DNA from: an uncultured Ruminococcus sp. | GTDB lineage: Bacteria; Bacillota; Clostridia; Oscillospirales; Acutalibacteraceae | NCBI GenBank assembly: GCA_902768825.1 | Contig: CACXMR010000003.1 | Coordinates: forward strand, 19,485-83,484 | Reading direction: 5' to 3' | DNA: 64,000 nucleotides | In this document: positions 1 to 64,000 of the stretch, piece after piece | How positions within the stretch are numbered: position 1 is the first letter of the stretch | How the letters are laid out: each line of letters starts with the position of its first letter | Position numbers and translations under genes: made by a program | Notes under the pieces: generated by a model | What the model saw: only the letters and a program-made list of their open reading frames with translations | The model's database searches: none | What the model was told of the DNA's origin: nothing

Positions 1-67
1 AAATAAAATATCTGGTATAATAATCAGGCGCCTTTTGCGGCGACAGAGAAAAGAAAGAGGTAAGACC

Positions 68-1237
68 ATGACAGATAATGAGATATCAGAAATCAGAAAA
101 AGACTCAAGCACGACAAAAACAACATCACCGTTCTCAAGGGCTGTTATGTCAGCACAAAGAAGGAAATAATGACCGAGTTTTCACAGACAGTAGGGCTGC
201 TCTCACTGGAAGAGAGCGAAACTCTCTTTGGCATACTGAAAAAGACTCTGTCAGGACGTGCCGGCAGGAACCTGATAAATATAAGCTTCTCAACAGAACA
301 GGTGGCTGACAGCGAAGAGCACAGGCTGCTGATGCGTCTGAGGGACAGCGAGCTGAATGACAGTGAAGCCCTCAGTGCTCTCTATCAGAGGATCATCGAA
401 TCCTTCCCGACAGACGACACATACATGATATTTGTGGGCTGTGACAAGTATGATGTGCCTAATAAGTCAAGGAACGATGAGGAGATGCCGGATGATTCGG
501 ATGAGGTGTTCCGCTATGTCCTGTGCAGTGTGTGTCCGGTAAAGCTCACCAAGTCAGGGATAGGCTTCAGCACTGCGGACCAGCAGTTTATGAATGTTGG
601 TGCAGATATGGCTATCTGCCCGCCTGAGATCGGCTTTATGTTCCCGGCCTTTGACGACAGGGCAACAAACATCTATAACGCATTGTTTTATACAAAAAGC
701 CAGGGCGATGACTATAAGAATACTGCCGAGGCGCTGTTTTGCACAGAATACCCCATGCCTGCCGAGGAGCAGAAGGAAAACTTCCGCACGTTGATCGCTG
801 AGACTGCGGCTGACGAATGCAGTTATGAGTTTGTGCAGTCGGTGCATGAGCATATCAGTGATATTATAGACGAGCATAAGACCACCAAGCAGGAGGAGCC
901 GCTTCTTCTTGGGAAGGTAGATGTCAGGAGAGTATTGGAGGACTGCGGTGCTTCTGGAGAGCACATTGCTGCGTTTGATGAGAAGTTTGACGCTGCCTTT
1001 GGAGAGAAGGCGGAGATCAGTCCGTTAAACGTAATTGACCCCAAGCAGTTTGAGGTCAAGACCCCGGATGTGACGATCAAAGTCAGTCCGGAGAAGAGTT
1101 ATCTGCTTGAGACGCGGATAATTGACGGCACTAAATATGTGCTCATACGAGCGGAAGAGGGAGTAGAGGTTAACGGAGTAGGTATCCGCATTGAAGAACA
1201 GCAGGACACATCTGACTCTCAAAAGGTGACGAATTAA
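68..1237 (+). CDS. DUF4317 family protein
   Basis: This 389-residue soluble protein resembles the DUF4317 family of clostridia; its function is unknown. The N-terminus (MTDNEISEIRKRL, then GCYVSTKKEIMTEFSQ) has the look of that family. No signal peptide or membrane segment is visible, so it is probably cytoplasmic. I chose the ATG at 68 because an AGAAAGAGG ribosome site lies just upstream; an upstream in-frame start at 35 would add only basic residues. The gene stands alone, followed by a repeat block and a terminator hairpin at 1447-1473. The family call rests on overall similarity from memory, not on catalytic motifs. Confidence 0.7.
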   Translation: MTDNEISEIRKRLKHDKNNITVLKGCYVSTKKEIMTEFSQTVGLLSLEESETLFGILKKTLSGRAGRNLINISFSTEQVADSEEHRLLMRLRDSELNDSEALSALYQRIIESFPTDDTYMIFVGCDKYDVPNKSRNDEEMPDDSDEVFRYVLCSVCPVKLTKSGIGFSTADQQFMNVGADMAICPPEIGFMFPAFDDRATNIYNALFYTKSQGDDYKNTAEALFCTEYPMPAEEQKENFRTLIAETAADECSYEFVQSVHEHISDIIDEHKTTKQEEPLLLGKVDVRRVLEDCGASGEHIAAFDEKFDAAFGEKAEISPLNVIDPKQFEVKTPDVTIKVSPEKSYLLETRIIDGTKYVLIRAEEGVEVNGVGIRIEEQQDTSDSQKVTN

Positions 1238-1345
1238 AAGTTTTGGCAGTCCCTGCTTGCTCTCTGCAGAGAGCGAAACACTTTGGGTGGTTCGGAGGGC
1301 TTAGCCCTCTGACATCTAAATGCTTTGCCTGCCCTTTTAAATAAT
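1238..1345 (+). repeat. Intergenic repeat block behind DUF4317 gene
   Basis: Starting right at the stop codon is AAAAGTTTTGGCAGTCCCTG, then the perfect palindrome GCTCTCTGCAGAGAGC (1259-1274), then GGAGGGCTTAGCCCTCTGACATCTAAATG. Near copies of the last two modules occur behind adhE at 15474-15535, and the palindrome recurs at 52104-52119. It is one member of the mosaic repeat family found across the window. The rest of the 578-base spacer (1238-1815) holds a terminator, AT-rich sequence and the amylase promoter. Confidence 0.7.
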
Positions 1346-1446
1346 ATAATAGTATCAAACACGTTGTAAAGCGAACACCGGCGGCTCGCCGGGCAGAGTA
1401 ATTCTCAAAAAAATCAATATGAAAAAATATTAATATTTTATGAATA

Positions 1447-1473
1447 AAGCGGCAGACTCCGGTTGTGCCGCTT
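1447..1473 (+). terminator. Terminator hairpin
   Basis: AAGCGGCA (1447-1454) pairs with TGCCGCTT (1466-1473) and is followed by ATTTTATTAT. It sits about 210 bases behind the DUF4317 gene and would separate it from the amylase. Confidence 0.7.
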
Positions 1474-1678
1474 ATTTTATTATGTTTGGCAAAGAATTTT
1501 ATTAAAAGTTTCACTGATGTATGTGATGAATTTTTGACGAGATAATTGTGCATATAATCCAAAGAGAGGAGAATTATTCGTTATATAGTACAAGAGTAGT
1601 CTTAAGTATAATGTACACTATTACTAATTGTTAATTTTTTTTAATAAATTGTTATTTTTTTATGAACAAAATGACAAC

Positions 1679-1707
1679 TTTACAAAAAATCTTCATTGTT
1701 ATAAAAT
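1679..1707 (+). promoter_or_regulatory. Probable promoter of the amylase gene
   Basis: TTTACA (1679-1684), a 17-base spacer and TAAAAT (1702-1707) lie in AT-rich DNA about 110 bases before the start codon. One mismatch in each hexamer; no better match is seen nearby. Confidence 0.5.
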
Positions 1708-1752
1708 TTATGTAGATGAATATGGCCTTTCAGCACCGTAAAAATCAAAGCT

Positions 1753-1783
1753 TCAGGTGAGAGGAGACCACCCGTTCACCTGA
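1753..1783 (+). promoter_or_regulatory. Inverted repeat in the amylase leader
   Basis: TCAGGTGA (1753-1760) and TCACCTGA (1776-1783) form a perfect 8-bp inverted repeat with a 15-base loop containing GAGGAG. It lies between the likely promoter and the start codon, so it is either an RNA hairpin in the leader or a protein-binding site. No U-tract follows, so it is not a terminator. Confidence 0.5.
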
Positions 1784-1815
1784 CCGACAAAAACATGGAA
1801 AGGATTGATCTACCT

Positions 1816-4800
1816 ATGAGCGTTTTTTCCCAGAAATTCAGAAACACCCTCAGAAAAGCGTCTTCCTGGTCCCTTGCGGCTCTGACTGCAATGTCATGCG
1901 CTGCTACGCTCCCGGTGCTTACTTCTACTACGGTAAGCGCAGCATCCTATAGCGTTGACCTTAGCAACGAAGCAAGAGGAGTGCTCTATGCAAACTCTCG
2001 CTCCGACTTCCGTGATGAATCTATCTACTTCCTCATCACAACGAGATTCTATGACGGCGACCCCAGCAATAACTTCAGAAGCGTGAGCGACGAAGAAGCA
2101 AAGAACCCTGCAAACGACCCGTCATGGAGGGGCGACTTCAAGGGATTGATTGAAAAGCTCGATTATCTCAAGGCTCTTGGCTTTACAGCAATCTGGATCA
2201 CTCCTGTTGTACAGAATAACTCAAACTATGACTATCATGGTTATCATGCTTCAAACTTCAATGCGGTAGATACCCGCTATGAATCCACCGGAATTACATA
2301 TCAGGATCTTATCGATGCCTGCCACGCAAAGGGCATGAAGGTCATTCAGGACGTAGTCTTCAACCACACCTGCCGCAACGGTGAAGAGGGTCTTAATAAG
2401 CTGGGCGGAGAAGTAATGACAAATCAGCTCTCACTTCCGTGGCCGCAGATGAATGAGGTCATTATGTCCAACGGCGCACAATATGACCCCAACAATATCT
2501 ATCATCACAATACTTTTGCAGGCAGCGGCGACTATGATAACTATAACGCTCAGATAATGACTATCGCAGACGACTGTTTTGATCTTGAAACAGAAAACCC
2601 GGTAGTTGCAAATTATCTTGTTGATGCCTACAAAAAGTATATCGACATGGGCGTTGACGCTTTCCGTGTGGATACTGCAAGACATATCTCAAGATTTACG
2701 ATGAACGCCGCAATTCTTCCGAAGCTTCAGGCTGAAGCCGAAAGAATTGGAAACAATGATTTCTATATGTTCGGAGAGGTCTGCACAAGAGGCCATGACG
2801 TATGGTACAGAGGTGTTCCTGCTATTTCTACCTGCTTCTATACATGGGACGACACCGATGCTGATAAGGCAAAGTGGAGCAACACCGATCTTGCAAACAA
2901 CGAGGCTCTTGCAGAGGCTTGCTACAATAATAACACCAGTGCTGATAATCAGCCTACTTCTGATAACGCATTCCTTAATGGCAATGACTATCATCAGCCT
3001 GATTATTCCAAGCGCTCAGACATGGGCGTAATCGATTTCCAGATGCACTGGAGCTTTGAAAATGCCAACAGCGCATTTGGTACAGCTCTTGGAGAGGACA
3101 GATACTTTAACGATTCTACATGGAATGTAGTATATGTAAACTCTCACGACTATTCTCCTGACTTCTGCTCTGATAAGGTTTATACAGGCGATACAGAATC
3201 ATGGGCTGAGAACCTTTCTCTTATGTTTACTTTCCGTGGAATCCCCTGCGTATATTACGGTACAGAGATAGAGTTCCAGAAGGGCTGCCCGATTGATAAG
3301 GGCCCGAAGGCAATGCTCTCTGAAACAGGCCGTGCATACTTCGGTGACAACATCGAGGGTTCTCTCTCAACCACCGACTTCGGTGTGTTTGAGGCAACAG
3401 ACGGCACTGTAAAGTCTACTCTTGAATCACCCCTTTCACAGCACCTCATCCGTCTTAACCGTCTCCGTCAGGCAATCCCGGCACTCCGTAAGGGACAGTA
3501 TTCTACAGAAGGCTGCTCCGGTTCAAGCGGTCTTGCATTCAAGAGAAGATATACAGACGCTAACGTTGACAGCTTCTGCTGCGTAACCATCTCCGGCGGC
3601 GCTACCTTCTCCGGCGTGCCCAACGGTACTTATGTTGACGCTGTTACAGGCGACACACAGAATGTAACAGGCGGCACACTCACAGCTAACTGCTCCGGCA
3701 AGGGCAACCTGAGAGTTTATGTGCTCAGCACAGCCAAGACTCCCGCTCCCGGACGTGTTGTTCCCAACGGTTCATTCATGGGCGACGGCGGCTCTGCTGT
3801 TACCATTAACGGCGAGAGCGTAAGCACTGTAAAGCCCACAGGCATTACACTCAGCAAGACTTCTACAACTATCCTTGAGGGCGAGACAGATTCTGTCAAG
3901 GCTACAATCACTCCCTCAGGCGCATCTGCAGCTGTATCATGGTCATCAAGCGATCCTTCAGTAGCTACAGTTACCAACGGCACAATCAAGGGCATATCCA
4001 AGGGTTCTGCTACTATCACAGCAAAGGTAACTGACTCCATCAAGGCTACCGTTTCCGTAACCGTCAAGGAAAATACAAACATCGTCAAGCCCACAGGCGT
4101 TACCGTTTCTCCCACAACTCTCAAGCTTACATCGGGAGAATCAGGCACACTCACTGCAACAGTTGCACCTTCAAACGCAACGGATAAGTCAGTGACATGG
4201 ACATCCAGCGATCCGAAAGTTGCTACCGTAGCTGACGGCACTGTCAAGGCAGTGGGCGCAGGCACAGCAACCATCACAGCCACCACCTCCAACGGTCTGA
4301 AGGCTACAGCATCCGTTACAGTTGAAGGTCCCTCAATGACCTACATCGACAACGGCGTTTACTTCCAGAAGCCGTCAGGCTGGGGCGATAACATCAACGT
4401 ATATATGTATGCAAATGATGCGGACGTCGGTGCAAAATGGCCGGGTACTGCCATGAAGGACGGCGGCGACGGCATCTACTACTACGAGTATACCAACACA
4501 ACAACAGGTCTCATGCTTGTGTTTAACGACGGAAGCCATCAGGCTCCTGCATCTCAGGGCTTTGAGTTCCAGAACAAGGGTCTGTACAGCGATTCAGGCT
4601 TTGTCAAGATCATTGAAAAGCCCTCCACAGTGGATGTAACATCGGTTTCACTCGACAAGACCTCGGCAACAGTCAAGAAGGGCGCTTCCGTAACACTTAC
4701 GGCAACGGTTTCACCCTCCAACGCAACAGACAAGATGATCACCTGGTCAACAAGCAACTCATCCGTTGCTACCGTATCAAACGGCGTTGTAACAGGTAAG

Positions 4801-7083
4801 GCAAAGGGCACGGCTACCATCACAGCCAAGTCCTCAAACGGCAAGACCGCAACGGCAGCTATCACCGTTACGGAGGAATCCACGACAACTCTTGTCAACA
4901 ACTCTTCAATCTCCGCAACAAGCATCACAAAGGGCACAGCAGTCAAGCTGACAGGCGCTGCATCCGGCGGCACCACACCCTACAAGTATGCTTATGTAGT
5001 TCAGACACCTGCCGGCGACTGGTCAGTCCTCAAGGACTATAGCACAGCCACTACACACTCATGGACACCTGCTTCCACAGGCAAGTACACTGTCCAGATC
5101 AAGGTCAAGGATAATGCCGGCACCGTTAAGGTTAAGTCCTTTACACTGAATGTTTCTTCTTCTTCAGCACTTACCAATAACTCCAAGATCTCCGCTACCA
5201 GCGTCACCAAGGGTACTGCAGTCAATATGACCGGCGCAGCAACAGGCGGCACAACCCCCTATAAGTTTGCTTATGTCGTCCAGGCTCCAAACGGCAACTG
5301 GACAGTCCTCAAGGACTACAGCACAGCTACTACCCACACATGGACACCTGCTTCTACAGGCAAGTATACAGTCCAGATCAAGGTTAAGGATAATGCCGGC
5401 ACAGTTAAGGTCAACTCCTTTACGCTGAATGTATCCTCTACTTCGGCTCTTGCAAATAACTCCAAGATCTCAGCTACCAGCATTACCAAGGGTACCACCA
5501 TCACCCTCACGGGCGCAGCTTCCGGCGGCACAACCCCCTATAAGTTTGCTTATGTAGCTCAGACCCCCGCCGGCGAGTGGAAGGTCATCAAAGACTACAG
5601 CACATCTACATCCCACTCCTGGACACCCGCTTCTACCGGCAAATATACAGTCCAGATCAAGGTCAAGGACGCTAAGAATACAGTAGTTGTCAAGTCCTTT
5701 ACCCTCAATGTTTCCTCAGCACTTGTTAATAACTCAAAGATTTCCGCAACAAGCATCGCTAAGGGCACTACAATCAAGCTGACAGGCGCAGCTTCCGGCG
5801 GCACAACCCCCTACAAGTATGCTTATGTTGTCCAGGCTCCTAACGGCAACTGGACAGTCCTCAAGGACTATAGCACAGCAACCACACACTCATGGACTCC
5901 TGCTTCAACAGGCAAGTATACAGTCCAGGTTAAGGTCAAGGACAGCAAGAGCACCGTTAAGGTTAAGTCCTTTACACTTAATGTAAGCGCTGCTATCGTC
6001 AATAAATCCACCATTTCCGCCACAACTATTGGCAAGGGCAGCAGCGTGGTGCTCAAGGGCGCAGCTTCCGGCGGCTCAGGCTACTTCCAGTATGCTTATG
6101 TAGCAAAGGCTCCCAATGGCGAATGGTATGTCCTCAAGAACTACAGCTCAACGGAATCCTACACCTTCAAGCCTGCTTCACTGGGCAAATATACAGTCCA
6201 GATCAAGGTCAAGGACAGCACCGGCGCTGTAAACGTCAAGGAGTTTACTCTCAATGTAAACAATCCTATCGTTAACAACTCAAAGGTTTCTGCAACAAGC
6301 ATTAACAAGGGCGGCAGCGTTACCATGACAGGCGCAGCCTCAGGCGGCACAGGCTACTTCCAGTTTGCTTATGTTGCACAGGCTCCCAACGGAAAGTGGT
6401 ATGTTCTCAAGGACTACAGCTCGGCTGATTCCTACAAGTTTACACCTTCCTCAACCGGCAAGTATACTCTTCAGGTCAAGGCTGAGGACAGCAAGGGCAC
6501 AGTCAGCGTCAAGTCCTTTACTCTCACAGTTTCCGCAGCACTTGTAAACAACTCCAAGATCTCAGCAACCAGCATTACCAAGGGCACAACTCTCAAGCTC
6601 ACAGGCGCAGCTTCCGGCGGCACAACCCCCTACAAGTATGCTTATGTAGCCAAGACTCCCGCTGGCGAGTGGAAGGTTATCAAAGACTACAGCACATCTA
6701 CTTCACACTCCTGGACCCCTGCCATGACCGGCACCTACACTGTTCAGATCAAGGTCAAGGATGCCAAGAACACAGTTGTTGTCAAGTCCTTTACTCTCAA
6801 GGTATCCGCAGCACTTGTCAACAACTCCAAGATTTCCGCAACAAGCATCACCAAGGGCAAGAGCGTTACTATGACCGGTGCGGCAAGCGGCGGCACAAAC
6901 TACTATCAGTATGCCTATGTTGTTCAGTCTCCCAACGGCAACTGGACAGTTCTCAAGGACTATAGTTCAGCAACCACCCACACATGGACACCTGCTTCTT
7001 ATGGTACCTACACCGTACAGGTCAAGGTCAAGGATACAAACGGCACTACTGCTGTCAAGTCCTTTAGCCTCAAGGTGAGCTGA
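1816..7083 (+). CDS. Secreted multidomain alpha-amylase (GH13, BIG2, CBM26, eight C-terminal repeats)
   Basis: A large exported starch-degrading enzyme of 1755 residues. A signal peptide ends near TVSA-ASYS (about residue 43). The GH13 barrel shows DVVFNHT, the nucleophile in DAFRVD (D286), the acid/base in FGEV (E321) and NSHD (D445). Then come two BIG2 domains (about 673-753 and 757-836), a CBM26-like starch-binding module (about 840-935, rich in W and Y), a third BIG2 (938-1020) and eight repeats of 89-93 residues to the C-terminus. The repeats resemble clostridial triple-tyrosine (Y_Y_Y) domains. No dockerin, sortase signal or transmembrane anchor is seen. I chose the ATG at 1816 because AAAGGA precedes it at good spacing; the ATG at 1795 has no close ribosome site. 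The product is inferred to be cell-associated or released, cutting alpha-1,4-glucan. Confidence 0.93.
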   Translation: MSVFSQKFRNTLRKASSWSLAALTAMSCAATLPVLTSTTVSAASYSVDLSNEARGVLYANSRSDFRDESIYFLITTRFYDGDPSNNFRSVSDEEAKNPANDPSWRGDFKGLIEKLDYLKALGFTAIWITPVVQNNSNYDYHGYHASNFNAVDTRYESTGITYQDLIDACHAKGMKVIQDVVFNHTCRNGEEGLNKLGGEVMTNQLSLPWPQMNEVIMSNGAQYDPNNIYHHNTFAGSGDYDNYNAQIMTIADDCFDLETENPVVANYLVDAYKKYIDMGVDAFRVDTARHISRFTMNAAILPKLQAEAERIGNNDFYMFGEVCTRGHDVWYRGVPAISTCFYTWDDTDADKAKWSNTDLANNEALAEACYNNNTSADNQPTSDNAFLNGNDYHQPDYSKRSDMGVIDFQMHWSFENANSAFGTALGEDRYFNDSTWNVVYVNSHDYSPDFCSDKVYTGDTESWAENLSLMFTFRGIPCVYYGTEIEFQKGCPIDKGPKAMLSETGRAYFGDNIEGSLSTTDFGVFEATDGTVKSTLESPLSQHLIRLNRLRQAIPALRKGQYSTEGCSGSSGLAFKRRYTDANVDSFCCVTISGGATFSGVPNGTYVDAVTGDTQNVTGGTLTANCSGKGNLRVYVLSTAKTPAPGRVVPNGSFMGDGGSAVTINGESVSTVKPTGITLSKTSTTILEGETDSVKATITPSGASAAVSWSSSDPSVATVTNGTIKGISKGSATITAKVTDSIKATVSVTVKENTNIVKPTGVTVSPTTLKLTSGESGTLTATVAPSNATDKSVTWTSSDPKVATVADGTVKAVGAGTATITATTSNGLKATASVTVEGPSMTYIDNGVYFQKPSGWGDNINVYMYANDADVGAKWPGTAMKDGGDGIYYYEYTNTTTGLMLVFNDGSHQAPASQGFEFQNKGLYSDSGFVKIIEKPSTVDVTSVSLDKTSATVKKGASVTLTATVSPSNATDKMITWSTSNSSVATVSNGVVTGKAKGTATITAKSSNGKTATAAITVTEESTTTLVNNSSISATSITKGTAVKLTGAASGGTTPYKYAYVVQTPAGDWSVLKDYSTATTHSWTPASTGKYTVQIKVKDNAGTVKVKSFTLNVSSSSALTNNSKISATSVTKGTAVNMTGAATGGTTPYKFAYVVQAPNGNWTVLKDYSTATTHTWTPASTGKYTVQIKVKDNAGTVKVNSFTLNVSSTSALANNSKISATSITKGTTITLTGAASGGTTPYKFAYVAQTPAGEWKVIKDYSTSTSHSWTPASTGKYTVQIKVKDAKNTVVVKSFTLNVSSALVNNSKISATSIAKGTTIKLTGAASGGTTPYKYAYVVQAPNGNWTVLKDYSTATTHSWTPASTGKYTVQVKVKDSKSTVKVKSFTLNVSAAIVNKSTISATTIGKGSSVVLKGAASGGSGYFQYAYVAKAPNGEWYVLKNYSSTESYTFKPASLGKYTVQIKVKDSTGAVNVKEFTLNVNNPIVNNSKVSATSINKGGSVTMTGAASGGTGYFQFAYVAQAPNGKWYVLKDYSSADSYKFTPSSTGKYTLQVKAEDSKGTVSVKSFTLTVSAALVNNSKISATSITKGTTLKLTGAASGGTTPYKYAYVAKTPAGEWKVIKDYSTSTSHSWTPAMTGTYTVQIKVKDAKNTVVVKSFTLKVSAALVNNSKISATSITKGKSVTMTGAASGGTNYYQYAYVVQSPNGNWTVLKDYSSATTHTWTPASYGTYTVQVKVKDTNGTTAVKSFSLKVS
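4891..7080 (+). repeat. Eight in-frame tandem repeats of about 273 bp in the amylase gene
   Basis: Repeat units begin at 4891, 5170, 5449, 5722, 5995, 6268, 6541 and 6814, giving steps of 279, 279 and then 273 bases. Each encodes xVNNSKISATSITKG, GAASGGTTPYKYAYV, LKDYSTATTHSWTP and KVKSFTLNVS or variants. Units 5 and 6 diverge most (GYFQYAYV, YTFKP). All spacings are multiples of three, so the copies expanded by whole domains. Confidence 0.95.
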
Positions 7084-7115
7084 TCTCTAAAAACTGAAAA
7101 CTGAGTAACCAGAAT

Positions 7116-7155
7116 CAGGCTTCGTATGGAATATTTCATGCGAAGCCTGTACTTT
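7116..7155 (+). terminator. Terminator behind amylase gene
   Basis: CAGGCTTCGTATG (7116-7128) pairs with CATGCGAAGCCTG (7137-7149) with one mismatch and is followed by TACTTTTG. It ends the amylase transcript. Confidence 0.8.
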
Positions 7156-7157
7156 TG

Positions 7158-7186
7158 TTGCAAAGCTCTTTTATTTGTGGTATAAT
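7158..7186 (+). promoter_or_regulatory. Promoter for the metH operon
   Basis: TTGCAA (7158-7163), a 17-base spacer and a perfect TATAAT (7181-7186). It lies about 345 bases before the first metH-operon gene, so the leader would carry the repeat block at 7200-7510. I looked for a cobalamin or SAM riboswitch in that leader and saw no recognisable core. Confidence 0.65.
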
Positions 7187-7361
7187 ACTCTTATTATGAA
7201 AAGTAATGCTTGCCGCCTGTTGCCTTGGTTGGTGCTTCTGACTTCGTCAGAGGTGTCCACCGGACACCCGCCCCCCGAAAACGCTGTTCGCGTTGTATGT
7301 CATTGAGGCTCTATACTTCAATGTCCGTATGAAGAAAGTATCAACCGCGAGGGTGCAGTAT

Positions 7362-7494
7362 CGGTTTGAACACAGAGCGGAACGGAGTGGAGCGTGCAGC
7401 GCGAATTGGGAGCGGCAGCTTGCCGCTTCGGCTTGAACACAGAGCGGAACGGAGTGGAGCGTGCGGAGCGAATTGGGAGCGGCAGCTTGCCGCC
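7362..7494 (+). repeat. Tandem 67-bp repeat, two copies, with REP-like palindrome
   Basis: Two head-to-tail units (7362-7428, 7429-7494) share GAACACAGAGCGGAACGGAG, TGGAGCGTGC and GCGAATT and end in GGGAGCGGCAGCTTGCCGC, whose last 15 bases are palindromic. Related single copies lie at 24262-24286, 43786-43850 and 63827-63901. The 448-base spacer 7084-7531 otherwise holds a terminator, a promoter and, at about 7262-7286, a degraded CCCCGAAAACGCTGTTCGC module also seen at 37500 and 43245. Confidence 0.85.
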
Positions 7495-7531
7495 TGCGCC
7501 GGAAAAGTCCCCCTGACAGGGAGGGTGTTTT

Positions 7532-8140
7532 ATGATATTTGCTGATATAAAAAACATAACGGCTCCCGCTGATGCTGTGGAGATAAATAAAAACGAGCTT
7601 GCACTGAGACTCAAAACCGATAGGGACTTCGATGTGACCCTGCTGGATAAGTGCCGCAGGGAATTTGACAAGACAGTAACTTATAAATGTGCTTATATCA
7701 GAACCGCTGTTGATACCCCGCATGAGGGAATATGTGACTTTGGGTTTATGTCCGTGCCAAGCCGTGACCTTTATAAGAATCTCAGGGGCTGCAAAGAAGC
7801 CTTTGTGCTGGCTGTGACTACGGGCATTGCGGTTGACAGGATGCTTGCCAGACTGAATATTGTTTCTCAGGCGGAACACTTCATGGCGGATGCATTGTCT
7901 TCCGCTGCAGTGGAGAGTTTTTGCGACTATGCCTGCGATATTATGACCAGGGATGTGTCATGTGTGCCGAGATATAGTCCGGGCTATGGCGATCTGTCCA
8001 TATCCTTCCAGAAGCCCTTGCTTGCCCGTCTCAACGCCTGTGAAACACTGGGCATCACACTCAACAGCGCTTATCTTATGACGCCAGTAAAATCAATAAC
8101 CGCAATAATGGGAATAAAGACACCTGAGGATAAAAAATGA
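7532..8140 (+). CDS. Methionine synthase reactivation-domain protein (split MetH)
   Basis: This 202-residue protein matches the activation (AdoMet-binding) domain that forms the C-terminus of ordinary B12-dependent methionine synthase, here a separate chain. Supporting motifs are SPGYGDLSISFQ near residues 149-160 and LMTPVKSITAIMG near the C-terminus, typical of that domain. It would use AdoMet and reduced flavodoxin or a similar donor to reactivate oxidised cob(II)alamin on MetH. Its stop overlaps the metH start by four bases (ATGA, 8137-8140), so the two are translationally coupled. GGAGGG precedes the ATG. Split MetH is known from Thermotoga and many clostridia. Confidence 0.88.
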   Translation: MIFADIKNITAPADAVEINKNELALRLKTDRDFDVTLLDKCRREFDKTVTYKCAYIRTAVDTPHEGICDFGFMSVPSRDLYKNLRGCKEAFVLAVTTGIAVDRMLARLNIVSQAEHFMADALSSAAVESFCDYACDIMTRDVSCVPRYSPGYGDLSISFQKPLLARLNACETLGITLNSAYLMTPVKSITAIMGIKTPEDKK

Positions 8141-10512
8141 AAAGAATAACTGAGCTGATAAAAGAAAAAAGGGTATATTTTGACGGGGGCACCGGCACTG
8201 TGCTGCAGACTATGGGACTGCCCGCCGGCAGATCGCCTGAGCTTTGGAACCTGGAGCACCCTGAAGAGATAATATCACTTCACAATGCGTACTTTGACGC
8301 CGGGTGCAATATCGTCAAGACCAATACCTTTGGCGTCAACCGCTGTAAATTTGACAACTATCGTGAGCTTATCAGAGCCGGTATAGATTGCGCCAAAAAA
8401 GCCGCCATGGGCAGGGATGAGGCTTATGTAGCCTTTGATATGGGCCCCACCGGCAGATTGCTGGAGCCTTTGGGTGATCTTCCCTTTGAAGAGGCGGTGT
8501 CAGTCTTTGCCGATAACGTGAGGGTGGCAGCCGAAGCCGGAGCCGACCTTGTCCTTATAGAAACCATGAACGACAGCTATGAGACAAAGGCGGCGGTACT
8601 TGCGGTAAAGGAAAACTGCGACTTGCCGGTGTTTGTCACAAATGTTTATGACGCAACCGGAAAGCTGATGACAGGAGCCGATCCACTCTCTATGATAGCA
8701 ATGCTTGAGGGTCTTGGAGTGGACGCTGTGGGAATGAACTGCTCTTTGGGACCGGATAAGATGCTGGGGATAATAGAACAGTTTCAAAAATACTCATCTG
8801 TTCCTGTAATAGTTAACCCTAATGCCGGTTTGCCTGAGGTGAGGGACGGCAGGACCGTCTATAATATTGACGCTGATGAATTTTCGGATTATATGGTGAG
8901 CCTTGCCAAGGGGGGCGCATCTATTCTCGGCGGCTGCTGCGGCACGACCCCTGAGTTTATCGCTAAAACCAGGGCAAAGACCGAAAAGCTTCCCTATGCT
9001 TACCCTGAGGAAAAAGACTATACAGTTGTGTCCTCCTATACTCATGGGGTGCTGATCGGCGGCGACCCCGTGCTCATTGGAGAAAGAATTAATCCTACCG
9101 GCAAATCAAAGCTAAAGGCTGCACTGCGCTCGGGAGACCTGAATTATATTCTCAACGAGGCGATCAGGCAGTCTGAGAGTGGCGCTCACGTTCTTGATGT
9201 AAACGTGGGTCTGCCGGAGATAGACGAAACCGAAATGATGAAAAGGTGCGTCTCCTCGATCCAGGGGGTGACGGATCTTCCACTGCAGATAGATTCTACA
9301 AAACCTGACACACTGGCTGCCGCCATGCGGATGTATAACGGCAAGCCCTTTGTCAACTCTGTCAACGGCACACAGGAGAGCATGAATGCTGTCCTGCCCA
9401 TAGTGCAGAAGTATGGCGGTGTTTTGATAGCTCTCACAATTGATGAGAGCGGCATTCCCGATAATGCTGCCGACAGGGTCAGCATTGCCAGAAAAATAAT
9501 TGACCGTGCTGCGGAATACGGCATTAAGAAAAAGGATATTGTGGTTGACCCGCTGGCGCTGACTATTTCCTCCAATCCGGAAAGCGCAGTCACTACCCTT
9601 GAAGCCGTGTCAATGCTCAAAAAGCTTGGTGTGCATACCAGTCTCGGCATTTCAAATATTTCCTTCGGGCTGCCCAGGAGAGAGCTGATCACTGCAACCT
9701 TCTATGCCAACGCTCTCCAGTGCGGGCTTGACTGCGCTATTATGAACCCCTTTTCAGAGGTGATGATGAATACCTACTACACCTTCAGGGCGCTGAACTG
9801 CTATGACAAGGGCTGTGCCGACTATATAAGGTATGCTTCAGCCGAGGGTAATGGAACTATTGACAGCAAACCCCAACCGGTGAGCGAGGGTTCACTCAGG
9901 AGCTCAGTTGTCAAGGGGCTGAAGGATCAGGCGGTGAGCTTTGCTAAAGACCTTCTTAATAACACACCGCCCCTTGATGTTATCAATCTTCATATAGTGC
10001 CGGCGCTCAACGAGATAGGCGAGGCGTTTGAAAAGAAAAAGGCTTATCTGCCGCAGCTGCTTATGAGTGCTGAAGCCGCCTCCGCCGCTTTTGAAGAGGT
10101 AAAGAAAAGGATACCCTCCGATAAGACCGACACAAGCAAAGCGGTTGTGCTGGCAACGGTAAAGGGAGACATCCATGATATAGGCAAGAATATTGTCAAG
10201 GTGCTGATGGAAAGCTACGGATTTACGGTGTTTGACCTTGGAAGGGATGTTCCGCCGGAGAGGGTGCTTTCCTGCGCAGTAGAAAACAACTGTAAGTTAG
10301 TCGGGCTGAGTGCACTGATGACTACTACAGTGCCGGCTATGGCGGAGACTATAGAGCTGCTTAAAAAATCCGATCCTGAAATCAGGACGATGGTTGGCGG
10401 AGCAGTGCTCAACCAGGAATATGCGGATATGATAGGGGCAGACTTTTATGGTGCTGACGCAATGGATACAGTGCGTTATGCCCAGAGCTACTACGGCACC
10501 GGGTCAGAATAA
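8137..10512 (+). CDS. metH: B12-dependent methionine synthase, without reactivation domain
   Basis: Transfers methyl from methyltetrahydrofolate via methylcobalamin to homocysteine. At 791 residues it lacks the C-terminal domain, which is the upstream gene. Order of domains: homocysteine-binding barrel (1 to about 290) with the zinc ligands C202 (NCS) and C267-C268 (GGCCGT); pterin-binding barrel (about 300-570) with GERINPTG and DVNVG; four-helix cap (about 590-670); cobalamin domain with DIHDIGKNIV, whose H680 is the lower cobalt ligand. Start is the ATG overlapping the upstream stop, with GAGG ahead of it. Forms an operon with the reactivation gene; spoIIM-like gene follows 68 bases on with no terminator visible. 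Confidence 0.95.
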   Translation: MKRITELIKEKRVYFDGGTGTVLQTMGLPAGRSPELWNLEHPEEIISLHNAYFDAGCNIVKTNTFGVNRCKFDNYRELIRAGIDCAKKAAMGRDEAYVAFDMGPTGRLLEPLGDLPFEEAVSVFADNVRVAAEAGADLVLIETMNDSYETKAAVLAVKENCDLPVFVTNVYDATGKLMTGADPLSMIAMLEGLGVDAVGMNCSLGPDKMLGIIEQFQKYSSVPVIVNPNAGLPEVRDGRTVYNIDADEFSDYMVSLAKGGASILGGCCGTTPEFIAKTRAKTEKLPYAYPEEKDYTVVSSYTHGVLIGGDPVLIGERINPTGKSKLKAALRSGDLNYILNEAIRQSESGAHVLDVNVGLPEIDETEMMKRCVSSIQGVTDLPLQIDSTKPDTLAAAMRMYNGKPFVNSVNGTQESMNAVLPIVQKYGGVLIALTIDESGIPDNAADRVSIARKIIDRAAEYGIKKKDIVVDPLALTISSNPESAVTTLEAVSMLKKLGVHTSLGISNISFGLPRRELITATFYANALQCGLDCAIMNPFSEVMMNTYYTFRALNCYDKGCADYIRYASAEGNGTIDSKPQPVSEGSLRSSVVKGLKDQAVSFAKDLLNNTPPLDVINLHIVPALNEIGEAFEKKKAYLPQLLMSAEAASAAFEEVKKRIPSDKTDTSKAVVLATVKGDIHDIGKNIVKVLMESYGFTVFDLGRDVPPERVLSCAVENNCKLVGLSALMTTTVPAMAETIELLKKSDPEIRTMVGGAVLNQEYADMIGADFYGADAMDTVRYAQSYYGTGSE

Positions 10513-10580
10513 ACAGGGGCAGATGATCATACACTTTAGCAGGCTGTTGGAGTATTTCAGGAGCGAAAAGGAGAGAGTGT

Positions 10581-11231
10581 ATGAAGAATGTCTGTCTGAC
10601 GGCGGCTGACCCGCTGAAAAGCTGGGTGGGCGTCAGCCGTGAGGAAATAAGAAGGAACAGTGTGTTTGTGTTGTTTTGCTTTGTGCTGTTTGGGGGGATT
10701 GTTTTTGGTGCTCTCGGTTCGGGCAATGCGGACATGGACACGCTGAAGAGACTTGACTTTATTTTTCTGACAAATTTTGAGCTAAGGTGCACTCAGGGAG
10801 TTTTGTCGGCGTTTGTTTCCTCATTTGCTTCCGCTGCGGTGTTTATGCTTGTAATATTCCTGCTGGGGCTTTCCCTTTGGGGAGGTTTCGCAGCAGTTCT
10901 GATACCATTTTTCAAGGGTTATGGCTACGGCCTTTCCGTGGGCTATCTTTACGGAGCCTATGGCTTTAAGGGCGTTCTCTATAATATTGCGGTGATACTG
11001 CCGGGGGCTTTTGTTTCCTCAGCAGTGATAGCGGCGGCTTCGTTGTGTGCTTTCAAAAGTTCACTGCACAGTGCAGTCTCCATATTTCGTTCACCTGTTG
11101 TAAGGGACGACCCAAGGGAGCAGATGCGCAGCTATCTGGTCCGGATGCTGAAGCTTTCCCTTTTCGGGCTGGCGGCGAGTATTATCGACGTTTTGTGCGC
11201 CTTCTGCTTTTCCTGGCTGTTTGTTTTTTAA
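10581..11231 (+). CDS. SpoIIM-like integral membrane protein (DUF95)
   Basis: A 216-residue protein with several hydrophobic segments that matches the stage II sporulation protein M family: the stretch GLSLWGGFAAVLIPFFKGYG, followed by LSVGYLYGAYGFKGVLYN and LPG, is characteristic. In sporulating firmicutes SpoIIM works with SpoIID and SpoIIP in septal peptidoglycan degradation during engulfment. AAGGAGAG precedes the ATG. SpoIID and SpoIIP are not nearby. It may be cotranscribed with metH, but the functional link is unclear; other DUF95 proteins lie outside sporulation, so the exact role is inference. Confidence 0.75.
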   Translation: MKNVCLTAADPLKSWVGVSREEIRRNSVFVLFCFVLFGGIVFGALGSGNADMDTLKRLDFIFLTNFELRCTQGVLSAFVSSFASAAVFMLVIFLLGLSLWGGFAAVLIPFFKGYGYGLSVGYLYGAYGFKGVLYNIAVILPGAFVSSAVIAAASLCAFKSSLHSAVSIFRSPVVRDDPREQMRSYLVRMLKLSLFGLAASIIDVLCAFCFSWLFVF

Positions 11232-11340
11232 CTGTTAGTGTCAGGGGGGCTTTTACGGCGTCAAGCTGCCGGAGCTGTGTTTGCGGGGACAGAACGTCTG
11301 ATTTATTTGTTGAAAGCTCGCGGCTGTTAGTTCTACCCAA

Positions 11341-11477
11341 GAACATCAACACAAAAGTTTTGGTCAAGCTTTTTCAAAAGCTTGCGGAGTCCAGAGACGG
11401 AGCCTTTGGTCAGGGGTTTGGGGGGCGAAGCCCACCAACGTATAATAATTCCTGCCTGATTCCGGGAGGAATCAGGC
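11341..11477 (+). repeat. Composite 3'-end repeat block with hairpin (copy a)
   Basis: Contains CAAAAGTTTTGGTCAAGC, the palindrome AAGCTTTTTCAAAAGCTT, GGGGTTTGGGGGGCGAAGCC, CACCAA, then the hairpin GCCTGATTCC (11454-11463) with GGAATCAGGC (11468-11477). The same order occurs at 24288-24405 and 37569-37710. All three lie behind plus-strand genes in the same orientation. Here the U-tract after the hairpin is poor (TAAAAAATAA). The 312-base spacer 11232-11543 holds little else besides a degraded GTCAGGGGGGCTTTTACGG module at 11241. Confidence 0.75.
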
Positions 11478-11543
11478 TAAAAAATAATAGTATCATTAGT
11501 ATCATTATAGATACACAATCATACCACTCAAGGAAGTGTAATA

Positions 11544-12458
11544 ATGTCGGGTTCTACAAGCCGTAAGTACGGTTTTTCTGATTTTTTTACCAGCTATTTT
11601 TCTAATTTTGGCTGGATGCTGATAGTTAACCTTATGTTCTGCGTTCCTCTGGCGGTTTTTATTGGCGGCCTCGTGCTGCTGGCAAAAACTCAGGGTGAAG
11701 TGAGCTGGTTTGTGATCTTCTTGCTGATACCGCTGATGTCGCCGTTTTTTGCCGGTCTGACTAACGTTTGCCGCAAGCTTGTCTCAGAGGGCAGAGTCAG
11801 ACCTGTCAAGGATTTCTTCAGGGGAATCAAGGATAACTGGCTGTTCTTTTTGATCAATTCCATATTCTTTTATGCCCTCACCTCGGGAATGTTCATTATC
11901 ATATCTATCAACCGGGAAGCAGGTGGGGGACCTGTGCTGGTCTACCTGATTATCATGGCTCTGACTTCCCTTGCGTTCCTGATGATGGAGTTTTCGGCCC
12001 TGGTGATGGCAGCGTCTGTGGACATAGGCTTTACGGATATCATCAGAAACTCCCTTGTGCTTATCACCAAAGGAATCGCTAATCACCTCAAGACTATATT
12101 TGCACTTCTGTTCCTTTCATTTATGCTTTATACCATTGCAGTGTCTATCCCGTCAATGGTGGTGCTGCTTATAGTTTTTGGCGTGCTCACGGCTGTGCTG
12201 CTGCCTACCTTGGTTACATATATTGTGGTGTTCAATTCTTATCAGACTATCGAAAAGCACGTTATCAAACCCTTTCAGGCAGAGGCTGACAAGCTCCATC
12301 AGCAGCGCATTGAAAAGGAAAAGGAGGACAGCCTGACCGTCGAGGAATTGCTTCCTTTGTCAAAGGGCGACCCGGAGGAGTATGTTTTCCTGAACGGCAA
12401 GACTTTGAAGAGAAAAACTATCCTAAAAATGATTGAGGTCAGGGAGAACAAAAAATAG
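11544..12458 (+). CDS. YesL-like (DUF624-type) membrane protein
   Basis: A 304-residue membrane protein with about five to six hydrophobic segments. GLTNVCRKLVSEG and the following DFFRGIKDNW resemble the DUF624/YesL family, whose members often accompany carbohydrate uptake genes in Bacillus. The last 70 residues are soluble and charged (IEKEKEDSLTVEELLPLSKG and FLNGKTLKRKTILKMI), which is longer than the standard family. AAGGAAGTG precedes the ATG at proper spacing. No partner genes suggest a role here. Function is unknown; the family call is moderate. Confidence 0.6.
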   Translation: MSGSTSRKYGFSDFFTSYFSNFGWMLIVNLMFCVPLAVFIGGLVLLAKTQGEVSWFVIFLLIPLMSPFFAGLTNVCRKLVSEGRVRPVKDFFRGIKDNWLFFLINSIFFYALTSGMFIIISINREAGGGPVLVYLIIMALTSLAFLMMEFSALVMAASVDIGFTDIIRNSLVLITKGIANHLKTIFALLFLSFMLYTIAVSIPSMVVLLIVFGVLTAVLLPTLVTYIVVFNSYQTIEKHVIKPFQAEADKLHQQRIEKEKEDSLTVEELLPLSKGDPEEYVFLNGKTLKRKTILKMIEVRENKK

Positions 12459-12468
12459 ATATTATTTT

Positions 12469-12507
12469 TTAAGATAATATGTTAAGATAATATGTTAAGA
12501 TAATATG
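12469..12507 (+). repeat. Three perfect 13-bp AT-rich tandem repeats
   Basis: TTAAGATAATATG occurs three times head to tail (12469-12481, 12482-12494, 12495-12507), about 50 bases upstream of the adhE promoter. It could be a binding array for a regulator or UP-type AT-rich DNA; nothing in the sequence decides. Confidence 0.9.
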
Positions 12508-12554
12508 TAAAATAATGAATTGTTAATGAATTGTTTTTGGGTGACAGTTTGATA

Positions 12555-12583
12555 TTGACAAATTTTTAACAAATCATTATAAT
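12555..12583 (+). promoter_or_regulatory. Consensus sigma-A promoter of adhE with overlapping Rex-like operator
   Basis: TTGACA (12555-12560), exactly 17 bases, TATAAT (12578-12583): both hexamers match the consensus. The 18-mer TTGACAAATTTTTAACAA (12555-12572) matches the Rex site TTGTTAA-N4-TTAACAA at 12 of 14 defined positions and covers the -35 box. Rex senses NADH/NAD+ and represses adhE genes in clostridia, so binding here would block RNA polymerase when NADH is low. Rex itself is not in the window. Confidence 0.7.
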
Positions 12584-12692
12584 TGAGCTGTAGCTCGTTA
12601 ACTATCAACTCTCACAAAATGGGAATAATCTATCGGGGAAGATAAACACGTCTTTGCTAAAGACAGAAAAATAAAAAACGGAGGACAGAATT

Positions 12693-15314
12693 ATGGCTAT
12701 GAATGAAAATGAGGTCGAGAGGACCACGGGACTGGTTGAGGATCTTGACAGCTTTAACGAAATGCTGAAAAAGGTCAGGGAAGCACAGAGGAAGTTTGCG
12801 GAATACTCACAGGAGCAGGTGGACAAAATCTTCAAGGCTGCCGCAATAGCTGCAAATATGGCGAGGATCCCTCTGGCTAAGATGGCGGTTGAGGAAACAG
12901 GCATGGGCCTTGTGGAGGATAAGGTGATCAAAAACCATTATGCCTCGGAGTATATCTACAACGCCTACAGAGACACAAAGACCTGCGGGGTGATCGACTA
13001 TGACCCTGCCTTCGGAATCAGAAAGGTGGCAGAGCCCATCGGTGTGATCGGTGCCGTTATTCCTACCACTAACCCCACGTCAACGGCTATATTCAAGGCA
13101 CTTATCTGTCTCAAAACAAGAAACGGCATAGTTATCAGCCCTCATCCCCGTGCAAAAAAATCCACGATTGCAGCCGCAAAGATAGTGCTTGATGCCGCAG
13201 TCAAGGCAGGCGCACCGGAGAATATCATAGCATGGATAGACGTGCCTTCACTTGAGCTTACCAATGAGCTGATGAAAAACTCTGACACCATACTTGCAAC
13301 AGGCGGTCCCGGCATGGTCAAGGCTGCCTATTCCAGCGGCAAACCGGCGCTGGGCGTGGGTGCCGGAAATACACCGGTCATTATCGACAGCACTGCCGAT
13401 ATAAGGCTTGCGGTCAACTCTATCATTCATTCAAAGACCTTTGACAACGGTATGATCTGCGCTTCTGAGCAGAGTGTTACCGTCCTTGCCGATATCTATG
13501 ACCAGGTCAAGCAGGAGTTTGCCGACAGGGGCTGTTATTTCCTGCAGGGCGACGAGCTTGACAAGGTGAGGAAGACCATCATTATCAACGGCGCACTCAA
13601 CGCAAGGATCGTCGGACAGAAGGCGTTCAGGATTGCCCAGCTTGCTGGGGTCACTGTTCCCGAGAGCACAAAGATACTCATAGGCGAGGTGGAATCCGTG
13701 GATATCAGCGAGGAGTTTGCCCATGAGAAGCTTTCTCCTGTGCTTGCCATGTATAAGGCCGAAACCTTTGACGAGGCACTGCAAAAGGCCGCAAGGCTTG
13801 TGGCTGACGGCGGCTATGGCCACACATCCTCATTGTTTGTGCACCCGGCTGAGAAGGAAAAGATCGAGAAGCATTACCACGCAATGAAAACCTGCCGTGT
13901 ACTGATAAATACACCCTCGTCACAGGGCGGCATCGGTGATCTCTATAACTTTATGCTTACCCCGTCATTGACACTGGGCTGCGGTTCCTGGGGCGGCAAC
14001 TCCGTTTCGGAGAATGTGGGCGTCAAGCATCTGCTGAATATCAAGAACGTAGCCGAGAGGAGAGAGAATATGCTCTGGTTCAGGACACCTCAGAAGGTAT
14101 ATTTCAAAAAGGGCTGTATGCCTGTGGCTCTTGAGGAGCTGGGCACCGTGATGAACAAGAAGAAGGCATTTATCGTGACCGACTCCTTCCTTTACAAAAA
14201 CGGTTATGTGGCTCCCATTGAGGCAAAGCTTGATGAGCTGGGCATCCAGCACACCTGCTTCTATGATGTACAGCCTGACCCCACCCTTTCATCGGCAAAG
14301 GAAGGCGCAAAGGCTATGACCCTCTTTGAGCCTGATGTGATCATCGCTCTTGGCGGCGGTTCGGCTATGGATGCCGGCAAGATCATGTGGGTGCTCTATG
14401 AGCATCCGGACGCTGACTTCCTCAACATGGCAATGGACTTCATGGACATCCGCAAGAGAGTCTACACCTTCCCCAGAATGGGCGAGAAGGCTTACTTTGT
14501 GGCTATTCCCACCTCTTCAGGCACCGGCTCCGAGGTAACGCCCTTTGCTGTTATTACTGACGAGACCACAGGCATCAAGTATCCTCTGGCTGATTATGAG
14601 CTGCTGCCCAATATGGCTATTATCGATGCAGACAACATGATGAACCAGCCCAAGGGTCTTACCAGCGCTTCCGGTATCGACGCCCTTGTTCATTCGCTGG
14701 AGGCCTATGCTTCCATTATGGCTACGGAATATACAGACGGTCTTGCCCTCAAGGCCATGAAGAATATCTTTGATTATCTGCCCTCAGCCTATGAAAAGGG
14801 TGCCGCCGATCCCATTGCAAGGGAAAAAATGGCAACTGCTTCGACTATGGCGGGCATGGCGTTTGCCAACGCTTTCCTGGGAGTCTGCCACTCAATGGCA
14901 CACAAGCTGGGCGCTTATCATCACATTCCCCACGGCATTGCAAACGCACTGCTGCTTACTGAGGTTATGAGATACAACGCCGACCCCGTCCCCACAAAGA
15001 TGGGCACATTCTCTCAGTATCAGTATCCTCACACACTGGAGAGATACTGTGAGTGCGCGCGCTTCCTTGGTTTTGTGGGCAAGGACGACAATGAGACTCT
15101 GGAGATCTTCATTCAGAAGATCGAAGAGCTGAAAGCCGCAGTGGGCATCAAAAAGACCATTGCGGATTACGGTATCAGCGAGGAGACCTTCCTTGCATCC
15201 CTGGATGAGATGACGGAACGTGCCTTTGACGACCAGTGCACAGGCGCTAACCCCAGATATCCCCTCATGTCAGAGATCAAGGAGATGTATCTCAAGGCAT
15301 ATTACGGAAAATAA
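12693..15314 (+). CDS. adhE: Bifunctional acetaldehyde-CoA/alcohol dehydrogenase
   Basis: Reduces acetyl-CoA to acetaldehyde and then ethanol, reoxidising NADH in fermentation. The 873-residue length is normal for AdhE. The N-terminal CoA-acylating aldehyde dehydrogenase half (about 1-440) shows the nucleophile C256 in GMICASEQSV. The C-terminal iron-dependent alcohol dehydrogenase half (about 460-873) shows ALGGGSAMDAGK for NAD binding and HSMAHKLGAYHHIPHG, with iron-binding histidines. GGAGGACAG precedes the ATG. It is a single-gene unit with a consensus promoter overlapped by a Rex-like site and a strong terminator at 15346-15375. AdhE of this type forms filaments (spirosomes) in other species. 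Confidence 0.97.
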   Translation: MAMNENEVERTTGLVEDLDSFNEMLKKVREAQRKFAEYSQEQVDKIFKAAAIAANMARIPLAKMAVEETGMGLVEDKVIKNHYASEYIYNAYRDTKTCGVIDYDPAFGIRKVAEPIGVIGAVIPTTNPTSTAIFKALICLKTRNGIVISPHPRAKKSTIAAAKIVLDAAVKAGAPENIIAWIDVPSLELTNELMKNSDTILATGGPGMVKAAYSSGKPALGVGAGNTPVIIDSTADIRLAVNSIIHSKTFDNGMICASEQSVTVLADIYDQVKQEFADRGCYFLQGDELDKVRKTIIINGALNARIVGQKAFRIAQLAGVTVPESTKILIGEVESVDISEEFAHEKLSPVLAMYKAETFDEALQKAARLVADGGYGHTSSLFVHPAEKEKIEKHYHAMKTCRVLINTPSSQGGIGDLYNFMLTPSLTLGCGSWGGNSVSENVGVKHLLNIKNVAERRENMLWFRTPQKVYFKKGCMPVALEELGTVMNKKKAFIVTDSFLYKNGYVAPIEAKLDELGIQHTCFYDVQPDPTLSSAKEGAKAMTLFEPDVIIALGGGSAMDAGKIMWVLYEHPDADFLNMAMDFMDIRKRVYTFPRMGEKAYFVAIPTSSGTGSEVTPFAVITDETTGIKYPLADYELLPNMAIIDADNMMNQPKGLTSASGIDALVHSLEAYASIMATEYTDGLALKAMKNIFDYLPSAYEKGAADPIAREKMATASTMAGMAFANAFLGVCHSMAHKLGAYHHIPHGIANALLLTEVMRYNADPVPTKMGTFSQYQYPHTLERYCECARFLGFVGKDDNETLEIFIQKIEELKAAVGIKKTIADYGISEETFLASLDEMTERAFDDQCTGANPRYPLMSEIKEMYLKAYYGK

Positions 15315-15345
15315 TAAGTCAGCATTATTGTCAGACAATCACAAG

Positions 15346-15375
15346 GGACGCCCCATCCGGGCGTCCTGATTTTAT
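15346..15375 (+). terminator. Terminator behind adhE
   Basis: GGACGCCC (15346-15353) and GGGCGTCC (15359-15366) form an 8-bp GC-rich stem with a short CATCC loop, followed by TGATTTTAT. Confidence 0.85.
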
Positions 15376-15399
15376 ACTACTATTAGATTTGGAAGATAT

Positions 15400-15560
15400 T
15401 AGATTTGGAAGAAAAAATAAAGTTTCGCCAGCCTTTTCAAAGGCTGCGGTTTCCAAAGGCGGAGCCATTGGTCGCTCTCCGCAGAGAGCGAAAGGCTGAA
15501 GGGGGTCGGGGGCGTAAGCCCCTGACATCTCAGGCGTTTTGCCCGTCCTTGAAAAAGGAC
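15400..15560 (+). repeat. Intergenic repeat block behind adhE
   Basis: Contains AGTTTCGCCAGCCTTTTC, the palindrome GCTCTCCGCAGAGAGC (15474-15489), GGGGGCGTAAGCCCC and CTGACATCTCAGGCGTTTTGC. Modules match those at 1238-1345, 24288-24340 and 52104. The 293-base spacer between adhE and the radical SAM gene is otherwise the adhE terminator; I see no clear promoter in it. Confidence 0.7.
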
Positions 15561-15607
15561 AGGCTATCTGATCTACTTGTTTTATTATATCCGGAAGGAG
15601 ATAGCCT

Positions 15608-16483
15608 ATGGAAGGATACGTCTGCTCGCTTTGTCCGAGACAATGCGGTGCACTAAGATATGAAGAGGACGGAGAGGGCATCTGCGGCGCAGGCACTTTG
15701 CCGAGAGTGGCAAGGATTGCACCTCATTACTGGGAGGAGCCCTGCATCAGCGGCGAAAGAGGTTCGGGAACGGTTTTCTTTTCGGGCTGTACTCTGTCCT
15801 GCGTTTTTTGCCAGAACTATGAGATCAGCGCCAAAAGACGGGGAAAACTCCTGACCGTTGAGGAGCTGAGCGACAGGATCAAAGAGCTGGAGGACAGGGG
15901 AGTGCATAACATAAACCTTGTCAGCCCGACGCCCTATGTGGAGAGCATTATCCGTTGCTTTGAGCTTTATCGCCCAAAGGTGCCCATCGTCTGGAATACG
16001 AGCGGTTATGAGCGGGTGGAAACTCTCAGGCGGCTTGAGGGTCTGGTGGACATCTATCTTCCCGATCTGAAATACACCGATCCCGCCCTGTCAGGAAGGC
16101 TATCCGGTGCGGCGGACTACTTTGACTATGCTCTCCCTGCCATAAAGGAAATGGTGCGCCAGACGGGAAGCCCTGTTTTTGACGATTCCGGGATAATGCT
16201 CAGGGGAACCATAGTCAGGCACCTGATTCTTCCGGGGCACACCAAAAATTCTGTCTCTGTCCTTGACTGCATAAAGCGGGAATTTGGCACCTCAGTGCTT
16301 GTGAGCCTTATGGGGCAATATCTACCCCTTGGGCGGGCAGGGGAGTTTGCGGACATCAACCGCCGCATAACCAAAAGGGAATATGAGAAGGTTTGCTCAC
16401 ACCTTGAGGCTCTGGAGCTTGAGGGATTTGCCCAGGAGCTTTCCTCTGCAAAGGAATCCTATGTGCCCGATTGGGATCTTTAG
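15608..16483 (+). CDS. PflX-type radical SAM protein
   Basis: A 291-residue radical SAM enzyme. The cluster motif is CTLSCVFC (C-x3-C-x2-C) at about residues 61-68, preceded by an N-terminal cysteine pair CSLCPRQCG and CGAG, the layout of the PflX/COG1313 group related to pyruvate formate-lyase activases. Later motifs NLVSPTPYV, VWNTSGYE and YLPDLKY support this. The substrate is unknown; no glycyl-radical enzyme lies beside it. GGAAGGAG precedes the ATG. It is followed 34 bases later by a YitT-type gene in the same direction. Confidence 0.85.
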   Translation: MEGYVCSLCPRQCGALRYEEDGEGICGAGTLPRVARIAPHYWEEPCISGERGSGTVFFSGCTLSCVFCQNYEISAKRRGKLLTVEELSDRIKELEDRGVHNINLVSPTPYVESIIRCFELYRPKVPIVWNTSGYERVETLRRLEGLVDIYLPDLKYTDPALSGRLSGAADYFDYALPAIKEMVRQTGSPVFDDSGIMLRGTIVRHLILPGHTKNSVSVLDCIKREFGTSVLVSLMGQYLPLGRAGEFADINRRITKREYEKVCSHLEALELEGFAQELSSAKESYVPDWDL

Positions 16484-16517
16484 TTTTAATGCATAAACAA
16501 CGAGGGGAGGTCAGACC

Positions 16518-17426
16518 TTGAAGGCTGAAAAAAAGAGTATTTTAAGATTACTTATTGATTTCCTTGGAATTTCCCTGGGAGCAGTCATAGCCGCCTTTGC
16601 CATTGAGGAATTTCTGGTGCCCTGCACTATCCTTGACGGCGGTGTGGTGGGTATCGGCATTATCGTAAACCATCTCACAGGCCTGCCCCTGGGTGTGTTT
16701 ACTGTGGGGCTGAATATTCCTTTCCTGATTATCGGCTCCCGCAAGATGGGCAAGCTCTTTATTGTCAAGGCCGCCTATGCAATGCTGATTTTTTCCATAT
16801 TCCTTGAGGTTTTTGCGCCCATGAAAAACGTCACAACGGAATATCTCCTGGCAGTGAGCTTCGGAGGAGTGATACTCGGCATCGGAGTGGGTCTTGTCAT
16901 ACGTTTTGGCGGCTGTCTTGACGGCACTGAAACAGTGGCGATCCTTCTTAATAAGAAATTCAAGCTTCCGGTGGGGCAGACCGTGCTTATCTTCAACATA
17001 ATCATCTTTTCCTTGGTGGGCATAATCATGGGCATTGACAGGGCAATGTATAGCCTGCTCACCTATTTTATCACCTCAAAGGTGCTGGATATCGTTGAGT
17101 CCGGCATGGACAAGACCAAGGCAGCCATGATAATCACCGATGACGCAAAGGTGATCGCCGAACAGATCTATCAGCGCCTTGGCAGAACTGTCACCATTAT
17201 GGAGGGCGAGGGTCTTGTCAGTGGCAAAAAGGTCATACTTTACTGCGTGCTTACAAGGTTTGAGATCCATGAACTGAAGGAAATAATAAAGGGGATAGAT
17301 TCCTCGGCGTTTATCGCTGTCAGCGATGTGTCTGAGATCATAGGAAACCATGTCAAAAAGTTGGGACGCATTCCCTCAGAAGCAGCGGCAAAACTTACGG
17401 AGGAAAGTTCTTCGGGGGACGAATGA
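16518..17426 (+). CDS. YitT family membrane protein
   Basis: A 302-residue protein with five or more membrane helices (DUF161/YitT_membrane, about residues 10-200) and a soluble C-terminal DUF2179 domain (about 220-280, AAMIITDDAKVIAEQIYQRL then GRTVTIMEGEG). Motifs such as DGGVVGIGIIVNHLTGLPLG are typical. The function of the family is not settled. The start is a TTG at 16518 with GGGGAGGTC ahead of it; no ATG fits better. It converges with yqfD, leaving only 11 bases between the two stops, so 3' ends of both transcripts must overlap. Confidence 0.85.
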   Translation: MKAEKKSILRLLIDFLGISLGAVIAAFAIEEFLVPCTILDGGVVGIGIIVNHLTGLPLGVFTVGLNIPFLIIGSRKMGKLFIVKAAYAMLIFSIFLEVFAPMKNVTTEYLLAVSFGGVILGIGVGLVIRFGGCLDGTETVAILLNKKFKLPVGQTVLIFNIIIFSLVGIIMGIDRAMYSLLTYFITSKVLDIVESGMDKTKAAMIITDDAKVIAEQIYQRLGRTVTIMEGEGLVSGKKVILYCVLTRFEIHELKEIIKGIDSSAFIAVSDVSEIIGNHVKKLGRIPSEAAAKLTEESSSGDE

Positions 17427-17437
17427 AAAACCCCGCT

Positions 17438-18637
17438 TCAATCGCTTTCAAGCTCTGTCGGGACCATGACCCGCTGACAGACGTTTTCTTCCAGGTCATA
17501 GTCCGCTTTGAGGGTAAAGCAGTCGGAGCCTTCAGTGATGGTAAGGCTTTTGTGGATTATCCTTGCCCTGTCCGATGAGGAGAGCATAAAAAATTCATAG
17601 AGAGAAAGTCTGTTGCGAAGAATTGTTTCAGCCTGCTGCCGGTCAAGGGCGGCGGGCTTTTTTTCATAGCATTGCCAAAGCTCCTCGTTTATCTCTATGG
17701 GTATGCTGTGACCGAGAATGTTAAATACACTGTGCTTTACCTGCTTTGTCAGGGTCCCGTCAGGCCTGGTGTTCAGGGACAGGGGGAGGGTCAGCCCAAA
17801 AATCCTGATATCTCTCAGACAGGCTGCACTGGTGGGGGAGCTTAACTCCATGGTTTTAGGGAGGCTGATGAGCACGTTTCTGTGGGTCCTTGCAAGCACG
17901 ATCGCTTCGGCGTCAGTCAGGACGGTCTTGCCGTTAGTATATTCCACAAGACCGCTTACAAGGAGCTGGTTTTTTCTTATGCCGTCGCCGGGGCTTACGT
18001 TGGCGGTGCCGTTATATACATTCACTTTGGTCACAGTGCCATCGGCGGTGGATTTCAGATTGCTGAAGCCTGTTGCAGACATATTGGTTTTGTTTCTTTT
18101 TACCCGCTGACTGAGCCTTATCTGGGCGTCCGTGCCCATGATATTAATGGTCATCCAGCTAATCCTGTTGTCGTTAGAACAGATCTGATCCACAACAGCA
18201 TCGGTGTCGATGCTGCCGCTCCTTGTGCCCTCATAAACCCCATATTCCCGCAGAAGTGCCCTTATCTCATACTCGTTAATACTGTCCGGAACATCCACGC
18301 TGATGTTCCAGACGAAGCCCGACATATAAAAGCACAGCCCTGCCGAGATGACAAGCCCTGCCATCAGACCGCATCGGTTTCTGTATTTTTTAATCAGGTA
18401 AGGCAGCCCGTATTCCTTCAGGATATGTAGGTCACATTCGGTTTTGTCAGCTATCTCACCCAGGTATTGCAGCTCACCTCTCTTTGCAAACATAGCAATG
18501 CCTTCGTTGCATTTTTCCATGCTCCACAGGTTTACTCCCTTCCTTGACGCAAGGTTGACAAAGTGCTCAGGGAAACTCCCTCTGACCATCAGCCTCACAT
18601 AACCTGTAAGCCATTTGAGCAGCCTGACTACTATCAT
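17438..18637 (-). CDS. yqfD: Sporulation protein YqfD
   Basis: A 399-residue membrane protein matching YqfD. The N-terminal part (RGSFPEHFVNLASRKGVNLW) is followed by a membrane segment at about residues 91-112 (GLMAGLVISAGLCFYMSGFVW) and an extracytoplasmic region with WMTINIMGTDAQIRLSQRVK. In Bacillus the yqfC-yqfD pair is controlled by sigma-E in the mother cell; mutants sporulate poorly. GAGGTGAG precedes the ATG, located inside the end of yqfC (9-base gap), so the two are cotranscribed. Confidence 0.9.
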   Translation of the reverse strand: MIVVRLLKWLTGYVRLMVRGSFPEHFVNLASRKGVNLWSMEKCNEGIAMFAKRGELQYLGEIADKTECDLHILKEYGLPYLIKKYRNRCGLMAGLVISAGLCFYMSGFVWNISVDVPDSINEYEIRALLREYGVYEGTRSGSIDTDAVVDQICSNDNRISWMTINIMGTDAQIRLSQRVKRNKTNMSATGFSNLKSTADGTVTKVNVYNGTANVSPGDGIRKNQLLVSGLVEYTNGKTVLTDAEAIVLARTHRNVLISLPKTMELSSPTSAACLRDIRIFGLTLPLSLNTRPDGTLTKQVKHSVFNILGHSIPIEINEELWQCYEKKPAALDRQQAETILRNRLSLYEFFMLSSSDRARIIHKSLTITEGSDCFTLKADYDLEENVCQRVMVPTELESD

Positions 18638-18646
18638 CGTCTCACC

Positions 18647-18910
18647 TCAGAACACATATTCAATAGAGGTGATAAACCCCCATATCACAAGATCGCAGGC
18701 GTTCATGCTTCTGATCTGAAGCTCTCTGCCCTTGAATACCACTATATACTTCCCGGCATTTATCCTGATGGAGCTGCTGCTGTATTCGAGTATCCCCTTG
18801 TTCCCTTCAAAAACCACCTCACGGTTGCCGCTGATATCCATGTGCACAGTCCCCATGTGAGCCATAAGCACAGATAACGGAGACTTGGGTTTGTTTGGCT
18901 TCTTCTTCAT
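18647..18910 (-). CDS. yqfC: YqfC (YabP/YqfC family sporulation protein)
   Basis: An 87-residue protein with the YabP/YqfC pattern: I(S)GNREVVFEGNKGILEYSS, I(R)INAGKYIVVFKGRELQIRS and final IEYVF. It pairs with yqfD in sporulating clostridia and bacilli. GAGGTGA precedes the ATG. The gene diverges from ylbJ with 85 bases between the starts. The motif pattern plus the yqfD neighbour make the call firm. Confidence 0.88.
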   Translation of the reverse strand: MKKKPNKPKSPLSVLMAHMGTVHMDISGNREVVFEGNKGILEYSSSSIRINAGKYIVVFKGRELQIRSMNACDLVIWGFITSIEYVF

Positions 18911-18950
18911 CAGCTCACCTCGATTTCGTCAAAACTATTCTATGCAGCGG

Positions 18951-18980
18951 CAAATATAATAATCACCAGGGGCATATAAT
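18951..18980 (+). promoter_or_regulatory. Possible sigma-E-type promoter for ylbJ
   Basis: CAAATAT, about 15 bases, then CATATAAT fits the mother-cell sigma-E pattern (ATA in the -35 box, CATA at the start of the -10 box). Sigma-E control of ylbJ and yqfC is known in Bacillus; the match here is by eye. Confidence 0.35.
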
Positions 18981-18995
18981 TAATCGGGTGATACT

Positions 18996-20123
18996 ATGAG
19001 ATATGGGGTAATATCAGGAATAAAGACTCTTGTGATAACGCTGACGGCAGGGGCGGCGGTGGCTGCCCTGCTGATTTTTTCCGGGGCGGTCACTGAGGGC
19101 GTTAAGTCCGGTCTGACAAGCGCTGCACAGATACTCATACCCTCACTGTTTCCCTTTATGGTGATTTCATCCTTTCTCATCAGGTCCGGCGCCTTAGACA
19201 GACCGGCAAGGCTCCTTGCACCCATAAACGGCTTTTTGTTTAGGCTGCCCCGGGACGCATCTGTAGCGTTGATCCTTAGCTTTTTGGGCGGCTTTCCGGT
19301 GGGGGCGAAATGTGTAAGGCTGCTCTATGATGAGGGCAAGATAGATTCCGCCCAGGCAGAGCAGATGATGACCTTTTGTGTGTGCTCAGGCCCTGCCTTC
19401 CTTGTGACGGGAGTGGGCACTCTTTTGCTGCACGAGTCGCTGCTGGGGCTGATATTATATTTATCCCAGGTTCTGTCAGGGATAATATTGGGCATTGTTT
19501 CAGGAAGAATATATTCCCACAAAAAAGGCATTTCTTCAAAGGAGAGCCACCGCTCCAAAGCACCAAAAGCAAAGGTCTCTCCGCTGGAAGCGTTTGTCAT
19601 GTCCTGCTCAGATGGGGCTGTTTCCATCATAGGTCTGTCTGCGATGGTTGCTTTGTTTGGGGTTATCATATCTCTTTGTGAGGTTATGGGGATAAGTGAG
19701 CTTCTGTCGGGAATGCTGGGTGCTCTGGGTGCCGACATCCCCCTATCCCAAAACATCCTTTATGTCATCCTTGAGGTCACGAGGGCCTGCAGCAGTATCG
19801 GCAGCGGCGGCTGTCCTCTGTGGTTGTTTTCCTTTGCGGTGGGGTTTGGCGGCTTGTGCGTACACTTTCAGATATTTTCGATTCTGGGGGACATACCGTT
19901 GAGCAAGCTACGGTTTTTTGTGTTCAGACTGATGAACGCATTTCTTTCATCCGTAATAGTATATATTGTGTGTCTGTTTTATCAGCCTGACAGAGAAGCG
20001 TCACTGACCCTTGGCGGTTTTGAATTGGAATATGGCGCCGTGTCCGCAACAGGTGCGGCAGCTCTTGTTTTGATGTGTGTGATATTTGTTCTGTCGCTGA
20101 GAATAAGGAGCACAAAAAACTGA
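18996..20123 (+). CDS. ylbJ: Sporulation integral membrane protein YlbJ
   Basis: A 375-residue protein with about eight membrane helices and a nucleoside-recognition (Gate-type) pattern: LIPSLFPFMVISSFL, LGGFPVGAKCVRLLYDEG and CSGPAFLVTGVG, all characteristic of YlbJ. In Bacillus it is a sigma-E gene needed for a heat-resistant spore. It diverges from yqfC-yqfD, so three sporulation genes share one control region. The next gene, asnB, follows after 22 bases. Hydrophobic segments cover most of the protein. Confidence 0.88.
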   Translation: MRYGVISGIKTLVITLTAGAAVAALLIFSGAVTEGVKSGLTSAAQILIPSLFPFMVISSFLIRSGALDRPARLLAPINGFLFRLPRDASVALILSFLGGFPVGAKCVRLLYDEGKIDSAQAEQMMTFCVCSGPAFLVTGVGTLLLHESLLGLILYLSQVLSGIILGIVSGRIYSHKKGISSKESHRSKAPKAKVSPLEAFVMSCSDGAVSIIGLSAMVALFGVIISLCEVMGISELLSGMLGALGADIPLSQNILYVILEVTRACSSIGSGGCPLWLFSFAVGFGGLCVHFQIFSILGDIPLSKLRFFVFRLMNAFLSSVIVYIVCLFYQPDREASLTLGGFELEYGAVSATGAAALVLMCVIFVLSLRIRSTKN

Positions 20124-20145
20124 CAATACATTACGGAGGCGGCCT

Positions 20146-21984
20146 ATGTGCGGTATAGCGGGTTGGTTTGATAAGCACAGAGATCTGAGGGAGCAAAAGC
20201 TCATAATTGACCGGATGTCGGAAAGCCTTGGGCGCAGAGGACCTGATGACAGCGGAACCATGACAAAAGATCATATTTGTCTTATACACCGGAGGCTTGC
20301 GGTAATAGATGTAGAAAACGGAGCACAGCCTATGACAAAGCAGAGGGGTGCAGACAGCTATACCATAGTCTATAACGGTGAGCTGTATAATACCTCTGAG
20401 CTGAGAGCCGAGCTTATTTCTCTGGGGTGGAGCTTCAGCACCAAAAGTGACACAGAGGTAGTGCTGACTGCGTATATGCACTGGGGAGAGAGCTGTTCTG
20501 AGCATCTCAACGGGATTTTTGCCTTTGGCATATGGGACAGGTCAAGGGAGAAGCTATTCCTTTCAAGGGACAGGATAGGCGTAAAGCCATTGTTTTTTTA
20601 TCAATACAATGAGGGGCTGATTTTTGCCTCGGAAATAAACACCCTGCTGCAAAATCCGCTGGTCAAGCCCGTGATAAACGAGGAGGGCATGACCGAGCTG
20701 CTGCTTATCGGTCCGGGCAGGACTCTCGGACAGGGAGTATTCAAGGATATAGGAGAGCTGCTTCCCGGAGAGTGGGCAAGCTTTGACGGCAAAAGGCTGC
20801 TGCGCCGGCGCTATTATACACTTACGGCCCATGAGCACAATGATAGTCCCGAAAATAGCATTGAGAATGTGCGTTCCCTCATCACCGACTCTGTAGAGCG
20901 GCAGTTAGTGTCAGATGTGCCGCTTTGCTGTTTTTTGTCCGGAGGTCTTGACTCAAGCATAATCTCATATATTGCCTCGGAAAAATACCGCCGTGAGGGC
21001 AGGGGAGCAATAAATACCTATTCTGTGGACTACAAGGATAACCGAAGGTACTTTCGCAGCAGTGTTTTTCAGCCCACTCCGGATAGTGATTTCATCGGGA
21101 TAATGACCGACGCCATCGGCTCTCAGCACCATAACGTCACCATAAACAACGACCTTCTCTTCCGCAGCCTGAAGCTGGCGGTGGACGCCCGGGATCTTCC
21201 CGGCATGACGGATGTGGATGCTTCGCTGCTTCTCTTCTGCGGAGTGATAAAGGAGGACTTTACGGTTGCCCTGTCAGGGGAGTGCGCCGATGAACTCTTT
21301 GGCGGTTACCCCTGGTACCACAACAGGGATGTGCTGTTTGAAGATACCTTTCCCTGGTCACGGTCCCTTGCGGTGCGCAGGTCGATACTCAAGGGCGGTC
21401 TGCTGCCCCGTGGGGAAGAGTATGTTCGCCAGAAATATCTGGACACCTGCGTCCACACCGACAAGCTGCCCACGGATTCCCCCACAGACAGGCGCATGAG
21501 AGAGATGTTTTCACTAAATTTCTATTGGTTTATGCAGACCCTGCTGGACAGAAAAGACAGAATGTCCATGTATAACGGCCTTGAGGTCAGGGTGCCCTTC
21601 TGCGACTATAGGATAGTGGACTATGCCTATAATCTTCCCTGGGAGATAAAGGCCATGAACGGCAGGGAAAAGGGCATTGTCAGAGAAGCCTTCAGGGGAC
21701 TTCTGCCCGACAGCATTATCGACAGGAAAAAGAGTCCCTATCCCAAGACCCATGACCCTATGTACTTCAGGCTCTGCGCCGATGCCGTCAGGAATATAAT
21801 AAAGGATCACAGTTCTCCCTTGTATGGCATTCTGGAGCCAAGCGGTGTGGAAGCGATCATCAACGATCCGGAAAAGATTTCATCCCCCTGGTATGGCCAG
21901 CTCATGCGGGCTCCTCAGATACTCGCCTATATCATTCAGCTGGATTATTGGTTCAGAAAAACCAGAGTGACCATAGAAATGTGA
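20146..21984 (+). CDS. asnB: Asparagine synthetase B, glutamine-hydrolysing
   Basis: Makes asparagine from aspartate, ATP and glutamine. The 612-residue chain begins MCGIAGWF; the exposed C2 is the glutaminase nucleophile (class II amidotransferase, about 1-200). The synthetase half has the PP-loop FLSGGLDSSI near residue 265 and ALSGECADELFGGYPW near 370. ACGGAGG precedes the ATG, and the 22-base gap to ylbJ suggests some readthrough from it. A hairpin at 22160-22191 probably ends the transcript. Confidence 0.95.
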   Translation: MCGIAGWFDKHRDLREQKLIIDRMSESLGRRGPDDSGTMTKDHICLIHRRLAVIDVENGAQPMTKQRGADSYTIVYNGELYNTSELRAELISLGWSFSTKSDTEVVLTAYMHWGESCSEHLNGIFAFGIWDRSREKLFLSRDRIGVKPLFFYQYNEGLIFASEINTLLQNPLVKPVINEEGMTELLLIGPGRTLGQGVFKDIGELLPGEWASFDGKRLLRRRYYTLTAHEHNDSPENSIENVRSLITDSVERQLVSDVPLCCFLSGGLDSSIISYIASEKYRREGRGAINTYSVDYKDNRRYFRSSVFQPTPDSDFIGIMTDAIGSQHHNVTINNDLLFRSLKLAVDARDLPGMTDVDASLLLFCGVIKEDFTVALSGECADELFGGYPWYHNRDVLFEDTFPWSRSLAVRRSILKGGLLPRGEEYVRQKYLDTCVHTDKLPTDSPTDRRMREMFSLNFYWFMQTLLDRKDRMSMYNGLEVRVPFCDYRIVDYAYNLPWEIKAMNGREKGIVREAFRGLLPDSIIDRKKSPYPKTHDPMYFRLCADAVRNIIKDHSSPLYGILEPSGVEAIINDPEKISSPWYGQLMRAPQILAYIIQLDYWFRKTRVTIEM

Positions 21985-22009
21985 GGGCATAAATCAGTGT
22001 CAGAGGACT

Positions 22010-22130
22010 TCGTCCTCCGAACCTCCTACGAGGGGCAGCTTGCCGCCGAAACTTTTGTGTTGTAGTCTTTCGGAACAACTACCAACCGTGAACAGTCAAC
22101 TACCCTTGGGTGCTCTGTGCAGCCGCCGCT
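22010..22130 (-). repeat. Intergenic repeat block, reversed orientation
   Basis: Read on the minus strand it holds AACTACAACACAAAAGTTTC, GGCGGCAAGCTGCCCC and GGAGGACGAAGTCCTCTGAC, modules also seen at 32150-32232, 37580 and 52030. It is oriented against the flanking genes asnB and the NusG_II gene, an exception to the usual with-transcription orientation. Confidence 0.6.
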
Positions 22131-22159
22131 TGAATTATAGAGCATAGTAGTGTAAAATA

Positions 22160-22191
22160 AAACAGGCGCCTTGCTTTAAGGCAGCCTGTTT
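22160..22191 (+). terminator. Hairpin between asnB and the NusG_II gene
   Basis: AAACAGGC pairs with GCCTGTTT and the inner CCTT with AAGG; followed by GTGCTTTG, a weak U-tract. Likely asnB terminator. Confidence 0.55.
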
Positions 22192-22215
22192 GTGCTTTGT
22201 AAAGGACAGATTTGT

Positions 22216-22617
22216 ATGAATAACAGTAATAAGAAAAAATTTGCCGGCATCAGGGCGGATATCATAGTGGTTGCGCTGCTGGTTCTCGTGGGAGCGGCGA
22301 TAGCTTTGGGTGTGTTTCTGTTTTCGGGCAAGGGTAAGACTGCAGAGGTGCGCATTGACGGAAAGATCTGCGCACGATATAGTCTCAGTCAGGACAGGAG
22401 CATCAGACTCAGCGGGGCCGGGGGTGGCACTAACCTGCTGGTGATAAAAAACGGTGAAGCTTATATAGCCGAGGCGGACTGCCCCGACGGACTGTGCATA
22501 CGCACCGGAAGTATCAGCCGTGTGGGCCAGTCGGTGATATGTCTGCCTCACAGAATCGTGGTGGAGATTACAGGGGATGCCGGTGATGGCAATGATATTG
22601 ACGTGTTTGTGAAGTGA
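22216..22617 (+). CDS. NusG domain II-containing membrane-anchored protein
   Basis: A 133-residue protein with one N-terminal membrane helix (about 13-35, IIVVALLVLVGAAIALGVFL) and an extracytoplasmic NusG_II domain. Its cysteines sit in DCPDGLCI and VICLPHR, the three-cysteine pattern of this family. Such proteins are found beside Gx transporters, ApbE and Rnf-type or FMN-binding redox proteins and are thought to take part in extracytosolic electron transfer; the chemistry is not established. I chose the ATG at 22216, preceded by AAAGGA, over a start 24 bases upstream. The Gx transporter gene begins four bases after the stop. Confidence 0.82.
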   Translation: MNNSNKKKFAGIRADIIVVALLVLVGAAIALGVFLFSGKGKTAEVRIDGKICARYSLSQDRSIRLSGAGGGTNLLVIKNGEAYIAEADCPDGLCIRTGSISRVGQSVICLPHRIVVEITGDAGDGNDIDVFVK

Positions 22618-22621
22618 GAAA

Positions 22622-23161
22622 ATGAAAAAGAAAAACAAGAGTCAGGCTGTCAGAAAGGTCGCTTTGTTTGGGATGCTGACAGCACTTGCACTGATACTCA
22701 GCTATGTGGAAGCCCTTATTCCGGCCTTTTTTGCCTTTCCGGGGATGAAGCTGGGGCTGACAAATATCGTTGTGCTGGTGGCGCTTTACCGCATGGGCAG
22801 TGTCCCTGCTTTGACCATAAACCTTTTGAGGATAGTGCTGGTGTCGGTGCTGTTTGGAAGCTTTGCTTCGTTTGTTTACAGCCTTGCGGGGGGAATGCTC
22901 TCCACCGCAGTTATGATACTGTTAAGGCACAGCGGAAGGCTCAGGCTGGTAACTGTCAGCATTGCCGGAGGTGTGGCTCACAATGTTGGGCAGATAGTGG
23001 CGGCTATGATAATGATGAGCACTGCCGGGATCGGCTGGTATCTTTGTGTGTTGTGGTTTACGGGACTGATCACCGGTGCGCTTATCGGAATGCTGGGCGG
23101 TATGCTTGTAAAAAGACTGCCGGAGAGACTGTTTGCAGGGGGGAAAAGCGGTGAGGAATAA
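22622..23161 (+). CDS. Gx transporter family membrane protein (heptaprenyl diphosphate synthase component I-like)
   Basis: A 179-residue protein with about five membrane helices and the family pattern ALFGMLTALALILSYVEALIP, FPGMKLGLTNIVVLVALY and GGVAHNVGQ. The family is named after a heptaprenyl diphosphate synthase subunit but looks like an ECF-type S-component transporter; it is regularly linked to NusG_II and ApbE genes. Substrate unknown. It starts four bases after the upstream stop and overlaps the apbE start by 11 bases, so the three genes form one tight operon. Confidence 0.82.
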   Translation: MKKKNKSQAVRKVALFGMLTALALILSYVEALIPAFFAFPGMKLGLTNIVVLVALYRMGSVPALTINLLRIVLVSVLFGSFASFVYSLAGGMLSTAVMILLRHSGRLRLVTVSIAGGVAHNVGQIVAAMIMMSTAGIGWYLCVLWFTGLITGALIGMLGGMLVKRLPERLFAGGKSGEE

Positions 23162-24200
23162 GCTGTGGATAATTGCATTGGTTATAGTCGTGCTATGCAC
23201 CTGTTCATGCACTCACGGACAGGGTGCGGATGGCAGTGATGACACCGTCCAGCGTGAGGTGTTTGCCATGGACACTGTAATGATTATTAGGGCAACCGGC
23301 AAAACGGCTCAGACTGCGGTAGATCAGGCTGTTGCTGAGATCAACAGGCTCGATGCGCTGTTGTCCGCCGGGAGCGGTCAGAGCGAGATCGGGATGATAA
23401 ATCTCAATGGGGAGGGGGAGCTTTCGGAGGACGCCCTCTTTCTTGTCAGGCGTTCTCTTGAGTTTTACAAAAGCACCGAGGGAGCATACGATATCACCGT
23501 CTATCCCCTGATGAAGCTGTGGGGTTTTGCAGGAGGCAATGCGGCTGTCCCTGAGGAAGGCAGAATCAGAGAGGTGCTTTCACAATGCGGGAGCGACAAG
23601 CTCAGGCTTGACGGAAACAGGCTTATTCTGGGAAAGTCTCAGAGTATTGATCTCGGGGGCATTGCCAAGGGATATACAAGCGACCGGATAATGAAGATAT
23701 TTGAAGATAACGGAGTAACCTCAGGCATGGTTTCCCTTGGTGGGAATGTGGCATGCTACAGGACAAAACCCGATGGCAGCTTGTGGCGATGCGGCATCAC
23801 AGACCCCGAAAAGCCTGATGACAGCACAAGTCTGCTTGGGATCGTAAGCGTCAGGGATAAGTCTGTTATCACATCGGGAGGGTATGAGAGATTCTTTACC
23901 GATGAGAGCGGGAAGAAATATCACCATATTATGGACATGAAAACCGGCTATCCTGCGGACAGCGGCCTGCTTTCGGTTACTATTATCAGCGAGGACGGCA
24001 CCCTTGCGGATGGGTTATCCACTGCGCTTTTTGTCATGGGTGAAGAAAAGGCGGTGGATTTCTGGCGGGGGAGCGGTTATAGTTTTGACTTTGTGATGCT
24101 GACGGCAGACGGCAGACTACTGGTCAGTGAAGGAATAGCTGATAGCTTTGAGTCCTCGACGGCGCAGAGCCTGAACTCCCGATTTCGCATTGTCAGATAA
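23151..24200 (+). CDS. apbE: FAD:protein FMN transferase, probable lipoprotein
   Basis: Transfers FMN from FAD to threonine or serine residues of extracytosolic redox proteins. The 349-residue chain has a short hydrophobic N-terminus (LWIIALVIVVLCTC) ending in cysteines that probably serve as lipid anchor, although the lipobox is not textbook. ApbE motifs are MDTVMIIRATG, DLGGIAKGYTSDR, SLGGNVACY, HHIMDMKTGYPA and LADGLSTALFVMG. I chose the GTG at 23151, which follows GGGGGGA at good spacing; a TTG 18 bases upstream is in the same frame. No FMN-binding-domain target is encoded in the window. Confidence 0.92.
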   Translation: MRNKLWIIALVIVVLCTCSCTHGQGADGSDDTVQREVFAMDTVMIIRATGKTAQTAVDQAVAEINRLDALLSAGSGQSEIGMINLNGEGELSEDALFLVRRSLEFYKSTEGAYDITVYPLMKLWGFAGGNAAVPEEGRIREVLSQCGSDKLRLDGNRLILGKSQSIDLGGIAKGYTSDRIMKIFEDNGVTSGMVSLGGNVACYRTKPDGSLWRCGITDPEKPDDSTSLLGIVSVRDKSVITSGGYERFFTDESGKKYHHIMDMKTGYPADSGLLSVTIISEDGTLADGLSTALFVMGEEKAVDFWRGSGYSFDFVMLTADGRLLVSEGIADSFESSTAQSLNSRFRIVR

Positions 24201-24261
24201 TATTTCTTGTAACTGACCTTCTCGCGGACACTGAATTAATATGTCAGAGAGGCTATCCCGC

Positions 24262-24366
24262 AAAATTGGGAGCGGTAGCTTGCCGCAAGTTTCGCCAGCC
24301 TTTGAAAAGGCTGCAGGGTGCAGGGACGGCGTCCATGCTAAGGGGTTTGGGGAGCGAAGCTCACCA
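24262..24366 (+). repeat. Composite 3'-end repeat block (copy b)
   Basis: Starts with the REP-like GGGAGCGGTAGCTTGCCGC (24268-24286), then AGTTTCGCCAGCCTTTGAAA, GGGTGCAGGGACGGCGTCC, AAGGGGTTTGGGGAGCGAAG and CTCACCAA. It is nearly identical to 37610-37672 and is followed by the same terminator hairpin. It fills the first half of the 366-base convergent spacer between apbE and clpC. Confidence 0.8.
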
Positions 24367-24381
24367 ATATATAAGATAAAA

Positions 24382-24412
24382 GCCTGATTCCGGTAGGAAT
24401 CAGGCACTTTTC
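24382..24412 (+). terminator. Terminator behind apbE
   Basis: GCCTGATTCC (24382-24391) and GGAATCAGGC (24396-24405), loop GGTA, then ACTTTTCTT. The identical stem recurs at 11454-11477 and 37687-37710. Confidence 0.8.
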
Positions 24413-24529
24413 TTGGTGGCAGATTGTCGGTGACGCTTTCGTATTGATAGTCATTGTGGAGCAATACTTTTGTTTCAGCGTGATAATAGTATCAACCGCA
24501 AGCGTACAGTCATGGTTCGTTTATCTGTC

Positions 24530-24587
24530 ACTGCGAACAGCGTTTTCGGGGTTGTCAGGGGGACTTTTACGCAATAGTCCCCCTGAT
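24530..24587 (-). repeat. GTCAGGGGGAC hairpin module overlapping the clpC stop
   Basis: On the minus strand ATCAGGGGGACT (24587 to 24576), a loop, AGTCCCCCTGAC (24565 to 24554), then AACCCCGAAAACGCTGTT. The same hairpin and tail lie at 37468-37520 and 43211-43262. Here the left arm encodes the last clpC residues (IRGT) and the stop codon (24567-24569) lies in the loop. It may terminate or stabilise the clpC mRNA 3' end, but no U-tract follows. Confidence 0.8.
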
Positions 24588-27038
24588 AACGAACTTTCCC
24601 TCCGAGTAGTCGCAGGTCACAGTTTCTCCTGCCTTGACCGAGCCATCAAGTATCTTCTCAGAAATGGCATCCTCGATCCTTGACTGAATCGCACGTTTCA
24701 GGGGTCGTGCTCCATAAACCTCATCAAAGCCCTCATCCGCTACAGCCTTGACTGCGGCATCGGTGAATTCTGCCTTGATGCCGATATCTGCAAGCCTTGT
24801 GGAGAGAGAAGCAAGCAGGTTTTTGGCTATCTTGCATATATCCTCAGAGGTCAGCTTGTTAAATACGATAATGTCATCGACACGGTTCAGGAATTCCGGC
24901 TTAAACACCTTTTTCAGTTCTGAGAGCACCGACTCCCGGATGGCTTCCTCGTCATGCACAGGGCTTTCTTCGCCGCCAAAGAACCCGAGACTTGTCTGCT
25001 TTTCGGTGATGAGCCTTGCGCCTACGTTTGAGGTCATGATTATCACCGTGTTTTTGAAGCTCACGTGCCTTCCCTTGGAATCCGTCAGCCGTCCGTCATC
25101 CAAAATCTGGAGAAGCATATTGAACACATCCGGATGAGCCTTTTCTATCTCGTCAAAGAGCAGTACCGAATAGGGACGTCTCCTGACAGCCTCAGTGAGC
25201 TGACCGCCCTCGTCAAAGCCCACATATCCCGGAGGTGAACCTATGAGCTTTGAGACGGTGTGCTTTTCCATATATTCAGACATATCAAAGCGGATCATGG
25301 CGTTTTCATCCCCGAACATTGCCTGGGCAAGGGCTTTGCAAAGCTCTGTTTTGCCCACACCGGTAGGTCCCAGGAATATGAAGGAGCCTACAGGTCTGTT
25401 GGGGTCTTTAAGTCCCACACGGCCCCTGCGGATTGCCCTTGACACGGCGCTGACAGCTTCGTTCTGACCGATGAGCCTCTGGTGAAGGATATCCTCAAGC
25501 TTCAGGAGCCTCTCGCTTTCCTCCTCCGTGAGCTGTACCACAGGCACGCCCGTCCAGCTGGAAACGATCTGAGCAATATCCTCTGCCGTTACCTCGCCGT
25601 TTTTATGCTCATTCTTTGCCTGCCATTCCTTTTTCCTGTTTTCAAGTTCTTCTCTGAGCTTGCGCTCTTCATCCCTGATCTTTGCGGCTCTCTCAAAATC
25701 CTGAGAATTGACCGCCTCGGCCTTTTCTTTTTCCAGAGTCTTGATCCGGTTTTCCGTCTCCTGGAGATCATCCGGAGCGGTATAGGCTCTGAGACGCACC
25801 CTTGAGGAAGCCTCGTCTATCAGGTCGATGGCCTTATCCGGCAGGAACCTGTCTGCGATATAGCGTGAAGAAAGCTTTACCGCCGCATCGATAGCCTCAT
25901 CGCTGATCTTGACCTTGTGATGGGCTTCATATCTGTCCCGCAGACCCTTGAGTATCTCAACAGCCTCATCCTCTGAGGGTTCGCCCACAGTGACCGGCTG
26001 GAAACGTCTTTCAAGAGCAGGGTCCTTTTCGATGTATTTTCTGTATTCGTTGATGGTGGTGGCTCCGATAACCTGAAAGTCACCCCTTGCAAGAGAGGGC
26101 TTGAGGATGTTTGCCGTGTCAGTCGAACCTTCTGCCGAACCTGCACCGATAATCGTGTGCAGCTCATCGATGAAGAGTATCACGTTTCCGGCCTTTTTTA
26201 CCTCGTCAATGGCATTGCTGATCCTGTCCTCAAAGTCGCCACGATATTTTGTTCCGGCGATCATGCTGGTCAGATCAAGAGCCACTATCCGCTTATCCTT
26301 GAGAGGCTCAGGCACTTCACCGCTGAAGATTTTGAGTGCAAGGCCCTCAGCCACGGCAGTTTTGCCCACGCCGGGTTCTCCGATGAGGCAGGGGTTGTTC
26401 TTTGTGCGTCTGGACAGGATCTGGATTACTCTTTCTATTTCCTCCTGTCTGCCGATCACAGGGTCGATTTCGCCCTTGGCTGCCGCAGCGGTCAGATCAC
26501 GCCCGAATTTATCCAGCATCTTGGTGCTGCCGCCCTTTGCGTCAGCGGACTTCCTCAGACCGTCATTCTGGGGGTAATCGCCCTCATCGGCCTCCTCCTG
26601 CTGTCCCAGTATCTCATTCAGACCACGGACGATATCCTTGCCGGAAACATCCATCATCACAAGGAACCTGACCGCATAATTCTGTTCATCAGAGATCAGC
26701 GCCATGAGAATGTGTTCGGTGCCCACATAGCTGTGACCCATTCTTGAAGCCTGCACTACCGCATTCTGAAGCACCTGCTTTGTCCTGGGAGTAAAATCCT
26801 GGGGTGTGAGCCTGGTTTTGTCCCCAACGCCTATGTTTTCGGAGATGAGCCTTACCAGATCCTTTTCATTGGCGCCGCTGTTATCCAGGACAGTAAATGC
26901 CGCTCCGTCGCCGCAGCGCAGGAGACCCAGCAGGATATGCTCGCTGCCTACATAAGTATGTCCCAGCTCCTGAGCTCCTTCTATTGCAAGATTGATGGCC
27001 TTGTTTGCCTTTTCTGTAAAACCGTTGAACTTATACAT
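24567..27038 (-). CDS. clpC: ClpC, AAA+ unfoldase of the Clp protease
   Basis: Unfolds substrates for ClpP, including proteins marked by McsB arginine phosphorylation. The 823-residue chain has a double Clp N-domain (about 1-145), first AAA+ with GEPGVGKTAVAEG (about 212), a coiled middle domain with a UVR-like stretch (FERAAKIRDEERKL), and second AAA+ with LGPTGVGKTELCKAL (about 550). The start (MYKFNGFTEKANKAI) is standard, with AGGAAAGGA upstream. It ends the ctsR-mcsA-mcsB-clpC operon, 56 bases after mcsB. The last codons lie in a dispersed repeat hairpin. Confidence 0.97.
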   Translation of the reverse strand: MYKFNGFTEKANKAINLAIEGAQELGHTYVGSEHILLGLLRCGDGAAFTVLDNSGANEKDLVRLISENIGVGDKTRLTPQDFTPRTKQVLQNAVVQASRMGHSYVGTEHILMALISDEQNYAVRFLVMMDVSGKDIVRGLNEILGQQEEADEGDYPQNDGLRKSADAKGGSTKMLDKFGRDLTAAAAKGEIDPVIGRQEEIERVIQILSRRTKNNPCLIGEPGVGKTAVAEGLALKIFSGEVPEPLKDKRIVALDLTSMIAGTKYRGDFEDRISNAIDEVKKAGNVILFIDELHTIIGAGSAEGSTDTANILKPSLARGDFQVIGATTINEYRKYIEKDPALERRFQPVTVGEPSEDEAVEILKGLRDRYEAHHKVKISDEAIDAAVKLSSRYIADRFLPDKAIDLIDEASSRVRLRAYTAPDDLQETENRIKTLEKEKAEAVNSQDFERAAKIRDEERKLREELENRKKEWQAKNEHKNGEVTAEDIAQIVSSWTGVPVVQLTEEESERLLKLEDILHQRLIGQNEAVSAVSRAIRRGRVGLKDPNRPVGSFIFLGPTGVGKTELCKALAQAMFGDENAMIRFDMSEYMEKHTVSKLIGSPPGYVGFDEGGQLTEAVRRRPYSVLLFDEIEKAHPDVFNMLLQILDDGRLTDSKGRHVSFKNTVIIMTSNVGARLITEKQTSLGFFGGEESPVHDEEAIRESVLSELKKVFKPEFLNRVDDIIVFNKLTSEDICKIAKNLLASLSTRLADIGIKAEFTDAAVKAVADEGFDEVYGARPLKRAIQSRIEDAISEKILDGSVKAGETVTCDYSEGKFVIRGTIA

Positions 27039-27094
27039 ATCCTTTCCTCCTATCCTTATCCATCACTTAAAAACGAATCCTTTTGTCAATAGTT

Positions 27095-28153
27095 TCAGTT
27101 TGTTTCAAGCCTTCTGCTTGCAGGGATTTTCTTCTGGCTGAGGGCTGTCTTGACCAACTCTGCTCTGATATGATCCCTCTCGGCAGGAGTTAGCTTTTTG
27201 CCGATGTTCTTCATCAGGGTGGCGGGCTGTATCTCAATAAAGAGTCGGTTTATCGTGTCAAAGTCTATCTCAAAATAGCCCATCTCCACGCCGAAACGCA
27301 CATTTGAAAGCAGCTTCATACATTCGTTGTTGCTCACAAGCTTTGCATACATCAATATGCCATAGGACCTGTAGATGTCATCCAGTACGTTTATGCTTTC
27401 GGACATGGCTTCCCTTGCGTTCCTCTCCTGCTGCACAAGCTGCATGGCGATATCGTTGAGGTTTTTGACCGCCTCCCGCTCGGTTATGCCAAGTGTGACC
27501 TGATTTGAGAGCTGATAGATCGCCCCGCTGGGCTCTGTGCCTTCGCCATAAAGACCTCTCAGCACGATCCCGAGCTTTGACAGGCTGGCGGATATCTTGC
27601 CCATGGCTCCGCTCTCCTGAAGAGCCGGCAGGTGAAGCATCAGGGAAGCTCTCATTCCGGTGCCGATATTGGTGGGGCATTGGGTCAGATAACCAAGCTT
27701 TTCATTAAACGCAAAGTTAAGGCTTTCATCCAGCAGGGTATCTATCTTGTCCGCAAGCTCATAAGCCTCGTTCAACTTCATGCCCTGGTCGATCACCTGT
27801 ATCCTTACATGATCCTCTTCGTTAATCATAATGCTGACCGATTCATCATCCAGCAGCAGCAGACCTCTGCCTTGCCTGTCAGAAATAAACTCAGGGCTTA
27901 CAAGGTGCCTTTCCACAAGGGACACCGCTTCCTCCTGAGTGAGCTCCGACATCTGTATATAGCGGAAACGGTGGGATATGGCGGAGTGGCCGTCCAGCAC
28001 TGCCTCTTTGACGATGGACGCTACCTTGCGTTTCTTCTCGTCGCTGAGTCTGCAGGGGAAGGGGTATTCCCTCAGGTTCCTTGCAAATCTTATCCTGGTG
28101 CTGATCACCACATCGCTTACATCTCTCAGATCGGTATATTTCTTTTCTGACAT
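27095..28153 (-). CDS. mcsB: McsB, protein arginine kinase
   Basis: Phosphorylates arginines on CtsR and on damaged proteins, marking them for ClpC-ClpP. The 352-residue sequence has the ATP:guanido phosphotransferase fold: VISTRIRFARNLREYPF near the N-terminus, the GTGMRASLMLHLP loop and GLYGEGTEPSGAIYQLSNQ. ERDHIRAEL near the C-terminus contains the RDxxRA motif that forms the allosteric phospho-arginine pocket in Bacillus McsB. I chose the ATG at 28153 with AAGGAG eight bases before; a GTG three codons upstream is possible. It starts five bases after mcsA ends. Confidence 0.96.
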   Translation of the reverse strand: MSEKKYTDLRDVSDVVISTRIRFARNLREYPFPCRLSDEKKRKVASIVKEAVLDGHSAISHRFRYIQMSELTQEEAVSLVERHLVSPEFISDRQGRGLLLLDDESVSIMINEEDHVRIQVIDQGMKLNEAYELADKIDTLLDESLNFAFNEKLGYLTQCPTNIGTGMRASLMLHLPALQESGAMGKISASLSKLGIVLRGLYGEGTEPSGAIYQLSNQVTLGITEREAVKNLNDIAMQLVQQERNAREAMSESINVLDDIYRSYGILMYAKLVSNNECMKLLSNVRFGVEMGYFEIDFDTINRLFIEIQPATLMKNIGKKLTPAERDHIRAELVKTALSQKKIPASRRLETN

Positions 28154-28158
28154 ACAGA

Positions 28159-28665
28159 TCACTCCTTTCCTTCTGAGCTAAAGTTCTTTTCCAGCTCTCT
28201 GATACGGTCCCTCAGCTCGGCGGCCTTTTCAAACTCCTGGGACTTGATCGCCTGCTCAAGCTCTGATTTGCACTTGGCTATCTCGTTTTTGATCTTGACG
28301 CCGGTGCCTGCCGAGTGAGCGAGCTTTCCTGTGTGGGACGTCCTGCCGTGTATCCTTCTTACAGAAGGGAGCAGCTCGTCATAAAAGGTATCATAACACT
28401 CTGCACAGCCTACCTTGCCGCTTCTTGCGATATCCTCAAAGCTGCTGCCGCAGCACTGACAGCGCTTTTTTGTCTTGGTCGTGCCGATGCCGTCCATAAA
28501 GCTGCCGAAGAGCTTGTCAAGGTCAAACCCCACGTCACCGAGAAATGAACCATAACCATACTTCTTAGCGCAGTCGCTGCACAGGCGATACTCCTTCAGC
28601 TCACCGTTCATAATTGTTTTGATGTGTGTCGTAGCTTGCTTTTTTTCACATGACTGACATAACAT
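28159..28665 (-). CDS. mcsA: McsA, zinc-binding activator of McsB
   Basis: A 168-residue adaptor that binds and activates the McsB kinase. N-terminal zinc pairs are CQSC, CSDC, CQCC and CAEC, and the C-terminal UVR motif is KSELEQAIKSQEFEKAAELR. GGAGGAGATATT precedes the ATG. The length and cysteine pattern are normal for the family. It lies between ctsR and mcsB with short gaps, as in Bacillus. Confidence 0.93.
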   Translation of the reverse strand: MLCQSCEKKQATTHIKTIMNGELKEYRLCSDCAKKYGYGSFLGDVGFDLDKLFGSFMDGIGTTKTKKRCQCCGSSFEDIARSGKVGCAECYDTFYDELLPSVRRIHGRTSHTGKLAHSAGTGVKIKNEIAKCKSELEQAIKSQEFEKAAELRDRIRELEKNFSSEGKE

Positions 28666-28714
28666 AATATCTCCTCCATTCTTTTTATTGCGTTACTGAT
28701 TGTCAAGGGATTCA

Positions 28715-29176
28715 TTAAGTCTGCAGCACCACTATGGTCACCAGCATATTTTTCATGATCGACGCCCTCAGCAGGTCCCTTGATTCCTGTGGGACGTTTT
28801 TATATGCCTTGTCGGACAGTGCGGACATTATCAGCATTTTTTCATAGGTATCAATGAGCTGCCTTCCCGCCATATTTTCAAGTATGGTCCCGGCCATCCC
28901 TTCGGATATCCTGTCTCCGATGGAATTGACCACGTGCATTATGGCTATTCTCCTGTCGGTGGTGATGCGTGTTATCCTGATATAACCGCCGCCGCCACGT
29001 CTGCTCTCTACAATATACCCCTGTTCGGGCGTAAATCTTGACGATATTACGTAGTTGATCTGGCTTGGCACACATCCCAACAGTCCGGCAAGCTCGTTTC
29101 TCTGGATCTCCGCATTGCCGTCCTTTTCATCCAGCATATCCATTATGTATCTGGCCACTATGTCGCTCATTTTCAT
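28715..29176 (-). CDS. ctsR: CtsR, heat-shock repressor
   Basis: Repressor of class III heat-shock genes. The 153-residue protein has the N-terminal winged helix with LLGCVPSQINYVISSRFTP and the glycine-rich wing RRGGGGYIRI, where arginine contacts DNA and senses heat in Bacillus. I chose the ATG at 29176 since GGGAAG sits eight bases ahead of it. It leads the operon; CtsR boxes at 29230-29246 and around 29271-29286 show autoregulation. The operon would be released on heat or protein-damage stress through McsB. Confidence 0.95.
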   Translation of the reverse strand: MKMSDIVARYIMDMLDEKDGNAEIQRNELAGLLGCVPSQINYVISSRFTPEQGYIVESRRGGGGYIRITRITTDRRIAIMHVVNSIGDRISEGMAGTILENMAGRQLIDTYEKMLIMSALSDKAYKNVPQESRDLLRASIMKNMLVTIVVLQT

Positions 29177-29229
29177 GGTTATCACTTCCCATTCTGCGAA
29201 AGTTCAGACAATCGGGTGTTTGATTTGTC

Positions 29230-29286
29230 TTTGACTTTCTTTGACCTTGTGCTTATATTATAACCTTATAGTCAGAAAAGGTCAAA
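29230..29286 (-). promoter_or_regulatory. ctsR operon promoter with CtsR operators
   Basis: On the minus strand: -35 TTGACC (29285-29280), 17 bases, -10 TATAAT (29262-29257). Downstream of the -10, GGTCAAA-GAA-AGTCAAA (29246-29230) is a perfect CtsR heptad pair (RGTCAAA N3 RGTCAAA). On the plus strand, AGTCAGA-AAA-GGTCAAA (29270-29286) is a one-mismatch second box over the -35. The remainder of the 312-base spacer to the tRNA (29177-29488) is AT-rich with no ORF. Confidence 0.88.
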
Positions 29287-29441
29287 GTCAGAATAAGTCA
29301 AATATTGGTGCAATAGTCCTTTAAATGTCCTGTATTCTTTGTTTTTCTAATTATTTCTTTGATTTTCTAATATTTTCAATCTTTGATCTATCGCGGATGC
29401 ATGCAGGTGAGGTTTTTTATAAGCGCCGATAAAATAAAAAC

Positions 29442-29470
29442 TTGACAAATCTGCTGCTGTATTATATAAT
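29442..29470 (+). promoter_or_regulatory. Consensus promoter of tRNA-Leu
   Basis: TTGACA (29442-29447), 17 bases, TATAAT (29465-29470), 18 bases before the tRNA. Confidence 0.85.
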
Positions 29471-29488
29471 TAATTGTACGATTTTAAT

Positions 29489-29571
29489 GCCGGTGTGTCG
29501 GAATGGCAGACGATGCAGACTCAAAATCTGTTGGTGGCAACACCGTGTGGGTTCGAGTCCCACTACCGGCA
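29489..29571 (+). tRNA. tRNA-Leu (anticodon CAA)
   Basis: GCCGGTG (29489-29495) pairs with TACCGGC (29564-29570), discriminator A at 29571. The anticodon loop CTCAAAA (29520-29526) gives CAA, reading UUG. A long variable arm (TTGGTGGCAACACC) and GTTCGAGTC T-loop fit a class II leucine tRNA. CCA is not encoded. Confidence 0.95.
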
Positions 29572-29597
29572 GAAGCGGCGAGCCGCCGCACCCGATT

Positions 29598-29630
29598 CGC
29601 GTTCGACTTTTGTCGGACGCGATATTTCTT
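29598..29630 (+). terminator. Terminator of the tRNA gene
   Basis: CGCGTTCGAC and GTCGGACGCG form a 10-bp stem (one G-T pair) with a TTTT loop, followed by ATATTTCTTTTT. The spacer from 29572 to 29896 also holds an ATAAAATAAAAAC stretch and the next promoter; nothing else is seen. Confidence 0.85.
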
Positions 29631-29825
29631 TTTCCGCGCCTGTGCAAATATCTTTTTTCTTTATTCTATAAAATAAAAACTGGCGGTCAGAAAAACTGAA
29701 AACAGCAAAATTACTTTCCGTTTGCATTATTCTAAATATATCCGTGGTTAGGCTCCGGCAGGTGAATGTGGCGGGAGATGGTGTGCCCGTTTTGCGTCAG
29801 ACCTTCGCTGAGGAAAATGTTTGTC

Positions 29826-29854
29826 TTGCATATTATTTTATGAAATGCTATAAT
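29826..29854 (+). promoter_or_regulatory. Promoter of the kinase/CYTH gene
   Basis: TTGCAT (29826-29831), 17 bases, TATAAT (29849-29854). It lies inside the longest possible reading frame, which supports the later start at 29897. Confidence 0.6.
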
Positions 29855-29896
29855 CAATATGTCCAATGGATACAAACAACTGCTGCGGAGGCCAAT

Positions 29897-31003
29897 ATGG
29901 AAGGGAAAATCAAGAAGATAGTAATAACCGGCGGACCCTGCGGGGGAAAGTCTACGGCTATGAGCAGGATGCAGTCTTATTTCACGGAGCTTGGTTATCG
30001 GGTGCTATTTGTATCCGAAACGGCTACGGAGCTTATCAAGGGCGGCGTCGCACCCTGGACCTGCGGGTCAAATAAGGCTTATCAGACCTGTCAGATCAGG
30101 CTGCAGATGGAAAAGGAAAAGATCTTTGAGAATGCGGCCCTTTCTATGCCCGATGAAAAGATTCTGATAGTCTGCGACAGGGGAACCATTGACAACAAGG
30201 CATATATGGCTCCTGATGAGTTTGCTGAGGTTATGCGGGACATCGGGACCAACGAGGTAGAGCTGAGGGACACCTATGACGGGGTGTTCCATCTGGTGAC
30301 GGCGGCAAAGGGTGCGGCGGAGTTTTATACCACATCGAATAATTCTGCAAGGACCGAGACCCCGGAGCAGGCGGCTTTGATCGACGACAAGATAATTTCC
30401 GCATGGACAGGACATCCTCATCTGAGAGTGATTGACAATTCTGAGGATTTTGACGGCAAGATGAAAAAACTGCTCCAGGAGATCACAGGATTTCTCGGAG
30501 AGCCTGAGCCCTACGAGACCGAGAGGAAGTTTCTGATAGAATATCCTGATATAGACCTGCTCCGTTCTCTTGATAACTGTCAGAGGGTGGAGATCATACA
30601 GACTTATCTTAACTCTCCCGACGGCGAAGAGGTGCGGGTGCGTCAGCGTGGAATAGAAGGCAGCTACATCTATTTCAAGACCATCAAGCGCAGGATAAGC
30701 GGGATGAAATGCGTTGAGATAGAGGACAGGCTGTCAAAGGATGAATATCTTGCATTGCTGATGAATGCGGATACCTCAAAAAGACAGATCAGGAAGGACA
30801 GGTATTGTCTCACATACAAAAATCAGTATTTTGAGATAGACGTTTATCCCTTCTGGAAGGACAAGGCAATAGCCGAGATAGAGCTGAGCGGTGAGGATGA
30901 CGATATAGTTTTCCCGGATTATATCAAGATCATCAAGGAGGTCACTGAGGATCTGTCCTATAAGAATTCATCCCTGGCAAAGCTTGTGAGCGACGGCGGA
31001 TGA
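29897..31003 (+). CDS. P-loop kinase (AAA_28) fused to a CYTH domain
   Basis: A 368-residue fusion. Residues about 1-195 are an AAA_28/NadR-like P-loop kinase with GGPCGGKST (Walker A, about 10-18), VSETATELI and CDRGTID. Residues about 203-368 are a CYTH domain starting with E207-T-E209-R-K211 (ExExK signature) and containing EVRVRQR and CVEIEDRL, the charged tunnel strands. CYTH domains bind or hydrolyse triphosphates or inorganic polyphosphate. Similar fusions are insect TTD14 and plant TTM1/2 (kinase plus CYTH). Substrate unknown. I chose the ATG at 29897 with GCGGAGG ahead; an upstream frame extension lacks support. The next gene starts 41 bases on. Confidence 0.82.
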   Translation: MEGKIKKIVITGGPCGGKSTAMSRMQSYFTELGYRVLFVSETATELIKGGVAPWTCGSNKAYQTCQIRLQMEKEKIFENAALSMPDEKILIVCDRGTIDNKAYMAPDEFAEVMRDIGTNEVELRDTYDGVFHLVTAAKGAAEFYTTSNNSARTETPEQAALIDDKIISAWTGHPHLRVIDNSEDFDGKMKKLLQEITGFLGEPEPYETERKFLIEYPDIDLLRSLDNCQRVEIIQTYLNSPDGEEVRVRQRGIEGSYIYFKTIKRRISGMKCVEIEDRLSKDEYLALLMNADTSKRQIRKDRYCLTYKNQYFEIDVYPFWKDKAIAEIELSGEDDDIVFPDYIKIIKEVTEDLSYKNSSLAKLVSDGG

Positions 31004-31044
31004 CAGGCATAAATATAGCACTTGAATTAAAGGAGGCACTAATA

Positions 31045-31557
31045 ATGAGTGAAAAGAAGATCAGCGAAATACTTGACATTATATCTGCCAAAAAGGAACG
31101 TGATGTAGCTGACGTCACGATTGAGCAGGGTGAGGACGGCCCTGTGCTGACCCTTGGCATGGCTTCGCCTTACGATGCAGAAAAGGCGGTGGGCTTTACC
31201 CTTTCCATAGAGGAATCCGAGGGAGTTTATCTTACGGATATCATGTATATCGCCTTTACTCAGGTAGAGCCGGAGCTGTTTGATCAGCTTAACCAGCTGA
31301 TCTGCGATATCAACCTGGGTATGATAATCGGCAACTTTGTGCTTGTCAAGGACATGAACGCTGTTGTATTCAATCTTGGGTTTTATGCCCATGACAGGAT
31401 GAGTGCTCATTCTATTGCAATGCAGGCGGTGCACAACATCGATCTGATCCAGAATCAGATATCCGGTGCGGAAATGTGGCTCTACAGATTCATCAAGGGC
31501 GAGTGTGACTTTGATGAGGTGCTGACTGCCGTAAATGATACAGGGGAGGGCGAATGA
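31045..31557 (+). CDS. Unknown small protein, YbjN-like fold suspected
   Basis: I do not recognise this 170-residue soluble acidic protein. It has a helical N-terminus (EKKISEILDIISAKKERDV) then alternating strands and helices: YIAFTQVEPELFDQLNQLI, CDINLGMIIGNF, NAVVFNLGFY. The pattern resembles YbjN/type III chaperone-like folds, a guess by eye. AAAGGAGG precedes the ATG at 31045, which decides the start. It shares its layout with the next gene (one base between stop and start), suggesting a duplicated pair cotranscribed with the kinase/CYTH gene. Confidence 0.5.
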   Translation: MSEKKISEILDIISAKKERDVADVTIEQGEDGPVLTLGMASPYDAEKAVGFTLSIEESEGVYLTDIMYIAFTQVEPELFDQLNQLICDINLGMIIGNFVLVKDMNAVVFNLGFYAHDRMSAHSIAMQAVHNIDLIQNQISGAEMWLYRFIKGECDFDEVLTAVNDTGEGE

Positions 31558-31558
31558 T

Positions 31559-32011
31559 ATGAATGTTCAGAAGGATAAAGGCTTGCTTGAAGCTTTGTGC
31601 GGGTTTCTCAGGAAAAACGGCTGTGCCGGCGATGTGATCGACTGTGAGGGCGTCCCGGTCATGGTCATGGAATATGAGGATAAGGAAAAGGATCTTGCGG
31701 AGTATTTCAACATTACCGTCGAGCATCTGACCGACGACACCGCTCAGATTTGCATTATGCACATTCTGTTCTCCGACATTACCGATGAACAGGTCAGCAA
31801 GGTCACACAGCGCATTCCGGATATGAACCGCTATCTCAGCTTTGGTTCTTTTGGCATCGATCGGATAAACAGGAATGTATTTTTCAGCAGTGCGCTGGAT
31901 GTAACGCATTTAGGCGATTCACTTTCCGTTTGCTTTGCGGTGTCCTTCCATGAGTCACGGCTGAAGTCTACCGAGGGCGTAATGGAGCTCATGCCTCTGA
32001 TAGCCGACTAA
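31559..32011 (+). CDS. Unknown small protein, possible paralogue of the preceding gene
   Basis: A 150-residue soluble protein that I cannot assign. The helical N-terminus (KDKGLLEALCGFLRKNG), HILFSDITDEQVSKVTQRIP and DMNRYLSFGSF-x-NVFFSSALD run parallel to blocks in the preceding gene (FTQVEPELFDQLNQLI, DINLGMIIGNF, NAVVFNLGF). GGGGAGGG precedes the ATG at 31559. It is the last gene of the three-gene operon, ended by the terminator at 32094-32122. Paralogy is inferred from pattern, not from an alignment score. Confidence 0.5.
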   Translation: MNVQKDKGLLEALCGFLRKNGCAGDVIDCEGVPVMVMEYEDKEKDLAEYFNITVEHLTDDTAQICIMHILFSDITDEQVSKVTQRIPDMNRYLSFGSFGIDRINRNVFFSSALDVTHLGDSLSVCFAVSFHESRLKSTEGVMELMPLIAD

Positions 32012-32093
32012 AGAAACGTCCCACGGCTAAAGCCGAGGGGCTCAGGGAATAACGAATAGTGAATAGTGAATAATGCGCTTCGGTCTGCAGAAA

Positions 32094-32122
32094 AACCCCG
32101 TATTCGATGAGAATACGGGGTT
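32094..32122. terminator. Bidirectional terminator
   Basis: AACCCCGTATTC (32094-32105) and GAATACGGGGTT (32111-32122) form a perfect 12-bp stem. T-rich sequence follows on the plus strand (GAATTTTATTTTT) and TTTTTCTG on the minus strand, so it can end both converging transcripts. Confidence 0.9.
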
Positions 32123-32149
32123 GAATTTTATTTTTCTTTTTTTGCGATT

Positions 32150-32232
32150 ATGCGGAACAAGCTTCCGTTTGCATCTGACGTCGGTGCAGTGGCTTGCCGC
32201 CAGAACTTTTGATTTATCGTCTTTGGGAACAT
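32150..32232 (-). repeat. Repeat block behind the LCP gene
   Basis: On the minus strand GTTCCCAAAGACGATAAAT, AAAAGTTCTGGCGGCAAGCC, related to modules at 22010-22130 and 52020. It begins at the LCP stop codon and is oriented with it. Confidence 0.5.
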
Positions 32233-33612
32233 CTACGAGCTTCGGGCGACCTGTTCCTCATAGATGAACTCGGCTACCTGCTGCCGGAAATCGTTCCAGT
32301 TTTGAATGAGTATTACCGACGAGAACATTCCGTTAATATAGATGGGATGCTCTTCTGATGAGAAGTAGAATGTCGTGCTGATGGAGTTGACGCTGGGCGC
32401 AGCCTCTGAAACTATGTTATAGGACAGATAGGTGGAAATATCCGAGGCAAGCGCAGTGATCTCCGATGTCTTGATGTTAGTAGTGATCATCGGCCCTATC
32501 TCATATATCACTGACAAAATAGTGGGAATGTCAGAACGCTTGAGCTGGTTGATGATAATACTGATGACCTCACGCTGGCGCTGGGTGCGTGTAAAGTCGT
32601 CGCCGCTGCAGATTCCGTCCTCGCCGCGGTTCCTGGCGTGCCACAGAGCCTGACGGCCATTGAGATGTACAGTTGCGTGAGTTTTTCCGTCATCGTCAGT
32701 GACAAAATTCAGATTGTTTTTGTTGATGGGCTTGTCCTCTTCCGGGACGGTGTTCATCCACACATAACGGAGATTTGTACGGATGTCCTCCTTGTAATAG
32801 GGGTCAGCCTCAGAGTATTCCGGCTGATCGTTTATCCAGGTCTGCCAGTTGATATAGTCAACCTCCTCGGGAGTAAGCTCTACATCAATTCCGCCAATGG
32901 TGTTGATAATATACTTAAAGCTCGAAAAGTCAACTACTGCGTAACGGTCTATCTTTATGCCGTAATTCTTTTGTATGGTGCTGACGGTCAGACCTGCGCC
33001 TCCATAGGTGTAGGCGGCGTTGAGACGGTTTTCGCCATAACCCGGAATGTCAACAAAGGTGTCACGCATGAGGGAAAGCATCTTGAGCTTTTTGTGCCTT
33101 GTGTCAATAGAAAAAATAACCATAGTGTCGGAGTTTCCGGCAGTGGTGGCGTTAGCTCTGGTATCCTCTCCAAAAAGCATGATGTTGAGCACCATCGGGT
33201 CGTTGAGAAGCTCGCCGTCATAGGTGTCTATCTGGTCGGTGTCGGTCTTTCCCTTTGGGTTGCTGATTGTCGACTGTGAGCTTTTTCCGTCATCTACGGA
33301 GATCTCCTGATAATTGATCCTGTGGAAATATACATACATTATCAGGCAGCCGGTTCCTGCGATTATCAGCAGTGCTCCCAAAAGGGAAGCGACCACGTTG
33401 ATGGCGACCCTGCGCTTGCGCAGCTTAGTGCGCATTGCCGATGCTTTTCTTTCTTTTTCAGGCAAAGCACCCTGCTGAGACCTGCTTTTTTTGCGGCTAT
33501 ATGTGTTTGTGGAGACAGTGCCGGGGGCGTCTCCGTTTTTGACATAATACACTTCTGTAGTGCCTCGTGACTGTTTTCTGCGCTTATTGTATCCGTTGTT
33601 ATCGGTTGACAT
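32233..33612 (-). CDS. LytR-CpsA-Psr (LCP) family phosphotransferase
   Basis: Attaches undecaprenyl-linked polymers such as teichoic acid or capsule to peptidoglycan. The 459-residue protein has a basic cytoplasmic N-terminus, one membrane helix (about residues 90-115, VASLLGALLIIAGTGCLIMYV) and an outside LCP domain: NIMLFGEDTR, MVIFSIDT, MLSLMRDTFVDIPG, RLNAAYTYGG and IDRYAVVDF, with the usual arginine and aspartate residues. I chose the ATG at 33612 behind AAGGAGG; an upstream in-frame ATG at 33669 has no such site. Transcribed in line with yfbR. Confidence 0.92.
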   Translation of the reverse strand: MSTDNNGYNKRRKQSRGTTEVYYVKNGDAPGTVSTNTYSRKKSRSQQGALPEKERKASAMRTKLRKRRVAINVVASLLGALLIIAGTGCLIMYVYFHRINYQEISVDDGKSSQSTISNPKGKTDTDQIDTYDGELLNDPMVLNIMLFGEDTRANATTAGNSDTMVIFSIDTRHKKLKMLSLMRDTFVDIPGYGENRLNAAYTYGGAGLTVSTIQKNYGIKIDRYAVVDFSSFKYIINTIGGIDVELTPEEVDYINWQTWINDQPEYSEADPYYKEDIRTNLRYVWMNTVPEEDKPINKNNLNFVTDDDGKTHATVHLNGRQALWHARNRGEDGICSGDDFTRTQRQREVISIIINQLKRSDIPTILSVIYEIGPMITTNIKTSEITALASDISTYLSYNIVSEAAPSVNSISTTFYFSSEEHPIYINGMFSSVILIQNWNDFRQQVAEFIYEEQVARSS

Positions 33613-33785
33613 ATTACAGCCTCCTTCCGGTCTGTGGGGTGACAGACCTGCGGTCAGTGCGCATTTCAACGTATCAACTATTATATATCAAAAATTGCAG
33701 TTTAGCAAATAGTTTTTTTAAAAAATGTCGTGTTCTATATTTTTTTATTTCCAGCAAGGCTAATATTGTTGATTATTCCGTGATA

Positions 33786-34379
33786 TCACAAAGCAATGTT
33801 CTGTTCGTCCAGCGACAAATAATAGGATGGCAAAAAATCCTCCATAAATACATCCAGCTCAGGCAGCTCCATTCCCTTGAGAGCTTCAAGGAGTCCTGCG
33901 CCGGCTCTCTCAAACTCAGTGTTGCCAAGCCTTTCCTCTTCGATGCACTTTATCAATGCCGAGAGCTTATCGGCTGCTTTGACAAGCTTCAGTGTGTAGG
34001 AATCGGTATCCTGAGGATTGAGCAGGCGCTCATATTCCTCCTTCATATAGTCGGGCAGGGTGCTGATAAGCTGATGGGCTGCCTCTGACTCGATGTCCTT
34101 GTAGGCGTTTCTCATGCTTTTGCTGGAATATTTGATAGGCGTCGGCAGGTCACCGGTGATTATTTCGGTGCAGTCGTGGAAAAGGGCGATAGTAGCGGCG
34201 TGTTCGGGGTCGATATGTCCGCCAAATCGCTTGTTATTTATTATTGCCAGGGCATGGGCAAGCATAGCTACAGTTAGGCTGTGCTCGCTGATATTTTCAA
34301 GTCTGGTATTGTTCATCAGTGACCAGCGGTTGATGTATTTCATCCTGGACATTATTGCAAAAAAATGATAGCTGCTCAT
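33786..34379 (-). CDS. yfbR: YfbR-type 5'-deoxynucleotidase (HD domain)
   Basis: Hydrolyses 5'-deoxyribonucleoside monophosphates. The 197-residue protein closely follows YfbR: YHFFAIMSRMKYINRWSLM, R-x-ENISEHSLTVAMLAHAL, ATIALFHDCTEIITGDLPTP. The HD metal site is H in SEHS, HD in FHDCTE and a later D. GGGAGGGTGCCCT precedes the ATG at 34379, which decides the start. The gene diverges from yfhO and lies upstream of the LCP gene with a 170-base gap. Confidence 0.92.
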   Translation of the reverse strand: MSSYHFFAIMSRMKYINRWSLMNNTRLENISEHSLTVAMLAHALAIINNKRFGGHIDPEHAATIALFHDCTEIITGDLPTPIKYSSKSMRNAYKDIESEAAHQLISTLPDYMKEEYERLLNPQDTDSYTLKLVKAADKLSALIKCIEEERLGNTEFERAGAGLLEALKGMELPELDVFMEDFLPSYYLSLDEQNIAL

Positions 34380-34653
34380 AGGGCACCCTCCCAAAAAACC
34401 TGATAGGAATAAGATAACATATCACGTCTGATATTACAATACCGAAAAATGACCTGACCTAAAAATTTACCATTGCGGCCCGAATAAAATAAAAAAAACT
34501 GGCTATATTACAGTAGATTTTTACCTTCCGATGTGATACAATGAATAAGTATGCTGATATCTGTTCGGCGGCTTCTCTGTGATGACAGCCTGTGCAGCGA
34601 CTGCCTCTGACTGTGATATCTCAGAATTTATTTCTCCGGGAGGAGGCTCATTA

Positions 34654-37437
34654 ATGACAAATGTAAGAACCTTGTCAGGGCGCAAGAAGAATTACTTTCT
34701 GCGGACCTTCCTTTGGGCACTCGGGATAGCTTTCCTGTGTTTTTTGCCCTGGATGATCTATAATGACGGTTATTTCTTCTTCTACGGCGACTATAACGTG
34801 CAGCAGATCCCCTTCCATCAGATGATACATGATTCTGTGCTGGATGGGAATATCGGCTGGAGCTATACCACCGACCTTGGCGCAAACATAATAGGCTCCT
34901 ACAGCTTTTATATGTTCGGCAGCCCGTTTTTCTGGCTGATGCTGCCGTTCCCAAGTGCTGTTGTGCCCTACCTGATGGCGCCTATGCTCATGCTCAAATT
35001 TGCACTGGCGGCTCTTGGCGGTTATACCTTCCTGCGCCGTTATGTAAAAAATCAGAATTATGCTGTTTTTGGCGCAATGCTCTATGCCTTTTCTGGTTTT
35101 GGAATATATAATATCTTCTTTAACCATTTCCATGAGGCTATGGTCATTTTCCCCTTCATGCTTGCGGCAGTCGATGAATTTATCTATGAAAAAAGAAAGG
35201 GAGTCTTAGGGTTTGCCGTCTTTATCGCAAGCTTTATGAACTATTATTTCTTTGCAGGACAGGCTGTGTTCATCTTTATCTACTGGCTCGTAAGAATGTA
35301 TACCGGCAGCTTCAAGATGACCTTTAAGGAGTTTCTCCGCTTTGCCATTGAGGTAGTGCTTGGCTTCTTTGCAAGCTCTGCCATTTTGTTCCCGTCCATC
35401 CTGGCGGTTTTGCAAAACTCAAGAGTAAACAGCTCCTTCAGCGGCTGGAGCTCTCTGGTCTATTCCAGCGAGCAGAGATATGTACATATCTTTGAATCCT
35501 TCTTCTTCCCGCCGGATATGCCCGCATACGCCAACTTTACCCCTGAGTCAAACGCCAAGTGGGCGTCGGTGGCAGGCTGGCTTCCCCTTTACAGTATGGT
35601 GGGCGTCTTTGCCTTCTACAGCATCAAAAAGCACAGATGGCTCAGGGTCCTTATCCCTCTGCTGTTTGTGATAGCCTATGTGCCCATATTCAACAGTCTG
35701 TTCCAGCTCCTCAACTCGGCATACTATGCCCGCTGGTTCTATATGCTGACTCTTATGCTGGCGCTGGGCACAACCCTGGCTCTTGACGACGAAAAGACCG
35801 ATTTCAAACTGGGACTCAGGATGACCTTTATCATCACGGCGGCGATAACCATTCTGATCGGATTCATGCCCTATTCGTCCACATCCCCCAAGGGTGTCAA
35901 GACTATTGAATACGGACTTGAAAAGTATCCTGACCGTTTCTGGATCTGGGTAGCAATTGCTGTTGCCAGCCTGTGTGCATTGGCGATAGTGCTCAATTTC
36001 CGCAGGAGGGAAAAGGCGTTTATCCGTGCTTCGGCTATTGTGCTCTCAGTGATCATAGTCGGCTATGCCAATGTGCTCATCGGCACCGGTGTGCTGAATG
36101 CAAGCTATGATAAGGAATACATCGCCGGATATGTCATCGCCGGCAAGGACGCTTTCCCTGAGCTTGAGGATCTGCATGAGGTCCGCTCGGATTTCTACAA
36201 GGATATCGACAACATCGGTATGTATTGGCAGATTCCCACAATTCAGGCCTTCCAGAGTATTGTTCCTGGGTCGGTAATGGACTATTACAAGTCCGTGGGT
36301 GTTGAAAGAACGGTTGGTTCCAGACCCAAAACCGATGTTTATGCCATCAGAAGCTTCCTGTCGGTCAAGTATCTCTTCGACAATACCCTTGATACAATGG
36401 AGTTTGCCAAGGAGACGGGCTATACCATCATGCCCGGCTGGAAATTCAAGGAAGAAAGCAACGGATACAAGGTCTATGAAAACGAATATTTTATTCCCTA
36501 TGGATTTACCTATGATACCTACGTTACAGACAAGGAGTATGAGGATTGCGAAGAGACCAACAGAAGCAAGCTCATGCTGAAATCCATTGTTCTTAGCGAG
36601 GAACAGGCTGAGAAATACAGCTTCCTGAAGCATGACGAAAAGCTGGGTGAATATACCTATTCTCAGAATGAATACTTCAAGGACTGCGAGGAGAGGAAAA
36701 AGCTCACCTGTTCATATGTGAACTTTGAGAATAACCAGTTTACCGCTGAAATCAAAACCGGTGACAGTCCGGAGCTTGTGGTATTCACAGTTCCCTTTGA
36801 GCCGGGCTGGAGCGCTGAGGTAAACGGTGAGCCGGCTGAGATCGAAAAGGTTGACGTGGGCTTCATGGCTGTTAAGGTTCCGGGCAACACCAACAGCAAG
36901 ATTGTCTTCAGATATAAGACCCCCGGTCTTATGGTAGGACTCATTGCTTCAGGTGTGAGCATCCTGCTGTTTGCGCTTTACATGATCTTCTGGAAGGTGC
37001 CAAAAAAGCGCAGAGACGGCACACTGACACTCATTGATGATATGGAAGGCAGAGAAAAGGCAAAGGACAGCAAGAAAAATGACAATACTGCCGAATCCGC
37101 AGCAGGCGACCAGGCTGTGGTTACTGAGCCTGAGGTAAGTGCTGAGCAGATGCCGACTCTGGAAGATGAGGGTCTGGCTGGACTGTCGGAAGAAAACCAG
37201 GATCAGACTGTTCTTGATGAAACCGGATCTGAGACTGCTGAAGAAAGCGTCAGCAGGTCTGATGGAGACACTGATGATGTGATGTCACTTTTGGAGCTAA
37301 CCGATAAGGATGAAGTCGGCGATGAAGCTGATGACAATCTCAAGGCAATGCTTCAGGATGCACCGGCAGCAAGCACTGATAATTCCGCAGAAAAAAGCAA
37401 AAAGCCCTCAAAGGGCCCGAAATATCTCAGGAAATGA
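34654..37437 (+). CDS. YfhO family multipass membrane protein
   Basis: A 927-residue protein with about twelve to thirteen membrane helices, related to YfhO, a GT-C-like family linked to glycosylation of lipoteichoic acid or other envelope polymers. Early motifs are DGYFFFYGDYNVQQIPFHQM and SFYMFGSPFFWLM, with acidic residues in the first outside loop typical of GT-C enzymes. The extracytoplasmic part (about 490-760) is followed by a final helix and a long acidic cytoplasmic tail (about 790-927), unusual for YfhO. GGGAGGAGG precedes the ATG at 34654. The gene is monocistronic, ending in a repeat block and terminator. Confidence 0.88.
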   Translation: MTNVRTLSGRKKNYFLRTFLWALGIAFLCFLPWMIYNDGYFFFYGDYNVQQIPFHQMIHDSVLDGNIGWSYTTDLGANIIGSYSFYMFGSPFFWLMLPFPSAVVPYLMAPMLMLKFALAALGGYTFLRRYVKNQNYAVFGAMLYAFSGFGIYNIFFNHFHEAMVIFPFMLAAVDEFIYEKRKGVLGFAVFIASFMNYYFFAGQAVFIFIYWLVRMYTGSFKMTFKEFLRFAIEVVLGFFASSAILFPSILAVLQNSRVNSSFSGWSSLVYSSEQRYVHIFESFFFPPDMPAYANFTPESNAKWASVAGWLPLYSMVGVFAFYSIKKHRWLRVLIPLLFVIAYVPIFNSLFQLLNSAYYARWFYMLTLMLALGTTLALDDEKTDFKLGLRMTFIITAAITILIGFMPYSSTSPKGVKTIEYGLEKYPDRFWIWVAIAVASLCALAIVLNFRRREKAFIRASAIVLSVIIVGYANVLIGTGVLNASYDKEYIAGYVIAGKDAFPELEDLHEVRSDFYKDIDNIGMYWQIPTIQAFQSIVPGSVMDYYKSVGVERTVGSRPKTDVYAIRSFLSVKYLFDNTLDTMEFAKETGYTIMPGWKFKEESNGYKVYENEYFIPYGFTYDTYVTDKEYEDCEETNRSKLMLKSIVLSEEQAEKYSFLKHDEKLGEYTYSQNEYFKDCEERKKLTCSYVNFENNQFTAEIKTGDSPELVVFTVPFEPGWSAEVNGEPAEIEKVDVGFMAVKVPGNTNSKIVFRYKTPGLMVGLIASGVSILLFALYMIFWKVPKKRRDGTLTLIDDMEGREKAKDSKKNDNTAESAAGDQAVVTEPEVSAEQMPTLEDEGLAGLSEENQDQTVLDETGSETAEESVSRSDGDTDDVMSLLELTDKDEVGDEADDNLKAMLQDAPAASTDNSAEKSKKPSKGPKYLRK

Positions 37438-37462
37438 TAATCAATTAATTACAGCGTTCGCA

Positions 37463-37522
37463 GCAGGTCAGGGGCTTATGCGAAAAAGCCCCCCCTGACA
37501 ACCCCGAAAACGCTGTTCGCGG
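37463..37522 (+). repeat. GTCAGGGG hairpin module behind yfhO
   Basis: GTCAGGGGCTT (37468), loop with GCGA, AAGCCCCCCCTGAC, then AACCCCGAAAACGCTGTT. Same module as at 24530-24587 (minus) and 43211-43262. Confidence 0.8.
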
Positions 37523-37568
37523 TGACAGATAGACGAACCATGACTGCATGCTCGCAGTTGGTAGTCAA

Positions 37569-37710
37569 CCCAAGAACGACAACACAAAAGTTTTAGTCAA
37601 GCTTTTTCAAAAGCTTGCAGGGTGCAGGGACGGCGTCCCTGCTAAGGGGTTTGGGGAGCGAAGCTCACCAATTGATAAGAAAAACAGCCTGATTCCGTGA
37701 GGAATCAGGC
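37569..37710 (+). repeat. Composite 3'-end repeat block (copy c) with terminator
   Basis: CAAAAGTTTTAGTCAAGC, AAGCTTTTTCAAAAGCTT, GCAGGGACGGCGTCCCTGC, AAGGGGTTTGGGGAGCGAAG, CTCACCAA, then GCCTGATTCC (37687-37696) with GGAATCAGGC (37701-37710) and TAAATTTTTGG. The hairpin is the probable terminator of yfhO and of the converging GH3 gene. These modules fill the 309-base spacer 37438-37746. Confidence 0.85.
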
Positions 37711-37746
37711 TAAATTTTTGGATTTGAATAAATCAGCCGCTGGTTG

Positions 37747-39072
37747 TTACATCATGCCGCGGGCGTATTTCCATGCGATTATCCTGAATGCGGCTCTGTT
37801 TATCATGTCTTCGGTGATCTTGCCGCTCTCAATCGCAGCTTTGATGGATGAAATCGAGCTCTCTATCATGCTGCTGTTGATTATCAACAGGTCATTGCCC
37901 GCAATCACTGCCGCAACTACAGGAGTCTCCTCGCCTTTGTAATTGGATATCGCTCCCATTGACAGGTCGTCTGTTATGATCAGACCTGTAAAGCCCATGT
38001 CCTTTCGCAGCAGTTTGTGCACGTCGGGGGAGAGGGATGCAGGATTGTTTTCGTCAATGCAGTTGACCGTGTTGTGGCTTACCATTACAAGATGAGCCCC
38101 TGCCTTTATTCCTGCCTCAAAGGGTATGAGATCGTTCTTTTTCAGGTCATCTATCGTCCTTGAATCTACCGATGAACCCGTGTGGGTGTCAGAGTTGCTG
38201 CCATAACCGGGGAAGTGCTTGAGGGTCACTGAGACCCCTCTTTTCTGGCTCAGCTCGGTTACTATCCTGACGTAGTCAGCAGTGGTCTTTGCGTCCTCGC
38301 CAAGTGAACGGGAATACATGAAATCGCTTTTGTTTGTTGAAATATCGCAGACAGGCGCAAGGTTTACGTCGATACCAAGCTCATGCAGCAATGTGGCTTT
38401 TTCGTCTGCGTCTGACTGGATGTATGCCATGCCACCGCTTTTATATAATTCTCTGGGAGATTTAAACTCATGGGGAGTAAGCTCTTTGTTTGAGCTGATC
38501 CTGGAAACCGTTCCGCCCTCCTCGTCAACGGCAATGCACAGAGGCACCTTCTGGGAAATAGCCAGTGAGGATATCTTTGAGATCACCTGTTCCTTAGTAA
38601 GGTATGAAAAATCCTTTGCAAATAGCACATAGCCGCCAAGATGGTTTTCTCTTGCTATCTCGATCTCGTCCTCATAGGGCAAACCGGCAATGAGCATCTG
38701 TCCGATTTTTTCATCAAGTGTCATAGATGAAAGATAACGGTAGGCATCCTCGTAGTATGCAGAGAAAATTCCGTTATCACAATACTCCGCAGGCACATTG
38801 TACATGGGATCTATGGAAGTCTGAGAAACTACTGAGGATTGTGTATCTGAGGCATCAGAGGATGGCCCTTCACTAATTACAGAAACGCTGCTGGGGTGCC
38901 AGACGGAGCTTTCCGATTTTGACACCTCGGAAACAGATGTCGTATCTGAGGTCTTGGCAGTGATGTCCTTAACATTCTTTTGCTGGGTTTTGCAGGCGCC
39001 CGATGACAGCAATGCGGCTATCAGTGCGAACAAGGCAATGGCTTTTTTCATTCTGTTATGGTTGATGCTCAT
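37747..39072 (-). CDS. GH3 family lipoprotein, beta-N-acetylhexosaminidase (NagZ-like)
   Basis: Probably removes N-acetylglucosamine from muropeptides at the cell surface. A 441-residue protein with signal ALFALIAALLSSGAC (lipid-anchor cysteine about residue 27), a Ser/Thr-rich linker to about 95, then a GH3 barrel: MLIAGLPYE, KHFPGYGSNSDTHTGSS and LIITDDLSMGAI, where the second aspartate is the nucleophile in this family. KHFPGxG and TDDLSM mark the NagZ branch. GAGGAG lies eight bases before the ATG. The PHP phosphatase gene lies just upstream on the same strand (20 bases). Confidence 0.9.
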   Translation of the reverse strand: MSINHNRMKKAIALFALIAALLSSGACKTQQKNVKDITAKTSDTTSVSEVSKSESSVWHPSSVSVISEGPSSDASDTQSSVVSQTSIDPMYNVPAEYCDNGIFSAYYEDAYRYLSSMTLDEKIGQMLIAGLPYEDEIEIARENHLGGYVLFAKDFSYLTKEQVISKISSLAISQKVPLCIAVDEEGGTVSRISSNKELTPHEFKSPRELYKSGGMAYIQSDADEKATLLHELGIDVNLAPVCDISTNKSDFMYSRSLGEDAKTTADYVRIVTELSQKRGVSVTLKHFPGYGSNSDTHTGSSVDSRTIDDLKKNDLIPFEAGIKAGAHLVMVSHNTVNCIDENNPASLSPDVHKLLRKDMGFTGLIITDDLSMGAISNYKGEETPVVAAVIAGNDLLIINSSMIESSISSIKAAIESGKITEDMINRAAFRIIAWKYARGMM

Positions 39073-39092
39073 GGTCTATTCTCCTCGATAGT

Positions 39093-39872
39093 TTAGTAAA
39101 AAAGTGAATCAGTCAGTTTTAGTCCAAGCTGAAGGGCGGATTCCCTTGCGCTCTCAACACTGTTGTCATAGAGCTGTTCGGGAGTATGACAGTCAGAGCC
39201 TACTATGACCTGAATATCGGTTTTTGCTACCTTATTCCAAAAAAAGGGGTGAGGGTAAGGGTGTCTCAGACCGTCAGGATAGAGATGCTTTTCTCTGCGA
39301 TAACCGTTTGCGTTATATTCCAGTATGACATGGTTTTTTGACGCACATTCTATTATCATAGAGCAGGCGGCTTCCGTGTTTTCGTCAATGGGAAGGTCAT
39401 TGATAAACAGCAGATCAGGATGGGCGACAAATCTGAAAAGCCCCGTCTCCAAGCCTTTGCATATATTCTCCGCATAGTCCATGACATCATCGGTGGATTC
39501 TGCGAAGAAGATGTTTTTAAGCTCACCGCTCCGGGAGTGATAGATATGCTCCCCCAGAGCAAGATAATCAAGCCCCTTTTCCTCAAGAAGCTGCCTGTAA
39601 TAGTCTGTATATTCCGGGTGATATTCTATTTCAAGGCCCTTAAAAAGCCTGATGCTGCTTTGGTACTTATTATTTAGTGAGTCTATAGTGTCAAGATAGT
39701 CCTGCAGCTCACTATAATCCATCCTGTAGCCGAAATCCTGATCCGGAAAGGGTGCGTGATCAGAAAAGCCTAACTGACTCAGCCCTGACCTGACAGCAGA
39801 AAGCACATAATCTTCCTCTGTCCCGAAGGCATGCTTGCACCTGTATGTGTGGGTGTGGAAATTGCTGAGCAA
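39093..39872 (-). CDS. PHP-family histidinol-phosphatase (HisK-like)
   Basis: A 259-residue metal-dependent phosphatase. Motifs are NFHTHTYRCKHA, GFSDHAPF, GLEIEYHPEY, LGEHIYHS, AHPDLLF and VGSDCHTPEQL, the set of PHP residues that bind three metal ions. HisK-type enzymes dephosphorylate histidinol phosphate; no other his genes are in view, so another phosphate substrate is possible. I chose a TTG at 39872 behind GGAGG because it puts the start three residues before the HTH motif; an ATG at 39911 would add residues not seen in the family. Followed by the GH3 gene on the same strand. Confidence 0.8.
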   Translation of the reverse strand: MLSNFHTHTYRCKHAFGTEEDYVLSAVRSGLSQLGFSDHAPFPDQDFGYRMDYSELQDYLDTIDSLNNKYQSSIRLFKGLEIEYHPEYTDYYRQLLEEKGLDYLALGEHIYHSRSGELKNIFFAESTDDVMDYAENICKGLETGLFRFVAHPDLLFINDLPIDENTEAACSMIIECASKNHVILEYNANGYRREKHLYPDGLRHPYPHPFFWNKVAKTDIQVIVGSDCHTPEQLYDNSVESARESALQLGLKLTDSLFY

Positions 39873-39984
39873 AATAACACCTCCAGAAAATCTATAACAA
39901 CATTTTACCACATAATGCGCCGTAATACAAGATACACTATTGTTCGATAAAACGTATAATGTTTTTATAGCCTGCCGCTTCCCA

Positions 39985-40125
39985 TTTCGCGTTGATAGTC
40001 ACTTCGATGCGACAGTTCAGTATCCGTGAGAAGATAGTATCAGCCGCGAGGGTGCAGCAACAAGTCAGGTTTTCCGGCAACGCAAACTCGGGAGCGCAGG
40101 CTCTGCGCCATAAAAGTCCCCCTGA
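39985..40125 (+). repeat. Repeat block in the coaBC upstream region
   Basis: Contains AGATAGTATCAGCCGCGAGG (also near 7340, 24490, 43560), the REP-like GGGAGCGCAGGCTCTGCGC (40090-40108) and AAAAGTCCCCCTGACC, the right arm of the 43211 hairpin. The 326-base divergent spacer 39873-40198 otherwise holds only AT-rich promoter-like DNA such as CTATATAATG at 40163. Confidence 0.7.
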
Positions 40126-40198
40126 CCGCCGGTATTTACAAGCATAAAAAAATGTGCTATAACTATATAATGTAAAGAGAAATCAGGGAGGGATCACT

Positions 40199-41395
40199 GT
40201 GTTGAAGGGAAAAACTATCGTTGTCGGCGTGACCGGAGGAATAGCCGCATATAAGTCCGCCCAGTTGGTGTCTGAGCTTGTCAAGCAGGGCTGTGATGTA
40301 AATGTTGTAATGACAAAAAATGCTTTGAATTTTATCAACCCCATAACCTTTGAGACTCTGACGGGTCACAAATGTCTGACTGATACCTTTGACAGGAATT
40401 TTCAGTATAATGTAGAGCACGTCGAGCTGTCACAGCGAGCGGATGCCTTTATCATAGCTCCGGCGACGGCAAACATTATCGGCAAGGCGGCAAACGGTAT
40501 CGCTGACGATATGCTCAGCACCATGCTTCTGGCCGCAAACTGTCCGTTGGTGATAGCCCCGGCAATGAATACATATATGTACGAAAACAGCATCGTTCAG
40601 GAGAATCTGATGAAGCTGAAAAGGCATGGCTTTATAATAGTAGAGCCTGCGGTGGGCAGACTTGCCTGCAGGGACGTGGGCAAGGGCAAGCTGCCGGACA
40701 TCCCGGTGCTTGTTGACAGCCTGCGCAGTGTGTTTGACAGGAAAGAGGACCTGAAGGGAATAAGGCTTCTGGTGAGTGCCGGACCTACAATTGAGGCGAT
40801 TGATCCGGTGAGATATATTACCAACCATTCATCCGGCAAAATGGGCTATGCAATAGCTCAGGCAGCCGCCGAACGTGGAGCGCAGGTGTGCCTTGTGAGC
40901 GGTCAGGTGGCTCTTGATGTGCCGGATGGGGTAGAGAGAGTGAGCATCCGTTCTGCTGAAGATATGTTCAACGCTGTTTCTGAGAGACTGCCCGACACCG
41001 ATGTGCTTATTATGGCGGCGGCTGTAGCTGATTATACACCGGTGCAGTGTGCCGACCAGAAGATCAAGAAAAAAGACGGAGACATGACCATAGAGCTGAA
41101 AAGGACAAGGGATATATTGAAATATGCCGGAGAGAATAAAAGAGAGGGGCAGATTATCTGCGGCTTCTCAATGGAAACTGAGAACCTTCTCGATAACTCC
41201 CGCAAAAAGCTGATCTCAAAAAACTGTGACATAATCGCTGCCAACAGCATCAGCGAAAAAGGCGCAGGCTTCAGAGAGGACACCAATCGTATCACTGTTA
41301 TAACAAGGGATGGCATAAAGGAGCTTCCCATGATGTCAAAGCTTGAGGCTGCGGATGCTCTGCTGGATGAGATATCCGCCATGCTGGGAGAATGA
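40199..41395 (+). CDS. coaBC: Phosphopantothenoylcysteine synthetase/decarboxylase (CoaBC)
   Basis: Converts 4'-phosphopantothenate and cysteine to 4'-phosphopantetheine in two steps of CoA synthesis. The 398-residue protein has the N-terminal FMN decarboxylase half (GVTGGIAAYKSAQLV; catalytic H in HVELSQRAD; substrate clamp PAMNTYMY) and the C-terminal synthetase half (VSAGPTIEAIDPVRYITNHS, then SGKMG). The start is GTG at 40199 behind GGGAGGG. It is a stand-alone gene, about 190 bases before htrA. Confidence 0.95.
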   Translation: MLKGKTIVVGVTGGIAAYKSAQLVSELVKQGCDVNVVMTKNALNFINPITFETLTGHKCLTDTFDRNFQYNVEHVELSQRADAFIIAPATANIIGKAANGIADDMLSTMLLAANCPLVIAPAMNTYMYENSIVQENLMKLKRHGFIIVEPAVGRLACRDVGKGKLPDIPVLVDSLRSVFDRKEDLKGIRLLVSAGPTIEAIDPVRYITNHSSGKMGYAIAQAAAERGAQVCLVSGQVALDVPDGVERVSIRSAEDMFNAVSERLPDTDVLIMAAAVADYTPVQCADQKIKKKDGDMTIELKRTRDILKYAGENKREGQIICGFSMETENLLDNSRKKLISKNCDIIAANSISEKGAGFREDTNRITVITRDGIKELPMMSKLEAADALLDEISAMLGE

Positions 41396-41586
41396 CAGTG
41401 CCTGAAAATGTGGATGTATGGACAGTTTTCTTGAAGGTCGTTAAGGTTAGGGGGATAATCTTAAAAAAGATTAAGGATAAATTAATACATTGTTATCACA
41501 TAAATATGAATAATGGTATATAATAAGATCATCAAAGGAAAACAAATAACTAATCAATAATACATCTATAATCGGAGGTACTTATC

Positions 41587-43206
41587 ATGGATGAAAGAAG
41601 ATTTAACGACGAACAGCTAAGAAATGACGATTACAACGATAACTATAACGAAAGCTATCGCTCACCCGCTAAGGACGAAAGAGGCGCTGATGAATATGAG
41701 GATATAAGCCTGGATTTCAAGCATGAAGAGAACAGCACAATAGACCAGACGGCTCAGCCTGTATTTTTCCCGCCTGAGCAGAAGCCCGCTGAGGCAAGTG
41801 TTGCTCCTTCCTACAGCTACGAGAAGTATAGATCACAGTTTTCGGCTCAGGAGCACGCCCCCAAGGCTTCACGCAGGAAAAGCTCAGGCACCGGAAAGAG
41901 AACAGCTCTTGTAGCCTGTGCGTTGGTGCTTGCTATGGGTCTCGGCTTTGGCGGAGGAGTCCTGGGAGCTTCCCTTGTGGGGGGCAACTCTCAGAGTACG
42001 GTGGTTGCCAACGGAACCGAAGGCAAGGCAGTCGAGGCTACCAAGTCCAACGGTGAAAAGACCGACCTGAAGATCGTGGAGTCCACTAACCAGACCAAGA
42101 CCGGCGGAAACTCTATCCAGACTGTAGTGAAGCAGGTCAAGGATTCAGTGGTCGAGATAAGCACAGAGTCCACTTCTTATAACAGCTTTTACGGTCAGTA
42201 TGTTGTGCAGGGAGCAGGCAGCGGAGTAATTATTTCTGAGGATGGTTACATCATCACTAACCAGCACGTTATTGATGATGCTTCTGATATCACAGTCACA
42301 CTTACCGACAGCACCACCTACAAGGCGAAGGTCATCGGTGCAGACGAGACTCTTGATATTGCCCTGTTAAAAATCGACGCAACCGGATTGACTGTAGCTA
42401 CACTTGGTTCATCCGCAGACCTTGAGGTGGGCGAGACTGCTATCGTCATCGGCAATCCTCTCGGAAAGCTGGGCGGCAGCGTCACCGCCGGCATTATCAG
42501 CTCAACAAAGAGAAACGTCAAGATCGACGGTCAGTATAAGGAGCTTCTCCAGACAGATGCGGCTATCAATCCCGGCAACTCCGGCGGCGGTCTGTTTGAC
42601 GGAAACGGCAACCTTGTGGGCATTATTGTAGCCAAGTCATTGCAGACATCAAGCGGCGAGACTGTAGAGAGCATCGGCTATGCTATTCCCATTGACAACG
42701 TAAAGAATATCCTTGGAGATCTCAAGGATAGCGGATATGTAACAGGCAGAGCATATATCGGCATAACCCCCGTAAATGTAACCGAGTCTAACAAGAGCCA
42801 ATACGGCGTTGAAAAAGAGGGCGTCTATGTCTATAATGTCTATGAGGGCACAGCAGCCGAAGAGGCAGGAATTGTAGTAGGCGATTTGATTCTCAAGTTT
42901 GACGGTAATGACATCAAGACCTCTGCTGATCTTTCGACAGCTGTTCTGAAGAAAAAGGCAGGGGACAAGGTAGAAATGGTTATCTACCGTGACGGCGAGG
43001 AAAAGACCGTTGAGCTTACACTTGGTGAGTCAGTTCCTGAGACCTCCACCGAAAAAAGAAACAGCAACGGCTTTAACTCTAACGGAAATGGTTCCAGAGG
43101 AAGCAACGGCTCCAACGGCGGTGGTTCAAACGGTTACGGCTATGATATCGGCGGCGGCAGCTATGGCGGCAACTACGGCGATATCTTCGATTACTTCTTC
43201 AACTAA
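41587..43206 (+). CDS. HtrA-like membrane-anchored serine protease with PDZ domain
   Basis: Degrades or refolds damaged proteins outside the membrane. The 539-residue chain has a charged cytoplasmic N-terminus (about 1-100), one helix (about 104-128), a trypsin-like domain with the triad H227 (NQHVID), D257 (LDIALLKI) and S332 (GNSGGGLF), and a PDZ domain (about 395-480). The last 50 residues are Gly/Asn/Ser-rich ending in aromatic DYFFN, a tail not normal for HtrA. ATCGGAGG precedes the ATG. Single gene, followed by a perfect hairpin at 43211. Confidence 0.94.
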   Translation: MDERRFNDEQLRNDDYNDNYNESYRSPAKDERGADEYEDISLDFKHEENSTIDQTAQPVFFPPEQKPAEASVAPSYSYEKYRSQFSAQEHAPKASRRKSSGTGKRTALVACALVLAMGLGFGGGVLGASLVGGNSQSTVVANGTEGKAVEATKSNGEKTDLKIVESTNQTKTGGNSIQTVVKQVKDSVVEISTESTSYNSFYGQYVVQGAGSGVIISEDGYIITNQHVIDDASDITVTLTDSTTYKAKVIGADETLDIALLKIDATGLTVATLGSSADLEVGETAIVIGNPLGKLGGSVTAGIISSTKRNVKIDGQYKELLQTDAAINPGNSGGGLFDGNGNLVGIIVAKSLQTSSGETVESIGYAIPIDNVKNILGDLKDSGYVTGRAYIGITPVNVTESNKSQYGVEKEGVYVYNVYEGTAAEEAGIVVGDLILKFDGNDIKTSADLSTAVLKKKAGDKVEMVIYRDGEEKTVELTLGESVPETSTEKRNSNGFNSNGNGSRGSNGSNGGGSNGYGYDIGGGSYGGNYGDIFDYFFN

Positions 43207-43210
43207 CCCT

Positions 43211-43262
43211 GTCAGGGGGACTTTTGCGAAAAAGTCCCCCTGACAACCCCGAAAACGCTGTT
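43211..43262 (+). repeat. Perfect hairpin module behind htrA
   Basis: GTCAGGGGGACTTTT (43211-43225) and AAAAGTCCCCCTGAC (43230-43244) form a perfect 15-bp stem closed by a GCGA (GNRA) tetraloop, then AACCCCGAAAACGCTGTT. It begins four bases after the htrA stop. Copies sit at the ends of clpC and yfhO. Confidence 0.9.
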
Positions 43263-43450
43263 CGCAGGGAAGAATGTCTGATTTCACAGTTGACTGCTTG
43301 CGGTTCTTAGTAAATTTTCAATCCGCAGAAGCAAAAGCAGCCATACCCGAAAGACTATCACTGCGAAATGTGGTGCGCAGGCTCTGCACCGGGCGCCAAG
43401 CGTCCGCTCCCAATTTTGCGGGGCAGAATGAATAATAATTTAATACTTTG

Positions 43451-43683
43451 CTTACACCTCACTCATCTTTCATAATTTCTCCTCGAAGCGGGCTGCATCA
43501 TTATGGTGCAGTCCGTTTCAGTCTGATTTCACAGTTGGCTGCTCCCCTGCGGCAGATACTATCATCTCGCGGACGCTGAATTATCGCATCGATGTGACAA
43601 ATAACACGAAATGGGGTGCGCAGGCTATGCACCGGCCTTACACCTCACTCATCTTTCATAATCTCTCCTCAAAGCGGGCTGCA
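43451..43683 (+). repeat. Duplicated 47-bp element with terminator-like hairpins
   Basis: CTTACACCTCACTCATCTTT followed by CATAATYTCTCCTCRAAGCG and GGCTGCA occurs at 43451-43497 and 43637-43683 with two differences. Each copy leads into a hairpin (GCGGGCTGCA with TGCAGTCCGT; AAAGCGGGC with GCCCGCTTT). The palindromes GGTGCGCAGGCTCTGCACC (43374) and its variant at 43614 lie between. The 705-base spacer 43207-43911 is filled with such modules; I see no gene in it. Confidence 0.8.
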
Positions 43684-43785
43684 CTGAACAGGTGCCGCCC
43701 GCTTTGCTGTTCCTGTTTGCAGTGCAAGATCGATTAGTTAACGGGAAGGTGCGTAATATAATAGTAACAACTGCGAGGGCAGTTG

Positions 43786-43850
43786 GAGTCCGTTTACAGA
43801 GCCAAAGGGAGTGGAGGGTGCAGCGCAAATTGGGAGCTGCAGCTTGCCGC
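43786..43850 (+). repeat. REP-like element copy
   Basis: GAGCCAAAGGGAGTGGAGGG, TGCAGCGCAAAT and GGGAGCTGCAGCTTGCCGC (43832-43850), a diverged relative of the 67-bp units at 7362-7494. Confidence 0.75.
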
Positions 43851-43854
43851 CAAA

Positions 43855-43888
43855 ACAAAAACACGGCATCCCAAACGGGACACCGTGT
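43855..43888 (-). terminator. Terminator of the sugar ABC ATPase gene
   Basis: On the minus strand ACACGG-type stem: ACACGG (43861-43866) pairs with CCGTGT (43883-43888), with an inner CCC/GGG pairing, followed on the minus strand by TTTTTGTTTTGG. Confidence 0.75.
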
Positions 43889-43911
43889 ATTATTATCGGT
43901 ATTATAATTGA

Positions 43912-45024
43912 TTAGTTGGTGATGGTTCTCTCTGTTTCCTTGTCAAAGATGTGGATCTTCTCAACGTCGAGAGCGATCTCAACAACTTCGCCAGCTTCTG
44001 CAGTAGAAGAAGGATCAACACGAGCAACGCAGGATGTACCCTCGATTGTGAGATAGAGGTAGATCTCGTTACCCATAAGCTCTGTGATTTCTACCTGAGC
44101 CTCGATGATGCTCTCTTCTGATCTCTCAAGGAATTCAGGCTCATCATGCACGTCCTCAGGACGGATGCCCAGTACAACATCCTTGCCAACAAAGTGTGAA
44201 AGAATGTTCTTCTTATTCTTTGACTCAGGCAGCGGAATGGTGTAGCGGCCAAACTGAATGCCGTAATCATCGCCTGATCTTACGATAGTAGCGTCGATGA
44301 AGTTCATCTGAGGTGTGCCCATGAATCCGGCAACAAACTGGTTACAGGGTCTCTCATAGAGGTTCTGAGGAGTATCAACCTGCTGAATGAAGCCGTCCTT
44401 CATAACAACGATACGGTCAGCCATGGTCATAGCCTCTGTCTGGTCATGTGTAACGTAGATGAAGGTTGTGCCGAGTCTCTTATGGAGCTTAGAAATCTCA
44501 GTTCTCATGGCAGTTCTGAGCTTTGCATCAAGGTTAGAAAGCGGCTCGTCGAGAAGGAATACCTTAGGATCACGAACGATAGCACGGCCGAGGGCAACAC
44601 GCTGTCTCTGTCCACCGGAGAGAGCCTTAGGCTTACGCTCGAGAAGGTGAGCGATATCAAGTGATCTTGCAGCTTCTTCAACACGTCTTCTGATCTCCTC
44701 TGGAGGAGTCTTCCTGAGCTTAAGACCAAAAGCCATATTGTCAAACACTGTCATATGGGGATAAAGAGCGTAGTTCTGGAACACCATTGCGATATCTCTT
44801 TCCTTCGGAGAGATGTCGTTAGCAAGAACGTCACCAATATGAAGCTCGCCCTTAGAAATATCCTCAAGTCCTGCAATCATACGGAGGGTTGTTGACTTAC
44901 CGCAACCTGAAGGACCAACGAAGATAATAAACTCTTTGTCAGCAATCTCAAGGTTAAAGTCGCTTACTGCAACAACGTTTCCGTCATAGATCTTGTAAAC
45001 ATTTTTTAAAGATACACTTGCCAT
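43912..45024 (-). CDS. Carbohydrate ABC transporter ATPase (MsmX/UgpC/MalK type)
   Basis: The 370-residue ATP-hydrolysing subunit of a CUT1-type sugar importer. It has [16 protein letters not shown] (Walker A), [15 protein letters not shown] (signature), [16 protein letters not shown] (Walker B) and the C-terminal TOBE/MalK regulatory domain (about 240-370). I chose the ATG at 45024 with AGGAGGAT ahead; a longer form from 45081 lacks a site. No permease or binding protein is nearby; in firmicutes such lone ATPases (MsmX, MsmK) serve several sugar importers, which would suit a starch degrader. Confidence 0.93.
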
Positions 45025-45213
45025 AAATAATCCTCCTGAGTTCGCTATATTAAAAGCGTATTTGGAATCGATTTTCAACACTATTACTTTAACATATTTT
45101 TTCCTAAAATAAAAGACTTTTTTTTACTAAAATCTTTACCTCTTGTTTAGATATAATTCACATAAGACAAATATCATATATTCAAATTGTGCACTATGTA
45201 TATTCATATAGGC

Positions 45214-45933
45214 TTAAATTCCGTGTTTTCGGCTTATAATATGAATTATTTCCTCATTGTTGAGATATCTTGACTCTCCTTGTGCAAGAGAAGCGTCAAG
45301 ATAAACTTCTCCTATTCTGACTCTTTTAAGAGCAGTGACCTCTGCTCCGATGGCCTGGAACATACGTTTTATCTGGTGAAATTTGCCCTCGCAGATCTCC
45401 ACAAGAGCGCTGCTTTTGCCTGTAATTTTCATTTCCGCAGGCAGGCAGCTTAGTTCGCCTGTGGTTATGCCGGCTGCAAAGGCTTCCACGTCCTTTTCAG
45501 TCAGCTCTTTGTCGCACTCCACTTCATAGAGCTTGTAGACGTGGCTTTTTGGGGAGAGCATTTTATGCGCAAGCTCACCGTCATTGGTGATGAGAATGAA
45601 GCCAACTGTATCCTTGTCCAGCCTTCCCGCAGGAAAGAGGTCACGGCGCTGCATTTCAGGGGGTAGCAGGTCGATAACCGTTTTAGCATGCTTATCATTG
45701 CTTGCGGACAAAACCCCTGCGGGCTTGTTCATCATTATGTATACAAATCTGCAAAACTCAAGCTCCCTGCCGTCAACGGTAAAAACCGTGGTCTCAGGGT
45801 CGTATTTCTCCTCAGGACGCATAACCCTTTTGCCGTTTGCAAGGATACGCCCGCTGCGGATCATGCTTTTGATCTCGCTTCTGCTTGCCACGTTTTGAGA
45901 TGACAATATTTTGTCTGTTCTTTCCAATGCCAT
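45214..45933 (-). CDS. RsuA-family rRNA pseudouridine synthase
   Basis: Modifies a uridine in 16S or 23S rRNA. The 239-residue protein has an N-terminal S4 domain (MALERTDKILSSQNVASRSE and IRSGRILANGKRV) and a synthase domain with the catalytic aspartate in FPAGRLDKDTVGF, then LLPPEM and GKFHQIKRMFQAIG. The RsuA/RluB/RluE group is clear; the target base is not. It diverges from the LysM gene by 113 bases and lies 189 bases upstream of the ABC ATPase gene. Confidence 0.9.
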   Translation of the reverse strand: MALERTDKILSSQNVASRSEIKSMIRSGRILANGKRVMRPEEKYDPETTVFTVDGRELEFCRFVYIMMNKPAGVLSASNDKHAKTVIDLLPPEMQRRDLFPAGRLDKDTVGFILITNDGELAHKMLSPKSHVYKLYEVECDKELTEKDVEAFAAGITTGELSCLPAEMKITGKSSALVEICEGKFHQIKRMFQAIGAEVTALKRVRIGEVYLDASLAQGESRYLNNEEIIHIISRKHGI

Positions 45934-46046
45934 AGTATCACCGGTAATATCTGATTTTTGTTAATACAGTGATATTATATCATGACGGATGACAAAATAC
46001 AAACAGTTTTATGTTGATTTGCATATTATAGATCGGAGGGATGAAA

Positions 46047-46718
46047 ATGGAAACAATTATCTACACGGTGAAAAAGGGCGATACTCTCTATGATATCGCA
46101 AAGCGCTGCGGGACAACGGTAGGCATGATAACACGCTATAACGGAATTATTGAGCCTGATATGATTTATCCCGGACAGATACTGAGGATTCCTGTCTCCG
46201 AGATACCCTGCATGAAAAAGAACTGTGCCCCTGAGATCGAATATATCGTCAAAAAAGGCGATACCCTTGCTGATATAGCCATAAGATTCGGCAGCGGGAT
46301 AAGGGCTATATCCCAGCTCAACGGCATCACTGACCCGGATAATATCGAAGCAGGCAGGATCATCAAGATTCCTGTCAGCAAGGAAGGCTCCTACACCATA
46401 CAAAAGGGGGACACACTCTCTGAGATCGCCCGCAAAACAGACACCACGGTGGCGCAGCTTGATGAAAATAATGAGATATCCGATCCCGACAAGATAACGG
46501 CAGGGGAGCTTATTGACATCCCGGAAAAGGAAATGGCAGAGGATTCTCAGATCGGGGAGGATGACAGTGAAAGCATTGTGGAATATCTTGTCAAGAGCGG
46601 CGATACCCTGTGGAAGATAGCAAAGGAGTATGGTGTGAGCGTTGCCTATATAATTAATCTCAACAGGCTCACAAGGCCAGACTGCCTTATGGAGGGGCAG
46701 ATATTGAGGATAAGGTAA
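46047..46718 (+). CDS. LysM-repeat protein with four LysM domains
   Basis: A 223-residue protein made of four LysM domains (about 3-47, 62-107, 110-155 and 177-223), each with a (V/I)xxGDTLxxIA core and ending in an IPV or RIR. There is no signal peptide, membrane helix or catalytic domain. LysM domains bind peptidoglycan or chitin-like sugars; in spore formers, LysM-only proteins without signal peptides (SafA type) work in the spore coat. I chose the second ATG (46047), seven bases behind GGAGG; the first, at 46041, abuts it. Confidence 0.9.
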   Translation: METIIYTVKKGDTLYDIAKRCGTTVGMITRYNGIIEPDMIYPGQILRIPVSEIPCMKKNCAPEIEYIVKKGDTLADIAIRFGSGIRAISQLNGITDPDNIEAGRIIKIPVSKEGSYTIQKGDTLSEIARKTDTTVAQLDENNEISDPDKITAGELIDIPEKEMAEDSQIGEDDSESIVEYLVKSGDTLWKIAKEYGVSVAYIINLNRLTRPDCLMEGQILRIR

Positions 46719-46770
46719 GACTATAATTCAAAAAGAAAACATTATCACCCAGGCTTTTCGCTCTCTGCTC

Positions 46771-46961
46771 GGCAAGCTGCCGGTCCCGATTATGTTTTGG
46801 AAAGACATATAATAACGGTTCGATAATACTTTTCCAAAACCAATTCGGGAGCGCAGGCTCTGCGCTGGCAAGCTGCCGGTCCCGATTTTGTTTTGGAAAG
46901 ACATATAATAACGGTTTGTTAATACTTTTCCAAAACCAATTCGGGAGCGCAGGCTCTGCGC
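46771..46961. repeat. Tandem 96-bp repeat, two copies, with internal inverted repeat
   Basis: Unit 1 (46771-46866) and unit 2 (46867-46961) differ at few positions. Each has TCCCGATT..GTTTTGGAAAG facing CTTTTCCAAAAC..AATTCGGGA around a 26-base loop, then GGGAGCGCAGGCTCTGCGC. The pair abuts the flippase stop codon at 46963. It fills the space between two converging genes and may terminate both; it looks like a small MITE-like element duplicated through the REP-like palindrome. Confidence 0.9.
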
Positions 46962-46962
46962 C

Positions 46963-48294
46963 CTACAGGCAGAAAATCAGCGCACATAACAGTGGCACAA
47001 TAATATCCCACCATATCCTTATGCGGAAGGAGGTTATCTTCACCAGACGGAGAAGGCTCATTAGTGTGTTGATAAGCTCACTGGTGATTATGACAGCGGC
47101 TGCCCCTACAATACCCATTGACGGAAGCAAAAATATTGTTAGCAGGATGCGGAGGGTTGAGTCGATGGTGTTAAAGATAAAATAGCTTGTCTGTTCATTA
47201 AGCCCCTTGAGAATACTGTCAACCACCGAGTCCAGATACATAAAGGGTATGACAGGGGCAAGCAGGGAGAGATAGCGTCCTGCCTCTGCTGACCCGAAGA
47301 GGGCTTCGCAGATGGTAGTGCCGTAGAATACAAAAACCACAGTCACTGGCAGCGAATAGCGAAGTGCACAGGACACCATCTTTTCGGTAATCCTGCGGAC
47401 AGCGGCAGTGTTCCCGCAGACACGCTCCTCGCTTATCTCAGATACTATCAGTGAGGCAAAGGGAAGCACTATCACCGAGGGGAAGGTCAGCACCGGCAAT
47501 GTCATACCGCAGATTACACCATATTGAGATAATGCTTCGGCAGGGGACAGACCATATTTTTGCAGTCCTATGGGGATGAGGGCGTTTTCGGCAGCGGACA
47601 TACCCCATCGTAGCAGGGCGTTTGCTGTGACCGGCAGGAAAACCGGCAGCATGGATCTCACAAGACCATCCGTCCGCTCAGGTAAGATGCCGGTGCTCTT
47701 GATATCTGCACGGTAGCACAGCAGAGAATAGATGAATGAAACGATCTCCGCCCCGGTGGTTCCGGCGACAGTAAGCATACACGCCTGTTCAAGGCTTTGG
47801 GGTTGAAAAAAAGAAAACATCACAAGGAAGCTGCCGATCTCAATGACCTGCTCAAGCAGCTGCTCACCGCAGTTCGGGAGGGTCTTTTTCCGAGCAAGGA
47901 AGTAGCCCCTGACACAGGCTGATACAGCCAAAAAGGGCAGAGACGGGGCAAGGAGCATCAGAGCGGGCATTGTTCTTTTATCATGCAGGACGAGGGTTGA
48001 CAGGGGCAGAGCTGTCGTGAGCATTAATACTCCAAGAGATGCGCCTATAAAAAAGGACAGCATCATACAGCGCTCTACCGAAAATCTTGCTTTGCCATGC
48101 TGTCCCAGGGCGTTAAGCTCTGAAAATACCCTGGTGGCGCAGAGGGAGACTCCTGTGGAAGCCATTGCCCCAAAGACCAGATAGACACTCAGGACAAGCT
48201 GATAAAGCCCCAGCCCCTGAGGACCAAGCCTGTCTGACAGGAATACCCTGAAGATCATTGAAATGACCCTTATTATCAATGCGGAGGCTGCCAT
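46963..48294 (-). CDS. SpoVB/MATE-like polysaccharide flippase
   Basis: A membrane protein of at least 443 residues with about fourteen helices, resembling the SpoVB/MurJ/Wzx group that flips lipid-linked sugars. SDRLGPQGLGLYQLVLSVYL and STGVSLCATRVFSELNA are typical of the first helices. The ATG at 48294 lacks a ribosome site. Reading on upstream in frame gives I-R-K-G-L-F-I-R-N-G-I-I-M, the usual first residues of the family, starting with ATC at 48330 behind GGGGGTGATCCC. The true start may be that non-standard codon. No sporulation partner lies adjacent, so its substrate is uncertain. Confidence 0.82.
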   Translation of the reverse strand: MAASALIIRVISMIFRVFLSDRLGPQGLGLYQLVLSVYLVFGAMASTGVSLCATRVFSELNALGQHGKARFSVERCMMLSFFIGASLGVLMLTTALPLSTLVLHDKRTMPALMLLAPSLPFLAVSACVRGYFLARKKTLPNCGEQLLEQVIEIGSFLVMFSFFQPQSLEQACMLTVAGTTGAEIVSFIYSLLCYRADIKSTGILPERTDGLVRSMLPVFLPVTANALLRWGMSAAENALIPIGLQKYGLSPAEALSQYGVICGMTLPVLTFPSVIVLPFASLIVSEISEERVCGNTAAVRRITEKMVSCALRYSLPVTVVFVFYGTTICEALFGSAEAGRYLSLLAPVIPFMYLDSVVDSILKGLNEQTSYFIFNTIDSTLRILLTIFLLPSMGIVGAAAVIITSELINTLMSLLRLVKITSFRIRIWWDIIVPLLCALIFCL

Positions 48295-48455
48295 GATAAT
48301 ACCGTTTCTGATGAAAAGTCCCTTGCGGATGGGATCACCCCCGTGAAAAATGTTGAGATTTTCATTGACGAGAAATGAGATGTATTATAGAATAGATATA
48401 GAAAAATAATGCCGCCGGTGGTGTCCTGCGACAATGAGTAAAGTGAGATGGTAAA

Positions 48456-50189
48456 ATGCTCCGGTTAAGAAGATTCCTCAAGGACTATAAGCTCCAGCTA
48501 ATCATAGGTCCTATCTGCAAGCTTATAGAGGCAATTTTTGAGCTGTTTATCCCAGTGATAACCGCTGACATAATCGACAACGGGGTCAGGACTAACGATG
48601 TGGGCTATGTCATGCAGAAGGGTGCGCTGATGATATTGCTGGGTGCTCTCGGACTGGGCTTTGCCCTTGTCTGTCAGAAATCCGCATCCGTCGCTTCTCA
48701 GGGCTTTGGCACCAAGGTGAGAAGCGCCATGTTCCGGCACATCAACACCCTGTCCCACAATGAGCTTGACAAGCTGGGCACGCCTTCACTCATCACAAGG
48801 CTCACCAATGATGTCAATCGCCTGCAGCTTGCGGTGGCAATGCTTATCAGGCTTGTGATCCGTGCGCCGTTTCTGGTCATCGGTGCCCTGATTATGGCTA
48901 TGACCATTGACATGACGTTGTCACTGATCTTTTTTGGGGCGGCACTGCTTATCGGACTTGTGCTATTTTTGGTAATGACCCGCTCAGTTCCTTTTTACAA
49001 GAGGATACAAAAAAAGCTTGATACCGTGTCACTTATTTCAAGGGAAAACCTCTCCGGCAACAGAGTGATAAGAGCCTTCAGCCGTCAGGAGGACGACCGC
49101 AGCCGCTTTGACGAGTGCAACGACAGTCTTGCCGCCACCGCAGTCAAAGCAGGCAGACTCTCGGCTCTGCTCAATCCTCTTACATACGTTATCGCCCAGG
49201 CTGCCATCATTGCTATAGTATGGTTTGGAGCGGGCTTCGTCTTTACGGGCAACCTCAAAACAGGTGAGATCATAGCTCTTGTGAATTATATGACGCAGAT
49301 ACTTCTTGCTATGATAGTAGTATCCAATTTGGTGGTGATATTCACAAACGCATCAGCATCAGCGGCAAGAGTCAATGAGGTGTTTGACACCAGAAGCTCA
49401 GTGACCGAGTGCGGGACTCCCGTATCAGAGGATGTAAAGGACGCTCCCTGTGTGGAATTCAGAAATGTGAGCTTTGGCTATCACGGCAGCGGACACGCCC
49501 TCAAGGATATCAACTTCTCGCTGAAAAAGGGAGCCACCATAGGCATAATCGGTGGTACGGGTGCAGGCAAGAGTACACTTGTAAATCTAATTCCTCGGTT
49601 TTATGACGCAACTGAGGGCCAGGTGCTGGTGGACGGTGTAGATGTCAGAGAGCTTTCCTTCTCACGTCTCAGGAGCAAGATAGGGATAGTGCCCCAGAAG
49701 GCAGAGCTTTTTTCAGGGACCATAAAGGATAATCTCCGCTTTGGCAAAAAGGACGCAACGGATGAGGATATGGAAAGGGCGCTGAGGATCTCCCAGTCAT
49801 ACGAATTTGTGAGCAAGCTGCCCGAAAAAACCGACAAGCAGATCTCTGCAGGAGGAAAAAATCTCTCCGGCGGTCAGAAGCAGCGTCTCACTATAGCAAG
49901 AGCCCTGGTGGGACGTCCGGAAATACTGATCCTTGATGACAGCGCCAGTGCTCTTGACTTTGCCACAGATGCGGCATTGCGAAAGGCATTGCACGATGAG
50001 ACGGAGGGCATGACAGTCATTATGGTATCCCAGCGTGTGGGAACGGTGCGCTATGCCGATCAGATAATCGTGCTTGACGGCGGAGAGCTTGCAGGCATGG
50101 GCAGCCATAACGAGCTTTATAGGAATTGCAGTGTCTATAGGGAGATATGTCTCTCTCAGCTCAAGGCGGAGGAGGTGGAAAACCCATGA
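48456..50189 (+). CDS. Heterodimeric ABC exporter, subunit with degenerate ATP site
   Basis: A 577-residue half-transporter: six helices (about 1-300) and an ATPase domain with GGTGAGKST (Walker A) and NLSGGQKQRLTIARAL (signature). The Walker B is LILDDSASALD, with aspartate in place of the catalytic glutamate, and the switch histidine is replaced by glutamine (MVSQRV). These changes are typical of the TM287/BmrC-like partner whose own site cannot hydrolyse ATP. Its stop overlaps the start of the next gene by four bases. Substrate unknown; multidrug or lipid export are possible. Confidence 0.9.
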   Translation: MLRLRRFLKDYKLQLIIGPICKLIEAIFELFIPVITADIIDNGVRTNDVGYVMQKGALMILLGALGLGFALVCQKSASVASQGFGTKVRSAMFRHINTLSHNELDKLGTPSLITRLTNDVNRLQLAVAMLIRLVIRAPFLVIGALIMAMTIDMTLSLIFFGAALLIGLVLFLVMTRSVPFYKRIQKKLDTVSLISRENLSGNRVIRAFSRQEDDRSRFDECNDSLAATAVKAGRLSALLNPLTYVIAQAAIIAIVWFGAGFVFTGNLKTGEIIALVNYMTQILLAMIVVSNLVVIFTNASASAARVNEVFDTRSSVTECGTPVSEDVKDAPCVEFRNVSFGYHGSGHALKDINFSLKKGATIGIIGGTGAGKSTLVNLIPRFYDATEGQVLVDGVDVRELSFSRLRSKIGIVPQKAELFSGTIKDNLRFGKKDATDEDMERALRISQSYEFVSKLPEKTDKQISAGGKNLSGGQKQRLTIARALVGRPEILILDDSASALDFATDAALRKALHDETEGMTVIMVSQRVGTVRYADQIIVLDGGELAGMGSHNELYRNCSVYREICLSQLKAEEVENP

Positions 50190-51946
50190 GCAAAAAAAGC
50201 TCCCGATCCCGTAAAAAAACACTTCGCAGGATACTAAAATATGCGTCTCCCTACCGCAGAAGTCTGATTTTTGCCATGATCTTTGCGGTGCTCTATGTGG
50301 TGCTGACCCTGACGGCTCCCGTCCTTATAGGAAAGGCCATTGACAATGCGATCTCCGAAGGAAATGTGGATTTTGCAGCTATTTCCCAGCTTCTGCTGAT
50401 GACTGGTGTGACCGTGCTTGCCTGTGCGGTTTTCCAGTGGCTCATGAATCTTTTCATCAATTCGGTCAGCTACTTTACCATAAGGGATATCCGCAGCGAC
50501 ATCTTCGCAAAGTTCAATTCCGTTCCCCTCAAATATATTGACGGTCATCCCCACGGCGACCTGATAAGCCGTATCATCAATGACACCGAAAACATAGGGG
50601 ACGGTCTGCTCCAGGGCATAACCCAGCTTTTCTCAGGTGCGGTCATGATAATCTGCACACTGGCCTTTATGATTATGCTCAATTTTGTGATAGCCATAGT
50701 TGTGGTCATAATCACTCCACTGTCCATGTTTGTTGCGGCATTTATCACAAGGCTCTCACAGAAGCAGTTCCGGGAGCAGTCAAAGACCCAGGGTGAGCTG
50801 AGTGCCTACATAAATGAGTATGTAGGTCAGCAAAAGCTTGTCAAGGCCTTCGGTTATGAGGATGAGGCGCAGCAGGGCTTTGACGAGATAAACGACAGGC
50901 TCCTTATGTGCGGAAAAAAGGCACAGTTTTATTCTTCTCTTGCAAATCCCAGCACACGCTTTGTCAACGGACTTGTCACTACTGCAGTGTGCATCACCGG
51001 CGCAATAAGTGTCATCAACGGCACCCTTACAGTCGGTCAGATAGCGGCATTCATAACCTACGCTAACCAATACACAAAGCCCTTTAACGAAGTCACCGGC
51101 GTTATCCCTCAGCTTCAGTCGGCACTTGCGGGTGCGGACAGGGTGTTTGAGGTGCTGGACAGTCCTGATCAGCTGCCGGATAAGGAGCCTTCGGTGGATG
51201 CTAAGGGCTGCACCGGAAGGATAGACATTGACAGGATAAGCTTTTCCTATTCTCCCGACAAGCCCCTCATCACTGATTTTGAGCTTCATGTCAAGGCAGG
51301 CAGCAGGATAGCCATAGTGGGTCCCACGGGCTGCGGCAAGACTACGTTTATCAATCTGCTCATGCGCTTCTATGATGTTACAAAGGGAGACATCCGCATA
51401 GACGGCAGGAGCATCTATGACATGAAAAGGGATGACCTGCGTTCACTTTTTGGCATGGTGCTCCAGGAAAGCTGGCTGTATAACGCCTCTGTCCGGGACA
51501 ACATCGCCTACGGCAAGCCTGACGCCACCCTTGATGAAGTAAAGGCCGCAGCAAAAAAAGCCTTTATCAACAGATTTATTGAGCGTATGCCTGATGGCTA
51601 TGATACGATCATCACCGAGGAGGGCGCAAATCTCTCTCAGGGGCAGAGACAGCTCATGTGCATTGCCAGGGTAATGCTGTGCGATCCGCCGATGCTCATT
51701 CTTGACGAAGCGACCTCAAGCATTGATACCCGAACAGAGCTGAAGATACAGGAAGCCTTCAACAACATGATGAAGGGGCGCACCAGCTTTATAGTTGCTC
51801 ACAGGCTTTCTACCATCAAGGAAGCGGACGTGATACTTGTGATGAAGGACGGAAGCATCATTGAGCAGGGCAGTCACAACGAGCTGATGAAGAAGGGCGG
51901 CTTCTATCACCAGCTCTATAATTCCCAGTTCGCCTCGACAAAGTAG
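50186..51946 (+). CDS. Heterodimeric ABC exporter, subunit with consensus Walker B
   Basis: A 586-residue half-transporter, partner of the previous gene. ATPase domain motifs are GPTGCGKTTFINLL, NLSQGQRQLMCIARVM (signature LSQGQ, not LSGGQ), LILDEATSSID with the catalytic glutamate, and VAHRLST with the switch histidine. So the active ATP site combines this Walker A/B with the LSGGQ of the partner, and the weak site combines the partner Walker B with this LSQGQ, as in BmrCD and TM287/288. GGAGGAGG precedes the ATG at 50186, which overlaps the upstream stop (ATGA). Confidence 0.92.
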   Translation: MSKKSSRSRKKTLRRILKYASPYRRSLIFAMIFAVLYVVLTLTAPVLIGKAIDNAISEGNVDFAAISQLLLMTGVTVLACAVFQWLMNLFINSVSYFTIRDIRSDIFAKFNSVPLKYIDGHPHGDLISRIINDTENIGDGLLQGITQLFSGAVMIICTLAFMIMLNFVIAIVVVIITPLSMFVAAFITRLSQKQFREQSKTQGELSAYINEYVGQQKLVKAFGYEDEAQQGFDEINDRLLMCGKKAQFYSSLANPSTRFVNGLVTTAVCITGAISVINGTLTVGQIAAFITYANQYTKPFNEVTGVIPQLQSALAGADRVFEVLDSPDQLPDKEPSVDAKGCTGRIDIDRISFSYSPDKPLITDFELHVKAGSRIAIVGPTGCGKTTFINLLMRFYDVTKGDIRIDGRSIYDMKRDDLRSLFGMVLQESWLYNASVRDNIAYGKPDATLDEVKAAAKKAFINRFIERMPDGYDTIITEEGANLSQGQRQLMCIARVMLCDPPMLILDEATSSIDTRTELKIQEAFNNMMKGRTSFIVAHRLSTIKEADVILVMKDGSIIEQGSHNELMKKGGFYHQLYNSQFASTK

Positions 51947-52122
51947 GGGCACCGGCGAGCCGCCGGTCCCGTGTTCGTGGGGGCAGAAAAACGGGCTCAA
52001 AGTTGACCGATCGCAGTTGATAGTTGTTCCGAAAGACGACAACACAAAAGTTTTGCTCAAGCGTTTTCAAAAGCTTGCAGGGTGCAGGGACGGCGTCCCG
52101 CTCGCTCTCCGCAGAGAGCGAA
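51947..52122 (+). repeat. Repeat block behind the ABC exporter
   Basis: GGGGCACCGGCGAGCCGCCGG, CAACACAAAAGTTTTGCTC, GCAGGGACGGCGTCCCGC and GCTCTCCGCAGAGAGC (52104-52119). It shares its first part with 37569-37640 and its last with 15474. The 421-base spacer 51947-52367 contains this block and two hairpins; no gene seen. Confidence 0.75.
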
Positions 52123-52156
52123 ATCTCTATGCTTTATGCACCCGGAAGGGGGATGA

Positions 52157-52190
52157 ATTGAAAAAAGCGTCCGGTGGACGGTTTTTTCAA
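52157..52190. terminator. Hairpin, probable terminator of the ABC operon
   Basis: TTGAAAAAAGCGTCC and GGACGGTTTTTTCAA form a long inverted repeat with A- and T-runs on the two arms, able to terminate in either direction. Confidence 0.7.
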
Positions 52191-52318
52191 GAGGGGGAGT
52201 CCTGCGCTTAAGTGCTTCCCTTACTTGCGTCCCTGAACTCACTATACTGCTGACGAAAGGAAGCACAGACAGAACCGATAGGCGAGCCGCAAAGCGCTCT
52301 GACTTGCCGCAAAAAATA

Positions 52319-52350
52319 TCCTGCCCTTTGTATAGGGCAGGATTAATTTT
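52319..52350. terminator. Hairpin between converging genes
   Basis: ATCCTGCCCT and AGGGCAGGAT form a 10-bp stem, followed by TAATTTTATTTATA on the plus strand. It lies 25 bases beyond the DUF3592 gene end. Confidence 0.8.
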
Positions 52351-52367
52351 ATTTATACTAAATATTC

Positions 52368-53048
52368 TCAGTTCCTGAAACCGTCATCAGGGGGATAGTA
52401 GCTGCCAAGGGAAAAATCATCGGTTTGCGGGTAGTCGTTCTGGGGATAATAGCTGTCCTGTGAATAGGGATCATTGGAAGAATAGGGTATGTTTGGGTCG
52501 TAGGCGGGGGCTGTTCTGGTTGGCTTTGCTTGTGGTGCGCTCTGTCGTCCGAGATAGGGATCGTTGTCGCTGATGCCCTTGATTTTTTTCCCAGTCAGCA
52601 GCTTGACGGCGAAAACGATAACCGCAACGCCGGCTGCTCCGATGACCAGCAGACCGATTATGCTTAAAAACGGCTGGGTGGCTTCTTTGGAGTAGTAGGA
52701 GATGGAAGGGTCATTGGTGTCGATATACATGGTAACGGTCTTGCCGCTGATAATGTGTTCCGAGCCGAAGCTCACTTTGGGGTTAGTGTATGTGTTCCCG
52801 CCATAGACGTACTGCACAGCCCCATAATAGGTCGTGGTGTTGTTGTAGGTACCTTCGGATTTGCTTTTGTGGACGTGCACCTCACTCCAATCACTTGTTA
52901 CGGTGCCTTCTACGGCAACACCGTCATCTATGACGCTCTCCCTGTGAATCGAACTGTTATAGCTGATAACTATACTCACAGCGGCAAAGATGACCAGAAC
53001 TATTCCAACGATAGCGAACAATATCCCTAAGTTTCTTCTGTATGGCAT
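52368..53048 (-). CDS. DUF3592 membrane protein
   Basis: A 226-residue protein with two membrane helices (about 9-30 and 131-152) flanking an outside beta-rich region (EGTVTSDW, YYGAVQYVYGGNTYTN, VTMYIDTNDPS), the layout of DUF3592. The C-terminal 60 residues are soluble, rich in Pro, Tyr, Ser and Asp (NDPYSQDSYYPQNDYPQ). AGGAGG precedes the ATG at 53048. Function unknown; no informative partner. It lies 166 bases downstream of ilvE with the ilvE terminator between. Confidence 0.75.
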   Translation of the reverse strand: MPYRRNLGILFAIVGIVLVIFAAVSIVISYNSSIHRESVIDDGVAVEGTVTSDWSEVHVHKSKSEGTYNNTTTYYGAVQYVYGGNTYTNPKVSFGSEHIISGKTVTMYIDTNDPSISYYSKEATQPFLSIIGLLVIGAAGVAVIVFAVKLLTGKKIKGISDNDPYLGRQSAPQAKPTRTAPAYDPNIPYSSNDPYSQDSYYPQNDYPQTDDFSLGSYYPPDDGFRN

Positions 53049-53155
53049 TTTTATCCTCCTGTCAGAATAAGAGTTGATAGTATTATATCTCAGCGGATCA
53101 TTCATTTCAAGTGATCAGTCCAAAGAATTACAGAAATAATTGTCCTATGATGCAA

Positions 53156-53186
53156 GAAGCTCCCTTAGCCATGTGACTAAGGGAGC
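53156..53186 (-). terminator. Terminator behind ilvE
   Basis: GCTCCCTTAG (53159-53168) and CTAAGGGAGC (53177-53186) form a 10-bp stem; on the minus strand TTCTTGC follows. Confidence 0.75.
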
Positions 53187-53214
53187 ATTGCTGTCAAATT
53201 TCAATGAATAATGA

Positions 53215-54240
53215 TTATTTGATCTCACGTACCCAGCCGAACTTGTCCTCAATCCTGCCCATCTGGATGCCGGTGAGTGTATCATAGAGCTTCTGGGTGA
53301 CAGGACCCATCTTCTCCATGCCTGCAGGGAAGCAGATCTCCTTGCCGTGGTCATAGATCTTGCCGACAGGTGAAATAACTGCCGCTGTGCCGCAAAGTCC
53401 GCACTCTGCAAAATCCTTTACCTCGTCAAAGTAAACCTCACGCTCCTCAACCTCAAGGCCGAGATATTCCTTAGCAACGATCATCAGTGAACGTCTTGTG
53501 ATAGACGGGAGGATGCTGTTTGACTTAGGAGTAACAACCTTGTTGTCCTTTGTGACAAAGAGGAAGTTAGCGCCGCCTGTTTCCTCGACCTTAGTTCTTG
53601 TGCCTGCGTCGAGGTACATATTCTCGTCAAAGCCCTCCTTGTGAGCGGTAACGATAGCATGGAGGCTCATTGCATAGTTAAGGCCTGCCTTGATGAAGCC
53701 TGTGCCGTTGGGAGCTGCACGGTCAAAGTCGCTTACCTTGATGGTAATGGGCTTTGCGCCGCCCTTGAAGTAGGGGCCGACAGGTGTGCAGAAGATCCTG
53801 AACTGGAACTCCTCAGCGGGCTTAACGCCGATAACGGGGTTGATGCCAAACATGAAGGGGCGCAGATAAAGTGTTGCACCGGTGCCATAGGGAGGAACAA
53901 ATGCCTTGTTAGCGCTGACAACCTTTTCTACAGCCTCGATAAACTTATCCTCAGGGTAAACAGGCATTTCCATTCTTCTTGAAGAATTAGCAAGACGCTC
54001 AGCGTTGAGGTCAGGGCGGAAAACGACTGTTCTGCCGTCCTCGGTGGTGTAAGCCTTCAGACCCTCAAAAATAGTCTGGGCATACTGGAGAACGCAGGCA
54101 CACTCGCTCATGGAGATCATGTCGTCGTCAATAAGAGCGCCCTCATCCCATGCGCCGTTTTTATAGCTGGAAACAAATCTCTTGTCGGTCTTGATGTAGC
54201 CGAAGCTGAGATTTGACCAGTCGATGTTTTTCTTATCCAT
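53215..54240 (-). CDS. ilvE: Branched-chain amino acid aminotransferase
   Basis: Interconverts leucine, isoleucine and valine with their keto acids using PLP. The 341-residue class IV aminotransferase has FEGLKAYTTEDGRTVVFRPDLN, RPFMFG, GFIKAGLNYA (lysine that binds PLP), EETGGANFLFV and SILPSITRRS. AAGGAAGTCC precedes the ATG. It is a single gene with a consensus promoter and a nearby palindromic operator, and a terminator behind it. I saw no T-box leader: only about 30 bases separate the -10 box from the start. Confidence 0.95.
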   Translation of the reverse strand: MDKKNIDWSNLSFGYIKTDKRFVSSYKNGAWDEGALIDDDMISMSECACVLQYAQTIFEGLKAYTTEDGRTVVFRPDLNAERLANSSRRMEMPVYPEDKFIEAVEKVVSANKAFVPPYGTGATLYLRPFMFGINPVIGVKPAEEFQFRIFCTPVGPYFKGGAKPITIKVSDFDRAAPNGTGFIKAGLNYAMSLHAIVTAHKEGFDENMYLDAGTRTKVEETGGANFLFVTKDNKVVTPKSNSILPSITRRSLMIVAKEYLGLEVEEREVYFDEVKDFAECGLCGTAAVISPVGKIYDHGKEICFPAGMEKMGPVTQKLYDTLTGIQMGRIEDKFGWVREIK

Positions 54241-54261
54241 TGTAAGGACTTCCTTTCAAAA

Positions 54262-54303
54262 AATGTACAGGTACATTATATCTCTATTTTTATATCATGT
54301 CAA
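54262..54303 (-). promoter_or_regulatory. Consensus promoter of ilvE with palindromic operator
   Basis: On the minus strand TTGACA (54303-54298), 17 bases, TATAAT (54280-54275): a perfect sigma-A promoter. The 16-bp palindrome AATGTACCTGTACATT (54277-54262) starts inside the -10 box and runs over the expected transcription start, an ideal site for a repressor. The regulator is unknown. Confidence 0.85.
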
Positions 54304-54391
54304 TGATTATTGCAGGATAGAAATGAAAATCTTGCAGAATATCCATGATGCCAAAATAAATAATTATCACGTAAACTCACGGCTCGCCGGC

Positions 54392-55612
54392 TTACGCATT
54401 GGGGTCGTAGCCGTCAGTGATGGTCTGTCCCTCTGCCTGAGTGAGAAGTGTGGGCAGATTATAGGAATTGCCGCCGAAGGATGAGAATACGCACATTGTA
54501 AAGAGAACATCCGTCATGCCCATCTGCTTGATAAAGTCAACAAGGTTGAGATTGAAATATCTCATGTCGATGATGTAGATTTCCTCAAAGCTGCCCATCA
54601 GGTTGCCGGGAATTGCATTGCCGTAGCTGTCCTTGACAACAAGGAGCTTTCTGCCGTTCTTTACGTCGGTGCGGATCTTTACTATCTGCTCATCGCCGCC
54701 GAAGAAGGTCAGATAAGCGTTAGACTGGGGATCGCCCACCTGCTTGAAATAAGATCCTGTATAGTCGAAGTTGAAGCTTGTGTCATAGAAATCAGTCTTG
54801 CAATTCTCATAGTTGCTGGGAATGTAGTAGGTAAAGTCCTCAGGATCGTTCTTGATGTTGATGTCGCCGGAGAATGCGTACATCGTGCCCACAAAGTCGT
54901 TTATTGTTTCTGCTTTGTAGGTGTTCAGGTCTTTGAAGTCCACACCTGCGGCCTTTGCAAAGGCTTCGGCTGCATAGTAGGCTCCGAGAGGCATCCAGTG
55001 ATGGTCAGTGCGGCAGTAGATATTCTCTGAGGTGTGCTGACCCAGTACGGACACGATGTCAATGCTGGTAATGCCATTGTTGAGCCTTGCAGAGATATTG
55101 TCGTCAATGTATTCCTTCTGGTCTGCGGTGTAATCCTCATAGTTTGCGGGAATATAATACTGGCAGGCAAGGGGGGCGATCATGGAATAGATTTTTACAC
55201 TGCTGTCCAGCTTGCTGCGCAGTGTGTTGAGAGAATCTACATAGGCATCTCCTGAGCCGCCGCCAAACATCTCCATTCCTCTGTAGTGGCCGTCCTGATA
55301 TACTACGATAACACCGTTCTCTACAGTATATTCTGCGTCAAGCTCTCTGTAGTTTTTGTTTGTGATGTCCGGCAGGGAAGATTCCGGGGTTTCCTGAGAG
55401 CTTTCTGCAGGAGTGTCCTGGGAGGGCTGATCCTGAGAGGGCTGGTCCTGAGAGGGCTGGTCCTTTTGAGATTCCTCAGTGGTGCTTGTCACGGAACTGT
55501 CTGTGGTCGATGACGGTGCGGAGGATGATGCACTGCCGCCGTTTCCTGCGCAGCCGGTGAGCATACAGGTGCAGAGCATGGCTGCCACAAGAGCTATTGC
55601 AATTTTTTTCAT
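54392..55612 (-). CDS. DHHW-family lipoprotein
   Basis: A 406-residue surface lipoprotein. The lipobox LTGC (cysteine about 21) is followed by a Ser/Thr-rich linker with three DQPSQ repeats (about 50-70), then a folded domain with CRTDHHWMPLGAYYAAEAF, the DHHW motif, and VVKDSYGNAIPGNL, an SGNH-like segment near the end. DHHW proteins resemble AlgJ/AlgX acetyltransferases that decorate polysaccharides; here the substrate may be a wall or surface polymer. The gene stands alone between ilvE and glyS. Confidence 0.85.
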   Translation of the reverse strand: MKKIAIALVAAMLCTCMLTGCAGNGGSASSSAPSSTTDSSVTSTTEESQKDQPSQDQPSQDQPSQDTPAESSQETPESSLPDITNKNYRELDAEYTVENGVIVVYQDGHYRGMEMFGGGSGDAYVDSLNTLRSKLDSSVKIYSMIAPLACQYYIPANYEDYTADQKEYIDDNISARLNNGITSIDIVSVLGQHTSENIYCRTDHHWMPLGAYYAAEAFAKAAGVDFKDLNTYKAETINDFVGTMYAFSGDINIKNDPEDFTYYIPSNYENCKTDFYDTSFNFDYTGSYFKQVGDPQSNAYLTFFGGDEQIVKIRTDVKNGRKLLVVKDSYGNAIPGNLMGSFEEIYIIDMRYFNLNLVDFIKQMGMTDVLFTMCVFSSFGGNSYNLPTLLTQAEGQTITDGYDPNA

Positions 55613-55817
55613 ATTATTACCTCACTTTGTTTTTCCTTCGATTTTCCGTTACGCCGAAGCAGCACAAGCTCAAAAAATGGCAGATAATGCCGCTTGACCA
55701 TATCATTATACACTTGAACAAATACCCTGTCAACTTTATTAATATGAATTATTCTTTAAGAGATTGTAACAAAGCCTGAAAAATAGCCGCTTTTAGGGGA
55801 TTCGTCACAAAACAAAC

Positions 55818-55842
55818 GGCCCGCTGCCAGTTGACAGCGGGT
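55818..55842 (-). terminator. Terminator of glyS
   Basis: CCCGCTG (55820-55826) and CAGCGGG (55835-55841) form a stem; on the minus strand CCGTTTGTTTTGTG follows. Confidence 0.8.
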
Positions 55843-55854
55843 CGGAGAGTATTA

Positions 55855-57231
55855 TCAGAATCTTACTTTTTCATTGATATAGTCGGTGAGCTTTTCGATA
55901 GCCACACGCTCCTGCTCCATGGTGTCACGGTCACGAACAGTTACGCAGCCGTCCTCCAGGCTGTCAAAGTCGTAGGTGATGCAGAAGGGTGTGCCGATCT
56001 CATCCTGGCGGCGATAACGCTTGCCGATGGAGCCTGCGTCGTCAAAGTCAACCATAAAGTCCTTGGAGAGCATGGTGTATACCTCGTCAGCCTTTTCGGA
56101 GAGCTTCTTTGAAAGGGGAAGCACCGCCGCCTTAAAGGGAGCGAGGGCAGGATGCAGGTGGAGCACTACTCTTGTATCCTTTTCGTCGATCTGCTCTTCA
56201 TCGTAGGCTTCAACCATGATGGCAAGGAACAGACGCTCAACGCCCAGTGAAGGCTCGATAACATAGGGAACATACTTTTCGTTTGTCTGGGGATCGAAAT
56301 ATTCCAGAGCCTTGCCGCTGGTGTTGATGTGCTGTGTCAGGTCATAGTCTGTTCTGTCGGCAACGCCCCACAGCTCGCCCCAGCCGAAGGGGAAGAGATA
56401 CTCAAAGTCGGTAGTTGCCTTGGAATAGAAGCACAGCTCCTCAGGATCATGGTCACGGAGTCTGAGGTTTTCCTCCTTGATGCCCAGGGAATAGAGCCAG
56501 TCACGGCAGAAGCCTCTCCAATAGGTGAACCACTCAAGATCGGTGCCGGGCTTGCAGAAGAACTCCAGCTCCATCTGCTCAAACTCACGGACACGGAAGA
56601 TAAAGTTGCCGGGAGTGATCTCGTTTCTGAAGGACTTACCTATCTGAGCCACACCAAAGGGGACCTTTTTGCGGCTTGTCCTCTGGATATTTGCAAAGTT
56701 TACAAAAATACCCTGAGCGGTCTCCGGACGGAGATAAAGCTCATTTTTGCTGTCCTCGGTGACGCCCTGGAAGGTCTTGAACATAAGGTTAAACTGACGG
56801 ATATCTGTAAAGTTATGTTTGCCGCAGTTGGGGCAGGGGATAGCCTTCTCACGGATGTATTCGGTCATCTTCTCGTTGCTCCAGCCGGCCACGTTGGTGC
56901 CGTCAAAGTCTTCGATGAGATTATCTGCACGGTGACGGGTTTTGCACTCCTTGCAGTCCATGAGCGGGTCAGAGAAGCCGCCCAGGTGACCTGATGCCAC
57001 CCATGTCTGAGGATTCATAAGGATGGCGGCGTCAAGCCCTACATTATATTTGTTTTCCTGCACAAACTTCTTGAGCCATGCCTGCTTGATGTTGGTTTTG
57101 AGAACACTTCCGAGAGGGCCGTAATCCCATGTATTGGCAAGTCCTCCGTAGATCTCCGAGCCGGGATATACAAAGCCTCTGCCTTTGCACAGGGCGACGA
57201 TTTTTTCCATAGTTTTTTCCGTATTTTTCAT
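55855..57231 (-). CDS. glyS: Glycyl-tRNA synthetase, single-chain type
   Basis: Charges tRNA-Gly. At 458 residues it is the alpha2 type, not the alpha2beta2 bacterial type. It has the class II motifs: motif 1 region ([20 protein letters not shown]), motif 2 ([22 protein letters not shown]) and motif 3 ([13 protein letters not shown]), and a C-terminal anticodon domain. I chose the ATG at 57231, seven bases behind GGAGG; an ATG six bases earlier is too close. No T-box leader: the channel gene ends 72 bases upstream. Confidence 0.95.
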
Positions 57232-57303
57232 TTTCATTCCTCCGATAGAAATTGGTACTCCCTATTTTATCATTCTTTTTCAAAAAGTGCAATACCCACA
57301 TTA

Positions 57304-58272
57304 TCATTGTTCATCATTGTCCGGCTTTTCCTCGGTAACAGGGGCTTCATCCTGGCTTTTTTTTGCCTGTGCGGAGGACTGCTGTTCTTTTTCAGCGTCC
57401 TCGCTTTTTAGCTCGGTGTAGAAGTTGACGATAATTGATGTGATGAGGGCTACGACGATAATGCCGTATGCGCCGAGAATGAAGGAGAGCACCCTTCCGG
57501 TAATAGTCACAGCTGTCACGTCTCCAAAACCGATGGTGGTGACAAGGGCAAAGCAGTACCACAGTGCGTCAAGGAAGTTTGTCATTCCCGGTTCTATGGA
57601 CGTAAACAGCAGTGAAAACGCAAATACAAGTATTATCAGTCCCGAAAGTATCTCCACCGCCATGGAACGCCGGGCAACCTTTAGCAGGATGTCAAATCTT
57701 ATATTCCTGAAGGCAAGACCGATCACTTTTATCGAATAATGCAGCACGACTATAACGCTTGTCAAAAGAAAGCAGGAGACATCAACGGGGATTTCTGTTT
57801 TCACCTGAGGATCATAGTCAATGGATAATGCCGAAAAAAAGGTAAATGAAAAAAGCACGAGTATAAGCAGGATATTGAGCAGCTTTGTTATTACCCTGCT
57901 CTTTCTGAAAACAGCAAAGCCCCTGACAATTATCAGCGATATCAGATAAATCATCAGAGTAATCTGGAACACATTGGGATAACCCGAAAAAACCATGGCG
58001 ATAAGGGCGATAGACAGATATAATAATCCCTGTATCAGACTGATGATCCGCTTTGCCTTTTCTTTTTTGTGGGTCAGCCTGAACTTTACGAGAATAGACA
58101 GCAGCATCAGCAGAAACATACTGCTCATAATAGAATACATCTTTTTTTCCATGACCATTATTGTCAAGGAGTTGAGGGCGATGGCAAGGACGATCATTGA
58201 TGAGATGATTTCTGAGATCCTCAGTATTCTTGCGTGGTTTTTTGAAAGAGTATCATTATATTGATATTGCAT
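57304..58272 (-). CDS. Ion channel protein, K+ channel pore
   Basis: A 322-residue membrane protein with about eight helices and, near residue 250, a pore loop with the filter TTIGFGDV between two helices (SGLIILVFAFSLLF and ILGAYGIIVVALITSII). The sequence in front of the pore is unlike the common voltage sensor. The C-terminus is short and charged with no RCK/TrkA-N domain. Likely a potassium channel; selectivity follows from the filter only. It lies 20 bases downstream of the next gene on the minus strand, likely cotranscribed with it. Confidence 0.85.
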   Translation of the reverse strand: MQYQYNDTLSKNHARILRISEIISSMIVLAIALNSLTIMVMEKKMYSIMSSMFLLMLLSILVKFRLTHKKEKAKRIISLIQGLLYLSIALIAMVFSGYPNVFQITLMIYLISLIIVRGFAVFRKSRVITKLLNILLILVLFSFTFFSALSIDYDPQVKTEIPVDVSCFLLTSVIVVLHYSIKVIGLAFRNIRFDILLKVARRSMAVEILSGLIILVFAFSLLFTSIEPGMTNFLDALWYCFALVTTIGFGDVTAVTITGRVLSFILGAYGIIVVALITSIIVNFYTELKSEDAEKEQQSSAQAKKSQDEAPVTEEKPDNDEQ

Positions 58273-58292
58273 TGGCGATCACTTCTTTCCCT

Positions 58293-59576
58293 TCAGTGTA
58301 GAACTGTCATGCCCAACAAGGTGCGGGCGATATCAAAAATACCTTCAAGATAGGCATAAACTATCAAAAACACCGCAACGACAGGGACGAGAAGATCTAC
58401 CAATACATTTTTATAGGTTTTGTTATAGGAAAACAGCAGCATCAGCGGAACTATTATCAGCATCTCACTGGTATTTCCAAAGCCCCACGATAGGGTCGCC
58501 GTAGCAGCAACATCTGCAGTTTGTCCGGTGGCAAGTGCTTGCATAATAGTGATCATTATGAAAAGAAGGAGATCCACAATTCCGACTACAATAATAATGC
58601 CGGAGAGAAGGATCGAAAACTGGAATGAATTGGTGTTCGTCTTTAAAAATCTCTGATAATCCTCAGAAGTCTTGCCGTTTTTGAGGAAATAGCTCTCACG
58701 CCGTTTTATGTAGATGGCGGCTATTACGAATATCAGGAAAGTCAGGGGCGGCTTGGTGGTGAGGAAGGGGAATACCCACATGGGAATCAATATCATGTCT
58801 TCGGTGGCAAGTATCTTTGCGGTTATGCAGAGTATCTCATAGAAAATCGGCAGCAGTGTAAACAAACGGAAGATAATGAGCTTTTTGCCCTGAAAAAGCT
58901 TTTTTGGCTTATAATTGATGAAAAAGACGATCAGCGTACACACAAGGATATCAAGGAACATATTGAAGGCAACAAAGCCTTTGCCCTCGGTGATCTCATA
59001 CACACTGCTGTTGATGAAGTTGTGAGCGGCGAATCTGGAGCCCTTTGACACGGCGACAAGTCCCACAATATAGTGAAAATAAAAATAAAGATAAGCCAGT
59101 GCGAAGCCTCCCGACAGTGCCGTGTTTTTGATGATCATTCTGCGGTAGCTCTGACTGCCGTTTAGCAGCAGTGAAAAGTTTGAGACCAGCAGCAGCGGAA
59201 CGCCCAACGAGCCGAGAAGCTGGAGACTCTTATTCCAGACAAAAGCAGTGTTGTCAAAACCGACTATTTTTTCCTTCATGCCGAGGATGGTGGATATCTG
59301 AAGGAAAAGAATACACAGCCATGCAAGGACCTTCATATATCTGCATGACAGCGGACCTCTGTATCTGAGATCGTTTTCGGGGGTAATATTCAGGATATCC
59401 TTCTTTTTGAAGAATCGTTTCCTTTTCTTCTTTTTCTGAGCCGGCTCGGCAGTTTCCGGGGCAGTAGCTTCCTCCTCCAGTGCAGGAGCTTCCTCCTCCA
59501 GTGCAGAAGCTTCCTCTTCCGGGGTCTGTATTGCCTCGGCTGTTTCCACAGGGTCTTTGATAGTTTCGTCATTCAT
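58293..59576 (-). CDS. Unknown multipass membrane protein with acidic N-terminus
   Basis: A 427-residue protein I do not recognise. Residues 1-65 are acidic and then basic: a seven-residue unit (APALEEE) is repeated almost exactly, from 21-bp DNA repeats at 59465-59515, then KKKKRKRFFKKKD. The rest has about eight to nine hydrophobic segments (for example MLIIVPLMLLFSY and ILVCTLIVFFI). AGGAGG lies eleven bases before the ATG. It forms a likely operon with the K+ channel gene. No catalytic motifs seen. Confidence 0.6.
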   Translation of the reverse strand: MNDETIKDPVETAEAIQTPEEEASALEEEAPALEEEATAPETAEPAQKKKKRKRFFKKKDILNITPENDLRYRGPLSCRYMKVLAWLCILFLQISTILGMKEKIVGFDNTAFVWNKSLQLLGSLGVPLLLVSNFSLLLNGSQSYRRMIIKNTALSGGFALAYLYFYFHYIVGLVAVSKGSRFAAHNFINSSVYEITEGKGFVAFNMFLDILVCTLIVFFINYKPKKLFQGKKLIIFRLFTLLPIFYEILCITAKILATEDMILIPMWVFPFLTTKPPLTFLIFVIAAIYIKRRESYFLKNGKTSEDYQRFLKTNTNSFQFSILLSGIIIVVGIVDLLLFIMITIMQALATGQTADVAATATLSWGFGNTSEMLIIVPLMLLFSYNKTYKNVLVDLLVPVVAVFLIVYAYLEGIFDIARTLLGMTVLH

Positions 59577-59671
59577 GATTTTTCAACCTCCTGAAAATAA
59601 TAATACAATTTCAACATTTAATTGTCAACTGCAGTCTTACTTTTATGCAGAACGTAGGGCGATCAAGAGGT

Positions 59672-59707
59672 AATATCCCCGAACAGAATGCTCCGGGGAT
59701 ATTTTTT
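59672..59707 (+). terminator. Terminator-like hairpin upstream of pyrK
   Basis: AATATCCCCG (59672-59681) and CGGGGATATT (59694-59703) form a 10-bp stem followed by TTTT. No plus-strand gene lies upstream, so it may end a short leader transcript (attenuator) or one from an unseen gene. Confidence 0.6.
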
Positions 59708-59729
59708 CCTAAAAATTATTTGAAAAAAG

Positions 59730-59759
59730 TGTTTAAAAGCCCCGTCGTTTTATGTTATA
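59730..59759 (+). promoter_or_regulatory. Possible promoter of pyrK-pyrD
   Basis: TATAAT at 59754-59759 in ATGTTATAATAAG; the -35 region (TTAAAA) is weak. About 40 bases before the pyrK start. Confidence 0.4.
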
Positions 59760-59798
59760 ATAAGAGGGATAAAATTCAACCGAAAGGTCTGGTGTAGG

Positions 59799-60557
59799 AT
59801 GAAATACGATGCTCAGGACTGCAGGCTGGTGTTTTCACAGCAGCTTACGCCCACTATATATGATTTCCGGCTGCAAAACAGCGCCCTTGCAGCCATAACC
59901 AAGCCCGGTCAGTTTGTGCAGGTGCTTGTTCCCGGCAAAACCCTCAGACGCCCCATCTCCGTGTGCGACGTGGAAGGGGATACCATCAGGCTTGTTTTTG
60001 AGGTAAGGGGCGAGGGAACTGCCATCATGGCTCAGACAAGAGTAGGCGACAGCATAAACATTATAGCTCCTCTCGGAAAGGGCTTTGCTATTGACCCGAA
60101 TAAGAAAACAGCCTTCATAGGCGGAGGTATAGGTGTGCCTCCCATGCTTTACAGCGCAAAGCAGTGCGGTGGCAATGCAATAGTCATAAACGGCTTTCGC
60201 AGCAAGGACGCAATGATCCTCTCGGAGGATTTTGAAAAGGCAGGGTGCCGGCTGATCGTTACGACTGATGACGGCAGCTTTGGCATACACGGCTTTGTCA
60301 CACAGCCCCTCTCGGAGCTGATAGATGAGGTAGATATGATATGCGCCTGCGGACCTACCCCCATGCTCAGGAATATCTCAAAGCTTGCCGCTGAAAAGGG
60401 AGTGCCATGTCAGGTGTCCCTGGAGCAGCGCATGGCTTGCGGAGTGGGAGCTTGTCTTGGGTGCGCAGTGGCAGTAAAGACTGATGACGGCTCGGTGTGC
60501 TACAAGCACGTTTGTAAGGACGGACCTGTATTTAATAGTGAGGAGGTGGCCTGGTAA
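59799..60557 (+). CDS. pyrK: Dihydroorotate dehydrogenase electron-transfer subunit PyrK
   Basis: Passes electrons from dihydroorotate oxidation in PyrD to NAD+. The 252-residue protein has the ferredoxin-reductase FAD domain (RPISVCD), the NAD domain (GGGIGVPPM) and a [2Fe-2S] site with C214, C219, C222 and C234 (CGVGACLGC and VCYKHVC). AAAGG precedes the ATG. Its TAA shares a base with the pyrD ATG (60557), so the pair is coupled. This defines a class 1B dihydroorotate dehydrogenase. Confidence 0.94.
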   Translation: MKYDAQDCRLVFSQQLTPTIYDFRLQNSALAAITKPGQFVQVLVPGKTLRRPISVCDVEGDTIRLVFEVRGEGTAIMAQTRVGDSINIIAPLGKGFAIDPNKKTAFIGGGIGVPPMLYSAKQCGGNAIVINGFRSKDAMILSEDFEKAGCRLIVTTDDGSFGIHGFVTQPLSELIDEVDMICACGPTPMLRNISKLAAEKGVPCQVSLEQRMACGVGACLGCAVAVKTDDGSVCYKHVCKDGPVFNSEEVAW

Positions 60558-61465
60558 TGGCAGATCTTAGTGTAAATATCGCCGGAGTTCATTTCAAAAA
60601 CCCCATCATAGCGGCTTCCGGAACCATAGGCTTCGGACGTGAATATAGTGAGTTTTATCCCCTGTCGGTTTTTGGCGGCATTTCCTGCAAGGGAACTACC
60701 CTCAAGGAAAGACCCGGCAATCCTCCTCCCAGGATAGCCGAGACACCTATGGGTATGCTTAATGCCGTAGGTCTGCAGAATCCCGGTGTAGAGCATTTTA
60801 TCAGGGAGGATCTCCCTTGGCTCAGGCAGCAGGATACTGTGGCAATAGCCAATGTGGCAGGCAGCACCATGGAGGATTATTGTCGCATGGCGGAGATATT
60901 GTCCGAAACGGATATCGACATGATAGAGCTTAACATTTCCTGCCCCAACGTCAAGGAGGGGGGAGTCCAGTTTGGCACCTCCTGCGAAAGCGTTGCCGCT
61001 ATTACAAAGGCTGTCAGGGCTTACTGCAAAAAGCCGCTCATTATTAAGCTCTCGCCTAATGTGTCGGATATAGCGTCCATCGCAAAGGCGGCGGAGAGCG
61101 AGGGTGCGGATGCGGTTTCACTGATAAATACTCTCACAGGAATGAGAATAGACATCAACACAAGACGTCCCATCATTACAAACAAAACCGGCGGAATGTC
61201 CGGTCCTGCGGTATTTCCGGTGGCAGTGCGCATGGTGTGGCAGGTCAAGAACGCTGTAAGCATCCCTGTCATTGGCATGGGCGGCATCACCACCTGGAAG
61301 GATGCGGTGGAGATGATGATGGCAGGTGCTGATGCGATACAGATCGGCACGGCGCTCTTTACGGATCCCTATTCCCCGGTGAAGATAGCCGAGGGTCTGA
61401 ATAATTATCTTGACGCTCACGGCATGAGCTCTGTTACAGAGCTGACAGGCACCGTGATCGCCTGA
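60557..61465 (+). CDS. pyrD: Dihydroorotate dehydrogenase class 1B, catalytic subunit
   Basis: Oxidises dihydroorotate to orotate in pyrimidine synthesis. The 302-residue FMN barrel shows ASGTIGFGREYSEFY, KGTTLKERPGNPPPR, NISCPNVKEGG (region with the active-site cysteine typical of 1B enzymes) and GMGGITTWKDAVEMMMAGAD. It starts on the last base of pyrK. Other pyr genes are not in the window. The next gene lies 74 bases on. Confidence 0.95.
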   Translation: MADLSVNIAGVHFKNPIIAASGTIGFGREYSEFYPLSVFGGISCKGTTLKERPGNPPPRIAETPMGMLNAVGLQNPGVEHFIREDLPWLRQQDTVAIANVAGSTMEDYCRMAEILSETDIDMIELNISCPNVKEGGVQFGTSCESVAAITKAVRAYCKKPLIIKLSPNVSDIASIAKAAESEGADAVSLINTLTGMRIDINTRRPIITNKTGGMSGPAVFPVAVRMVWQVKNAVSIPVIGMGGITTWKDAVEMMMAGADAIQIGTALFTDPYSPVKIAEGLNNYLDAHGMSSVTELTGTVIA

Positions 61466-61539
61466 TCCGGGCAGCGGTGGGCTTTGGCTCACCCGGCACT
61501 GCATTGGAATAGAAAACGAAAGGAAGTCAGGGAAGGATA

Positions 61540-62172
61540 ATGACTAAAATGATAATAGTCCGCCATTGTCAGGCTGAGGGTAACCTTAAAAGATACTTTC
61601 AGGGCACTATAGATTCTGACATTACGGAGGCGGGTGCGGCTCAGATCGCCAGGGTTGCCGAGCTTCTCAGCACCGAGCCTATAGATGTGATATATTCAAG
61701 CCCCAAAAAACGTGCCCTCAAGACAGCTGAGGGGATTAATCTTTACCATGAGCGGGAGATCCGTCTTGACCCGGAGCTGGTGGAAATCGACGCCGGAGAG
61801 TGGGAGGGTATGCTCCTTACGGAAATAGAAGAGCGTTATCCTGTAGAATACGGCAACTGGAAGGATCATCCTGAGGTCTTTCAGGCGCCCGGCGGAGAAA
61901 AAATGGCACAGGTATATGACAGGGTGAAGAAAGCTGTCCTTCGCATTGCCGACAGCAACAGGGACAAAACTATATGCGTGGTTTCTCATGGCTGCGCTAT
62001 CAAGAATATGATGTGTTTTCTCCACGGATGGGGCGTGGATAACATTATTGATGTGCCTATCGGAAAGAACACGTCTGTGAATGTTGTGTGCTTTGACGAT
62101 GAGCTTGAGCCAAAAATTCTCATTGAGGATTATGAGGATCATCTGCAGAATGTTGAGAGTTGGAGCTTCTGA
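61540..62172 (+). CDS. Histidine phosphatase family protein
   Basis: A 210-residue phosphoglycerate-mutase-like phosphatase. The active-site motif is VRHCQAEGN (RHC where most members have RHG), with YSSPKKRALKTAE, the acid in EIDAGEWEGM and the second histidine in VVSHGCAI. Substrate unknown. GAAGGATA precedes the ATG. The stop lies 14 bases before the ruvX start, so the gene leads an operon with ruvX and the VanZ-like gene. Confidence 0.88.
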   Translation: MTKMIIVRHCQAEGNLKRYFQGTIDSDITEAGAAQIARVAELLSTEPIDVIYSSPKKRALKTAEGINLYHEREIRLDPELVEIDAGEWEGMLLTEIEERYPVEYGNWKDHPEVFQAPGGEKMAQVYDRVKKAVLRIADSNRDKTICVVSHGCAIKNMMCFLHGWGVDNIIDVPIGKNTSVNVVCFDDELEPKILIEDYEDHLQNVESWSF

Positions 62173-62186
62173 CGGAGGTTCGCCTT

Positions 62187-62606
62187 ATGGTCATATTGTC
62201 TGTTGATTACGGAAGGGTGCGCACAGGAGTGGCAGTGTGCGACAAGGATGAGATAATTGCTTCGCCTGTTGCGGTGATCAAGGAAATACGCCAGGATGTT
62301 CTTGCGGAAAAGATAGCCGCCCTCTGCTCCGAAAGAGGTGCACAGCTCGTTGTGCTGGGTCTGCCAAGGAATATGGACGGCTCGGAGGGTGAGAGTGCAA
62401 GGAATGTCAGGGCTTTTTCCGAAATGCTGAAGGAAAGCACCGGTCTTCCTGTAGTGCTGCAGGACGAAAGAGGCACTACGGTGACGGCCCACGGCTATCT
62501 GAACGGGACAAACACAAGGGGTAAGAAGCGCAAGGCTGTTGTTGACAGTGTTGCCGCTGTAATAATACTTGAAGATTATCTGAGATACAGGAGGAATGGC
62601 TTATGA
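62187..62606 (+). CDS. yqgF: RuvX/YqgF Holliday-junction resolvase or pre-16S rRNA nuclease
   Basis: A 139-residue RNase H-fold nuclease with LSVDYGRVRTGVAVCD (catalytic aspartate), VLGLPRNMDGSEG, LQDERGTTV and VDSVAAVIILEDYL. The family is needed for 16S rRNA 5' processing and named putative resolvase. I chose the ATG at 62187 behind GACGGAGG. Its stop overlaps the next start (ATGA, 62603-62606). Confidence 0.9.
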   Translation: MVILSVDYGRVRTGVAVCDKDEIIASPVAVIKEIRQDVLAEKIAALCSERGAQLVVLGLPRNMDGSEGESARNVRAFSEMLKESTGLPVVLQDERGTTVTAHGYLNGTNTRGKKRKAVVDSVAAVIILEDYLRYRRNGL

Positions 62607-63628
62607 GTGTTCTTCCGAGCCAGAGACTGACCATCGGAGAGTTGTATGTCTCTATGGCTGTGGGATTGATACTTTATCTGCTTCCGGGAGATATAAGAAA
62701 TCAGGTGAGCACTGTCGGAATTTCCGAATTAGCAGTGCTATTGACCGTTCTTGTGGTCACCATCGTTTTTTTGCTTGTTATTAAAAGGTATGAGGCTGTG
62801 GGAGCGGCACTGCTGACTAATTCCGTCATTACTGTCGGCGCCTTTGGCTTTTACGTATTAAACGGCATTCTGTCAAAGGGCAGTGAATTCTGGCCGAGCA
62901 TCTCCATTTATCAGCTCGTAACCATGTTTATTGTATGGGTAGTGCCGTTTCTGTTTACTGTGATAGTGCGGTTGTTCATCAATAACCATCGGGATACCAA
63001 CGACAGCCGTGCAGGCTTTGCAAGGTTCCTTACCCTGAGTCTCAGAGCACTGATGATGATATACATTCTTGTTATCGTGTTTGTGGAGATAATCCCAAAG
63101 GCTCCGGATATGGCTACAAACAGAAGCATACTCTACATCCCGTTTTCACGGCTGCAGGAGTGCATCGATAACGCCGGGGAATGGGGCATCCGCTATATGC
63201 TGTGGAACGGTCTTATTCTGATGCCCCTGAGCTTCAGCCTCATGGTGATGAACCAGAGGATCCGCTGGTGGCACGCACTTTTCATTTCCTTTGCGGCAGG
63301 GCTTACGCTGGAGATATTCCAGTTTGCTCTGAATACGGGCACAGTCTATGTGGATGACCTTTTGCTGTATATTGTCGGCAGTATTGTGGGAATATTGCTC
63401 AAGAGACTGATCGATCTGATACGCTTCAGGATCACAAAGGGGCAGGAGAGACATATGCTGAGTCTTGAATATACTCCCATCAGTGTTCCCGAAAAGCCGG
63501 TGGAGGTATTTGAAGAGGTAGAGGTTTCCGGTGAACAGCTTGTCATCGATGATTTTGATGAGGAGCTTGACAAGACGCTGGAGGATCTGAAGCCCGTGTC
63601 TTTTGTCGAGTCGGATAAGCTTAACTGA
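62603..63628 (+). CDS. VanZ-like membrane protein
   Basis: A 341-residue protein with about eight helices. RWWHALFISFAAGLTLEIFQ and the following TVYVDDLLLYIVGSIVGILL are the VanZ signature; in vancomycin clusters VanZ gives teicoplanin resistance by an unclear envelope effect. The first helices (about 15-110) are extra to the core VanZ. The C-terminal 60 residues are acidic and soluble. It overlaps ruvX by four bases. The last eight codons and stop lie in a 99-bp unit that is triplicated behind the gene. Confidence 0.85.
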   Translation: MSVLPSQRLTIGELYVSMAVGLILYLLPGDIRNQVSTVGISELAVLLTVLVVTIVFLLVIKRYEAVGAALLTNSVITVGAFGFYVLNGILSKGSEFWPSISIYQLVTMFIVWVVPFLFTVIVRLFINNHRDTNDSRAGFARFLTLSLRALMMIYILVIVFVEIIPKAPDMATNRSILYIPFSRLQECIDNAGEWGIRYMLWNGLILMPLSFSLMVMNQRIRWWHALFISFAAGLTLEIFQFALNTGTVYVDDLLLYIVGSIVGILLKRLIDLIRFRITKGQERHMLSLEYTPISVPEKPVEVFEEVEVSGEQLVIDDFDEELDKTLEDLKPVSFVESDKLN

Positions 63629-64000
63629 TACTACTCTCCAATAGAATATACACACATTTTTTGGCAATGCTTGTCGGTGTCCGCAAGAAGAAAGCGGGGA
63701 GCGCAGGCTCTGTGCGTCTTTTGTCGAGTCGGATAAGCTTAACTGATACTACTCTCCAATAGAATATACACATTTTTTTGGCAATGCTTGTCGGTGTCCG
63801 CAAGAAGAAAGCGAGAACTGCGATCAGTGAATGTTTGGTTCGTACACAAAGCGGAACGTAGTGCAGCGTGCAACGCGAACACGGGAGCGCAGGCTCTGCG
63901 CGTCTTTTGTCGAGTCGGATAAGCTTAACTGATACTACTCTCCAATAGAATATACACACATTTTTTGGCAATGCTTGTCGGTGTCCGCAAGAAGAAAGCG
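63598..64000 (+). repeat. 99-bp triplication including the end of the VanZ-like gene
   Basis: Units at 63598-63696, 63716-63813 and 63902-64000 are almost identical (copy 2 lacks two bases in the CACACATTTT run). Each begins GTCTTTTGTCGAGTCGGATA and repeats the last codons of the gene, its stop and the sequence behind. The spacers (19 and 88 bases) both end in the REP-like GGGAGCGCAGGCTCTGYGC; the longer has GCGGAACGTAGTGCAGCGTG as in the 7362 units. The 372 bases after the gene are only this array, which may continue past the window. Confidence 0.95.

Follow-up and report, generated by a model that had tools for sequence, protein, structure and literature searches.

The hairpin ends of IS200/IS605 elements are processed as single strands. 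The spread of REP-like repeats, and the presence of flanking DNA in their clusters, still await an explanation in the field. Tandem clusters of REPs and REPINs that include flanking DNA have already been described (PMC3116915, PMC3733652); as reported for Pseudomonas fluorescens SBW25, the ordered REPIN clusters are tandem repeats of the element together with flanking sequence, and 16 of them are present in that genome (PMC3116915). In Stenotrophomonas maltophilia, TnpA_REP is reported to recognise and cut the single-stranded REP (PMC8266576). The words Firmicutes, Clostridi- and Ruminococc- are absent from the main text on GTAG-tagged REPs (PMC3733652), and a literature search found no description of the hairpin family treated here. 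New are the family itself, its lack of a RAYT (REP-associated tyrosine transposase) and its junctions flush with the hairpin foot, the kind of array itself being not new. A REPIN-like family without RAYT, with many young arrays resolved to the base, renders the duplication step testable apart from RAYT.

The stretch of DNA analysed here, hereafter the window, comprises 64,000 nucleotides from an uncultured Ruminococcus (C3:19485-83484), and its last base is both the end of contig C3 and the end of the array under study. A VanZ-like gene (62603..63628, + strand) forms an open frame of 341 aa, the last codons of which are the start of the duplicated unit; its name comes from the initial annotation (NCBIfam assigns the protein to no family), and relatives of the gene occur in 63 of the 64 genomes of the genus. 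Three near-identical ends of this gene, 99, 98 and 99 bp long, lie within 63598-64000, with a hairpin repeat at both joints, all on the + strand. Copy 1 (63598..63696, 99 bp) is the gene's own end, namely nine codons, the stop and the 68 bases behind it. Hairpin 1 (63697..63715), a bare 19-mer fused straight to copy 1, reads GGGAGCGCAGGCTCTGTGC and ends in CTGTGC; its DNA fold is weak (-3.7 kcal/mol), because one C is T. Copy 2 (63716..63813, 98 bp) is followed by a second junction of 88 bp (63814-63901), composed of 69 extra element bases and then the 19-mer, as opposed to the 19-mer alone at the first junction. This 19-mer is hairpin 2 (GGGAGCGCAGGCTCTGCGC, 63883..63901), the foot of which directly abuts the start of copy 3 (63902..64000, 99 bp). 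A REP-like element of about 110 bp (63791..63901, + strand) begins within copy 2 and ends in hairpin 2, and it matches other contigs of the same genome at 72-84% in the longer hits; the similarity starts at 63791, inside copy 2, and the element at the VanZ-like gene possesses the right hairpin only, the left one being missing.

Compared with copy 1, copy 2 is 97.98% identical, with one small difference in an ACACACA/T tract, and copy 3 is 100% identical. The initial annotation had reported the gene end as present three times with the palindrome at the junctions, and this is confirmed, for the three copies are 98-100% identical and both junctions carry it. It was also right that the gene end was copied together with its stop, but the extent it gave, eight codons and 70 bases, has to be amended: what is found in every copy is nine sense codons in full, TCT to AAC, then the stop TGA and a further 67-68 bases downstream. 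Both junctions are flush at the hairpin foot, with no shared base at the first one as examined by hand. Since contig C3 stops at the end of copy 3, the copy number is a lower bound of at least three.

At the same locus, the nearest relative found (G049, 78% aa) has a single VanZ-like gene end and no such hairpin before the next reading frame. A single gene end is also present in G005, where the remaining 329 bases of the contig contain no such hairpin, and in G044; the triplication was thus not seen in any of the three relatives examined. In G044, a GCGGCA-type hairpin lies on the other strand directly behind the stop (L107), the family having struck the same gap in another species. The earlier impression that the event is recent agrees with the identity of the copies and with the single gene end and hairpin-free gap of G049. 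Concerning the right flank of the array, the neighbour gene of G049 was sought in the own genome, where only repeat-domain relatives were retrieved (best 38% identity), and the flank itself was not found. Elsewhere in the window, a long reading frame contains, at positions 4891-7046, a 273-bp coding repeat eight times over, and the frames there resemble the repeat-domain protein adjoining VanZ in G049.

The palindrome belongs to a dispersed REP-like family, as had been proposed, characterised by a conserved head (CGCGAAWTYGGGA), a covarying 6-bp stem and a GCT loop. In a 464-kb sample of the own genome, made of the window and 20 stretches of 20 kb picked regardless of repeats, 65 hairpins conform to a definition of head GG[GCT][AT], 6-bp stem with at least 5 pairs and GCT loop, against 0 in one shuffle. 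Genome-wide, the 19-mer with up to 2 mismatches has 74 sites, 51 of them exact (reversed-pattern control 0), and in the window the 16-base core gives 8 matches with up to 2 mismatches versus a shuffled mean of 0.03. The loop does not depend on the head condition: when only a perfect 6-bp stem and a 3-base loop are demanded, GCT occurs 63 times, the next loop (bar its complement) 15 times, and 2 are found after shuffling. Covariation is apparent at 78 sites picked by head and loop only, in which 74% of the stem positions are paired, a share that falls to 44% (52% at most) on re-dealing the 3' arms; the pair exchanges comprise G-C for C-G and C-G for A-T. The heads are GGGA in 49, GGGT in 9 and GGCA in 7 of the 65 hairpins, in a search that itself demands GG[GCT][AT], and GGGA in 41, GGGT in 8 and GGCA in 5 of the 63 perfect GCT-loop hairpins with no head condition. 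A CGCGAAWTY motif is conserved upstream, with A at position -4 in 64/65, and the base after the foot is C or T in 50/65.

Many dispersed short hairpins with a conserved head are as expected of REPs, but the GT[AG]G tetranucleotide of REPs is not found at the stem foot, where GGGA, GGGT or GGCA stands instead. The REPIN plan, two inverted hairpins some 100 bp from each other, is recognisable in 14 neighbouring inward-facing pairs of the 464-kb sample, spaced 77-266 bp start to start. At the gathering score, Rfam detects only a tRNA in the window; in five loci searched as well, it gave one weak hit below the threshold. In an array of G049 (L160), the stem switches back and forth between GCGCAG and GCGGCA from unit to unit, with the remainder unchanged, as if hairpin modules had been swapped, and in G005 and the own genome the 27-bp end module occurs alone in tandem in two to four copies (L162, L163, L042, L055). 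Window positions 24528-24586 and 43212-43270 hold 95% complementary copies of a different dispersed repeat, which includes a long inverted repeat (TCAGGGGGACTTTT...).

The VanZ triplication is one of many such arrays. In the window itself, a 96-bp unit with hairpins at both sides is present twice at 46763..46961 (+ strand), and a 67-bp unit ending in a GCGGCA-type hairpin is present twice at 7361..7493 (+ strand). A local direct repeat is found in 13 of the 31 hairpin clusters of the 464-kb sample, and unit lengths across arrays range from 25 to 292 bp. Junctions were surveyed in 72 neighbouring same-strand hairpin pairs from the 464-kb sample, 14 other loci of the own genome and 20 loci of six relatives; being anchored on hairpin pairs, the survey is blind to duplications that avoid hairpins. 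Three pairs were excluded, 16 are non-repeats (the VanZ pair among them, because its 69-base gap lowers the score), 11 are inner copies of longer arrays and 42 are outer repeat pairs.

In 30 of these 42 outer pairs the hairpin's outer foot is exactly where the second copy begins: 21 have an unrelated right flank, hence both edges clean, and 9 are left-flush with a similar right flank. The 12 that are not flush comprise 3 extending beyond the foot and 9 others. The 21 clean pairs correspond to about 17 loci, because some arrays entered the count twice, once from each end (window 46.7 kb, L156), and others supplied several rows each (L160, L167). Together with the flush junctions of the VanZ array, these figures support the initial view that duplication and palindrome go together. 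At the 30 left-flush joints few bases are shared, namely 0 in 15, 1 in 11, 2 in 1, 3 in 2 and 6 in 1. The far edge is variable; it begins with CG in 18 of 29 junctions versus a background of 7.6%, although these edges are not independent, because 11 of the 18 read CGCG and several fall at one same element-internal boundary. At the VanZ array the far edge is GT, not CG. No enrichment of hairpins was found at the far edge, a stem of at least 6 at the foot occurring in 10% vs 9% and at the loop position in 7% vs 7%.

Other repeat families of the genome also duplicate locally, in arrays without the family hairpin. Five further non-coding pairs or arrays stand apart from the hairpin clusters (window 43451, L135:9458, L136:18845, L147:4252, L147:17567); relatives of the family, either variant or truncated, can be made out by eye in window 43451 and L147:4252, and at least three non-coding arrays of the sample lie away from family hairpins. 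The tandem or near-tandem arrays L135:9458-10010, L136:18845-19207 and L147:17567-17973 are non-coding and lack the family hairpin. Coding arrays, with a period that is a multiple of three in a long frame, were set apart by eye, since several hairpin arrays, too, had been flagged by the reading-frame measure of the script.

A helper gene was sought in the 64 genomes of the genus. None passes the NF047646 cut-off for a RAYT, a test in which controls exceeded the cut-off in 1 of 14 genomes. The single Y1 gene of the own genome is an IS200 (158 bits vs a cut-off of 55; 33.9 vs 80 with the RAYT model), that is, an intact IS200-type transposase gene (L068:591-1067) whose stop is followed, 323 bp further downstream, by a family hairpin. 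Among the nine genomes with at least 18 19-mers, seven (G044, G012, G049, G031, G020, G005 and G022) have no match to PF01797; they are 74-89% complete, and the chance that all seven miss a one-copy gene is about 6 in a million if genes are missed at random. The remaining two are G000, with the IS200 gene, and G055, with two PF01797 hits, one with an internal stop and one below the cut-off. The Y1-rich genomes G061, G050 and G046 have no 19-mer, and G060 has 15. The absence of any RAYT over the cut-off, the IS200 nature of the own Y1 gene and the seven repeat-rich genomes without PF01797 led to the rejection of RAYT as the helper. A reverse transcriptase (PF00078) was rejected likewise, since its presence does not track the repeat: it is matched in 33/64 genomes, in the own genome only by two fragments below the cut-off, and among repeat-rich genomes in none of G005, G020 and G031 and once each in G044, G012, G049, G055 and G022. 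Y2/IS91 (PF04986) does not track the repeat either; its search gave a short fragment in 1/64 genomes, with 0 of the 14 control genomes matched and hence no positive control. The family is thus REPIN-like in layout and clustering, but it fails to show a RAYT.

Within the genus, 26 of the 64 genomes contain the 19-mer with up to 1 mismatch; of 300 genomes sampled across the taxonomic family, 4 do, two of which belong to this genus and two of which have a single one-mismatch site. The wide search covered the 19-mer stem type only, and this form is nearly confined to one genus, apparently rumen Ruminococcus. Among the IMG/VR records scanned, the 28-bp end module (CGCGAA...GCGC, L120:4420-4447) is present in one viral contig (IMGVR_UViG_3300037249_000551), directly ahead of a reading frame. 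In a search for the empty site, relatives of the adjacent protein were only 35-45% identical, too distant to show it.

How might the VanZ array have arisen? Its best explanation, to which I would give about an even chance, is a break at the hairpin foot with homology-free joining, followed by unequal recombination. A REP-like, REPIN-like mobile repeat with a small hairpin at its right end sits, in this reading, about 60 bases behind the VanZ-like gene; the DNA would have been broken at the outer foot of the hairpin and the broken end joined, with no guiding homology, to a point within the last codons of the gene. The outcome would be a tandem unit of gene end and element, which unequal recombination between units could enlarge, and an internal loss of (or difference in) 69 bp in unit 1 may have led to the present array. 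What I infer is the breaking and joining step, the enzyme behind it (a hairpin-specific nuclease or a single-strand transposase) and the sequence in which the events took place. A foot break joined without homology is favoured because it explains why the right edge is fixed and the left edge varies. Slippage guided by repeats, one of the two routes envisaged initially, is not favoured, because it needs shared bases and the joints mostly share 0-1. Nor can the direction of spread be read from the copied gene end, as had been hoped: the order of units is uninformative, because unit 1, with the gene's own end, has the shortened element and unit 2 the fuller one. A more specific version, in which a non-RAYT, non-Y1 enzyme cuts the outer foot of the GCT-loop hairpin, joins nearby DNA with a preference for CG and so copies host sequence, gene ends included, in tandem, is rather doubtful; its minimal mobile unit would be the end module of 27-29 bp, seen in tandem repetition in a number of genomes and on one occasion in a viral contig. 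A preference for CG points rather to an enzyme, the absence of any candidate rather away from one.

No special enzyme would be needed if a replicating polymerase left its template at the hairpin foot after copying the hairpin and restarted upstream. Such a template switch, possible though on the unlikely side, would fit the edges at the foot, the failure of the RAYT/Y1, PF00078 and PF04986 searches to find a helper and the short inverted repeats seen by eye in some non-REP arrays (e.g. CTTTTTCGCAAAAG in L135), but it sits poorly with the 0-1 shared bases at 26 of 30 joints, would not predict the CG preference at the far edge (18/29) and finds no counterpart in hairpins enriched there. The other route envisaged initially was insertion with target duplication. 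Long target-site duplications are made by IS1634/IS1549-type elements, and the same 98-99 bp flanks each insert in the VanZ array; even so, an unusually long duplication of about 99 bp is improbable here, given that two inserts would need one same 99-bp target, that the first insert is a bare 19-mer without a left end, that units vary from 25 to 292 bp elsewhere and that what recurs in the 46.7-kb and 27-29-bp arrays is just the element or its end module, no further target being included.

A RAYT that mobilises and multiplies the repeat, as its counterparts do in Pseudomonas and E. coli, would account for the hairpin layout, the inverted pairs and the clusters, and the GCT loop is like that of the S. 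maltophilia REP as described (PMC8266576); the one Y1 gene of the own genome, moreover, has a family hairpin close by. Yet with 0/64 genomes over the cut-off, an own Y1 gene that is IS200, seven of the nine repeat-richest genomes devoid of PF01797 and three Y1-rich genomes devoid of the 19-mer, this reading is very unlikely. Equally slight is the probability of an assembly artefact: copy 3, which matches copy 1 at every base, stops precisely where the contig stops, and contig starts in G044 are concentrated near the repeat (of the 82 exact sites listed, 15 lie no more than 150 bp away, vs 1.4 expected), but copies and inserts differ among themselves and comparable arrays exist at other loci of the own genome and in six relatives. 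Because of that clustering in G044, a cut contig end is the expected effect of such arrays on assembly. Assemblies break at arrays of this kind, and copying can extend to gene ends and promoters that lie behind such repeats.

Set against known systems, the family shares hairpin ends with IS200/IS605, of which the own genome has one copy, and departs from it in the seven repeat-rich genomes without any PF01797 hit. GTAG-tagged REPs bear, as described, a GTAG head (PMC3733652), whereas the Ruminococcus heads are GGGA, GGGT or GGCA. The S. maltophilia REP is likewise a stem-loop with a GCT loop, but is described with a GTAG head (PMC8266576), while the Ruminococcus family has another head and no such transposase over the cut-off. 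The SBW25 REPINs, as reported, have inverted hairpin pairs and tandem clusters, just as this family does; RAYT genes lie beside their clusters, in contrast to the 64 genomes of this genus, where none passes, and their unit is described with flanks on both sides (PMC3116915), whereas the right edge of the Ruminococcus unit is commonly the hairpin foot.
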